Source: Bacteroidales bacterium
Lineage (GTDB): Bacteria; Bacteroidota; Bacteroidia; Bacteroidales; WCHB1-69
NCBI GenBank assembly: GCA_017650305.1
Contig: JAGCFD010000040.1
Span: 1 to 45,413, forward strand
Length of the DNA stretch: 45,413 nucleotides
Reading direction: 5' to 3'
Positions 1 through 45,413 of the stretch are shown piece by piece. The position numbers were made by a program, and so were the translations under genes. A model generated the notes under the pieces. It did no database searches and was not told the origin of the DNA. It saw only the letters and a list, made by a program, of their open reading frames with translations. Position 1 is the stretch's first letter, and the number at the start of each line of letters is the position of its first letter.

Positions 1-22
1 CGGCAAACGTGAACAAAAATGC
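1..22 (+). repeat. 22-nt terminal direct repeat, left copy
   Basis: Positions 1-22 are identical to positions 45379-45400 in the same orientation. The flanking bases differ after the repeat (CGGCC on the left, AGCGT on the right), so this is a dispersed repeat, not a circularisation overlap. Assemblies often stop inside such repeats. Confidence 0.85.
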
Positions 23-232
23 CGGCCAGAGCAAAAAGGAAACTAACTCTGATGGCTTTGCATTTTTGTAAACGCAAGCGCCTTTGCACGCCGCTGTTGG
101 AGGCCGGCCATTCACGCCGCGTCCGCACCGCATGTCGGCATGCCCGCCCGCGTGCTCTATGGGCTGGTGTCCCCCCTAAAGCACCCTAAGATTAAATGAA
201 AACGATTGGTTTTGCCGTCGGTCTCATCTTTG

Positions 233-252
233 TTGTGCCATCATGTATATAA
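233..252 (+). repeat. 20-nt dispersed element, left copy
   Basis: TTGTGCCATCATGTATATAA occurs here on the plus strand and again on the minus strand at 45178-45197. Each copy points toward the nearest gene: this one toward the FISUMP gene 105 nt downstream, the other toward the HD-domain gene. Similarity continues weakly on both sides (TCAT-TTTG before it, an AAAATT run after it). It could be a shared upstream regulatory element or part of a dispersed repeat. Confidence 0.8.
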
Positions 253-356
253 CTCCCAAAAATTTTTGTTGGCAAAGTGTAATAAAAATAGGTGTTCATT
301 CGTCTTATAGGATGTAAATATGAACCATTTCTTATTGACAACAGATTTAATCATTT

Positions 357-1775
357 ATGATGAAGAAGCTTTTACTCTCCCTTGTGATAGTTATGACCGC
401 TACGGTGTTTTACGCCCAGACGGTGTATTTGTATTTTTCGGGGCGGGATACCAGCAACCGCTATGTGCGTCTTGAACAAATCCAGGTGAAGAACCTCTCC
501 CAAGGCTGGCAGGAGACCCTCTATTGGCCTGATACCGTCCTGCAACTGCATACCACCCCCGGACCCAATGGCGTGGAAACCTGGCAGGCTGCCGAGCCTC
601 TCCACTGGTCTTGCAGTCCCAACCCGTGCCAAGGAAACGTCCTGACAACCCTACGTGTGCAGGAGGCCGGCGATGTGACAATTGATATCACGGATATGAC
701 GGGGCGTGTCGTAGAGTCTTCTCGTATGACATCCGTTCTTCCCGGATCCCACCAGTTGGACATGACGTTTGCTGCGGCAGGCATCTATTTTCTCATAGCA
801 AAGCAGAACGGCAAATCTGCATCTGTCAAGATTGTAAACCAGGGAAATGGGGGAAAGAATGGAATCAAATACCATGGCCTCTCTTCTCAAGAAGATCTTG
901 ACGGCTTGTCACCCAAGGGCAATTCCTACCAACCGTTCCATCAAGGGGACCAGATGGAATATATCGGTTATGCCACCATCAACGGATCTGACGTAATATC
1001 TTTGAGTCTGGTGCAGGAACAGAGTAGTACACAGTTTATCAAGCTTTATTTTGCTTTCCCGCAAGGGATTAATGACGGCCTTCCTTGTAAGCGACTCCCG
1101 TATGTGTATGACTACGACGGCAATGTTTACAACACGGTCCAGATCGGCAACCAATGCTGGACGAAAGAAAATCTCCGCTCTGTCAGATACACTGACGGAA
1201 CGATGATCCCTTTGGGAGTTGACGGCAGCAATACAGACGCTTACCGTTATTATCCCAACAATGACAGTGCCAATGTGGCGCTCTTTGGCTATTTCTACAA
1301 CTGGCCTGCCGTGATGCACGGCGCCAACGGGAGCGACAGCAATCCTTCGGGCGTGCAAGGTATTTGTCCAGAGGGCTGGCATGTGCCCAGTATAGCGGAA
1401 TGGCAACAACTGGACAACTATGTGCGAAGCCAGAGCCAATACTTCTGCAACAACAACTCTTACAATACTGCCAAAGCATGGGCTTCCACAAATTATTGGA
1501 ATTTCGCAAGTTGGTCTTGCGCCCCAGGCAACAACCCTTCCACCAATAATGCCACTGGTTTTTCGATATTACCAGCGGGTGTTTACAATTATTATACCAC
1601 TGCGTCATATTCACCACCTGGAAGTGAGTCAATGTTATGGAGCACCACTTTAGGATGCCAAGCCAATGGCCCCAGTGCCCAATCTGTAGTGGTGTTTAAT
1701 GGCAATTCAGCTCCCGGCATTGACATCGTCTCCGATCGCAAGAGCGGCTTCTCGGTCCGCTGCATCCTGGATTGA
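357..1775 (+). CDS. Secreted FISUMP-domain protein with internal T9SS-tail-like module
   Basis: Exported protein of 472 aa with a signal peptide (about residues 1-21, ending FYAQ). Residues about 85-160 resemble a type A T9SS sorting tail (SPNPCQGN, then DITDMTGRVV, then AGIYFLIAKQNGKSASVKIV). Residues about 254-472 form a FISUMP domain, with DYDGNVYNTVQIGNQCW, GICPEGWHVPS and a closing GFSVRC. The sorting-like module is internal, which is odd because sorting tails act at the C-terminus; here it may be an ordinary beta-sandwich. A close paralogue lies at 34881-36278. The molecular function of FISUMP proteins is unknown; a cell-surface or secreted location is inferred. The start could be either of two adjacent ATGs (357 or 360). 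Confidence 0.88.
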   Translation: MMKKLLLSLVIVMTATVFYAQTVYLYFSGRDTSNRYVRLEQIQVKNLSQGWQETLYWPDTVLQLHTTPGPNGVETWQAAEPLHWSCSPNPCQGNVLTTLRVQEAGDVTIDITDMTGRVVESSRMTSVLPGSHQLDMTFAAAGIYFLIAKQNGKSASVKIVNQGNGGKNGIKYHGLSSQEDLDGLSPKGNSYQPFHQGDQMEYIGYATINGSDVISLSLVQEQSSTQFIKLYFAFPQGINDGLPCKRLPYVYDYDGNVYNTVQIGNQCWTKENLRSVRYTDGTMIPLGVDGSNTDAYRYYPNNDSANVALFGYFYNWPAVMHGANGSDSNPSGVQGICPEGWHVPSIAEWQQLDNYVRSQSQYFCNNNSYNTAKAWASTNYWNFASWSCAPGNNPSTNNATGFSILPAGVYNYYTTASYSPPGSESMLWSTTLGCQANGPSAQSVVVFNGNSAPGIDIVSDRKSGFSVRCILD

Positions 1776-1808
1776 GATTTTTCTTCCAGCAGACATCCAT
1801 AAAATAAT

Positions 1809-1816
1809 TATATTTG
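1809..1816 (+). promoter_or_regulatory. Possible -7 promoter element (TATATTTG)
   Basis: The sequence matches the Bacteroidota -7 consensus TAnnTTTG and lies 80 nt upstream of the peptidase gene at 1896. No good TTTG -33 box sits 19-21 nt upstream, and the motif abuts a terminator-like hairpin, so support is moderate. Confidence 0.4.
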
Positions 1817-1817
1817 C

Positions 1818-1858
1818 AGCCTCTATGGTATGATGGGAAAAATGCATCCATAGAGGCT
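1818..1858 (+). terminator. Hairpin after FISUMP gene
   Basis: Perfect 11-bp inverted repeat, AGCCTCTATGG (1818-1828) and CCATAGAGGCT (1848-1858), followed by CTTTCTTTG. It lies between the FISUMP stop and the next start. Probable factor-independent terminator, although the U-tract is interrupted and the 19-nt loop is long. Confidence 0.6.
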
Positions 1859-1895
1859 CTTTCTTTGTTTATTATTCATTCAAAATAAGATTCTT

Positions 1896-3545
1896 ATGAA
1901 AAAATCAATTACTATGGTTATCCTGCTTGGCGGCATCCTGCTGATGTCAACGCAATGTAGCAAGAAAAAAACAGATCCCGTCACGGGCGAGAAGATCAGC
2001 GAGATGCAGCAGAAGGTGGAGGAGTACGCCTACTTTGACCTCACCACCGACATCTCAAAACTGAGCGAAAACGACAAACAGCTGCTCCCCATCTTCTTCG
2101 AGATCGGAGAGATCATGGACGAGCTGTTCTGGGAGCAGACCTTCGGCGACAAGTCCATCCTGGACACCATCAGCGACCCATGGGTCAAAGACTATGCCAT
2201 GATCAACTATGGCGCTTGGGACCGTCTGCGTGGCAACAAACCTTTCATCTCCGGCTATGGCGAGAAGCCCGTCACCGCCAACTACTATCCCCACGACATC
2301 ACGAAAGAGGAGTTCGAGGCCTACGACGACCCCAACAAGAACTCCCACTATACGGTGCTGGTGCGAGACGAGAACAACAACTTGAAAACCCTCTGGTATC
2401 ACGAGATGTACAAGGATAAAATCGACAAGGTGTGCAAACTGCTCGACAAGGCTATCTCCATCGCCGACAACAAATCCATGAAGAAATATCTCACAGAACG
2501 CAAGAAAGCCCTTCTGACCGACGACTACTACAAATCAGACCTCGCCTGGATGGACATGAAAGACACCAAACTGGACTTCGTGTTCGGTCCTATCGAGAAC
2601 TATGACGATGAGCTTAACAGCGTGAAGACCTCCTACGAGGCATTTGTGCTGGTGAAAGACGAAGAGGAGAGTGGCAAGTTGGACAAGTTTGTCGCCATGT
2701 TGCCGCAGCTGCAGAAAGAACTGCCATGCGAGCCCCAACACAAGAAAAACTACGTGCCGGGCACCTCTTCCGACATGAACATCTATGATGTCATCTTCTA
2801 CGGTGGCGACTGCAATGCGGCTGGCAAGACCATCGCCATCAACCTGCCGAATGACGACAAGATCCAGGAGGAAAAAGGCTCCCGCCGCTTCCAGCTGCGC
2901 AACGCCATGCAGGCCAAGTTCGACAAGATCATGAAGCCCATCGGCGAGATTGTGATCGAACCGTCTGAGCAAAACCACATCACCTTCGATGCCTTCTTCT
3001 GGAATGTGACTTTCCATGAGGTGGCCCACGGCTTAGGCGTTAAACAGACCATCAACGACAAAGGCTCTGTGGACGAGGCCATGCAGACCGAGAACACCAG
3101 CTGGGAAGAGGCCAAGGCCGACATCATCGGACTCTACCTTGTCTGCAATTTGATTGACAAAGGCGAAATCACCGACATCTCCGTGGAGGATGCCATCACC
3201 ACCTACATCGTGGGATTGCTCCGCTCTGTCAGATTCGGCGCCAAAGAGGCCCACGGCATCGCCAATATGATGTGCTACAACTATCTGGAAGAGAACGGCG
3301 CCTTCAAACGCACCGGCAACGGGACCTATCACATCGACTACGACAAAGCCCGTGAGGCTATGAACAGTTGGATTGCCCTCATTCTGAAGACTCAAGCTGA
3401 AGGTGACTTTGAATTTGCCCAACAGTTCAGCAAGAAACATGGTACCGTTGGCAGCAATCTCCAAAAGGATCTCGACCGTATCAACAAAGCCGGCATCCCA
3501 AGAGACATCCGCTTCAATCAAGGCTTGAATATTATTGGCTTATAA
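1896..3545 (+). CDS. M49-like (dipeptidyl-peptidase III-related) zinc peptidase lipoprotein
   Basis: Protein of 549 aa with an N-terminal hydrophobic segment ending MSTQC (about residue 21), a probable lipoprotein signal, so it likely acts in the periplasm or on a membrane surface. The putative zinc site is HEVAH at residues 374-378, with a downstream EEAKAD at about 404-409. This pairing recalls DPP III (HExxGH followed by EECRAE), but the first motif is one residue shorter, giving a plain HExxH. At about 550 aa it is shorter than classical DPP III of about 675-700 aa. Expected activity is cleavage of peptides. It is flanked by hairpins on both sides, so it is probably transcribed alone. The peptidase call is firm; the exact family is inferred. 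Confidence 0.75.
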   Translation: MKKSITMVILLGGILLMSTQCSKKKTDPVTGEKISEMQQKVEEYAYFDLTTDISKLSENDKQLLPIFFEIGEIMDELFWEQTFGDKSILDTISDPWVKDYAMINYGAWDRLRGNKPFISGYGEKPVTANYYPHDITKEEFEAYDDPNKNSHYTVLVRDENNNLKTLWYHEMYKDKIDKVCKLLDKAISIADNKSMKKYLTERKKALLTDDYYKSDLAWMDMKDTKLDFVFGPIENYDDELNSVKTSYEAFVLVKDEEESGKLDKFVAMLPQLQKELPCEPQHKKNYVPGTSSDMNIYDVIFYGGDCNAAGKTIAINLPNDDKIQEEKGSRRFQLRNAMQAKFDKIMKPIGEIVIEPSEQNHITFDAFFWNVTFHEVAHGLGVKQTINDKGSVDEAMQTENTSWEEAKADIIGLYLVCNLIDKGEITDISVEDAITTYIVGLLRSVRFGAKEAHGIANMMCYNYLEENGAFKRTGNGTYHIDYDKAREAMNSWIALILKTQAEGDFEFAQQFSKKHGTVGSNLQKDLDRINKAGIPRDIRFNQGLNIIGL

Positions 3546-3563
3546 TAAATTGCATTTATCTTG

Positions 3564-3591
3564 GTAGAGACGGCTTGCAAACCGTCTCTAC
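3564..3591 (+). terminator. Perfect palindromic hairpin after the M49-like gene
   Basis: The 10-bp stem GTAGAGACGG (3564-3573) pairs with CCGTCTCTAC (3582-3591) around an 8-nt loop, followed by an AT-rich ATATTTTAT. It probably terminates the upstream gene. From memory, GTAGAGACG-type palindromes are frequent intergenic repeats in Bacteroidota, so this may be a dispersed palindrome doing double duty. Confidence 0.65.
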
Positions 3592-3605
3592 ATATTTTAT
3601 AATAG

Positions 3606-4697
3606 ATGTATCTCAAGAACATACAACTCTCCAACTTCAAAAGCTACGAGGAGGCTGAATTCTCATTTAACGAGAACGTGAATGCCATTGTAGGCAAAAA
3701 CGGCAGCGGGAAAACCAATCTCCTCGACGCTATCTATTACCTCTCGTTCTGCAAAAGCTATTTTTCGGCACAAGACATATTCTCTGTGCGTTTCAACACG
3801 GACTTTTTCGCTATCCATGGCACCTTCTGCCAGCGGGAGACGGACAACAGCGCATTGATAAGCTGCACCTACCGAAATGGGCATAAGTCTATGAGAGCAA
3901 ACAAGAAAGAGTACCCGCGTCTCAGTGCCCATATCGGTCAGTATCCCGTGGTGATGGTTTCCCCGTATGATAGCGAGATCATCCATGGCGGCAGCGAGGT
4001 GCGCCGCAAGTTCTTCGATGCCGTCATTTCTCAGTTCGACTCAGAATACCTGCAGCAACTGATTTCCTATCGCAAACTTCTCCAGCAACGAAACACGCTG
4101 CTCAAACAGATGCAGGAGAACCGTCATTTTGAGGACACTCTGCTTACCATCTTCGACGAGCAGATGAGTCCCCTGGGACAAGCCATCTATGAATGCCGCC
4201 GAGATTTCATCTCACAAATACAACACATCTTTCAGAAACACTATGCACAACTCTCCAAAGAGGCAGAACGAGTGGAAATCATCTATCAATCAGGACTTTC
4301 AGAGTTCTCTTTCGACACTGGCATCCGACAGAACCTCTCTTTGGATGCTAAAACCGGATTCTCCAATTTTGGTGTTCATAAAGACGAATACCTATTCCTG
4401 ATTAACGGACAACCGGTCAAACGCTTCGGTTCGCAAGGACAACAAAAATCATTTTCCTTGGCCATGCGCCTGGCACAATTTGACTATAGCTACGAGAAAA
4501 AACAGATCAAACCTATCCTTTTGTTAGATGATATATTTGACAAATTGGACAGGGTCCGTATTGCTGAACTGCTCAACATGGTAGGAAATGATCACTTCGG
4601 GCAGGTTTTCATCTCCGACACTGACGAACATCGGGTGCACCAGATCTTAGACGAACACATTATCGCACATCAAATCATCGAAATCACACGGCCGTAA
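3606..4697 (+). CDS. recF: DNA replication and repair protein RecF
   Basis: Cytoplasmic SMC-like ATPase of 363 aa, normal RecF length. With RecO and RecR it helps load RecA at single-strand gaps. Walker A is GKNGSGKT at residues 30-37. The ABC-type signature FGSQGQQKS is at about 274-282. Walker B ILLLDDIFDKLD is at about 304-315. The opening MYLKNIQLSNFKSY is typical of the family. It does not sit next to dnaA or dnaN, in contrast to many bacteria. A hairpin lies immediately upstream, so it is probably transcribed from its own, unseen promoter. Confidence 0.97.
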   Translation: MYLKNIQLSNFKSYEEAEFSFNENVNAIVGKNGSGKTNLLDAIYYLSFCKSYFSAQDIFSVRFNTDFFAIHGTFCQRETDNSALISCTYRNGHKSMRANKKEYPRLSAHIGQYPVVMVSPYDSEIIHGGSEVRRKFFDAVISQFDSEYLQQLISYRKLLQQRNTLLKQMQENRHFEDTLLTIFDEQMSPLGQAIYECRRDFISQIQHIFQKHYAQLSKEAERVEIIYQSGLSEFSFDTGIRQNLSLDAKTGFSNFGVHKDEYLFLINGQPVKRFGSQGQQKSFSLAMRLAQFDYSYEKKQIKPILLLDDIFDKLDRVRIAELLNMVGNDHFGQVFISDTDEHRVHQILDEHIIAHQIIEITRP

Positions 4698-4711
4698 AGT
4701 GGAGTAGGGGA

Positions 4712-4755
4712 GCCACCCTAAAAAAAGAGTTTGGTGGCATTGAAATCTCTTTTTT
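4712..4755 (+). terminator. Terminator region after recF
   Basis: Two mutually exclusive hairpins can form. GCCACC (4712-4717) can pair with GGTGGC (4733-4738). Alternatively AAAAAAGAG (4721-4729) can pair with CTCTTTTTT (4747-4755), leading into an uninterrupted T-run to 4757. The second resembles a factor-independent terminator. Confidence 0.6.
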
Positions 4756-4759
4756 TTAT

Positions 4760-4767
4760 TATTTTTG
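4760..4767 (+). promoter_or_regulatory. -7 promoter element (TATTTTTG)
   Basis: Exact TAnnTTTG match, 20 nt before the ATG at 4787. A TTG at 4740-4742 gives a 17-nt spacer, slightly short. It directly follows the recF terminator, consistent with a new transcription unit. Confidence 0.6.
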
Positions 4768-4786
4768 CATCTCAATTTTTAGAAAA

Positions 4787-5809
4787 ATGAAACGTACCGG
4801 TTTAATTATTCTCTTCACATTGCTGATATGGGGTTTGACACAAGCCCAAAGTATTCAAAATAGAGTCAACATTGGCTTCTATAATGTTGAGAATCTGTTT
4901 GATACAATCAACGACCCTAATAAAAACGACGAGCAATTCCTGCCTGAAGGTGATTATCAATGGACATCGGAGAAATATCTTCTCAAGTTGAAGATGCTCT
5001 CGCAAGTCATCTCTGATATGGCACAGATGCCTGGAGGTTTGGCTATATTGGGTGTCTCCGAGGTTGAAAACGAGTCTGTTCTGCGTGATTTGATTGCCAC
5101 AGAACTTCTGGCTCCTTACAAATTGGAGGTCTGCCACCACGAATCTCCGGACAGAAGAGGTGTTGACGTGTCGTTTATTTACAACCCAAGTCGCTTCAAA
5201 GTGCTCTCCACCAAAGCTTTTCCGCTCATATTTCCAGAGAATCCCGATTTCATCACCCGTGACCAATGGCTGATGACGGGAATTCTTGATGGCGAGGACA
5301 CGCTTCACGTGATTGTCAACCACTGGCCTTCCAAGAGTGGCGGCGAGAAGAGGTCTCTTCCGTATAGATTAGGCGCCGGCAAACTGGCCAGATATATCGC
5401 AGACTCCATTATGAATGCATCTCCCAATGCCAAAATCGTCATCATGGGTGACTTGAATGACAATCCGAATTCCAAGAGCCTGATGGAGTGCCTGCGTACC
5501 AGAACCAACACCAAAGACCTTGCGCCAAACGATCTCTATAACCCTATGTGGCAAATGTATCGAAATGGGGTAGGGTCCTACGCATACCGCGACTCCTGGG
5601 AACTGATCGACAATATTATTGTTTCAGCCGGATTGGTAAACCCTGTCCGTGGCGGTTATAAGTTTTTCATGGCTCACATTTTCCGCAAAGACTATTTGCT
5701 CACTAAATCAGGATCTTACACCAACTATCCGTGGCGTATGTATGCCGGCGGCATCTACCAAGGAGGCTACAGCGACCACTTGCCCGTATATATCACATTG
5801 ACTAAGTAA
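4787..5809 (+). CDS. Secreted endonuclease/exonuclease/phosphatase-family protein
   Basis: Protein of 340 aa with a signal peptide (about residues 1-21, ending LTQAQ), so likely periplasmic or outside the cell. The EEP-fold metal-dependent phosphodiesterase motifs are present in order: FYNVENLFD near 32, GVSEVEN near 89, RRGVDVSFIYN near 125, VNHWPSKSGGEKRS near 177, GDLNDNP near 221 and a closing SDHLPV near 329. These supply the metal-binding Glu and Asp and the catalytic His residues. The substrate could be nucleic acid, phospholipid or another phosphodiester and cannot be read from the sequence. It has its own promoter-like motif upstream, and the mannosyltransferase gene follows after 38 nt. 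Confidence 0.88.
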   Translation: MKRTGLIILFTLLIWGLTQAQSIQNRVNIGFYNVENLFDTINDPNKNDEQFLPEGDYQWTSEKYLLKLKMLSQVISDMAQMPGGLAILGVSEVENESVLRDLIATELLAPYKLEVCHHESPDRRGVDVSFIYNPSRFKVLSTKAFPLIFPENPDFITRDQWLMTGILDGEDTLHVIVNHWPSKSGGEKRSLPYRLGAGKLARYIADSIMNASPNAKIVIMGDLNDNPNSKSLMECLRTRTNTKDLAPNDLYNPMWQMYRNGVGSYAYRDSWELIDNIIVSAGLVNPVRGGYKFFMAHIFRKDYLLTKSGSYTNYPWRMYAGGIYQGGYSDHLPVYITLTK

Positions 5810-5847
5810 CTGACAACTATAAAAACTAACAGATAATAAGAAAAACT

Positions 5848-6597
5848 ATGGATAAAAGACTGGTTATTATTCCTACATACAAGGAAAAGGAGAATATAGA
5901 GAATATCATTCGCGCCATCTATAAAGAGATTGACGTGCATATTTTGATAATCGACGACAACTCGCCTGATGGAACTGCCGACATCGTGAAGACACTCATG
6001 CAGGAGTTTCCAGACAGACTCTTTCTGGAACAACGTACCGGCAAATTAGGCCTGGGGACCGCTTATATACATGGTTTCAAGTGGGGTTTGGCCCGCAATT
6101 ACGACTTTATCTTTGAGATGGACGCCGACTTCAGCCACGATCCCGCTGATTTACAGCGACTTTACAATGCCTGCGTAGAGCAAAATGCCGATTTGGCCAT
6201 CGGATCACGCTATTGCAAAGGGGTTAACGTCTTGAATTGGCCCATGGGACGCCTGCTGATGTCTTATTATGGCTCTATGTATGTGAGAATCATGCTCGGC
6301 ATGCCCATCATGGATACCACGGCTGGTTTCAAATGCTACAGAGCGTCCGCATTACGGTGTGTGGATTTTGACAAGATCAAACATATTGGATATGGTTTCC
6401 AAATCGAGATGAAATTCAATATGTACAAATTGAAATACAAAGTCGTGGAAGTACCGATCATTTTCAAAGACCGTGAAGCGGGCATTTCCAAGATGAGTTC
6501 CGGCATTTTCAAAGAAGCTATCTTCGGCGTCATCGGTTTGCGTATTCGCAGCTGGTTCCGCAAATGGGAACGCGTGGAACATACATACGAAGCCTAA
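5848..6597 (+). CDS. Polyprenol-monophosphate mannosyltransferase (GT2, DPM1-like)
   Basis: GT2 enzyme of 249 aa of the dolichol-phosphate-mannose-synthase type, expected to transfer mannose from GDP-mannose to a polyprenyl phosphate at the cytoplasmic face. The start VIIPTYKEKENI, then IIDDNSPDGTAD and the metal-binding EMDADFSHDP, are diagnostic. GSRYCKGV and DTTAGFKCYR complete the family pattern. There is no C-terminal membrane domain, as in the short soluble DPM1 form. It lies 38 nt behind the EEP-family gene and may be cotranscribed with it. The product could feed protein O-mannosylation or surface glycan assembly; which one is not evident here. Confidence 0.9.
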   Translation: MDKRLVIIPTYKEKENIENIIRAIYKEIDVHILIIDDNSPDGTADIVKTLMQEFPDRLFLEQRTGKLGLGTAYIHGFKWGLARNYDFIFEMDADFSHDPADLQRLYNACVEQNADLAIGSRYCKGVNVLNWPMGRLLMSYYGSMYVRIMLGMPIMDTTAGFKCYRASALRCVDFDKIKHIGYGFQIEMKFNMYKLKYKVVEVPIIFKDREAGISKMSSGIFKEAIFGVIGLRIRSWFRKWERVEHTYEA

Positions 6598-6875
6598 TAA
6601 TTATTCTGACAAGTTGATTTGTTCGGAACTAATGGTACTCACTGAGAGATTTTTTTTAAAATCATTTCTGTATTCAGCATCTTAGAGTAGTGTGAAAGTC
6701 GTCGGTACAGAACAAATCCGCTTGTTCTTATTCTGCTCCCCGAACTCTATTTAACATAATATAAATTATCGGACAAATCAATATATAGGTACGCAGAAAT
6801 TGATATCGCCCTGAGAATTGAATATTCGGACGATTTTGACCAGTCGGTCACTAAAATTCAAAGTCAAAGTTCAAG
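6598..6875. other. Intergenic region between convergent mannosyltransferase and tgt
   Basis: AT-rich stretch of 278 nt with no gene. The only structure noted is a 7-bp inverted repeat, AGAACAA (6709-6715) with TTGTTCT (6722-6728), without a good T-run on either strand. A T8 tract at about 6649-6656 follows a weak CTC/GAG hairpin and could end the plus-strand transcript. Confidence 0.4.
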
Positions 6876-8009
6876 TTACAGTCGCTGCGATATCTTCGGG
6901 AGAATTTCATTTTTCCAGGATGCAAACGTTCCCTCGAGGATTTTCTTACGGGCTGTCTGAACGAGATCCAGATAGAAATGCAAATTATGGATGCTTCCGA
7001 TCATCGGTCCGAGCATTTCATCAGCGACGTATAGATGGCGCAGATATGCGCGTGTGTATTGCTGGTCGGCGAAAAGATCGCTGTTGGCATCGATCGGTGT
7101 GAAATCATATTTCCATTTTTCGTTGCGCATATTGAGGATGCCGTCCCAGGTGAAGATCATGCCGTTGCGGCCATTGCGAGTTGGCATCACACAGTCGAAC
7201 ATATCCACACCCAGAGCGATGTTTTCGATGATGTTGGCAGGCGTGCCGACACCCATCAGATAGCGGGGTTTATTCTCGGGGAGGGCTCTGCAACAGAGGT
7301 CTGCGATCTCGTACATCTGCTCCACGGGCTCCCCTACCGCTACCCCACCGATGGCTATTCCGTCCGGGTTCACCGAGTCGCAATACTCGGCGGATTTTAT
7401 TCTAAGATCATGATACACACCACCTTGCACAATCGGAAACAAAGTCTGCTCGTATCCATAGAGCGGTTCTGTTTCCTCCAACCGTTTCACACAGCGCTTC
7501 AGCCACTTGAATGTGGTCTCCATCGATTTTTTTGCATACTGATAATCGCATGGATACGGTATACACTCATCAAAAGCCATGATGATGTCGGCGCCTATGG
7601 CACGTTCCGTATCCATCACATTCTCAGGACTGAAGAGATGCTTGGATCCATCAATATGTGACAGGAACCACACACCTTCCTCCGGGTTGATTTTTCTGCG
7701 GTGACTCAGAGAAAACACCTGAAATCCGCCACTGTCAGTCAGAATCGGTCTGTTCCAGCCGTTGAACTTATGCAATCCCCCGACGGCCTTGAGCACATCC
7801 GTACCCGGTCTTAGATAGAGATGATACGTGTTTCCGAGAATGATCTGGGCTTTGACATCCTCATATAAATTCTTGATATGCAATGCCTTGACAGCACCGA
7901 GCGTGCCTACCGGCATAAATATGGGAGTTTCGATTTCTCCATGGGCGGTTGTGATGACACCCGCTCTAGCGTGACTTTTCTCGTCTTTTCGATTAATTAT
8001 AAACTTCAT
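6876..8009 (-). CDS. tgt: Queuine/preQ1 tRNA-guanine transglycosylase
   Basis: Exchanges guanine 34 for a queuosine precursor in GUN-anticodon tRNAs, here including the tRNA-His of this window. The ATG at 8009 gives 377 aa. A TTG 21 nt upstream is unlikely because it overlaps the promoter -7 motif. Family landmarks are MPVGTLGAVKA, TDSGGFQVFSL, IAIGGVAVGEP and GVDMFDCVMPTRNGRNG, which carries the catalytic Asp. The usual zinc site CxCxxC is absent: after TPID the sequence reads ANSDLFADQQYTRAYLRHL, with no Cys, although the later His (IHNLHFYL) remains. From memory this loss occurs in other Bacteroidota, so it need not mean inactivity. Confidence 0.95.
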   Translation of the reverse strand: MKFIINRKDEKSHARAGVITTAHGEIETPIFMPVGTLGAVKALHIKNLYEDVKAQIILGNTYHLYLRPGTDVLKAVGGLHKFNGWNRPILTDSGGFQVFSLSHRRKINPEEGVWFLSHIDGSKHLFSPENVMDTERAIGADIIMAFDECIPYPCDYQYAKKSMETTFKWLKRCVKRLEETEPLYGYEQTLFPIVQGGVYHDLRIKSAEYCDSVNPDGIAIGGVAVGEPVEQMYEIADLCCRALPENKPRYLMGVGTPANIIENIALGVDMFDCVMPTRNGRNGMIFTWDGILNMRNEKWKYDFTPIDANSDLFADQQYTRAYLRHLYVADEMLGPMIGSIHNLHFYLDLVQTARKKILEGTFASWKNEILPKISQRL

Positions 8010-8027
8010 TTTGTTAGTAAATTGCGG

Positions 8028-8035
8028 CAAAAATA
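8028..8035 (-). promoter_or_regulatory. -7 promoter element for tgt
   Basis: CAAAAATA on the plus strand is TATTTTTG on the minus strand, an exact TAnnTTTG match. It lies 19 nt upstream of the ATG at 8009 and supports that start over the upstream TTG. Confidence 0.65.
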
Positions 8036-8060
8036 CTACATTTTACGATGCAAAAAAAAT

Positions 8061-8068
8061 TATTTTTG
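8061..8068 (+). promoter_or_regulatory. -7 promoter element for the glycosyltransferase gene
   Basis: TATTTTTG, 29 nt before the ATG at 8097, back to back with the tgt promoter. It supports 8097, not 8213, as the original start of the glycosyltransferase gene. Confidence 0.6.
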
Positions 8069-8096
8069 CAATCTGAAACCTAAACCAAACCAACCT

Positions 8097-8264
8097 ATGT
8101 TCGACGATAATTTATCGCTCGTAATTTTTGTATTATTTGCAGCCATAACTTTCACAGAGTTACTGTATTACTATGTGCTGTATGCGCGATTTGCTTTCCG
8201 GCGCACCCAGCCGTGCCTGATATCGGACCGGATGCACCGCCCGTATCGGTCATTATGGTGGTAA
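8097..8264 (+). pseudogene. N-terminal fragment of the frameshifted glycosyltransferase
   Basis: From the ATG at 8097 the reading frame encodes an N-terminal transmembrane helix (LSLVIFVLFAAITFTELLYY) followed by a positive stretch ARFAFRR. It then runs off into unrelated sequence ending at a stop at 8262-8264. The helix plus basic stretch is the usual start of membrane-anchored GT2 enzymes whose catalytic part continues in the -1 frame from about 8200. A one-base deletion between about 8190 and 8212 would explain the break. It could be a real mutation or a sequencing error. Confidence 0.7.
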
Positions 8265-9232
8265 AAGATGCCGCCGCAGCCCTCCTGAAGACGCTCCCTC
8301 GTCTTCTGAACCAGCACTACCCTAATTTCGAACTGGTCATTGTGAACGACAACTCCAAGGACGACACACAACTGTTGTTGCTGGAGTATCAACAGCAATA
8401 TAGCAACATTCACGTTGTGAACCTGGATTCCGCCGTGACCAGCATCCGAGGAAACAAGTATGCCATGTCCATCGGTATCAGATGCGCAAAATATGAGAAT
8501 CTCGTCTTCACCGATGCTGAATGCGCGCCAAGTTCAGTCCATTGGCTGGAACATGTGGCAGGCCAGTTTACCGAGACCACCCATATCGTATTAGGTTACA
8601 GCACCTATCAGAAACGCAACAATCCTTTCAACAGGCTTTTGCATTTTGACACCATGGTCTCTGCTTTGCAATATTTCTCTTTGGCTCTTGCCCACTCCAC
8701 CTATCGTGGCGACCATAAGAACATCGGATTCTCCAAGACTCTTTTCTACAATCAGAAAGGTTTTGCATCCCACAACCATCTGGTTTACGGTGATGAGGAC
8801 ATCTTCATCAGCAAGGCATCCAATCAGAAAAACACTGCCGTGGTCTATTCACCTGATTCTTTCACGGTTCTCCAACGTACTGCATACTACAACTACTGGT
8901 GTCACCACAAAGAAGGGCTGTTCTATACTCGGAAGTACAATACATTCAAGAACAGATTTCTTCTCAATGCTTTTGGCATCATCAATCTCTTGTTCTACAT
9001 AGCACTGACATTTGCTATCATATTAAGCTGTAAAAACTTGGTACTGCTCGCCATCGTGCTTGGAGTTGCATTTTTGCGATTTGTCAGCATGTATTTGGTG
9101 TATGGCTTTTCAGCAAAACGCCTCAACGAGAAGCAGACTATCCCTGCCCTACTCCTCTACGACCTTATATTTGCGGTCATGAATCCTTTATATTACATTA
9201 GTGCACATTTTCATCAACAAAGATTCAAATAA
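8213..9232 (+). CDS. Membrane glycosyltransferase, family 2 (catalytic part, apparent frameshift)
   Basis: From the GTG at 8213 this frame gives 339 aa. It opens immediately before the GT2 core: PPVSVIMVVKD, FELVIVNDNSKDDT, VFTDAECAPSS (the DxD-like metal site reads DAE) and YGDEDIFISK, with QRTAYYNYW further on in the LxxRW-like position. Two or three transmembrane helices close the protein (about residues 250-330). The expected N-terminal anchor is encoded just upstream in another frame from 8097, so the intact gene was probably 8097-9232. The acceptor and sugar are unknown. The stop overlaps the next start (TAATG), suggesting coupling to the sigma factor gene. Confidence 0.82.
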   Translation: MPDIGPDAPPVSVIMVVKDAAAALLKTLPRLLNQHYPNFELVIVNDNSKDDTQLLLLEYQQQYSNIHVVNLDSAVTSIRGNKYAMSIGIRCAKYENLVFTDAECAPSSVHWLEHVAGQFTETTHIVLGYSTYQKRNNPFNRLLHFDTMVSALQYFSLALAHSTYRGDHKNIGFSKTLFYNQKGFASHNHLVYGDEDIFISKASNQKNTAVVYSPDSFTVLQRTAYYNYWCHHKEGLFYTRKYNTFKNRFLLNAFGIINLLFYIALTFAIILSCKNLVLLAIVLGVAFLRFVSMYLVYGFSAKRLNEKQTIPALLLYDLIFAVMNPLYYISAHFHQQRFK

Positions 9233-9843
9233 TGGGAAACTTACAATATTCCACTGAAAAGGCCAAACGGGATTACCTCCTTTTGCGCAAAGCGCTGGAC
9301 TTTAACGATCAGCGGGCATACGCAGAGCTGATGAGTCTGTATCGCGACAGCATCTACTATCTGATGATGAAAATCGTGAAAAACAGCGATGACGCCGAAG
9401 ATCTGACACAGGAGACCTTCGGCAAGGCTTTCCGCAACCTGCATGCCTATTCCCCTCAGTATGCCTTCTCCACATGGCTGTATCGCATCGCAGTCAACAA
9501 CAGCATCGACTATATCCGTCACAAGCACAATTCACCGCAGTGTATTGACGAAGATCTGTTCAGCAGCACTACGGAGCAGATTATAGACCGCACACAATCC
9601 AATCATTCCCAAACTCCTGAGGATGTGGTCATTGACAAACAACGTATCTCGCTGCTACGATCTGCTGTGCAACAATTGCCTGAGAAATATCGCAAGGTGG
9701 TAGAACTCCGCTATTACGACGAACTCTCCTACGAAGAAATATCCGAAAATCTTAATATTTCCCTCTCTAACGTTAAAATCCAGTTGCTCAGGGCGAAGAA
9801 TATGTTGTCTCAGATTGTAGGCAACATGCGCTATGCAATATAA
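9232..9843 (+). CDS. ECF-family RNA polymerase sigma factor
   Basis: Protein of 203 aa with sigma region 2 at about residues 25-95 (DAEDLTQETFGKAFRNL, then FSTWLYRIAVNNSIDYIR). Region 4 is near 135-195 (LPEKYRKVVELRYYDELSYEEISENLNISLSNVKIQLLRAK pattern, a helix-turn-helix). A polar linker of about 40 residues separates them. The ATG overlaps the stop of the glycosyltransferase by one base. No anti-sigma-like gene follows, so control may be at transcription or by a distant regulator. It is distinct from the second ECF factor at 26500. Confidence 0.93.
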   Translation: MGNLQYSTEKAKRDYLLLRKALDFNDQRAYAELMSLYRDSIYYLMMKIVKNSDDAEDLTQETFGKAFRNLHAYSPQYAFSTWLYRIAVNNSIDYIRHKHNSPQCIDEDLFSSTTEQIIDRTQSNHSQTPEDVVIDKQRISLLRSAVQQLPEKYRKVVELRYYDELSYEEISENLNISLSNVKIQLLRAKNMLSQIVGNMRYAI

Positions 9844-9849
9844 AAATTG

Positions 9850-9857
9850 TATTTTTG
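9850..9857 (+). promoter_or_regulatory. -7 promoter element for the acyl-CoA synthetase gene
   Basis: TATTTTTG sits just after the sigma factor stop and 18 nt before the ATG at 9875. It makes the alternative upstream ATG at 9833, inside the sigma gene, unlikely. Confidence 0.55.
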
Positions 9858-9874
9858 CCCGATTTTTTATTATT

Positions 9875-11638
9875 ATGGAAATTACTCGTTTGTTTGATAT
9901 CCTAGATAGAAATTTAAAGGAATTCCCTATCGAGGATGCCCTATGTGGTAAAGAGAACGGTGTCTGGATCAAATACAGCACCCAACGTTATATCCAGATC
10001 GTGAACAGCATCTCTTACGGTCTGCTCCAACTTGGCATCAAGAAGGGCGACTGTGTGGCTACCATCACCGCTAATCGTCCTGAATGGAACTTTCTCGACA
10101 TGGCCATCATGCAGATTGGAGCCATTCACGTTGCCATCTACCCAACCATCAGCGAAAGCGATTATGACTATATCCTGCACCATGCAAATGTGAAGCTGAT
10201 CTTCGTGTCCGGTTGGGAATTGTTGCGAAAGATCACGAATATCATCTCCAATATTCCAGAATTGAACGATCGTGTCTATACATTCCGCAACCTTTTGGGA
10301 TATAGACACTTAAACGAACTCATCGAAGTAGGACGCTCCAATCCGAGTCCTCAGTACCTGCAAGAGATCAAGGACAGCATCTCGCCAGACGATGTGGTTT
10401 CCCTGGTCTATACGTCCGGCACGACAGGCAATCCCAAGGGTGTGATGCTGACACATGAGAATTTTCTCACCAACATCCGTGGCGTCTTGCCCATCATCCC
10501 GACAAAGGAGAACAACCGGATTCTCAGCTACCTGCCTCTTTGCCATGTATATGAACGTATGCTGAACTATGCGTTCCAGTCGCTTGGCCTTCCGATTTAT
10601 TACACCGAAAGCATCGCGAAGATTCAGCAGGACATGGCAGACTTGAAACCCGATATTTTCACCACAGTGCCCCGACTGTTGGAGAAGGTTTACGATAAGA
10701 TCCTGGCGCAGGGCAACAAACTGACAGGTATCAAGAAAAAGATCTTCTTCTGGGCCAATGACGTGGCCTTGGAATATGAATTCAACAGCACCAAGTCTTA
10801 TCAGCGGAAGCTTAGACTGGCGCGTAAACTGGTCTTGAACAAATGGCACGAGGCTTTGGGCGGGAACTTCAAGGTCATCGTTTCCGGCGGTGCAGCCATC
10901 CAACCGCGTATCGCCCGTATATTCTGGGCTATGGGTGTTCCTATTCTTGAAGGATACGGCACCACCGAGTCCGCACCCGTTATTGCTGTGAGCGACTTTT
11001 TCAAAGGCGGCTTGGAATTTGGCGCTGCCGGCCATGTGCTCCCCGGCACCAGAGTGCGTATTGCCGATGACGGCGAGATCCTCACCAAAGGCAAACATGT
11101 GATGAAAGGCTATTATAATGCTCCAGACCTGACGGCAGAGGCTATTGATGAAGACGGATGGCTTCACACTGGCGACTTGGGCAAGCTCACACCAGGCGGG
11201 CGTCTCAAGATCACCGGACGTAAGAAAGAGATGTTCAAGACCGCCTTCGGCAAGTATGTTGTCCCCACCATCATTGAGAACAAATTCGCAGAGGATCCCT
11301 TGATTGACAACATCCTCGTGGTGGGCGAGAACAAGAAGTTCGCCGCCGCCCTGATCGTCCCCAACTTCACCGACCTTAGGAGCTGGTGTCATCACCACGA
11401 GATAGAATACACCACCAACGAAGAGATGATACACCATCCTGACGTGGTGAAGAAGTTCAAGAAGATTGTGGATCAATACAACAAATTCTTCGGCGACACC
11501 GAGAAGATCAAGAGTTTCTCTTTGGTGGGTTATGAATGGTCTATTCAGACGGGAGAGCTCACCCCCACCCTCAAACTCAAACGCAATATGCTGTTAAAGA
11601 AATACGAAGAACAAATAGAACAATTATTCAACAAATAA
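9875..11638 (+). CDS. Long-chain fatty acid-CoA ligase (AMP-forming)
   Basis: Activates fatty acids to acyl-CoA via an acyl-adenylate, in the cytoplasm or at the inner membrane. From ATG 9875 it is 587 aa, normal for the eukaryote-like long-form ligases common in Bacteroidota. The P-loop-like YTSGTTGNPKGVMLTH lies near residue 185, GYGTTESAP near 365, and the TGD-type hinge region GWLHTGDLGKLTPGGRLKITGRKKE (read in parts) near 430-455. The C-terminus ends in a typical LKLKRN and K-rich segment. It is followed 9 nt later by cysS, so the two may share a transcript. Confidence 0.93.
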   Translation: MEITRLFDILDRNLKEFPIEDALCGKENGVWIKYSTQRYIQIVNSISYGLLQLGIKKGDCVATITANRPEWNFLDMAIMQIGAIHVAIYPTISESDYDYILHHANVKLIFVSGWELLRKITNIISNIPELNDRVYTFRNLLGYRHLNELIEVGRSNPSPQYLQEIKDSISPDDVVSLVYTSGTTGNPKGVMLTHENFLTNIRGVLPIIPTKENNRILSYLPLCHVYERMLNYAFQSLGLPIYYTESIAKIQQDMADLKPDIFTTVPRLLEKVYDKILAQGNKLTGIKKKIFFWANDVALEYEFNSTKSYQRKLRLARKLVLNKWHEALGGNFKVIVSGGAAIQPRIARIFWAMGVPILEGYGTTESAPVIAVSDFFKGGLEFGAAGHVLPGTRVRIADDGEILTKGKHVMKGYYNAPDLTAEAIDEDGWLHTGDLGKLTPGGRLKITGRKKEMFKTAFGKYVVPTIIENKFAEDPLIDNILVVGENKKFAAALIVPNFTDLRSWCHHHEIEYTTNEEMIHHPDVVKKFKKIVDQYNKFFGDTEKIKSFSLVGYEWSIQTGELTPTLKLKRNMLLKKYEEQIEQLFNK

Positions 11639-11647
11639 TATCTCATC

Positions 11648-13138
11648 ATGACGAATACTGACAACAAAGGCAAAGTTTTAATATTTAACACTTTAAGTAA
11701 ACGAAAGGAGTTGTTGACCCCTATCGTACCCGACCACGTCGGTTTATATGTATGCGGGCCGACAGTATATGGCGAGCCTCATCTGGGGCACGCTCGTCCA
11801 GCCGTAACATTCGATGTCGTCTTCCGCTATCTTACTCATATCGGATACAAGGTTCGTTATGTACGCAACATCACGGACGTAGGTCATCTGGAGCACGATG
11901 CCGACGAAGGCGAAGACAAAATCGCCAAGAAAGCCCGTTTGGAGCAACTTGAGCCGATGGAGGTGGCACAGTATTACATGGACAGCTATCACAAGGCCAT
12001 GGATGCTCTCAACGTAAAGGGCCCTTCCATTGAGCCTCGCGCCTCTGGTCACATCATTGAACAGATCGAGATGGTTCAGAAGATCCTGGATAAAGGTTAC
12101 GCCTACGTGTCTGAAGGTTCCGTCTATTTTGATGTGGAGAAGTTCGACCGCGACTTCGGCTACGGCAAGCTCTCCGGTCGTGTGCTTTCCGAGCTCATCG
12201 CAAACACTCGAGAGCTGGACGGTCAGAGCGAAAAGCACAACCCCGCCGATTTCGCCCTCTGGAAGAAGGCTGCCCCGGAGCACATCATGCGCTGGAATTC
12301 TCCTTGGAGCATCGGTTTCCCCGGTTGGCATATTGAATGTACTGCCATGAGCACCAAATACTTGGGCGAACAGTTCGACATCCACGGCGGTGGCATGGAC
12401 TTGCTCTTCCCGCATCACGAGTCGGAAGTATGTCAGAGCACTGTGGCCAATGGCAAAAGCTCGGTCAAATATTGGATGCACAACAACATGATCACCATTG
12501 AAGGACAGAAGATGGGCAAGTCATTGGGCAACTTTATCACCCTCAATGAATTCTTCACGGGCAACCATCCCAAATTGGAAAAAGCCTACTCCCCGATGAC
12601 CATCCGTTATTTCGTTTTGCAGGCCTCTTATCGCGGCACGGTCGATTTCAGCAATGCTGCATTGCAATCTGCTGAAAAAGGCTTGGAGAAGCTGTATGCC
12701 GCTGAGCGTCATCTGGATACGCTCAAAGCAGGCAACACCTCTTCAGAGAACATCGCTGCTTTACAAGAGCGTTGCTATGAGGCTATGAACGACGACTTCA
12801 ACACGCCGAAGGTCATCGCCGAGCTTTTCGATGCAGCACGTATCATCAATGCAGTGAAAGACGGCCACGCCACCCTGACCGCAGAAGATATCGAGCTGCT
12901 GAAGACCACCTTCCGCACCTTCTTCTTTGACATCTTAGGCATCAAACCCGAACTGGCGCAAGGCGACACGCGCGAGCACGATGCCTTAGCGAAAGCCATG
13001 GATCTGGTTTTGGACATGCGCAAGACCGCCAAGGCCGAGAAAAACTGGGCGTTGTCGGATAAAATCCGCGACGAGCTGAACGCCGCCGGCATCGTGGTGA
13101 AAGACACCAAGGACGGCGCCGAGTGGAGCTTGGCATAA
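11648..13138 (+). CDS. cysS: Cysteinyl-tRNA synthetase
   Basis: Class I aminoacyl-tRNA synthetase of 496 aa that charges tRNA-Cys. The zinc and active-site Cys lies in VCGPTVY (C36). The HIGH signature is HLGH at residues 45-48. Other zinc ligands lie in GWHIECTAM and HHESEVCQ. The KMSKS loop reads KMGKS at 288-292. It carries a full C-terminal anticodon-binding part. It lies 9 nt behind the acyl-CoA ligase and ends at a strong terminator shared with the convergent nitroreductase gene. Confidence 0.98.
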
Positions 13139-13146
13139 TCCTGATA

Positions 13147-13184
13147 AAAAAGGGTGGTTTGAGAATCTCAAACCACCCTTTTTC
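13147..13184. terminator. Bidirectional terminator between cysS and the nitroreductase gene
   Basis: A near-perfect hairpin with arms AAAAGGGTGGTTTGAG and CTCAAACCACCCTTTT around an AAT loop. There is an A-run on the left and a T-run on the right, so it can terminate transcripts from both strands. It lies between the convergent cysS stop and the nitroreductase stop. Confidence 0.92.
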
Positions 13185-13201
13185 TCTTTAGTTGAGCTTG
13201 A

Positions 13202-13828
13202 CTATTTAACCCAATACACCCAGTTTTCTTTACGTGGGGCAGGTTGAGGATAGTCACCATCTGTGTAGCCGAGGATGCAGTTCCCAATGCCAACATAGTC
13301 CCCCTCTACACCCAGATCTTTCAAGATCTTTTTACCCTCTTCGGTTTCAAAAACCTCTTTTGCTCGGTGGATCCAGCAAGAACCTAAACCTTTGGCATGG
13401 GCAGCATTCATCAGATTGCCCATCACCAGACTGCCGTCTTCCACATAGGTGCGTACATTTTTGTCTGCCAGCACCACCAATACAACCGGTGCACCGTAAA
13501 AAGGATCATCGTCAGAACCCATCACTTGTGCGTTCAACTCGCTAAGACGGTCACGCACCTCACGATTGGTGACGGCAAGGATGATAGGACTTTGTCGATT
13601 CATACCGGTAGGAGCATAGGTGCCGGCTTTACAGATTTCTTCAATAACCTCCATGGGAGGAATTTCATCCGTGTAGGAGCGTACACTTCGACGTGTTAAA
13701 AGATCTTCCATAGTAGTGTTTATTACAATTTCTTTATTTGCAGTTTCCGAAACTTCCTCGGCTTTCGGTTGGCAAGAACAGCCTAATACCAAGGCTATCC
13801 CGATGATAATGATTACATGTCTGTTCAT
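13202..13828 (-). CDS. Nitroreductase-family lipoprotein
   Basis: FMN-dependent nitroreductase fold in a 208-aa exported protein. The N-terminus (hydrophobic IIIIGIALVLGC, Cys 17) fits a lipoprotein signal, which is unusual for this normally cytoplasmic flavoprotein fold. The enzyme part has TRRSVRSYTDE (FMN-phosphate binding), AGTYAPTGMNRQSP, NLMNAAHAKGLGSCWI and a closing GYTDGDYPQPAPRKENWVYW-like end. It follows the glutathione peroxidase lipoprotein gene by 48 nt on the same strand. A role in envelope redox defence is inferred; the substrate is unknown. Confidence 0.88.
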   Translation of the reverse strand: MNRHVIIIIGIALVLGCSCQPKAEEVSETANKEIVINTTMEDLLTRRSVRSYTDEIPPMEVIEEICKAGTYAPTGMNRQSPIILAVTNREVRDRLSELNAQVMGSDDDPFYGAPVVLVVLADKNVRTYVEDGSLVMGNLMNAAHAKGLGSCWIHRAKEVFETEEGKKILKDLGVEGDYVGIGNCILGYTDGDYPQPAPRKENWVYWVK

Positions 13829-13876
13829 AATAGCTAAATTGACATAAAAAATGGAAAAAATACCATACGAAGGCGA

Positions 13877-14485
13877 TTATCGTCCAAGTTGCGCTTCAAT
13901 AGCATGCTGTACATTATTCATATTGTAGTTCGGCTCAAAGCGCTCCACCACTTCCCCGTTCCTGTCAATCAAAAACTTGGTGAAATTCCACTGGATATCA
14001 CCCGGTTTTTTGCTCTTGAGCCAGACATACAATGGTGAAGCATTGGGACCATTCACCAAAATCTTGTCAAACTGAGGGAATGATATGTTATAGTTGACCG
14101 TACAGAAATCATGGATGTCATCATAGGTGCCTGGAGCCTGACTACCGAACTGGTTACAGGGGAAATCCAGAATGACAAATCCTTGGTCCTGATAATCCTC
14201 GTACCATTGCTCCAGACGAGTGTATTGGGGAGTATAGCCACATTGGGTGGCGGAATTCACCACCAACAATACTTTACCACGATACAGACCAAGTGAAACA
14301 CTGTCCCCATTGCCATCCAGAACAGAAAACTGATAAATATTATCCAACGGCTCATTCCAAGTCGTGTCTTGACTCACCGCCGTTGTATCAGTGTTATCAG
14401 ATGGCGGATACACTGGATCTGGTTCAGGTTTCGTACAAGAACAAACCAATAACATGGCGATCAACAAGAAAAATAGTCTATTCAT
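13877..14485 (-). CDS. Glutathione peroxidase-family lipoprotein
   Basis: Thiol peroxidase of the GPx family, 202 aa, probably reducing peroxides with a thioredoxin-like partner. A lipoprotein signal ends VCSC (Cys 17). It is followed by a Pro/Asp/Thr-rich linker to about residue 45 and then the GPx domain. The catalytic Cys is in NSATQCGYTPQY (C82). The supporting Gln lies in FPCNQFG and the Trp-Asn pair in WNFTKFLIDRNGEVVERF. A Cys rather than selenocysteine is present. The lipid anchor places it in the envelope, unlike typical cytoplasmic bacterial GPx. It is probably the first gene of an operon with the nitroreductase. Confidence 0.93.
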   Translation of the reverse strand: MNRLFFLLIAMLLVCSCTKPEPDPVYPPSDNTDTTAVSQDTTWNEPLDNIYQFSVLDGNGDSVSLGLYRGKVLLVVNSATQCGYTPQYTRLEQWYEDYQDQGFVILDFPCNQFGSQAPGTYDDIHDFCTVNYNISFPQFDKILVNGPNASPLYVWLKSKKPGDIQWNFTKFLIDRNGEVVERFEPNYNMNNVQHAIEAQLGR

Positions 14486-14518
14486 TTTTAATCAATTTTT
14501 GTTAAACAATTTAGTGCG

Positions 14519-14526
14519 CAAAAATA
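14519..14526 (-). promoter_or_regulatory. -7 promoter element for the GPx-nitroreductase operon
   Basis: CAAAAATA on the plus strand reads TATTTTTG on the minus strand, 33 nt upstream of the GPx ATG at 14485. No clear -33 box at the expected distance was seen. Confidence 0.55.
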
Positions 14527-14677
14527 AAAAAAAAAGGATATGAAAAACATAGTCTCAATTTTTCCCGGTTTTGAGCATCTGCAATTGTTAACAATCTGAT
14601 ATTTATATTATTTTTATCATGTGAATAACCATGCCATCATTTCTGAAATGGATGTTGCCGGTGTCTCCATCTTGCTG

Positions 14678-14709
14678 TTTGGAGCATATTGGAAATTTGT
14701 GTACATTTG
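14678..14709 (+). promoter_or_regulatory. Full Bacteroidota-type promoter (TTTG-N20-TACATTTG)
   Basis: The -33 box TTTG (14678-14681) is separated by exactly 20 nt from the -7 box TACATTTG (14702-14709). Both match the Bacteroidota primary sigma consensus. The membrane protein ATG follows at 14752. This is the most complete promoter seen in the window. Confidence 0.8.
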
Positions 14710-14751
14710 CACGCTTCAAACAAAAGGACATTCATATATAAATATTGTATC

Positions 14752-15450
14752 ATGAGAAAAGTTGATTTCATTGTCATCGCCATAGTCATCGTCTGTCTGC
14801 TCCCCTTCTTCATCTTCCCTGCCGTATATAATGCTTATCTTGCAGGAAACCAGCATATTCCGCTATGCATGGCCTTTTTGAAATTTGGCATTTTGGCCAC
14901 CTTTGGCGAGATGTTGGGGTCGCGCATCAAGAATGGCACCTACCTGCCCAACGAGTTCGGGCTGTTGCCGAAGTTCATCATTTGGGGCTTCTTGGGCATG
15001 TGGATTGCATTAGCGATGAAAGTATTTTCATTAGGCATTCCTGGTTTCTTGTCGCATTATGCCCCATTTGCTTCGATGCCGGCGGCCATGGCAGGCGAGT
15101 TCTCCGGCATGAAGCTGTTGGGAGCCTTCTGCATCAGCGTGATGATGAACACCTCCTTCGCTCCTGTTTTCATGACATTGCACAAAGTGTGTGACATGCA
15201 TATCGCGGAACACCACGGCAAAGTCAGCTGTCTTGCCAAAGTTATGCCGATGCGGCAATATCTATCTGCCATCGACTGGAACGTGCAGTGGGGATTTGTT
15301 TTCAAGAAGACCATCCCTCTGTTCTGGATTCCGGCACACACGCTCACCTTCTGTCTCCCGAAAGACTTCCAGGTGCTCTTTGCCGCATTCTGCAGTATCA
15401 TTTTAGGACTTTTCCTCTCCATTGCTGCCATGAAAAAGAGTCGGGATTAG
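14752..15450 (+). CDS. Small multi-pass membrane protein, possibly Mpv17/PMP22-like
   Basis: Protein of 232 aa from ATG 14752, chosen because a complete promoter lies 43 nt upstream; an earlier in-frame start at 14689 would begin before that promoter. Hydrophobic segments lie at about residues 5-27, 40-60, 78-100 and 205-228. The end (WNVQWGFVFKKTIPLFWIPAHTLTF pattern, then VLFAAFCSIILGLFLS) resembles the WKxWPxxQxxNFxxxP and VLFxxxxxxxWNxxLS region of the Mpv17/PMP22 family. From memory, Bacteroidota homologues are annotated that way. No enzymatic function can be assigned. Confidence 0.72.
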   Translation: MRKVDFIVIAIVIVCLLPFFIFPAVYNAYLAGNQHIPLCMAFLKFGILATFGEMLGSRIKNGTYLPNEFGLLPKFIIWGFLGMWIALAMKVFSLGIPGFLSHYAPFASMPAAMAGEFSGMKLLGAFCISVMMNTSFAPVFMTLHKVCDMHIAEHHGKVSCLAKVMPMRQYLSAIDWNVQWGFVFKKTIPLFWIPAHTLTFCLPKDFQVLFAAFCSIILGLFLSIAAMKKSRD

Positions 15451-15519
15451 CTCCTGAGAGCCCTAACTTATTAGCTAAAGAGCTGATATAGAAATCCAAA
15501 AATAAAATTTGGCATAAGG

Positions 15520-15549
15520 TTGTAGAGAAAGAAAAAAAGTGTATTTTTG
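15520..15549 (+). promoter_or_regulatory. Promoter for tRNA-His (TTG-N19-TATTTTTG)
   Basis: TTG at 15520-15522, a 19-nt spacer, and an exact -7 match TATTTTTG at 15542-15549, 25 nt before the mature tRNA 5' end. Confidence 0.7.
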
Positions 15550-15574
15550 CCGCGTCTTTTTGAGACACCCAGAT

Positions 15575-15649
15575 GGCGGTTGTAGCTCAGTTGGTTAGAG
15601 TACCGGATTGTGGTTCCGTGGGTCGTCGGTTCGAATCCGACCTGCCGCC
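15575..15649 (+). tRNA. tRNA-His (anticodon GTG)
   Basis: The cloverleaf can be drawn by hand. G-1 is at 15575, the hallmark of tRNA-His, opposite discriminator C73 at 15649. The acceptor stem GCGGTTG pairs with CTGCCGC, with one wobble and one U-U mismatch. The D-arm starts GCTCAGTTGGTTAGAGT. The anticodon loop TTGTGGT gives GTG. The T-arm is GTCGG-TTCGAAT-CCGAC. CCA is not encoded. It has its own promoter and a terminator directly after it. The GUG anticodon makes it a substrate for the tgt enzyme encoded at 6876-8009. Confidence 0.96.
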
Positions 15650-15655
15650 CGAAGC

Positions 15656-15684
15656 AAAAAAGCAGCAAGTTTTGCTGCTTTTTT
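15656..15684 (+). terminator. Terminator after tRNA-His
   Basis: Hairpin of AAAAAAGCAGCAA and TTGCTGCTTTTTT arms around a 3-nt loop, ending in a T-run. A strong factor-independent terminator. The next gene starts only about 22 nt further on, with no promoter motif between. Confidence 0.9.
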
Positions 15685-15705
15685 TTGCTTTACACAGCAA
15701 TCGAT

Positions 15706-17307
15706 ATGAAAGAGACGACAAAAGACAAGCTAAACCTGCTCTGGCTCATCGCCATGGTGATCTTCACTCCCGCCGCGGGAGCGCTGCTCAACTACTATGT
15801 CTTTGAGTTCCGCAGCGTACTGTTGCTGCTGATGTGGACGGCGGTGCTCCTCATTCCCTACGTCCTTTTTCATAAAAAGTGGCTCTATGCGACCGCTGCG
15901 TGCCTGCTGTTTGTAGACGGCTTCGTCAATCTTTTCCATTGGGTGGTGCTGAAATGCCCGCTGAACGCCTCCTCCATTTTCGTGTTCCTGAACACCAACT
16001 TCAACGAAGCCACGGAATTCATGACCATTAAGACGACCCCCTGGCTGTTGCTATTCGTCCCCTATGTCGCTTTGTTTGTCGTCACCTTGAAGCGCATCCC
16101 GCCTCTCGCGTTCAAATCGAAAGGCGAGATAATCGTCTGGTCGGTCCTATGGCTTTCCGTCGCGATATTCTTCACCGACAATATCGTCAACAAACGCTTT
16201 CTCCGACTTGCGGTTCCAGACGTGGAGCGTGCAGTGGTCTCTTTTGCCCAAGAATCGAAAGAGTACAACCGGTTGAAAATCCGCGACCTGTTTCAACTCG
16301 ACGCAGATGTGGCGACCGAAGATTCCACGCTTGTGGTGGTAGTCGTGGGCGAATCGTGCAACCGCAACCACATGTCACTTTACGGTTATGGACGCGAAAC
16401 GACGCCGCGGCTGCAGGCGCGAAACGACATCCTGGTATTCGACAATGTGGTGAGCGCTAACTCGAACACGCTCTATTCGGTGATGAACTTCCTGACAAGC
16501 AACAACATGGAGCAGCATCAGCCCCTCGACAGCTGCATCCACATCTTCGACGTTCTGCACTCGACCCCATATCGTTCGTATTGGATTTCGAACCAGTCGC
16601 CAATCGGGCTATGGGAAAACGGCGTCACCAATCTGGTTCAGCATGCCGACGTGAAGAGGTTCGTCAATGTCACTTCCAACTCTTCGATGGAGAGCACGCA
16701 GATAGCATCGTTCGACCAACGGCTTTTCGAGCCGCTGCAATCCGCCATCCACGACAGTACGAAACACAAGGTGGTTTTCGTTCACCTTTTAGGCTGCCAC
16801 ACCCAGTACGACAAACGTTACCCCAGCGAATTTGCCCTGTTCAAAGAAAGAGGCGACAAGCGCACACGGGTAACGAACGCCTACGACAACGCGGTCTATT
16901 ACAACGACTTCGTGGTGGATTCCCTTTTCTCGATGCTGAGTCGCTACAGTTCGTCGCATCGGAAGGTGCGTGTATCGGCCATCTACTTCTCCGACCACGG
17001 CGAGAATGTGTACGACGAAGGCGACTACTGCGGGCATAACTATTCGGACAGGATCCCGCACGCCAATGTCGAGATCCCGTTCATCTTGTGGCTGTCGCCC
17101 TCGCAAAAGGAGCACCTCGCCGCCCACCACTTCCCTGTCGAAAGCCGACTGCACACCCCCTACATGCTTGACGATCTTTTCCACACCATCATCGACCTCA
17201 GCGACATCACCACCCCGTGTTTCGACAAAACCAGAAGCTTCGTGAACCGCGATTTCGACTCGACCCGCCGCCGCATCTTGGAAGACGGAAACGAGTATAT
17301 ACGTTGA
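15706..17307 (+). CDS. Phosphoethanolamine transferase-type membrane sulfatase (EptA/CptA-like)
   Basis: Inner-membrane enzyme of 533 aa expected to move phosphoethanolamine onto lipid A, core sugar or another envelope target. The ATG at 15706 is chosen because earlier in-frame starts lie inside the tRNA. About five transmembrane helices span residues 1-160. The periplasmic alkaline-phosphatase-fold domain follows. VVGESCNRNHMSLYGYGRETTP has Ser 217 where EptA/MCR enzymes have the nucleophile Thr. The metal motif YFSDHGENVYDEG lies near 430. Its codons look richer in TCG, CGC and GAC than those of its neighbours. It starts 22 nt after the tRNA terminator. Confidence 0.87.
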   Translation: MKETTKDKLNLLWLIAMVIFTPAAGALLNYYVFEFRSVLLLLMWTAVLLIPYVLFHKKWLYATAACLLFVDGFVNLFHWVVLKCPLNASSIFVFLNTNFNEATEFMTIKTTPWLLLFVPYVALFVVTLKRIPPLAFKSKGEIIVWSVLWLSVAIFFTDNIVNKRFLRLAVPDVERAVVSFAQESKEYNRLKIRDLFQLDADVATEDSTLVVVVVGESCNRNHMSLYGYGRETTPRLQARNDILVFDNVVSANSNTLYSVMNFLTSNNMEQHQPLDSCIHIFDVLHSTPYRSYWISNQSPIGLWENGVTNLVQHADVKRFVNVTSNSSMESTQIASFDQRLFEPLQSAIHDSTKHKVVFVHLLGCHTQYDKRYPSEFALFKERGDKRTRVTNAYDNAVYYNDFVVDSLFSMLSRYSSSHRKVRVSAIYFSDHGENVYDEGDYCGHNYSDRIPHANVEIPFILWLSPSQKEHLAAHHFPVESRLHTPYMLDDLFHTIIDLSDITTPCFDKTRSFVNRDFDSTRRRILEDGNEYIR

Positions 17308-17432
17308 TTTTCAGTGAATCTCACACACACTTGCCATAGTTGAAAAGAATCAATCCGCTATAACGGTTTCACTTTTCTGTATGCTATCTTTGAATCTTTG
17401 TGTGACAGAACCGTGACGAAAACCGTTCCTTA

Positions 17433-18263
17433 TCAATGTTTTCGGCAAATCATCAGGACCTTATAGGGTATCTGATTCGGGATTTTCTCCCCTTCCTTCA
17501 ACACTTCATTCCGGATATTGACCGCCGTGATGCTGTTCGGACACATTTCGTTCATCCTGTCATAGAGGTACTCTGCTCTCATTTTCGCTGGGATATAAGA
17601 CCAGTATTCGTATTGATAATCCCAATAGGTGATTTCAAAACGGGCACCAGGATGACAAAGAGTGTTCATCACACTGTCGAGATGCGCCAGCGAGAAGTCG
17701 CGGAGTTCCGCCTTGGCGAGCCACCAGTTCAATTTCACGATGATGGTGTCTTCCGTGGGCTGTATGTTCAGACCTTCTGCACATTTGGCCTCTTGAAGCG
17801 TCCATTCGGGTGACCTGTTTTGAGCGTCCAGCCGCACCTCGCGCCCCTCCGACAGAACAAACACTGCAAGTTGGTCGTTTTCAACACCGAAACGGATGGC
17901 GGCATCGAGAGAGTCTTCAGGAAAGAGGCGGGAGCTGTCGAAATAGTAAAGACTGTCGGTGGTATCCAGCCAGCCGCCGACATAGCCGTCATGCCGCTTC
18001 GCGTGCCGCACCACCCGTCCGAGTTGTTTGCGCGAGTGGCTCCCCTGCGTGGCAGCGTACGCCACGACAACCCCATTCACCGGCTCTGTCATCGTGTTGA
18101 TGTCCAAGGTGAAACCGTCCGGATGGCTGATACCGTATGTCCAAATACTGTCTGCGAGGGCTTTGACACCGCCCGTGCCCGACAGCCTGCGGTTGCTGTA
18201 GCAGGAAGTCAGCAGCAGCGCGCAACTCAATAGCAATATCTGGATTGGAATCTTTTTTATCAT
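17433..18263 (-). CDS. Lipoprotein of unknown function
   Basis: Protein of 276 aa with a lipoprotein signal (LLLTSC, Cys 21). Two parts can be seen. Residues about 40-145 contain SHPDGFTLDINTMTEPVNG, VVAYAATQGSH, VGGWLDTTDSLYYFDSSR and AAIRFGVENDQLAVFVL. From memory this pattern resembles a small domain found in Bacteroidota phage and mobile-element proteins (GGW-D-YYFD followed by AI-FG-EN-Q-AIF-L). Residues about 165-276 have no recognised features. It stands alone between the transferase gene and the PPIase operon. The function is unknown; the resemblance needs a profile search. Confidence 0.75.
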   Translation of the reverse strand: MIKKIPIQILLLSCALLLTSCYSNRRLSGTGGVKALADSIWTYGISHPDGFTLDINTMTEPVNGVVVAYAATQGSHSRKQLGRVVRHAKRHDGYVGGWLDTTDSLYYFDSSRLFPEDSLDAAIRFGVENDQLAVFVLSEGREVRLDAQNRSPEWTLQEAKCAEGLNIQPTEDTIIVKLNWWLAKAELRDFSLAHLDSVMNTLCHPGARFEITYWDYQYEYWSYIPAKMRAEYLYDRMNEMCPNSITAVNIRNEVLKEGEKIPNQIPYKVLMICRKH

Positions 18264-18361
18264 GAATTGTTAGTTTTAAGCAAGTAAACGATTATGGCAT
18301 ATCAGATTAAAAGGTTATTATCGACTAGGCGATTGGATGATGAAAAATTTCTTTTAATTAG

Positions 18362-18369
18362 CAAAAATA
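18362..18369 (-). promoter_or_regulatory. Possible -7 element for the unknown lipoprotein gene
   Basis: CAAAAATA reads TATTTTTG on the minus strand, about 100 nt upstream of the ATG at 18263. A second identical motif occurs at 18399-18406. No -33 box was seen for either. Confidence 0.4.
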
Positions 18370-18432
18370 AAAAATATTTCAAGAGACTGGCATGCCTTCA
18401 AAAATACCCCATCCAATCAAAAAAGAATTTTA

Positions 18433-18468
18433 TATCTTTGCTCTTCCATATTTAAATGGGTAATTTTG
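18433..18468 (+). promoter_or_regulatory. Tandem promoter for the PPIase operon
   Basis: TATCTTTG (18433-18440) and TAATTTTG (18461-18468) both match TAnnTTTG. The TTTG of the first (18437-18440) lies exactly 20 nt before the second, so it can also act as the -33 box of the second. The PPIase ATG is at 18508. Confidence 0.7.
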
Positions 18469-18507
18469 TTCTATAAAATTGATTAACAAATAATTACAAT
18501 AAATAAA

Positions 18508-20250
18508 ATGAAACGAATTGCTGTTTTATTTGCCTTATGCTTAGGATGCATGGCAATTTTTGCCCAGGAGGACAACCGAGTATTGATGACAATCGGTAAA
18601 GAGACTATCACTGTTAGTGATTTTGTAAAAGCCTATCAGAAGAACAACCTGTTGAGTGAAGCTACGGAGAACGACCTGCGCGAGTACCGCGAGCTCTTCA
18701 TCAATTATAGGCTGAAGGTACAGGAAGCTGAAGCGATGCAGTTGGACACCAGCGCCAGCTTCATTGCGGAATTGGGTTCCTACGAGACTCAGTCCGCCCA
18801 GCCTTATCTCGTTGACAATCATGTGAGTGACGAGTTAGTTGAAGAAGCTTACGAGCGTTCCAAGAGTCAGGTCCGTGCCTCCCACATCCTGGTGCGCTGC
18901 AATCCGTCAGCCTCTCCCAAGGACACTTTGGCTGCATACAACAAGATTCTCGACATCCGCAATAAGATCATGAATGGCCTTAACTTCAACGAGGCTGCCG
19001 CTCTCTATTCCGAGGATGAGTCGGCCCGTGAATATGTCAACCCACAGAACAACACCCATCATTATGGCAACAAGGGCGAGCTTGGCTATTTCTCCATCTT
19101 CGAGATGATCTATCCCTTTGAGACAGCCGCTTACAGCACTCCTGTCGGCAGTGTCTCCATGCCCTTCCGCACCCAGTTCGGATACCACATCGTCTATGTC
19201 CAGGACAAAGTGCCTGCCATGGGCAAGATTTGGGTCTCCCAGATCTTTGTGGCTGACTCTGCCGCTTTGAGTGGTACCGTCAGACCGGAGATCATGGAAC
19301 GGCTGAATGAGATTCAGGGCGCTTATAACCAAGGGATTCCCTTTGATACTTTGGCAAAACGCTATTCCGATGACAAAGCCACGAAAGACAATGGCGGCCA
19401 CATGGAGCCTTTCATCCCAAGCCGCAGACCCGGCAACTATGTCTCCGCTGCCATCAAAGCCCGTCCAGGTATGATGACCGCCCCTGTCCCGACCGCAATC
19501 GGCTGGCACTTCCTCCGTTGTGACTCTGTCGCCAAGGCCATCGTCAACGATGAAAGCCGTTACATGATCAAACAACGCATATCCCGCGACAGTCGTGCCC
19601 AAAAGAGCAAAGAGGTTCTTGTGGAACGACTCAAAAAAGAGTACAACTACGAAGAAAGCGGCAAAAACAAAGCCATCAAATTCTTTAACAAGCATGTTGA
19701 TGCCAACTATTTCCAATCCACCGACAACAGCCTGTCCTTCCTCAAAGGCATTGAGAAACTGAAACCGATGTGCACCTTTGCCGACCAAAAACTAACAGCG
19801 CAAGAATTTGCCAAATATCTATCACGTTATCAAGGCGTTAAAATCAACGGCACCGTTGCAGACTTTCTGGAACAAGTATATCCCAACTTTGTAAATGAGA
19901 ATATTCTTCTATATGAAAGAAAACATCTGAAAGAGAAATATCCGGAATTCAGAGACTTGGTTCGCGAATTCCACGACGGCATTCTTCTTTATGAAATCAA
20001 CACCCAGAAAGTTTGGGGTGCTGCCATCCAAGACAGCGTGGGTTTGGCAAACTTCTATGAAAAGATCAAGACCAATTTCCCGAATGATGATCCCGAGGCA
20101 GAATCTCCTTACAAACCGATGAGCGAAGTACGTGCATTGGTCATCACGCGTTATCAAGACTTTCTGGAGCAAGAATGGATAAAAGAATTGCGCGCCAAAT
20201 ATCCGATCAAGGTGGATGAAAAGGTATTCTCCAGCATTCTGAAACGATAA
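18508..20250 (+). CDS. SurA-like peptidyl-prolyl isomerase with two parvulin domains
   Basis: Periplasmic chaperone/isomerase of 580 aa with a signal peptide (ending MAIFAQ). Residues about 25-125 form a SurA-type chaperone N-domain (TVSDFVKAYQKNN, YRLKVQEAEAMQ). The first parvulin domain (about 131-235) has RASHILVRC, LGYFSIFEMIYPFE and FGYHIVYVQDK. The second (about 240-345) has WVSQIFV, GGHMEPF and IGWHFLRCDS. The C-terminal 230 residues complete the chaperone part. It likely escorts outer-membrane proteins toward the BAM complex. Its stop overlaps the next ATG by one base (TAATG), so both genes are probably coupled. Confidence 0.93.
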   Translation: MKRIAVLFALCLGCMAIFAQEDNRVLMTIGKETITVSDFVKAYQKNNLLSEATENDLREYRELFINYRLKVQEAEAMQLDTSASFIAELGSYETQSAQPYLVDNHVSDELVEEAYERSKSQVRASHILVRCNPSASPKDTLAAYNKILDIRNKIMNGLNFNEAAALYSEDESAREYVNPQNNTHHYGNKGELGYFSIFEMIYPFETAAYSTPVGSVSMPFRTQFGYHIVYVQDKVPAMGKIWVSQIFVADSAALSGTVRPEIMERLNEIQGAYNQGIPFDTLAKRYSDDKATKDNGGHMEPFIPSRRPGNYVSAAIKARPGMMTAPVPTAIGWHFLRCDSVAKAIVNDESRYMIKQRISRDSRAQKSKEVLVERLKKEYNYEESGKNKAIKFFNKHVDANYFQSTDNSLSFLKGIEKLKPMCTFADQKLTAQEFAKYLSRYQGVKINGTVADFLEQVYPNFVNENILLYERKHLKEKYPEFRDLVREFHDGILLYEINTQKVWGAAIQDSVGLANFYEKIKTNFPNDDPEAESPYKPMSEVRALVITRYQDFLEQEWIKELRAKYPIKVDEKVFSSILKR

Positions 20251-21083
20251 TGATGCGTAAATTACTTCCTGTTGCCATAGCAGCACTCTTGATGCTAACC
20301 GCTTGTCATAGAGAGAAAGACAAGCTGGTGGCAGAAGTATATTACCACAAGCTATATCAATCCGAGATACGCAAGAACATGCCCTCCGGTCTCTCGCCTG
20401 AGGATAGCCTGAATTTGGTTCACGACTATATCAACCAATGGATTCGCGAGCAACTGCTTCTGCATGAAGCCGAGAAAACGCTTGGCATCGGTGAAAAAAA
20501 CTTTGACAAGCAGCTTGAAGAATATCGTAACAACCTGTTAATCAACGCTCTATTTGATAAACTCACCAAAGACCTTCCAGAAGATGAGAATTTTCAGCAA
20601 GAGATGACGGAGTTTAACAAACGCTACAACAACAGTTATGCGGTCAAGAAGCCCATCATCCAGCTGAACTACATCAAATTATCCAAAGGCTCCCCTATCC
20701 TGCCGAAAGTGAAAGCCATTCTGTTTGACCCTGAGCGTCGAAACACAGAAAAAGACACCTTGGTAGCTTTGTTGGGAGATTCTGTGGAATACATGCTGGA
20801 TGACGACCAGTGGTTGTACGTTGACGATATAGAGCAAGAGACCTCATTATCCATTGATCCGGCGAAAATCAAGGAGCATCCGAATCTTGAGAAGCAGACT
20901 GGAGACAGTCATTATCTGCTTGTCATTCTCAAATACAAGAACCAGCGGTCTGTCAGCGAGACAGATGAAGAGCAGGCGGCGGTGCGCATGATGTTGATGA
21001 ACCAGCGCCGCCAACAATATCTGGAAGAATATGTGAACAAGCTTTATGACGAGGCCTTGAGCAAAGGCGTCATCATCCAATAA
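20250..21083 (+). CDS. SurA-N-like chaperone lipoprotein
   Basis: Protein of 277 aa with a lipoprotein signal (LLMLTAC, Cys 19). After it comes VAEVYYHKLYQSEI and DYINQWIREQLLLHEAEKTLG, the usual SurA/PpiC N-terminal helical pattern, followed by a charged helical region. The later part (residues about 130-277) has no clear parvulin active site. Probably a membrane-anchored companion of the upstream isomerase. In Bacteroidota such pairs or triplets of PPIase genes are common. It ends head-on against the permease gene, the two stop codons touching. Confidence 0.82.
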   Translation: MMRKLLPVAIAALLMLTACHREKDKLVAEVYYHKLYQSEIRKNMPSGLSPEDSLNLVHDYINQWIREQLLLHEAEKTLGIGEKNFDKQLEEYRNNLLINALFDKLTKDLPEDENFQQEMTEFNKRYNNSYAVKKPIIQLNYIKLSKGSPILPKVKAILFDPERRNTEKDTLVALLGDSVEYMLDDDQWLYVDDIEQETSLSIDPAKIKEHPNLEKQTGDSHYLLVILKYKNQRSVSETDEEQAAVRMMLMNQRRQQYLEEYVNKLYDEALSKGVIIQ

Positions 21084-22094
21084 CTACGACTTTCTCAGCA
21101 CGAGATAAACGAAATAGGGAGCGCCGGCCAATGCGGTGATGCTTCCCACGGGCAATTCGGCGGGTGCAGCAATTGTGCGCGCCAGCGTATCGGCTATTAA
21201 CAGGAAGAATGCGCCAAAGAGCAGTGAATAGGCGAACAGATGCCTGTTGTTGCTTCCGAACAAGATTCTGGCGATATGAGGTACGATGAGTCCGATGAAG
21301 CCGATCACACCGCAGAAGGAGACGATCACAGACACCAAGACTGATGAGGTCACCAGTGTGACGATGACAGTACGTCGTGTATTCACGCCCAAGGTCTGTG
21401 CCGACTCGCCGCCCATCTGCAAGATGTTAAGGTCTTTGGCATAAAAGAACAAGACGCCCACCGCCGCCAGCATCAGAGGAAACATGATGGCGATCTCCGG
21501 CCAGGAGATGGATGACAGGCTGCCCATCGTCCAAAAATAGATCTTATGCATCTCTTGTTGGTTGACCACAATCAGCAGCGTGATCACTGCCGACATGAAG
21601 AAGTTGAGGGCTATGCCGGTCAGCAGAAGTGTTTGCGTGGCATGCCCGCCCTTGATCTTGGCCACGCCAACTATGAACAACAACGTAGCAAGTGCCGTGA
21701 CCAGCGCCAGCGCTGTGATGCCGAACAAGAAGGTATCCCATCCTATAATGATGGCGATAGCTGCACCCAGGGAGGCGCCGGAGGAGATGCCCAAGATGTA
21801 TGGGTCGCAAATCGGATTCCGGAAAATGCTCTGGAACACGCCGCCGCAAATAGCCAAGGAGGCGCCCGCCAACAGGCTCATCACGATGCGGGGAATGCGC
21901 AACTGCCACAAGGTCAGCGTGTAGAAATCGGGCATAGTCACCCCGGAAAACAAGCCAAACTTTTGCAAGATGCAGACCATCACACTCTTGGCGGGAATGT
22001 GCACCACTCCAATGAAAACCGCACCTATTGCCGCCAAGAGAAGCAGCACTGCGATCAAAGGCATCCAGAAATAATGTTTGGTCTGTTCTTTCAT
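21084..22094 (-). CDS. FecCD/BtuC-family ABC transporter permease
   Basis: Inner-membrane permease of 336 aa for import of iron-siderophore, heme or cobalamin. The ATG at 22094 is used because a TTG 12 nt upstream overlaps the promoter motif. About nine to ten transmembrane helices are visible. The family pattern is clear: LRIPRIVMSLLAGASLAICGGVFQ (read in parts), NPICDPYILGISSGASLGA, FSGVIGFIGLIVPHIAR-like FCGVIGFIGLIVPHIARIL and ELPVGSITALAGAPYFVYLVLRKS. No ATPase or binding-protein gene is adjacent, which is unusual; partners must be elsewhere. Confidence 0.93.
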   Translation of the reverse strand: MKEQTKHYFWMPLIAVLLLLAAIGAVFIGVVHIPAKSVMVCILQKFGLFSGVTMPDFYTLTLWQLRIPRIVMSLLAGASLAICGGVFQSIFRNPICDPYILGISSGASLGAAIAIIIGWDTFLFGITALALVTALATLLFIVGVAKIKGGHATQTLLLTGIALNFFMSAVITLLIVVNQQEMHKIYFWTMGSLSSISWPEIAIMFPLMLAAVGVLFFYAKDLNILQMGGESAQTLGVNTRRTVIVTLVTSSVLVSVIVSFCGVIGFIGLIVPHIARILFGSNNRHLFAYSLLFGAFFLLIADTLARTIAAPAELPVGSITALAGAPYFVYLVLRKS

Positions 22095-22103
22095 TTTAGC
22101 TGG

Positions 22104-22111
22104 CAAAAATA
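22104..22111 (-). promoter_or_regulatory. -7 promoter element for the permease gene
   Basis: CAAAAATA reads TATTTTTG on the minus strand, 9 nt upstream of the ATG at 22094. The 5' leader would be very short or absent. Confidence 0.55.
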
Positions 22112-22221
22112 ATAAAAAAAAAAGAAGTGAAAGGAAGGGACCATGAACTTTGAACCATAAACGTTAATACTAATGATAACTTTAACCTCCCAACCTCAAC
22201 TTTTCGTATTCTTAATTTGTG

Positions 22222-22229
22222 TACCTTTG
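22222..22229 (+). promoter_or_regulatory. -7 promoter element for the PNGase-cca operon
   Basis: TACCTTTG matches TAnnTTTG and lies 27 nt before the ATG at 22257. No exact TTTG -33 box was seen. Confidence 0.55.
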
Positions 22230-22256
22230 CCGCCTCATAAAAAAATGTAACATGAT

Positions 22257-23936
22257 ATGAAACGAATTCTCCTCATAACCTTAATTGTCGTCACATCTTT
22301 AGTCTGTGAAGCCCAACATCGACTGATTTACGAGTCCTTCACTATCGGTGGCCAAGACACCTCTCACACAGAGGTGGTGCGACTGGGCGACCATCTGATG
22401 ATCCACTCCGCGGACGCGCCCCCCGCACATCCCATCCCCGGCATCGCCAGATCCTACACCTACGTCTATTATGATGAAGACTCCGTCGTCTCCCAACTGC
22501 AATACCCTGATGGCAGCCACTACGCTGTCTTCACGTTGGACGGAGCCGCCAACTACAAAAAAGAGGGCACTGAAAAAGTACAGGGATATCTCTGCGACAA
22601 ATACACGATCACCCTATTCTCCAACAAGATTGAGCTCTGGGTAACCCAGGATCTGAAATTCAGGGCCACCCCGTCAATCAACTTTGTGGACCTGCCCGGT
22701 GTCTTGGTGCAGTATCGTCGGAACGGCAATGCCATCCTGCGCCTGGTTTCCGTCATGAAAGACAAGCACATCGGTCCGCTGAATGGCAAACAGGGAACGC
22801 GGGTAACCGGTTCGGAGCTCCACAAAATGGAAATCGACCGTAAAGTCATCACGCGGCCCATCTTCGATGAAGCCCAGATATGCTTCAACCCGAAGTTACC
22901 CAAGCCTACTGCATTCCCTTACGACAGTGTGGTTCGTTGCGCCAACGGCACCCTGATCGTGAAGCGCGTCAAGATGGATCGTCTGCCCGAACACTACAAG
23001 GTCTTCGCCGAGGTCACGGAGTATTCCAATGGCGATGCATACGACCGCACAGGTTCCATCTTCATCATTCCTGCCGACAAGGCCACGACCATGCTTCAGG
23101 CCTTGAGAGACAGTGTTGAGGTGCTCCCCTACTTCACCGACAAAAACGGCAGCCAATATCACGGAATAATCAGAACGGCAGACTATGACCCGGTGGTGGA
23201 GATGATGCGTTTCTTCACCCCCTTTGGCGTACGCCATTTCAACCAGTACCGTTCTTTGGGCGACAGGGATTGGGCCAACGAGGTTTACTACAAACAGGAC
23301 ATCAGCGACCTGCTTCCGTTGTTGGATGGAGACGTTTTCATCGGTGCTTTCATCGGCAACTATGACGGCGGCGGGCACAAATTGTCCCTCACATTGAAGG
23401 CCTACCCCGAGGGAGACACCTGGGAATTTGACGACAAGACGGGATATATTGTCGAGCCTCTCTTCAACACCTGCAATGTGATGGAGATGGCAGGACAAAA
23501 CTACGGGCGTCTTTTCGGCACCGACAGTCTGACCGTCACCTTTGATGTGCCGGAGGGCATTGAACGGTTGGAGCTTAGATTCATCACCACAGGTCATGGC
23601 GGCTGGGACACGGGCGACGAGTTCGTTCCCAAGGAGAACACCATTTTGATTGACGGCCAGCGTTATTACAGTTTCACTCCGTGGCGCGAAGACTGCGGCA
23701 CCTACCGAACCTCGAACCCTGCGTCCGGCAACTTCTGGAATGGCATGTCATCGTCCGACTATTCCCGTTCCGGCTGGTGTCCGGGCACTGCCACACAACC
23801 CGTGCATGTCACCCTTTCAGGTCTGAAGCCTGGGCATCACACCATGACGATCGCCATCCCGCAGGGAGAGCCTGAAGGTGGCAGTTTCAGCGCATGGAAT
23901 GTATCCGGTGTTTTAATTGGACAATATCGAAAATAG
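22257..23936 (+). CDS. PNGase F-like glycoamidase with N-terminal GLPGLI-like region
   Basis: Exported protein of 559 aa with a signal peptide (ending VCEAQ). The C-terminal half (about 330-559) resembles peptide-N-glycanase F, which cleaves N-glycans from Asn of glycoproteins. It has the two-jelly-roll pattern with GHGGWDTGDEF, a CGTYRTSNP loop and the diagnostic SGWCPG. The N-terminal part (about 20-190) has KVQGYLCDKYTITLF, ELWVTQDL and DLPGVLVQYRRNG, like the GLPGLI family. It may correspond to the bowl-like N-terminal domain of type II PNGases. The cca gene follows after 3 nt. A scavenging role on host or plant glycoproteins is inferred. Confidence 0.85.
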   Translation: MKRILLITLIVVTSLVCEAQHRLIYESFTIGGQDTSHTEVVRLGDHLMIHSADAPPAHPIPGIARSYTYVYYDEDSVVSQLQYPDGSHYAVFTLDGAANYKKEGTEKVQGYLCDKYTITLFSNKIELWVTQDLKFRATPSINFVDLPGVLVQYRRNGNAILRLVSVMKDKHIGPLNGKQGTRVTGSELHKMEIDRKVITRPIFDEAQICFNPKLPKPTAFPYDSVVRCANGTLIVKRVKMDRLPEHYKVFAEVTEYSNGDAYDRTGSIFIIPADKATTMLQALRDSVEVLPYFTDKNGSQYHGIIRTADYDPVVEMMRFFTPFGVRHFNQYRSLGDRDWANEVYYKQDISDLLPLLDGDVFIGAFIGNYDGGGHKLSLTLKAYPEGDTWEFDDKTGYIVEPLFNTCNVMEMAGQNYGRLFGTDSLTVTFDVPEGIERLELRFITTGHGGWDTGDEFVPKENTILIDGQRYYSFTPWREDCGTYRTSNPASGNFWNGMSSSDYSRSGWCPGTATQPVHVTLSGLKPGHHTMTIAIPQGEPEGGSFSAWNVSGVLIGQYRK

Positions 23937-23939
23937 AAG

Positions 23940-25367
23940 ATGAACTACCAGAAATATCTAACACATCCTATCTATCCGTACATCGCCAAAGCTGCAGATT
24001 CTTTGGGATTGGAAGCTTTTGTCGTGGGTGGAGTCGTGCGTGACCTCATCATGCGCCGCCACAACACCGACATTGACATTGTGACTGTCGGCAGCGGCAT
24101 TGAGTTGGCCACTGCCACCGCAGCGCTCATCTCTCCCAATCTGCATGTCAACAAATACAAGAACTTCGGAACTGCGCAGTTCAGATTTCAGGACAACGAC
24201 ATCGAGTTCGTAGGGGCGCGCCGGGAATCGTACAGCCGCGACTCCCGAAAACCCATCGTGGAAGACGGCACGTTGGAGGATGACCAGTTGCGGCGCGACT
24301 TCACCATCAACGCCATGGCCATCTCGCTCAATGGGGAGACGCCCTACGAGCTAATCGATCCTTTCAACGGATTGCAAGACATCCAAGACAAGATTATCCG
24401 TACGCCTTGCGATCCCGACAAGACCTTTTCCGATGACCCCTTGCGCATGATGCGCGCCGTGCGCTTCGCCACACAACTCAACTTTGACATCTTCCCGGAG
24501 ACCTTCGCTTCGATACAAAGAAACGCCTACCGTCTGGAAATCATCTCCAATGAAAGAATCATGGAGGAGTTCAACAAGATCCTGCTCTGCATCAGGCCGT
24601 CAAGAGGTATCAAACTGCTGGATGAAGCTGGCCTGCTGGAGAAGTTCCTTCCCGAGCTCCTGGCGCTCAAGGGCGTGGATATTGTGAATGGCAAAGGCCA
24701 CAAAGACAACTACTTGCACACACTGGAAGTGGTAGATAACGTCGCCATGTCAACCACCAACTTGTGGCTTGTCTGGGCTGCCTTGTTGCACGACATCGCC
24801 AAACCCGCCACCAAGCGCTTCGACCCCCAGGTAGGCTGGACCTTCCATGGCCATGAGGTCGTGGGCGCCAAGATGGTCAGCCGCATCTTCCATCGGCTGC
24901 ACATGCCTAACAACGAGAAGATGAAATATGTGCAGAAGCTTGTGGGCCTGCACCTGCGTCCGATCGCACTTGTGGAGGATACTATTACCGACTCCGCCGT
25001 GCGCCGCCTGCTGTTTGAGGCCGGAGACGATATTGACGACCTTATGCGCCTCTGCGAGGCTGACGTCACCTCCAAGAACTCCTCCAAGATCCATCGTTGC
25101 TTCCAGAACTTTGCCAAAGTACGCGAGAAACTGATCGACATAGAAGAAAAAGACAAGATGCGCAACTGGCGCCCGCCCATCACTGGCGAAGACATCATGC
25201 AAGCCTTCAACCTATTGCCTTGTAGAGAGATAGGCATCATCAAAGATGCCGTCAGCAATGCCATCTTGGATTGCGAAATTGAGAACACTCGTGAGGCTGC
25301 CATCGCCAGAATGCTGGAAGAAGGCTCCAAACTCGGTCTTACACCTATTGAGAACCTTAATCTGTAA
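23940..25367 (+). CDS. cca: CCA tRNA nucleotidyltransferase with HD domain
   Basis: Adds or repairs the 3' CCA of tRNAs, needed here because tRNA-His lacks an encoded CCA. The 475-aa protein has the class II nucleotidyltransferase motif VVGGVVRDLIM with DIDIV, then DDQLRRDFTINAMA, DPFNGLQDI and DDPLRMMRAVRFATQL. A C-terminal HD domain follows (HTLEVVDNV, LLHDIAKP, FHGHEVVGAKM). It could alternatively be a poly(A) polymerase-like family member, but length and motifs favour cca. It lies between the PNGase and DUF4296 genes with gaps of 3 and 6 nt. Confidence 0.94.
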   Translation: MNYQKYLTHPIYPYIAKAADSLGLEAFVVGGVVRDLIMRRHNTDIDIVTVGSGIELATATAALISPNLHVNKYKNFGTAQFRFQDNDIEFVGARRESYSRDSRKPIVEDGTLEDDQLRRDFTINAMAISLNGETPYELIDPFNGLQDIQDKIIRTPCDPDKTFSDDPLRMMRAVRFATQLNFDIFPETFASIQRNAYRLEIISNERIMEEFNKILLCIRPSRGIKLLDEAGLLEKFLPELLALKGVDIVNGKGHKDNYLHTLEVVDNVAMSTTNLWLVWAALLHDIAKPATKRFDPQVGWTFHGHEVVGAKMVSRIFHRLHMPNNEKMKYVQKLVGLHLRPIALVEDTITDSAVRRLLFEAGDDIDDLMRLCEADVTSKNSSKIHRCFQNFAKVREKLIDIEEKDKMRNWRPPITGEDIMQAFNLLPCREIGIIKDAVSNAILDCEIENTREAAIARMLEEGSKLGLTPIENLNL

Positions 25368-25373
25368 TATGTC

Positions 25374-25832
25374 ATGAAACGTCTTTCACTCATCCTATTA
25401 GCACTGCTTACACTCAGTACAGCTTGCCACAAGAAACAGGTTGTGGCTGAGAAACCAGAAGATTTGATTAACCGTAAGAAGATGGTGGAAATCTTGACGG
25501 ACAGCTACTTGGCAGAAGCCTTCATCTATGCTTCGTTAGACTCCGTGCCTGCCGAAGATCTTACCCTCACGCTATATAAAGACATTTACGATCGCTATGG
25601 CATAACCAAGGACCAGTTCACACATTCCATGGAGTATTACATCAGCGACAATGATCTGATTCAGAAGATGTTGGAGGAAGTCATGGCCAATATCATCCAG
25701 ATGAAAGACACCTCTAATCTTCCAGACTCATTGTTCAGAAGACCGCTGGAGAGCATTCTGCACAGAAACAATACGGAGAAAGACTCTGTTGAGTTTGACA
25801 GCATACAACCCGTTCCCGGTGTCGACATCTAA
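25374..25832 (+). CDS. DUF4296-type lipoprotein
   Basis: Protein of 152 aa with a lipoprotein signal (LLTLSTAC, Cys 18). After it comes KPEDLINRKKMVEILTDSYLAEA, YDRYGITKDQFTHSMEYYISD and a helical end, the arrangement recognised as DUF4296, a Bacteroidota-specific lipoprotein of unknown function. It is last in the operon with the PNGase and cca genes. Its stop shares three bases with the stop of the convergent glycosylase gene (CTAA at 25829-25832). Confidence 0.87.
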   Translation: MKRLSLILLALLTLSTACHKKQVVAEKPEDLINRKKMVEILTDSYLAEAFIYASLDSVPAEDLTLTLYKDIYDRYGITKDQFTHSMEYYISDNDLIQKMLEEVMANIIQMKDTSNLPDSLFRRPLESILHRNNTEKDSVEFDSIQPVPGVDI

Positions 25833-26410
25833 GATCTTTTCAGCACAAAACGATAAGGAAGTTTGGCATCTTCACCTGCATAATCGACCCCAATACGAGG
25901 AGTGGCCTGAATCTCTTCTTCCGAAACAGCCTCTCCCCTATCCTCAAGCCAGACTTTCTCGGAATCCAATGGTGTGCCGTTATCCGCAATAGTCAGTCCA
26001 AGTGCTTTGCTCACTTTGCCAGGTCCGGAAGTGACGGACGAAGTGATGTGCGTCTTGCCTGTTCTTTTTAAGATAAGTTCTTCTCCATGGGTAGGAATAA
26101 TACCTCTTATCAGGATGGCATCAGCGACATCCTCTTCGTTGGTAACAATGTTAAGCATGTGGTGCATACCATAGCAGATGTACATATAAACAACCCCTCC
26201 TTCATGATACATCATCTCGTTACGTTTGGTTCTCCTATGATTATAGGCATGGGACGCTTTATCCACCTCAGCAACGTATGCCTCTGTCTCTGAGATAATT
26301 CCACCAGTAATTTGCCCATCAATACAGGTAAAAATATGTTTACCCAGCAAATCTTTTGCCAGGAACACCACATCTTTCTGTAAAAAATACGATTTTTGCA
26401 GTTTCTCCAT
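25829..26410 (-). CDS. DNA-3-methyladenine glycosylase (AAG/MPG family)
   Basis: Base-excision repair glycosylase of 193 aa that removes alkylated and deaminated purines. The AAG fold motifs are LLGKHIFTCIDG, GGIISETEAYV with the catalytic Glu, ASHAYNHRRTKRNEMMY, VVYMYICYGMHHMLNIVT and ILIRGIIP. The length is normal for the bacterial form. The start MEKLQKSYFL follows an AT-rich gap of 89 nt. CAAAGAAA near 26430 resembles a weak -7 box on the minus strand. It converges on the DUF4296 gene with a 4-nt overlap. Confidence 0.94.
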   Translation of the reverse strand: MEKLQKSYFLQKDVVFLAKDLLGKHIFTCIDGQITGGIISETEAYVAEVDKASHAYNHRRTKRNEMMYHEGGVVYMYICYGMHHMLNIVTNEEDVADAILIRGIIPTHGEELILKRTGKTHITSSVTSGPGKVSKALGLTIADNGTPLDSEKVWLEDRGEAVSEEEIQATPRIGVDYAGEDAKLPYRFVLKRS

Positions 26411-26499
26411 ACAGCCTACAATAAAGCTGCAAAGAAAAAATTTTTTTTAATTACTGCAACAAAAACTTTTGTCAATCGTCTTATAAAAGTGTTATCAGA

Positions 26500-27057
26500 A
26501 TGATGACAAGCGAAGAGAAGGATATCATAAACGGATGCAGACGGGGAGACCAGTCCTGTCAGGAGCAATTATACAAGACGTATGGTCCGATTATCAAGGC
26601 TGTATGTTACCGTTATGTCGGGTATCAGACTGAGGAGGCGAAGGATTTGTTTCACGACATTGTTGTAACAATTTTGACAAACATACATGCCTATAAAATG
26701 GACTCATCGCTGAAGTCTTGGATATATCGCATTTCGGTCAACAAGTGCATTGACTTTTTGCGAAGTCAGAACTTGCGAAAAACGGCGGCTGATGAGGAGA
26801 CGATGATGAACTATCCTTCTTCTGAAAGGCAGAATGACACTCTCACCATGGATCAGATCATAGAGATCATCAACACCCTGCCTGTCAATCAGAAGATGGC
26901 ATTCAATCTTTACGAAGTGGATGGATTCAACGAGAGGGAGATTGTGGAGATTATGGGGATGACACCCACCAACGTGCGCACATTGATATCACGCGCCAAG
27001 CAATCATTGAGAAAGAGAATACAAGCATATCTAGGAAAAGAAATAGAGATATTATGA
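26500..27057 (+). CDS. ECF-family RNA polymerase sigma factor, paired with a T9SS-domain anti-sigma-like protein
   Basis: Protein of 185 aa. Region 2 is at about residues 20-90 (YVGYQTEEAKDLFHDIVVTIL, LKSWIYRISVNKCIDFLRS). Region 4 is near 120-175 (LPVNQKMAFNLYEVDGFNEREIVEIMG, TPTNVRTLISRAK). The upstream 89 nt contain no TAnnTTTG element, so transcription may be autoregulated or use another signal. The stop overlaps the next ATG by 4 nt (ATGA), the usual arrangement for a sigma factor and its anti-sigma factor. The next gene's product has a suitable N-terminus, so control by sequestration at the membrane is inferred. Confidence 0.93.
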   Translation: MMTSEEKDIINGCRRGDQSCQEQLYKTYGPIIKAVCYRYVGYQTEEAKDLFHDIVVTILTNIHAYKMDSSLKSWIYRISVNKCIDFLRSQNLRKTAADEETMMNYPSSERQNDTLTMDQIIEIINTLPVNQKMAFNLYEVDGFNEREIVEIMGMTPTNVRTLISRAKQSLRKRIQAYLGKEIEIL

Positions 27058-27968
27058 AAGATATAAAGAGAGCCTTGTCGGAATACACCGTTCCGGTGGA
27101 AGAAGCGGAATGGCAGAAGATTTCATCTGATACGCGCCTTGTCAAGTACAACAGAGCCTGCAAGATCAGGCGTTGGGCCACTTGGGGAGGAGGCGCCACG
27201 GTGGGAATCATTGGCATAGTGGTCGGTTCTTTGCTGCTGACCCGTCCTGAGAAGACCGTTCCCGCTGCCGAGCCAACGCAGCCAGTTACCGTTGAAGAGA
27301 CCGCCCAGGCATCCCCTGCGCTCCGAGAGGCTTTGGCCCCCGATGCTTCTGCGACAGCTGACAACCCCGTGAATCCAGCTGAAACAAAGCCAGTTACCAA
27401 CACCTATGTGTATGGAGAGAGCACACCGAGTAGCAATGAGCCTATGGTTGCGCCCAGCACATCTTCGCTGAGTGTTGACAATCCCATCGCAAACAACAAA
27501 GTGACGGCCAACAACCAATTGGCCAGCACCACGACAACAGTCGCCACCCCGGCCGCACCAACAGTTTCTGAAAAAAAGACCATCAGAATAGAGGATGAGC
27601 CTTTGCGGATCTCCAAACCGGAAACTGAAACCGAATCAGAGATGATCACTCCCAAAAGTCAGTCAGAGCCCGCTGCAGAAGCTGAAAGTGCCTATCAGAT
27701 CTTTGTTCCCAACTCCTTCACTCCTGACGGCAACGGCACCAATGATCTCTTTATGCCGAAAGCCAGTTTCACAGTCAAAGATTACGAAATCAACATTTTC
27801 TCCCGCAATGGCGGCCGCGTGTTCACCTCTCGCAATATTGAGCAAGGCTGGGATGGATACAACCACGGCACACTGCTCCCCTCTGGCGCTTACCTGTACG
27901 TTATCCGCTATACCGACCCTGACGGCAACACCAAAACCCTTAAGGGACAAGTTGTCCTTCTCAAATAA
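27054..27968 (+). CDS. Single-pass membrane protein: anti-sigma-like N-terminus and T9SS type B (CHU_C) C-terminal domain
   Basis: Protein of 304 aa. Residues 1-40 are cytoplasmic and charged (IKRALSEYTVPVEEAEWQKI), recalling the short N-terminus of Bacteroidota anti-sigma-like proteins. Residues about 41-63 form one transmembrane helix preceded by KIRR, giving N-in/C-out topology; there is no cleavable signal peptide. Residues 65-210 are a Pro/Thr/Ser/Ala-rich periplasmic linker. Residues 214-304 are a complete type B T9SS sorting domain (FVPNSFTPDGNGTNDLF, INIFSRNGGRVF, GWDGYNHG, GAYLYVIRYTDPDGN). Such domains normally end secreted proteins; tethered behind a sigma factor, it may act as a sensor. 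The domain calls are firm; the regulatory role is inference. Confidence 0.85.
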   Translation: MKDIKRALSEYTVPVEEAEWQKISSDTRLVKYNRACKIRRWATWGGGATVGIIGIVVGSLLLTRPEKTVPAAEPTQPVTVEETAQASPALREALAPDASATADNPVNPAETKPVTNTYVYGESTPSSNEPMVAPSTSSLSVDNPIANNKVTANNQLASTTTTVATPAAPTVSEKKTIRIEDEPLRISKPETETESEMITPKSQSEPAAEAESAYQIFVPNSFTPDGNGTNDLFMPKASFTVKDYEINIFSRNGGRVFTSRNIEQGWDGYNHGTLLPSGAYLYVIRYTDPDGNTKTLKGQVVLLK

Positions 27969-27974
27969 ACACTC

Positions 27975-29273
27975 ATGATCGACAGAAGCATTGCTCCAGA
28001 CATACGGCCCTTACTCTCCGTTCCTTTAGCAGATCCAACACTTGAAATCTTGGAGAACGACATACCTCTTTATGTTTTCCCCAACAATGAATTGGAGCTC
28101 ATCCACATTCAGCTTGACATCCGTTCTGGTGCCATCTATGAGCCGAAAAAGCATCTTTCGCTTTTCACATACAGCCTTCTCAAAGGTAGTCATCCCAAAT
28201 ATCATGCTTCCGAGATAGCGGACTTGTTAGACTTTTACGGTTCCGCATACGACACCGATGTTTACCTTGACAGTGTCAGTCTCAAAATGGTGGTGCCCAA
28301 GCGGAATATTCCCAATATCCTGCCCATCATCTTCGAGATGATTTCCGCCCCAAAGTACCGGGAAGATTATTTCAACATCATCCGCCAGCAACGGATTCAA
28401 TCTTTGCGTAACAACCTGAAGAAAAACAGCTTCATAGCTTCCCGTCTCATGCTGCAAGCCATGTTGGGCAACCAATGTGCGGCAGGGCAACTTTCTACAG
28501 AAGAGAGTTATGAAGCGATCACAATCCCCGACCTGGAGCAATATCATCGGGAGAACTTCTGTGCTGAGAACATCACTTTATATTGCACTGGACTTTTAGA
28601 CAAAGAGACTCTTGACCAAATACGAAACATATTCGGCAAAATCAGCCATGGTCAACGGACACTTGAAATGCCCGTGTTTAAGATGCCGATGGACCCGTCG
28701 CCGATGCTCAACATGGAGGTGCCTGACAGTGTCCAGTCCTCCATCTGCCTGGCCATGCCCCATCTGGGCTATGCCGATGTCATATCCACTCCATTCAAAG
28801 TGTTGTCAACCATATCCGGAGGTTATTTTGGATCCCGGCTCATGCAACGAGTGCGCGAGAAATTGGGATACACATACGGTATCGGCAACAGTTTTGTCTT
28901 TCTCGGACGTCAATCCATCTTCGCTATCCAAAGTGATGTGGACGCATTGCACACCCAAGAGGCCATTGACGCCTGTTTCTCTGAATTGGAACGCTTGCAA
29001 AACGAGCCAGTGTCAGAAGATGAGCTGGAGACCGTCAAGACCTACATCACTGGCTCCCTCATTCAAGAAATCAGCACTTCAGTCGCTTATATGTCCAAAT
29101 ATGCCTTCTGGAAGAAAAACAGTACCGACCAGATAATGGTTCAGAAAATGCTGGAATTTATGCAACATATTCATCCTGAGGATATTATAAAAGAAGCAAA
29201 AAAATATTTCTCATACAATAATTTCACCCAAATCATCGTTGGTAAAGAATTAGATAATCGTCAAGATGTTTAG
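27975..29273 (+). CDS. M16 (insulinase)-fold protein lacking the zinc motif
   Basis: Protein of 432 aa, the size of a single-unit M16 subunit. Where active enzymes carry HxxEH, this one reads EPKKHLSLFTYSLLKGS, so the zinc ligands and catalytic Glu are missing. The C-terminal half keeps the M16 Arg/Tyr pair in GSRLMQRVREKLGYTYGI. No signal peptide is seen, so it is probably cytoplasmic unless secreted otherwise. M16 pseudo-subunits usually pair with an active subunit; none is encoded beside it. The gene lies 6 nt after the anti-sigma-like gene and overlaps the next gene by 8 nt, indicating one operon. Confidence 0.87.
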   Translation: MIDRSIAPDIRPLLSVPLADPTLEILENDIPLYVFPNNELELIHIQLDIRSGAIYEPKKHLSLFTYSLLKGSHPKYHASEIADLLDFYGSAYDTDVYLDSVSLKMVVPKRNIPNILPIIFEMISAPKYREDYFNIIRQQRIQSLRNNLKKNSFIASRLMLQAMLGNQCAAGQLSTEESYEAITIPDLEQYHRENFCAENITLYCTGLLDKETLDQIRNIFGKISHGQRTLEMPVFKMPMDPSPMLNMEVPDSVQSSICLAMPHLGYADVISTPFKVLSTISGGYFGSRLMQRVREKLGYTYGIGNSFVFLGRQSIFAIQSDVDALHTQEAIDACFSELERLQNEPVSEDELETVKTYITGSLIQEISTSVAYMSKYAFWKKNSTDQIMVQKMLEFMQHIHPEDIIKEAKKYFSYNNFTQIIVGKELDNRQDV

Positions 29274-31305
29274 GCATATCCTTTCTACATATTTGTTTCT
29301 ATTCTGCATAATAGGGTGTTACGCCTTAGACCCACCGGTTTTACAGTGTGTGGAATTGCAGAACAACAACACACGTGTAAAGATGTCTTGGGACAACTCA
29401 AGTGATTGCGCCTCTTTTGTATCCTACAACTTTTATGTGAATGGCAGCATGGTAGGCTCTGTCACGCCAGGCAACGAATATACCATGTGCAATTATGGCA
29501 GCACCGTGCTTAACAACATCACGCCGTCCAGCATTTACAGTTGTTACATTGAAGCAGTGACCGAAAGCGGCGCCACCTTCAATTCCAACATAGTGCAGAC
29601 CATCAGTCTGACGGTAACCCCCAATGCTGACAGTTCCTTAGTGATTCTCGAGTGGGAAGCGCCCTCATCTCAGATGTCCGGTTCCACTTGGGGTGACACC
29701 TATTTCCTGTACAAGATGCGTGATTTCGAAAATGACTTCAACCCTGTCCCGTTTGCCACAGTGCCGGCTTCGGCTGAGCGCCATTATGTAGACACCGCTG
29801 ACGTTTGCTACAACTTCTTGTACTATCAAGTGGGTATCACCAACAACTACAGTCCGAATCACAGCTGTGTTTTCAGAACGCCCATCGGTTCCGTGTATGT
29901 GGTGGACCGCTCCGCTCCCCCCACGCCCATCTTGGACAGCGTTTCTTATACGGAAGACAATCATGTGATGTTGGGCTTTCATTCCGACGAGCCCTATATG
30001 TACGGTTATATCGTCTATTATCTTAACAATGGTTGGGAGCCATTAGACACGGTCTACAACAGCACCTCCTGGATTGATCCATTTGGCGGTGAACGATGTT
30101 ACCGTATTGCCGTTTTGGACTCCTGTTCCAACAGTTCTCCCATGACTGAAAACGAGCAATGCGACATGCAATTGTATCAGGGAGCGATCGATGCCTGCAA
30201 CCATTCTGCCTCCTTCTCATGGAACACCTACACCAACATGACGGGTGGATTGAACCACTTCGAGGTATTCTTAAGTTCCGATCAAGGGGCTACTTGGGAA
30301 AGTGTTCTTACAACTAACAACACCAACAACACCATACAGAATCTGTCGCTCAACACTGAATATTGGGTTTTTGTGCGTGCCTTCAGCAACACCGAAGGCA
30401 TCACCGCCTCCACCAACCATCTCATCTTCAGTTTGGATGCCGACGAATCCGCAGACATGTCTTACATCCGCTCCGTTTCGGTTATTGACAATGAATATAT
30501 CCAGGTGAAAGTTTTCACCAGTGGAGACACGCTGGACTTCCACTCTATCACCCTGCAGCGCAGCAGTGATGGTATCAACTTCCAAGACTTAGAGACCCAG
30601 AACTTCAACGGAGCCTCTTACATCTTCCAAGACGAGAATGCCGACTTCAACCACAGCACTTACTACTACAGGACTTACATTATCAACAACTGTGATATTC
30701 CTGCCGGTTACTCCAACATTGCGCACAACATCTTGCTGACAGGCGAGGCCACCAACGCCCACGAGGATGTGCTTCAATGGAGCAATTACGGCGAATGGAA
30801 CGGAGATGTGGACTACTACGAACTTTATCGCAAGACAGAATCTGAGCTGACCTTCGCTCTGATACCCGAGCACATCTCCCCTTCCACTATCAACACCTAC
30901 TACGATGATGTCAACAACCTATACGAGTCCGGCTCCATCTTCAAGTACTATGTGGTGGCGCATGAGACGATGAACGACTATGGATTCCAAGACGAGTGCA
31001 TTTCCAACCAACTGGAAGTAAGACAATTGCCTTCTATCTATATCCCCAATGCTTTCACACCTTTGCAGACCATCAACAAGGTTTTCCAGCCTGTAAGCTC
31101 CTTCGTTTCTGCGGAAGGATACAGTTTCAACATCTGGAACCGGATGGGCACGCTCATCTTCTCCACCCATAATCCATACCAGGGATGGGACGGCTATTAC
31201 GATGGCAAAGTAGCTCCTATGGACGTGTATGTCTATAAGATTTACTACACCCTCCCCGATGGCACGGTGGAACAGCGCAAAGGCAGTGTGATGCTGATCT
31301 ATTAA
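29266..31305 (+). CDS. Secreted T9SS type B cargo with fibronectin-III-like repeats
   Basis: Protein of 679 aa with a signal peptide (about residues 1-20, ending GCYA). The long middle contains several beta-sandwich units with Fn3-like signatures (VKMSWDNSSD, VILEWEAPSS, SFSWNTYTN with NLSLNTEYWVFVRAF, LQWSNYGEW with YYELYRK). Residues about 590-679 form a type B sorting domain (IYIPNAFTPLQT, FNIWNRMGTLIFST, GWDGYYDGK, VYVYKIYYTLPDG). It should be exported by T9SS and attached or released at the surface, perhaps for adhesion. It is last in the sigma factor operon, overlapping the M16-like gene by 8 nt. Its stop overlaps the convergent beta-mannosidase stop by 4 nt. Confidence 0.88.
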   Translation: MFRHILSTYLFLFCIIGCYALDPPVLQCVELQNNNTRVKMSWDNSSDCASFVSYNFYVNGSMVGSVTPGNEYTMCNYGSTVLNNITPSSIYSCYIEAVTESGATFNSNIVQTISLTVTPNADSSLVILEWEAPSSQMSGSTWGDTYFLYKMRDFENDFNPVPFATVPASAERHYVDTADVCYNFLYYQVGITNNYSPNHSCVFRTPIGSVYVVDRSAPPTPILDSVSYTEDNHVMLGFHSDEPYMYGYIVYYLNNGWEPLDTVYNSTSWIDPFGGERCYRIAVLDSCSNSSPMTENEQCDMQLYQGAIDACNHSASFSWNTYTNMTGGLNHFEVFLSSDQGATWESVLTTNNTNNTIQNLSLNTEYWVFVRAFSNTEGITASTNHLIFSLDADESADMSYIRSVSVIDNEYIQVKVFTSGDTLDFHSITLQRSSDGINFQDLETQNFNGASYIFQDENADFNHSTYYYRTYIINNCDIPAGYSNIAHNILLTGEATNAHEDVLQWSNYGEWNGDVDYYELYRKTESELTFALIPEHISPSTINTYYDDVNNLYESGSIFKYYVVAHETMNDYGFQDECISNQLEVRQLPSIYIPNAFTPLQTINKVFQPVSSFVSAEGYSFNIWNRMGTLIFSTHNPYQGWDGYYDGKVAPMDVYVYKIYYTLPDGTVEQRKGSVMLIY

Positions 31306-33953
31306 TTCCCAAAGTCACAAAAAGAGACGAATTCAACATGGAAAGGTGTGAAATCTTGCACCTTGAAGGTCGGCTTGTCCCCTTGCAGGTTGGCCGGGTC
31401 ATAATAGACGGTTATCTTCTTGGGTTCATCAGGTCTCAAGATGAAGTAATTGTCTGAATAGCGCACCGGCATTGGTTCCTCTGTTTCCACACAAACCCCA
31501 TAATGGAGGACTTTAGACGTCAGGGTAATCTCCGCATAATCCGCATAATAGACCACCTTCTGCTGGATATCATCATGAGGAATGGACAGATCTCCCAACG
31601 GGACGAAAAAGAGTGTCCGTTCAGCATGGAGTTTTCCGTTGAGATAGAGTTGGACCTTGGCGAAGACCTGATCGGCCTTGTTGGGATAATCGGCGGCATT
31701 CAGAGACAGCACTTTCACAGCCTTGTCGCTGGGCACCTTTTGCTTCAGCGACTGCTCCTTCGTGACGGGCGTGCCATCCATCTTCAGCACTTGCCAGCGC
31801 ACCTCGCAGGAGACATCCTTGAGGCTGTCGTTGACGATATAGACATCGTTTTTGCTGTATTTTTCTTGGGAATTGACACAGAGGGTCACATTCTGATACG
31901 CATCGCGGAACTGGTAATGGAGGGCCTTCCAGCGCCCTGTATAGTCGATGGAACTCCACGAGGCCACGGGCCAGCAGTCGTTAAGTTGCCAGCAGAGGGT
32001 TCCGCGGCAGCGGTCGTGCTGGATGCGGTGGGCGTCGATGGCGCGGCGAATGCCCAGAGCCTGCACTAACTGGCTCCGGTAGGAGAACTCTTTCAGGTCC
32101 CAATAGGTATCCACCCCAAGTTCCTCCTCCATCGCTTTGCCGATGATTTCTACGCCCCGTCCGTGCTTCTGGTGATTGCGCATCACGGGAGACTTGAGAT
32201 TCTGCTGGTCGGCGGTGGCGAAGGTTCCGATGGTGCTCATGGCCGGATAGGACTGGAATCCGTACTCCGACATAAAGCGGCCCGTCTTCTCCATCCACAC
32301 GTCGAAAGGCTGCTCGCCCCACCAGACACCCCAGTAGTGGGAACATCCGTGGGTACAGCACTCTGGGTGGCCCCAGCCGAAGACCGGAGAAGAGTGAACG
32401 TACGGGGTGCCGGGAGCCCATTCCTCGACCTCCTTGGCCAAGCACTCCTCAAAGAGCTTGCTATAGTCGGCATGGAGCTTTTGGTTGGTGGCGTCGTCAT
32501 AGCCGAGGGCCGTCTGCCAACCCCAGTCCTCCAAACCGTTATGCACCTCGTTGTTGCCGCAGAAGATGGCAATACAGGGATGGTTGCGCAGGCGTTTGAG
32601 CTGGTGAATCGCCTCAAAGTCCACATTGCGCAGGAATGCCTTGTCGGCGGGATAGAGATTGCAGGCGAACATGAAGTCCTGCCACACCAAGAGGCCCAGA
32701 TCATCACATAGATTATAGAAGTCGTCGTGTTCGTAGATGCCCCCGCCCCAGACGCGGACCATATTCATATTTGCATCGCGGCAGTCGTTCAGCAGGCGGC
32801 AATAGACATCCCCGTCGGCGCACAGGGTGCCCTCATACGATGAGGCCGGGATCCAGTCGGCCCCGCGCGCGAAGAAGGGCTTGCCGTTGACTCGGAAAGC
32901 AAACGACTCGCCAATGCTGTCCTTCTCGCGAATCAGTTCAATGGTGCGCAGACCGTGCCGCACCACACACTGCTGCTCATACTGGCGGTCGTGAACTGTG
33001 ACTGAGTAGGTGTACAGATGCTGCTCGCCCATTCCGTTGGGCCACCAGAGGACAGGATTCGGAATCTTGACAGGGACTTCCACAAGATTTTCGCCGGGCT
33101 CCAGTTCCACCTTCATCTCCACTTTGGCAACCAATCCTTTATCATCGCTTGCCTCCACCGTCAGATTGACTTTATGATGGCTATGATCGAAAGAACTCAC
33201 TTCCACCAGCACCAGCGTCTGCCAGTCTTTACCTTTCACCAGGGATGGAACCGTATCATACACATACACATAATCCAGCCTCAAGTCGTTGAAGCTCTCC
33301 AGGCGCACATTCTTCCAGATGCCGCAGGTGATGAGCTTCGGGCCCCAGTCCCAACCCGACTCGTACTGGGCCTTGCGGGAGAAGACACGGTTGTCGGGCA
33401 GTTTGTACGGCAGCTGGGCCGCGGCGGTGTCTTCAAAGGGCACAGAGGGATAGAAGCGCACGATCAGTTCGTTACCCTTTTCTTTCAAAAGCTCGCTCAC
33501 AGGGAAACTCCATCTGCGGAACATATTGTTCGTCATCAGAGCATAATCCTCCTTTTCCATAGGGCGAAGCAGTTCGCCGTTCAGCCACACCTCGGCGTAG
33601 GTATCGAGGCCGTCGAAGACCAGCCGGTGGTGCTCATACGACTGTCCCTCGCCTGCGCAGTTGGCATCGAAGACAAGTCGGTAGGTCCAGGTGCTGTCAG
33701 CGACCCACTGCACGGAGTCCTCGTTGGTGCCATAGAACGGGTCTGGGATCAGGTTGTTGGCCAGCAGGTCGGTATGGATATTGCCGGGCACCGTGGCGGG
33801 GTACCACTGTCCCTGATATTGGAATTGCCAGTCGTTGCTGATACAGCCCGACTTGGAATCCAGGCTTTGAGTATGTACAGCGGGCAACTTGTCGGTATGC
33901 TTGCAGGCGCAGAGGCCGCAAAGAAGGGCGGCAAAGAGCAGGATTTTCTTCAT
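31302..33953 (-). CDS. Beta-mannosidase lipoprotein (GH2)
   Basis: Glycoside hydrolase of 883 aa that removes terminal beta-mannose, for example from N-glycan cores or mannans. A lipoprotein signal (LLCGLCAC, near Cys 17) anchors it in the envelope. The GH2 sandwich domain opens with DWQFQYQGQWYPATVPGNIHTDLL, typical of beta-mannosidases. The acid/base Glu lies in CGNNEVHNG near residue 468 and the nucleophile Glu in MSEYGFQSYP near 562. RVWGGGIYEHDDFYNLCDDLGLLVWQD is also family-typical. It follows the nitroreductase gene by 18 nt. Together with the PNGase at 22257 it could act in N-glycan use. Confidence 0.94.
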   Translation of the reverse strand: MKKILLFAALLCGLCACKHTDKLPAVHTQSLDSKSGCISNDWQFQYQGQWYPATVPGNIHTDLLANNLIPDPFYGTNEDSVQWVADSTWTYRLVFDANCAGEGQSYEHHRLVFDGLDTYAEVWLNGELLRPMEKEDYALMTNNMFRRWSFPVSELLKEKGNELIVRFYPSVPFEDTAAAQLPYKLPDNRVFSRKAQYESGWDWGPKLITCGIWKNVRLESFNDLRLDYVYVYDTVPSLVKGKDWQTLVLVEVSSFDHSHHKVNLTVEASDDKGLVAKVEMKVELEPGENLVEVPVKIPNPVLWWPNGMGEQHLYTYSVTVHDRQYEQQCVVRHGLRTIELIREKDSIGESFAFRVNGKPFFARGADWIPASSYEGTLCADGDVYCRLLNDCRDANMNMVRVWGGGIYEHDDFYNLCDDLGLLVWQDFMFACNLYPADKAFLRNVDFEAIHQLKRLRNHPCIAIFCGNNEVHNGLEDWGWQTALGYDDATNQKLHADYSKLFEECLAKEVEEWAPGTPYVHSSPVFGWGHPECCTHGCSHYWGVWWGEQPFDVWMEKTGRFMSEYGFQSYPAMSTIGTFATADQQNLKSPVMRNHQKHGRGVEIIGKAMEEELGVDTYWDLKEFSYRSQLVQALGIRRAIDAHRIQHDRCRGTLCWQLNDCWPVASWSSIDYTGRWKALHYQFRDAYQNVTLCVNSQEKYSKNDVYIVNDSLKDVSCEVRWQVLKMDGTPVTKEQSLKQKVPSDKAVKVLSLNAADYPNKADQVFAKVQLYLNGKLHAERTLFFVPLGDLSIPHDDIQQKVVYYADYAEITLTSKVLHYGVCVETEEPMPVRYSDNYFILRPDEPKKITVYYDPANLQGDKPTFKVQDFTPFHVEFVSFCDFGN

Positions 33954-33971
33954 AATGTTTGTGTTAGTGAT

Positions 33972-34736
33972 TTATAAGTCAGCAAAGAAGCCTTGTTTTT
34001 TCAATGTCTCCATCAGCACCTTGGCAAAGGCTTCATTGTCGTTTTTGGTATAGCGGTGCTTCGTAAAGACCTGGGCAAGATTCTCGCAGTCGGGGTTCTC
34101 GCGAAGGATTCCGGCCGTCTCTTCCGAATGTTCCTTTTCAGCATAAAGGGCGTCGATGCGGGCCTGGTCGTAGTCGTGATAGGTCTCGCGGTGGATCATC
34201 GCCTCCACGGGCAGCTTCTGTGTCAGGGCGGGCTTCTCCACGGGGTAGCCCATGGGGATGCAGGCTACCGGGATGACATGCTTGGGCAGCTGGAGCACCT
34301 CGATGAACTTGTCCACATTGTAGGTGATGGTGCCGAGCCAGCAGAAGCCCAGGCCGAGGGACTCTGCAGCCACGCAGGCGTTCTGGGCGGCGATGAGCGC
34401 ATCGATGACGGCCCAGTGGTAGCTTTGCATGTTGCTATAGGCCTCGGTCTCCGCGTCACGGAACTCGCAAAAGCGGTTGAAACGGTTGAAATCGGCGCAG
34501 AACGTGAGGATCAACGGGGCCTGCGTAGCCATGGGCTGGTTGAAGTGCAGCGGGGCCATCTTCCGCTTCATCGCCTCATCTTCGGTCACGATGATGCTGA
34601 AGAGCTGCATATTGCCCATGGTAGAGCCGCTACAGGCGGCCTTCAAGATCTGTTGCAGCATCTCTTCACTGATCTTTTTATCCGTATATTGACGCACGCT
34701 CACGTGGTTCTGGATGGTTTGTAATGTCTCGTTCAT
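33972..34736 (-). CDS. NADPH-dependent nitro/flavin reductase (NfsA-like)
   Basis: FMN oxidoreductase of 254 aa without a signal peptide, so cytoplasmic. It has VSVRQYTDKKISEEML (FMN binding), CSGSTMGNMQLFSIIV, a mid-region IDALIAAQNACVAAESLGLGFCWLGTI and GYPVEKPALTQKLP, then a C-terminal extension with KHRYTKNDNEAFA as in larger NfsA/FRP-type enzymes. It is distinct from the lipoprotein nitroreductase at 13202. It is first in a probable two-gene operon with the beta-mannosidase. The natural substrate is unknown. Confidence 0.9.
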   Translation of the reverse strand: MNETLQTIQNHVSVRQYTDKKISEEMLQQILKAACSGSTMGNMQLFSIIVTEDEAMKRKMAPLHFNQPMATQAPLILTFCADFNRFNRFCEFRDAETEAYSNMQSYHWAVIDALIAAQNACVAAESLGLGFCWLGTITYNVDKFIEVLQLPKHVIPVACIPMGYPVEKPALTQKLPVEAMIHRETYHDYDQARIDALYAEKEHSEETAGILRENPDCENLAQVFTKHRYTKNDNEAFAKVLMETLKKQGFFADL

Positions 34737-34829
34737 AGGTATTGTTCTATTGGATAATTAGTTTTGTAGCACATCGAGAAAAATCCAAACATCTAATTTT
34801 CAAGAAGTAAGATTTTCCTCTTGCATCTG

Positions 34830-34837
34830 CAAAAATA
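34830..34837 (-). promoter_or_regulatory. -7 promoter element for the nitroreductase-mannosidase operon
   Basis: CAAAAATA on the plus strand is TATTTTTG on the minus strand, 94 nt upstream of the ATG at 34736. No clear -33 box at the expected spacing. Confidence 0.45.
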
Positions 34838-34880
34838 ATAAAAAACAAAGAATAAAACGGTCTCAAAGCTTGATCCCGAT

Positions 34881-36278
34881 TTAGTCGCGAACACATCGCA
34901 CGGAAAAAGCATAGTCCTTCCCAGAATCAATAGCCACAGACATATTGGAATTATTGTAATTCAGGTCCCGGGTCAGCACATGATTATTGCAGGTTTCCGT
35001 ACAACTCCAGAAGCCAGCTTTCTGTCCAAGTCCATAGTAGTACAGGGTGCTATATAAGCACTCGCCTGCCGGGAGTGCCGTAAAGCCTGTGACATTGTTA
35101 TGGGTGGGGTCATTACCGGGATAACAATTGTTAGTACCTGCACTTTGCCACAAGATGGGGGCTGCCAAGGACTTGGTCACACATCCGTACAGACCTCCCA
35201 CATAGCTTTTCAGCTGCTCCCATTCCGCATCACTCGGCAGATGCCAACCTACAGGGCAGATACCCCGCACGCCAGACGGATTCAAATCGCTGGTAAAGGG
35301 AGAGCCATAAATAATGGCAGGGAAGTTATAGACATAGCCATAGGTGGCTACATTACTGGTGTCGAAGTTGGGGGCATAACGATAGGGCGTTGACTGGTCA
35401 AGTTCCGTACCAATGGGAATGAGGGTGCCATCAGGATAGCTGGTGGTACGCAAATTCTCCTTCATCCAACACTGGTTACCAATCTGAACCGTATTGTACA
35501 CATTACCCTCATGATCCGTTACAGTCGGGAAACGCTTACAAGGATAGCCATCATTAAAACCTGGTTGAAAAGCGAAATAGAGTTTGATAGTCGTAAAACA
35601 CGACCATTGTTCCACCGTGGTCACCCTCACCATCTCCTCACCATTAATCATGGCAAAGGCCTCATATTCCATCGAATCTCCAGCATTAAACGGCCCGGGC
35701 GTATGTCCTTTAGGATTTGACACCTCATAGATATCCATCGTTGGCTTCTCTTCATTACCCCTGTATTGGATTTCATTCTTTCCTCCATTGCCCTGGTTCA
35801 CTAATTTCACAGAAGCTGTTCTACCATTCTGACGCGCCGTGAGAAAATACACGCCCGTTGAAGCTAGCGAGATGTTCCATTGATAAACACCCGGTTGCAG
35901 CAAGCCCTCATGTGAAGAAGCAACCATGCGCCCTGTGATATCGGTAATGTCCACCATCACATCGCCCTCGTCTCCCACTGCCAAGCTTGCCATTGAAGAA
36001 CCTTGGAATGGATTTGGATAATTGTTAGTCCATTGCAAAGAAGACGGCTGCCATGCATCCAAATCCTCTACGGAGGATGGATGGAAAGAAATGGTCAATG
36101 TGGTGTCCGGATATTGTAGAGTCTCCTGCCAGCCTCTTGTCAGATTTTTGACAATCAGATGATCAAGTTTCACGAATTTGTCAGTGGTATCACGACCAGT
36201 GAAACGTAAAATCGCCACCTGTGCAAACATGGCAGATGACATTAAGAGCAGTAAAAGAGAAAAGAGAATCTTCTTCAT
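34881..36278 (-). CDS. Secreted FISUMP-domain protein, paralogue of the 357-1775 gene
   Basis: Exported protein of 465 aa with a signal peptide (ending SAMFAQ). It is collinear with the protein at 357-1775: N-terminal VAILRFTGRDTTDKFVKLD, then an internal T9SS-tail-like module at about 85-165 (NNYPNPFQGSS, DITDITGRMV, STGVYFLTARQNGRTASVKLVNQGNGG in parts). The FISUMP domain at about 245-465 has DHEGNVYNTVQIGNQCW, GICPVGWHLPSDAEW, GFTALPAGE and a closing FSVRC. The two copies share order and many motifs but differ widely in sequence, so the duplication is old. Function unknown. The upstream 191 nt hold no clear promoter motif. Confidence 0.88.
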   Translation of the reverse strand: MKKILFSLLLLLMSSAMFAQVAILRFTGRDTTDKFVKLDHLIVKNLTRGWQETLQYPDTTLTISFHPSSVEDLDAWQPSSLQWTNNYPNPFQGSSMASLAVGDEGDVMVDITDITGRMVASSHEGLLQPGVYQWNISLASTGVYFLTARQNGRTASVKLVNQGNGGKNEIQYRGNEEKPTMDIYEVSNPKGHTPGPFNAGDSMEYEAFAMINGEEMVRVTTVEQWSCFTTIKLYFAFQPGFNDGYPCKRFPTVTDHEGNVYNTVQIGNQCWMKENLRTTSYPDGTLIPIGTELDQSTPYRYAPNFDTSNVATYGYVYNFPAIIYGSPFTSDLNPSGVRGICPVGWHLPSDAEWEQLKSYVGGLYGCVTKSLAAPILWQSAGTNNCYPGNDPTHNNVTGFTALPAGECLYSTLYYYGLGQKAGFWSCTETCNNHVLTRDLNYNNSNMSVAIDSGKDYAFSVRCVRD

Positions 36279-36469
36279 ATCAATATTTTAGGGTTTACAT
36301 TATGTCATCAGTTCCAGTAATGCCAGTTATAAAGGAGATGACAGATCGTTGAAATCTCAGATCACATTTTTTTAGACGAATAACGACTCAGATTATTGCA
36401 CTTTTTCTTCGATTTAATGAATATAAACCCTGATTCCTAACTATTTCACACTACATTCTCAGAGCACAT

Positions 36470-37165
36470 CTACCTTTGTACGAAGCACTCCGCCGAGGTA
36501 TTGGTGGTCAGAAACTGCACAACCGCATAACCGTCAAAATACACTTCATACAAATCAACCCGTTCTTTCAAAACATCATTAGAAGCCTGAAGCAGATAAT
36601 CCGTAGCTTCCTTGTATTGAAACCATATCGGATACTCTTCCCAATCGATATTCTGCGACAAATAACGATTGTCTTTCACAAAATAGGCGCCCCAAAATTC
36701 GCCTTTCTCGTATTCACCAATGGATTCGATTGGACCAATTTCATCGTAAGAGAGGAATCCATAGACCTCATTCGGCTTATCAATTCTGTTAAGAGCATCA
36801 TCATGAGTAGGATACATTTCCGTAAATAAAGGCTGATGTCTATATTCATGTAACAAAGAGCCCGTCTGGCCGTCCCGAATCTCTATCCGGGAAGGCAACA
36901 CATAATCCACAATCACCTTCGCCTCACCTGGTTGAATTTCAATAGGATCACCACAAGCTTTTTCATCGTGGGTAGTCCATGCAGTATCATCGTCAAAGGG
37001 AATATAATACGCTTGCACACTAATGGAATAGTCTAAGGTATTCTGCAAATATGTAACAAAAGAGAAGGGAGTATTTGTATGCTCCCGAGGAAAAATACAT
37101 CCACGGTTACAGGAAGTGCCCAATATGGCCATAATAACGAAAATTAACAAGAAGTATCTTTTCAT
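36470..37165 (-). CDS. Lipoprotein of unknown function
   Basis: Protein of 231 aa with a lipoprotein signal (ILGTSC, Cys 19). The mature part opens with a second Cys (NRGCIF). Residues about 30-110 read as a beta-rich domain (FVTYLQNTLDYSISVQAYYI, VIVDYVLPSRIEIRD). No family is recognised. It is separated from the LpxL gene by 56 nt containing a small hairpin, and from the FISUMP gene by 191 nt, so it may be transcribed alone. Confidence 0.72.
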   Translation of the reverse strand: MKRYFLLIFVIMAILGTSCNRGCIFPREHTNTPFSFVTYLQNTLDYSISVQAYYIPFDDDTAWTTHDEKACGDPIEIQPGEAKVIVDYVLPSRIEIRDGQTGSLLHEYRHQPLFTEMYPTHDDALNRIDKPNEVYGFLSYDEIGPIESIGEYEKGEFWGAYFVKDNRYLSQNIDWEEYPIWFQYKEATDYLLQASNDVLKERVDLYEVYFDGYAVVQFLTTNTSAECFVQR

Positions 37166-37198
37166 GATAAAAAACTTTAATAGTTAATAATATATTAT

Positions 37199-37219
37199 GG
37201 AAGACATACAGGGTCTTCC
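37199..37219 (-). terminator. Possible hairpin after the LpxL/HtrB gene
   Basis: GGAAGAC (37199-37205) pairs with GTCTTCC (37213-37219) around a 7-nt loop, right after the LpxL stop on the minus strand. It is followed by an AT-rich run without a clear U-tract, so a terminator is only possible. Confidence 0.4.
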
Positions 37220-37221
37220 TC

Positions 37222-38091
37222 TTACGCCCCAAACTTGAACTTCCACCGCCGATGGCTCCACAGCCAGTAGGCCGGTTCCTGACGAATGGTATGCTCCAGC
37301 AGCTGCACATATTGCTCTGTAATGGCATATTGCTCTTCCTGCTGGGGTTGCTCGGTGATGAGTTGCAACTCGACTCGGTATCGGCCCAACCGTTCTTTGA
37401 CAACCTGATAGTAGAGCACAGGCATGTCGTATTTGCGGGCGAAGTGCTCCGGCCCGTAGATAAAGCCGGTCTTCTGATGCAGGAAGTCCGTGACATAGCA
37501 GCGGTGCTTGTCATTAGGCGACTGGTCTGCCAGCATCATGAAGGCTGCCGGTGCGCCCTCTGCATAGCGGGCGAATGTGTCGCGCACGGTGTCGGCAAAG
37601 ACCACCTCCGTGCCATAGCGGGTGCGGGCGCGGTTCACCAACTTCTCAAAGACCTTGTCGCTGTTGGCCTTCCCCACCCCCACGCCATGATGCTGGAACA
37701 TGCCGTCCAACGCGATGATCATCCACTCCCAGTCGTTGTAGTGCGACGACATCAGGATCACGCTCTTCCCCTGCTCGTAATAGCGGTTCACCAACTCGGG
37801 ATTGGCACAATAGTAGCGATATTTCAACATCCATTTCGGCAAGGTCAGCATCTTGATCATCTCTACGGCTATCTGGGACAGATGCCAGTAGTAGCGGTTT
37901 CTGAGACGACGTAATTCAGCAGGTGTTTTCTCAGGGAAGGCCTTCCGGAGATTTTCCGCCACCACCTTTCTTCTATAATGGACCACATGGTTAACCACCA
38001 AATATACGGGAACTGCCAACAGATAGAGCAGCGCCATCGGCAATAACGACAGCGGATAGCAGATAAACCATATAAAGAAGTAGGTTAACAT
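37222..38091 (-). CDS. Lysophospholipid/lipid A acyltransferase (LpxL/HtrB family)
   Basis: Inner-membrane enzyme that adds a secondary acyl chain to lipid A or a related lipid. From ATG 38091 it is 289 aa; an in-frame TTG at 38136 would overlap the upstream gene and is less likely. It opens with the usual hydrophobic FFIWFICYPLSLLPMALLYLL-type anchor. YRRKVVAENLRKAFPEK is typical. The catalytic HX4E motif is in SSHYNDWE. A positively charged WSHRRWKFKF ends the protein. It is last in the operon with M3 peptidase, ligA and the HAD fusion. Confidence 0.9.
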   Translation of the reverse strand: MLTYFFIWFICYPLSLLPMALLYLLAVPVYLVVNHVVHYRRKVVAENLRKAFPEKTPAELRRLRNRYYWHLSQIAVEMIKMLTLPKWMLKYRYYCANPELVNRYYEQGKSVILMSSHYNDWEWMIIALDGMFQHHGVGVGKANSDKVFEKLVNRARTRYGTEVVFADTVRDTFARYAEGAPAAFMMLADQSPNDKHRCYVTDFLHQKTGFIYGPEHFARKYDMPVLYYQVVKERLGRYRVELQLITEQPQQEEQYAITEQYVQLLEHTIRQEPAYWLWSHRRWKFKFGA

Positions 38092-38107
38092 AATCCTTGC
38101 AACATCT

Positions 38108-43438
<5,331 letters not shown>

Positions 43439-43460
43439 ATCGGATAATATTTAGAAAGTG

Positions 43461-43468
43461 CAAAGATA
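43461..43468 (-). promoter_or_regulatory. -7 promoter element for the M3-ligA-HAD-LpxL operon
   Basis: CAAAGATA reads TATCTTTG on the minus strand, 22 nt upstream of the M3 ATG at 43438 and after the msrA stop. It supports a new transcription unit here. Confidence 0.55.
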
Positions 43469-43501
43469 CACAAAAACAGCCACCCTTTGACACGCCAACC
43501 C

Positions 43502-44017
43502 CTACTTTTTCATCTTGGCATTCTTGGCAAAGAGAAAGAGTTCCTGAGGCAGATGACAATAGCCGTCAGGATGCTTGTCCAGATAGTCTTGATGATATCC
43601 ATCGGCGGGGAAATAGTTACGCAAAGGCTCCATTTCAGTCACGATGGGCAAGTCATAATCCTGCTGTTTCCGCTTGAAGAAATCGCGAATCAAGGGAAGT
43701 TCCTGCTCATCGGTGTAATAGACGCCTGTGCGATAGCGCGTACCCACATCGTGCCCTTGCTGATTCAGCATGGTCGGGTCGATGGCGTGGAAGAACATGT
43801 CCAACAGAAACGACAGGTCCAATTGCTCTGCGTCATAGACCACCTTGACGGTCTCAGCGAAGCCCGTAGTGTCGGTATAGACCTCTTCGTATGTTGGGTT
43901 TTCGGTGTCGCCATTGGCAAAGCCCGTTTCTGTTTCGAGTACGCCTTCCAGCTGTTTAAAAAAATGTTGCGTGCCCCAAAAGCATCCGCCGGCAAAATAG
44001 ATCTCTTTTCTTTTCAT
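43502..44017 (-). CDS. msrA: Peptide methionine-(S)-S-oxide reductase MsrA
   Basis: Repairs oxidised methionine, 171 aa. The active-site GCFWG (Cys 12) is at the N-terminus, followed by GDTENPTYEEVYTDTTGFAETVKVVYD and PTMLNQQGHDVGTRYRTGVYY, all canonical. A second Cys in DGYCHL near 151 can resolve the disulfide. No signal peptide, so cytoplasmic, and no fused MsrB domain. It follows the HD-domain gene by 27 nt and may be cotranscribed with it. Confidence 0.97.
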   Translation of the reverse strand: MKRKEIYFAGGCFWGTQHFFKQLEGVLETETGFANGDTENPTYEEVYTDTTGFAETVKVVYDAEQLDLSFLLDMFFHAIDPTMLNQQGHDVGTRYRTGVYYTDEQELPLIRDFFKRKQQDYDLPIVTEMEPLRNYFPADGYHQDYLDKHPDGYCHLPQELFLFAKNAKMKK

Positions 44018-44044
44018 ATTCTTAAAAATGATATAACCATATTA

Positions 44045-45025
44045 TTATTCGCCCCATATCTCTTCTTCAAAAGAGTTTCCCAGGAAGCGTTGCATCTCCT
44101 CATGCACGGTTTGAGACAGATCTGCCACACGACCTTTATCGCGCACCATCGGGTTTATATAGCGCTTTTTGGCCGCGATCACCCTACTCTTCTCAGGATG
44201 CGAGCCCTTATGCATCTTTCGCAATGCTCGGAACACCCGCCAGTCATTAGCCGCCAACAAGTCTGCCTCCAACTTACTGACAACCTCAGGCTCAGTCAGA
44301 TAGAGATCGGATTGGGTTATGACTCCGCGATTGATGTGTTTGCGCAGTAGTTCTGCCAACATCTGCATCGCATAACGGTCCTCGTCTGACACGTACACGC
44401 GAGACATGTGGAGAGCGGCATGGGCAAATGCCTCCGCAGTCGCGAAGTCGTCAAACATCAGCTCATCCTCCCCCACTTCATTCTTCCCGACTACCAGATG
44501 ATCATACCACTCTTGAATGGTCGCCCCTGGTGCCAGCCGATAGTTCAGCACATTACCCAGCGTATATTCCAGTCTGTCGGCAGAAAGTCGCGGCGTGTCA
44601 TTGTCGGCAATCGGGTACAGGTGATAGTCAGACACTTCTTCCAGATGAATACCTAACCTCGACAATGCTGCCATCAGCTCAGGGGAATTGGCTATGACCT
44701 TCTCGGTCGCATCTTCCGTGGACTCTTGCTTCAGATGATCTCCATTCAGAAAATCGACCACATGGGCAAACACCGGTGTGGATATATCATGCAAGAGGGC
44801 GGCCACAGCCTGACGTACGTCATGGGTGAAGTGCCACACGATGAGAGCGCAGCCGACACTGTGGTCGTATCGGGAGCTGTAGTCCAGTCCTTCAAACATC
44901 GGGAAGGAGGTGTACTCACAGCCGCAATTCATCCCCACGTGCTGCAAGCGGACCATCGCCGGCGCCTCCGTCAACGGCTGCATAAAAGGTGGAATATCAG
45001 GATTATATATCTTCCAAAGATTCAT
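44045..45025 (-). CDS. HD-domain phosphohydrolase-like protein
   Basis: Cytoplasmic protein of 326 aa with an HD-superfamily pattern: RYDHSVGCALIVWH (first His), then AALLHDISTPVFAHVVDFL (HD pair) and a later SADRLEYTLGN supplying the final Asp. This resembles dNTPase/nucleotidase-type HD proteins, but the substrate cannot be read. The start MNLWKIYNP follows a -7 motif at 45072-45079. It is probably cotranscribed with msrA. Confidence 0.83.
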   Translation of the reverse strand: MNLWKIYNPDIPPFMQPLTEAPAMVRLQHVGMNCGCEYTSFPMFEGLDYSSRYDHSVGCALIVWHFTHDVRQAVAALLHDISTPVFAHVVDFLNGDHLKQESTEDATEKVIANSPELMAALSRLGIHLEEVSDYHLYPIADNDTPRLSADRLEYTLGNVLNYRLAPGATIQEWYDHLVVGKNEVGEDELMFDDFATAEAFAHAALHMSRVYVSDEDRYAMQMLAELLRKHINRGVITQSDLYLTEPEVVSKLEADLLAANDWRVFRALRKMHKGSHPEKSRVIAAKKRYINPMVRDKGRVADLSQTVHEEMQRFLGNSFEEEIWGE

Positions 45026-45071
45026 ATATTCAAATACTTACAAATTAAAGGAGCCCTTTGGACTATGTTTG

Positions 45072-45079
45072 CAAAGATA
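45072..45079 (-). promoter_or_regulatory. -7 promoter element for the HD-msrA genes
   Basis: CAAAGATA is TATCTTTG on the minus strand, 46 nt upstream of the ATG at 45025. No -33 box was recognised. Confidence 0.5.
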
Positions 45080-45177
45080 GTATTTTTAGGGAAATGAGGA
45101 TTGGATAACTTTGACGGTGTTCCCTTTCAATCCAAACGTCACTGCTCATAAATTCATAAAATCATAATTTTAGGTGA

Positions 45178-45197
45178 TTATATACATGATGGCACAA
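45178..45197 (-). repeat. 20-nt dispersed element, right copy
   Basis: Exact reverse complement of positions 233-252. On the minus strand it points to the HD-domain gene, 153 nt downstream. Confidence 0.8.
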
Positions 45198-45378
45198 ATA
45201 TGATTGTGAAAACAGAACCTCTTTATTTGAGAGTGTTATGCAAAGAGCGGATATCGAGCCTTACGGTAAGCATCAGTCTATCAGACAATTATAGTCTTTA
45301 ACTTTTCTCTTGATAGAAAAGTTACAAAAGATCAAGCCGACATGAATGCCGCCCGCTCTGTCCGCCCTCTGACAGCGG

Positions 45379-45400
45379 CGGCAAACGTGAACAAAAATGC
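45379..45400 (+). repeat. 22-nt terminal direct repeat, right copy
   Basis: Identical and in the same orientation as positions 1-22. It ends 13 nt before the end of the window. Confidence 0.85.
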
Positions 45401-45413
45401 AGCGTGTGTCAAA

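What the first reader, a model, noticed from the sequence alone, without database searches (positions are those of the whole stretch)
27054..27968. Anti-sigma-like membrane protein whose periplasmic end is a T9SS type B sorting domain
Seen: a 4-nt ATGA overlap with an ECF sigma gene, a short charged N-terminus (VPVEEAEW), one uncleaved transmembrane helix, a low-complexity linker and a complete CHU_C-type domain at residues 214-304. Known: CHU_C domains direct secreted proteins to T9SS after signal-peptide export. Inferred: here the domain is tethered to the inner membrane and may compete for, or bind, a T9SS component, so that secretion status controls release of the sigma factor. I do not recall this architecture being described functionally.
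Basis: partly seen in the sequence, partly recalled or inferred. Interest (0 to 1): 0.82.

Follow-up and report, generated by a model that had tools for sequence, protein, structure and literature searches.

The report
Anti-sigma factor with secretion-tag tail
A gene switch in some Bacteroidota appears to be held off by a membrane protein whose outer end is the same address tag that these cells use to send proteins out through the type IX secretion machine, and about half of the genes found under the same kind of promoter make proteins that end in such a tag.

Summary
Observation confirmed. Window 27054-27968 encodes a 304-aa protein: cytosolic head, one TM helix, ~155-residue disordered linker and a T9SS type B sorting domain, overlapping an ECF sigma gene by ATGA. 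The pair is conserved in the genus (32 of 32 orthologous loci examined) and was seen in 24 further genomes of the order. The head resembles (hhalign 99.0%, TM included) that of neighbours of related sigmas, 13 of 22 of which match an outer-membrane beta-barrel family: the layout of published Dma anti-sigmas. So this is a Dma-like chassis with a T9SS tag for a tail. New here: an ECF-type promoter precedes sigma in 31 of 33 genus loci; two exact forms give 48 sites in 40 genomes (reversed control 0): 11 sigma operons, 36 exported products, one kinase. Of the 37 non-sigma products 18 end in a T9SS sorting domain; 7 more hold one internally. For one form, sigma and cargo sites lie in different genomes. 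Best reading: a trans-envelope anti-sigma that ties cargo transcription to the T9SS, analogous to FlgM. Head-sigma binding, promoter use, docking and the sign of the signal are inferred. New variant of a known kind.

The parts
26455..26483 (+). ECF-type promoter TGCAACA-N14-TCGTCTTA, 16 nt before the sigma ATG
   Evidence: exact match; equivalent element before sigma in 31 of 33 genus loci, reversed control 0, shuffle mean 0.045
26500..27057 (+). ECF sigma factor, 185 aa
   Evidence: Pfam Sigma70_r2 and Sigma70_r4_2 over cut-off
27054..27968 (+). anti-sigma-like single-TM protein with T9SS type B tail, 304 aa (the finding)
27054..27185 (+). cytosolic head (residues 1-44), motif PVxExEWxxIxxD
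   Evidence: P14 and W20 invariant, E17 I23 D26 R40 at least 90% in 31 orthologues; of these only W20 is invariant in the wider set of 17; hhalign to other-tailed N-termini 99.0%
27186..27242 (+). predicted transmembrane helix (residues 45-63)
   Evidence: hydropathy and charge
27243..27701 (+). low-complexity P/T/A/S/E-rich linker (residues 64-216)
   Evidence: composition and length conservation
27702..27965 (+). CHU_C / T9SS type B sorting domain (residues 217-304)
   Evidence: PF13585 59.1 bits, TIGR04131 51.4 bits
27975..29273 (+). M16-family protein without HxxEH motif, third gene of the cluster
   Evidence: PF05193 95.4 bits; HxxEH absent in the window protein and in 47 of 47 orthologue ORFs, locus duplicates included
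29266..31305 (+). fn3 plus CHU_C (type B) cargo protein, 679 aa, fourth gene of the cluster; N-terminus looks like a signal peptide by eye
   Evidence: PF00041 and PF13585 over cut-off; TIGR04131 33.3 bits, just under its cut-off 35; full-length orthologue in the same place in 18 of 19 wide genus loci
278..307 (+). same promoter class (TGTAATA-N15-TCGTCTTA) before the gene at 357
   Evidence: exact match to the Y form
357..1775 (+). predicted regulon member: exported FISUMP protein with an internal type A sorting domain (residues 88-160)
   Evidence: PF09603 and PF18962 over cut-off
36372..36400 (-). same promoter class, one mismatch, 93 nt before the gene whose 5' end is at 36278
   Evidence: exact before the orthologous genes of G010 and G004
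34881..36278 (-). predicted regulon member: FISUMP paralogue with an internal type A sorting domain

Best explanation
The protein is the anti-sigma factor of the ECF sigma encoded just upstream. Its N-terminal ~44 residues hold the sigma at the cytosolic face of the inner membrane; the uncleaved TM helix and the ~155-residue disordered linker let the C-terminal CHU_C domain reach the outer membrane, where the T9SS handles it as a type B substrate that cannot leave because its other end is anchored. Engagement of that tail by an available T9SS (pull, or cleavage of the linker and then of the TM segment) releases the sigma, which transcribes its own operon and a set of T9SS cargo and other surface-protein genes. 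Cargo transcription is thus matched to secretion capacity, as FlgM export does for late flagellar genes. Shown here: anatomy, conservation, similarity of the head to that of beta-barrel-tailed neighbours, the promoter, and the exported, T9SS-rich products of genes under the same promoter class. Inferred: head-sigma binding, use of these promoters by this sigma, T9SS engagement, and the sign of the response.
For: Conserved pairing in 32 of 32 orthologous genus loci and the paralogous L050 and in 24 further order genomes. N-terminus similar to that of other-tailed neighbours of related sigmas, 13 of 22 of which match OMP_b-brl_2 at E<=0.001. Promoter before sigma in 31 of 33 loci. 48 exact promoter sites in 40 genomes, reversed control 0: 11 sigma operons, with no other ECF gene, 36 genes of exported-looking products and 1 kinase. 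17 of the 37 non-sigma products end in a type B and 1 in a type A sorting domain, and 7 hold an internal type A domain, against 17 places in the whole 2.09-Mb own genome that match the window protein. In six genomes (G000, G816, G024, G010, G004, G150) the sigma operon and exported-product genes share one exact form. The operon itself ends in a CHU_C cargo gene. SprA is present in 27 of 28 genomes with the pair and three PorP/SprF-family genes in the own genome.
Against: No direct evidence that the tail meets the T9SS or that the head binds sigma. For the second exact form (TCGTTATA) the 4 sigma-operon sites (G017, G018, G028, G035) and the 12 exported-gene sites lie in different genomes, so that form does not tie cargo to this sigma inside one genome; 32 of 40 genomes have no site of the first form. 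Both forms were chosen after looking at earlier hits, and many sites are orthologues of each other. Looser patterns did not exceed their reversed controls: 87 against 85, 75 against 70, 56 against 50. 7 of the 8 type A domains are internal, where a T9SS tag is not known to work. A paralogous pair in the own genome (G000:C12) has a nearly identical promoter, so part of the list may belong to the other sigma. Outside the genus the equivalent search gave 10 sites against 6 in the control. SprA is almost as common in genomes chosen for another tail (21 of 24). No T9SS machinery gene was recognised among the 48 sites. By analogy with the P. vulgatus anti-sigma, whose regulon follows envelope stress (PMC9308784), the sign could be the reverse.
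Confidence: 0.46

Rival explanations
1. Surface sensor: the T9SS only delivers the tail to or across the outer membrane, the anti-sigma ends up spanning the envelope, and what is sensed is an outside ligand or outer-membrane damage, as for Dma-type proteins. The T9SS is a delivery route, not the signal.
For: Same chassis as Dma (here; layout from PMC13088901, passages); barrel and T9SS tails occupy the same place in related pairs; products under the promoter are surface or exported proteins of several kinds.
Against: In the genus the tail holds nothing recognised but the sorting domain and a low-complexity linker; the list under the promoter is rich in the same sorting domain, which fits secretion coupling better.
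Confidence: 0.29
2. Periplasmic form: CHU_C serves only as an Ig-like binding domain in the periplasm and never meets the T9SS; the anti-sigma is released by ordinary periplasmic proteolysis.
For: CHU_C is an Ig-like fold (recalled); no T9SS contact is shown.
Against: The tail scores over the type B cut-off and keeps its conserved positions; 17 of 37 non-sigma products under the promoter carry the same domain; linker length is kept at 137-179 residues although its sequence is not.
Confidence: 0.14
3. Ordinary T9SS cargo with an unusually long N-terminus that is cut off at the inner membrane; the sigma neighbour is incidental.
For: A V-x-A stretch follows the TM helix at residues 69-71 (read).
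Against: Sigma pairing in 32 of 32 orthologous loci, invariant P14 and W20 in the part that would be thrown away, 39-47 residues before the hydrophobic segment in 31 orthologues; the cargo protein of the same operon starts with an ordinary-looking short signal peptide (by eye).
Confidence: 0.06

Closest known systems
[quoted passage not shown] thetaiotaomicron; PMC13088901, abstract and passages seen; the founding PNAS 2024 paper is not held)
   Same: N-terminal sigma-binding segment, one TM helix, long disordered tether, C-terminal module tied to the outer membrane; ECF sigma gene next door; N-terminal similarity measured here to other-tailed, partly barrel-tailed relatives of the same order
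   Different: C-terminal module is a T9SS type B sorting domain, not a beta-barrel; genes under the promoter are of exported proteins, about half with T9SS tags, not the OMV or PUL effects reported for Dma
Anti-sigma M0N98_03760 of Phocaeicola vulgatus (PMC9308784, passages seen)
   Same: large anti-sigma predicted to span the periplasm, downstream of its ECF sigma; its loss leaves the sigma active
   Different: beta-barrel tail; responds to toxin exposure, probably envelope stress
PorXY-SigP and PorA of Porphyromonas gingivalis (PMC7712824, start of abstract and passages seen)
   Same: an ECF sigma tied to the T9SS; PorA, a cargo protein with a T9SS sorting domain, affects the signalling
   Different: SigP is bound by response regulator PorX and controls T9SS component genes; the paper says of candidate anti-sigmas next to other ECF sigmas that it has not been shown whether they are anti-sigmas
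FlgM of flagella (recalled)
   Same: works like it in the proposed model: an anti-sigma recognised by the secretion machine whose late substrates its sigma transcribes
   Different: FlgM is soluble and leaves through a type III system; no homology claimed
RsgI anti-sigmas of Clostridium (recalled)
   Same: membrane-anchored anti-sigma with an outside-reaching tail
   Different: Gram-positive, carbohydrate-binding tail

Membership tests
Dma family | N-terminal anti-sigma segment homologous to Dma heads | tested here: met
   profile-profile 99.0%, E 2.3e-18 over the first 85 residues (head plus TM) of 42 CHU_C-tailed and 22 other-tailed proteins; the 22 stand in for Dma, B. thetaiotaomicron Dma1/2 themselves were not fetched, and the TM part adds to the score
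Dma family | single TM helix and long disordered tether | tested here: met
   hydropathy, linker 137-179 residues in 31 orthologues; disorder judged from composition only
Dma family | C-terminal outer-membrane beta-barrel | tested here: not met
   only CHU_C / TIGR04131 found over cut-off; 13 of 22 other-tailed neighbours match OMP_b-brl_2 at E<=0.001
Dma family | cognate ECF21 sigma gene adjacent | tested here: inconclusive
   adjacent ECF sigma met; ECF21 group assignment was not possible with the libraries used
Dma family | binds and inhibits its sigma | not testable with these tools
   structure prediction switched off
T9SS type B cargo | C-terminal CHU_C / TIGR04131 domain over cut-off | tested here: met
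T9SS type B cargo | cleavable N-terminal Sec signal peptide | tested here: inconclusive
   39-47 residues precede the hydrophobic segment and hold invariant residues, unlike a signal peptide; cleavage could not be predicted or measured
T9SS type B cargo | secretion depends on the T9SS | not testable with these tools
   SprA and PorP/SprF-family genes are present in the genome
FlgM-like secretion checkpoint (analogy only) | sigma transcribes substrates of the machine that handles the anti-sigma | tested here: inconclusive
   18 of 37 non-sigma products under the promoter end in a T9SS sorting domain, but use of these promoters by this sigma is inferred and one promoter form is not shared within a genome

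The most novel reading that the evidence does not exclude
[quoted passage not shown] Barrel and T9SS tails would then be exchangeable outer-membrane probes on one anti-sigma chassis.
Probability: 0.35. Interest if true: 0.87.

Novelty: new variant of a known kind. Interest (0 to 1): 0.72.

Why it matters
How Bacteroidota match T9SS cargo production to secretion capacity is open as far as I know; PorXY-SigP concerns T9SS component genes in P. gingivalis, and its upstream route is described as unknown in PMC7712824. This pair gives a physical candidate link (the cargo tag itself on an anti-sigma), with a defined promoter and gene list that make the coupling testable. It also suggests that the Dma family is part of a wider class of trans-envelope anti-sigmas with exchangeable outer-membrane modules.

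Tried and rejected
Ordinary cargo with an incidental sigma neighbour: rejected by pairing in 32 of 32 orthologous loci and the conserved head. Unique to one genome: rejected. Confined to the genus: rejected, 24 other genomes of the order in 11 families, the window's own family included; a minimum, since the listing is capped. Among the 29 loci kept from a 394-genome phylum sample (L190-L218) no sigma pair was seen; the other matches there were not examined. T9SS co-occurrence as proof: uninformative (27 of 28 against 21 of 24). Single or multiple origin of the T9SS tail: not decided; the 64-row sigma tree needs 4 changes of the tail label, and 1 is not ruled out by well-supported branches. Cargo link outside the genus: inconclusive, 10 sites against 6 control, 4 of the 10 before sigma genes. 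Looser promoter patterns: no excess over the reversed control, 87 against 85 in 5 genomes, 75 against 70 and 56 against 50 in 9 genomes; hence the exact longer forms, which were chosen after seeing those hits. Co-variation of the promoter form between sigma and cargo: not supported for the TCGTTATA form. The scan used one CHU_C peptide pattern and mostly returned ordinary cargo. M16 gene as a protease of the pathway: no HxxEH motif. A solved structure of the tail: one plausible match, the C-terminus of grappling hook protein A (9flp_A, E 1.6e-06).

Rows dropped: L015, a near copy, was left out of alignments A1 and A2; L050 was left out of A1/A2 but kept in A3; L027, L067 and L405 gave no pair in the tree script and are not in the 64-row tree; duplicate loci of one site were counted once in the 48 sites; L358 equals window 278.

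Full report
What is there. The 304-aa ORF at 27054-27968 overlaps the end of an ECF sigma gene, 26500-27057, by four bases. It has a 44-residue N-terminus, a hydrophobic 19-mer at residues 45-63 with net charge +5 before and 0 after, a 155-residue linker rich in P, T, A, S and E, and a CHU_C / T9SS type B sorting domain well over both curated cut-offs. Two more genes follow closely on the same strand: an M16-family protein that lacks HxxEH and a 679-aa fn3 protein that itself ends in CHU_C (Pfam over cut-off; TIGR04131 just under its cut-off).

Conservation. Of the other four, G007, G009 and G030 are 51-63% complete and G016 shows only the CHU_C part with a stop. The sigma gene is directly upstream in the 32 orthologous loci looked at (L001-L030, L045, L049) and in the paralogous one, L050 (distances of -161 to +51 nt by longest ORF, where start codons are ambiguous). 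The M16 gene follows in 28 of 30 short loci (the two misses end at a contig edge) and in 19 of 19 wide genus loci; the fn3-CHU_C gene follows in 18 of 19 of the latter, the miss being L045, which runs to the contig start. In 31 orthologues the linker sequence drifts while its length stays 137-179 residues; P14 and W20 of the head are invariant and E17, I23, D26 and R40 nearly so. In the wider set of 17 only W20 of these stays invariant.

Beyond the genus. With the sigma alignment as query (294 order genomes), 29 of the 30 loci kept show an ORF right behind the sigma (none for L077), by eye with a hydrophobic segment and mostly the motif F..L..[FY]...P..xW..I. Six of these are CHU_C-tailed (four in the genus, L059, L076). 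The rest are mostly longer: of 22 analysed, 13 match the outer-membrane barrel family OMP_b-brl_2 at E<=0.001. CHU_C-tailed pairs were seen in 24 further genomes of 11 families of the order and in two named MAGs, L082 and L115. Profile comparison of the first 85 residues (head plus TM, so hydrophobic sequence adds to the score) of 42 CHU_C-tailed and 22 other-tailed proteins gives 99.0% probability and E 2.3e-18. In the sigma tree the tail label needs four changes, though one origin is not excluded. The own genome holds a second pair at G000:C12.

Known chassis. The Dma family of B. [quoted passage not shown] P. vulgatus has such a protein whose loss leaves its sigma active and whose regulon answers toxin exposure, likely through envelope stress (PMC9308784, passages). 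The protein here meets the first three features by sequence and not the fourth, so I call it Dma-like, not Dma. Six searches for a T9SS-tailed anti-sigma in print showed none (open-licence PubMed Central only). Of the papers they listed I looked inside PMC7712824 and PMC12045153 (passages); the others I saw as listing only.

Promoter and gene list. A TGYAAY-N15-17-CGTY element ends about 20 nt (7-51) before the sigma domain start in 31 of 33 genus loci (L001-L030, L045, L049, L054); the reversed pattern is found in none and single-base shuffles average 0.045 loci. The pattern was written after reading these sequences, and the loci are related. The two misses carry TGTAAG in the same place. The other ECF sigma of the window (9232) shows no such element by eye. 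Exact searches of 40 genus genomes gave 32 sites for TGYAAYA-N14/15-TCGTCTTA (8 genomes) and 16 for TGCAACA-N14/15-TCGTTATA (15 genomes), with 0 in the reversed control each time. Of these 48 sites, 11 precede this sigma operon (7 and 4; no other ECF gene), 36 precede a gene whose product starts with a signal-peptide- or lipoprotein-like segment (24 and 12), and one a uridine kinase.

Among the 37 non-sigma products, at E<=0.001, 17 carry the type B domain and 8 the type A domain. The 8 are one C-terminal match under Pfam's cut-off (L362) and seven FISUMP proteins whose type A domain is internal, residues ~87-160. So 18 end in a sorting domain. Six more are FISUMP lipoproteins without one. Two of the 37 are cut off by the end of the stretch (L349, L389); L349 looks like the 5' part of a protein that ends in CHU_C in other genomes. 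For scale, the own genome has 17 places that match the window protein at all. Many of the 37 are orthologues of each other; they make roughly 16 families by my grouping by eye. Two products are little more than a signal peptide and a CHU_C domain (140 and 145 aa). The exported call rests on N-terminal hydropathy and lipobox, not on a trained predictor.

Limits of that link. In six genomes (G000, G816, G024, G010, G004, G150) sigma operon and exported-product genes share the first form. For the second form they do not: the four sigma sites are in G017, G018, G028 and G035 and the twelve others in eleven different genomes. 32 of 40 genomes have no site of the first form. Looser patterns do not exceed their reversed controls (87/85, 75/70, 56/50). 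That this sigma uses these promoters follows from the usual self-regulation of ECF sigmas and was not measured; the paralogous pair has a promoter one base off. Outside the genus, CAAC-N15-18-YGTC precedes 15 of 29 other CHU_C-type pairs, paralogues included (control 1), but a stricter genome search gave 10 sites against 6 in the control.

Mechanism. The T9SS is present: SprA over cut-off in the own genome and in 27 of 28 genomes with the pair, and three PorP/SprF-family genes in the own genome. About 155 unstructured residues could cross a periplasm (inference). Since the predicted targets are exported proteins and no machinery gene was recognised, a positive coupling, in which engagement of the tail by a working T9SS frees the sigma, makes more sense than a repair response; but the precedent of envelope stress activating a Dma-type sigma points the other way. 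Structure prediction was off, so head-sigma binding rests on pairing and N-terminal similarity alone.

Noticed in passing
window 357-1775 (+) and 34881-36278 (-): FISUMP proteins with a type A sorting domain in the middle of the chain (residues ~87-160), not at the C-terminus, each under the same promoter class (the second with one mismatch); an internal T9SS domain is odd.
   Followed up: partly
window 27975-29273: M16-family protein without HxxEH and without an evident signal peptide, between the anti-sigma and the fn3-CHU_C gene; motif absent in 47 of 47 orthologue ORFs, duplicates of loci included.
   Followed up: partly
L365 5121-6580 (G000:C12): Second sigma plus TM-CHU_C pair in the own genome, with no M16 or fn3-CHU_C gene next to it; promoter one base off the exact pattern.
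   Followed up: partly
L396 439-873 and L395 651-1070: Tiny proteins of 145 and 140 aa, signal-peptide-like start plus CHU_C only, under the TGCAACA..TCGTTATA promoter.
   Followed up: partly
L165, L115 and other CHU_C-tailed pairs outside the genus: Proteins of ~350-377 aa with an extra stretch before CHU_C that looks Ig-like by eye in L076/L165 and L115; Pfam names nothing there in L165 and L167.
   Followed up: partly
window 9232-9843: Second ECF sigma gene of the window, followed by an acyl-CoA-synthetase-like ORF rather than an anti-sigma-like one (by eye), and no such promoter by eye.
   Followed up: no
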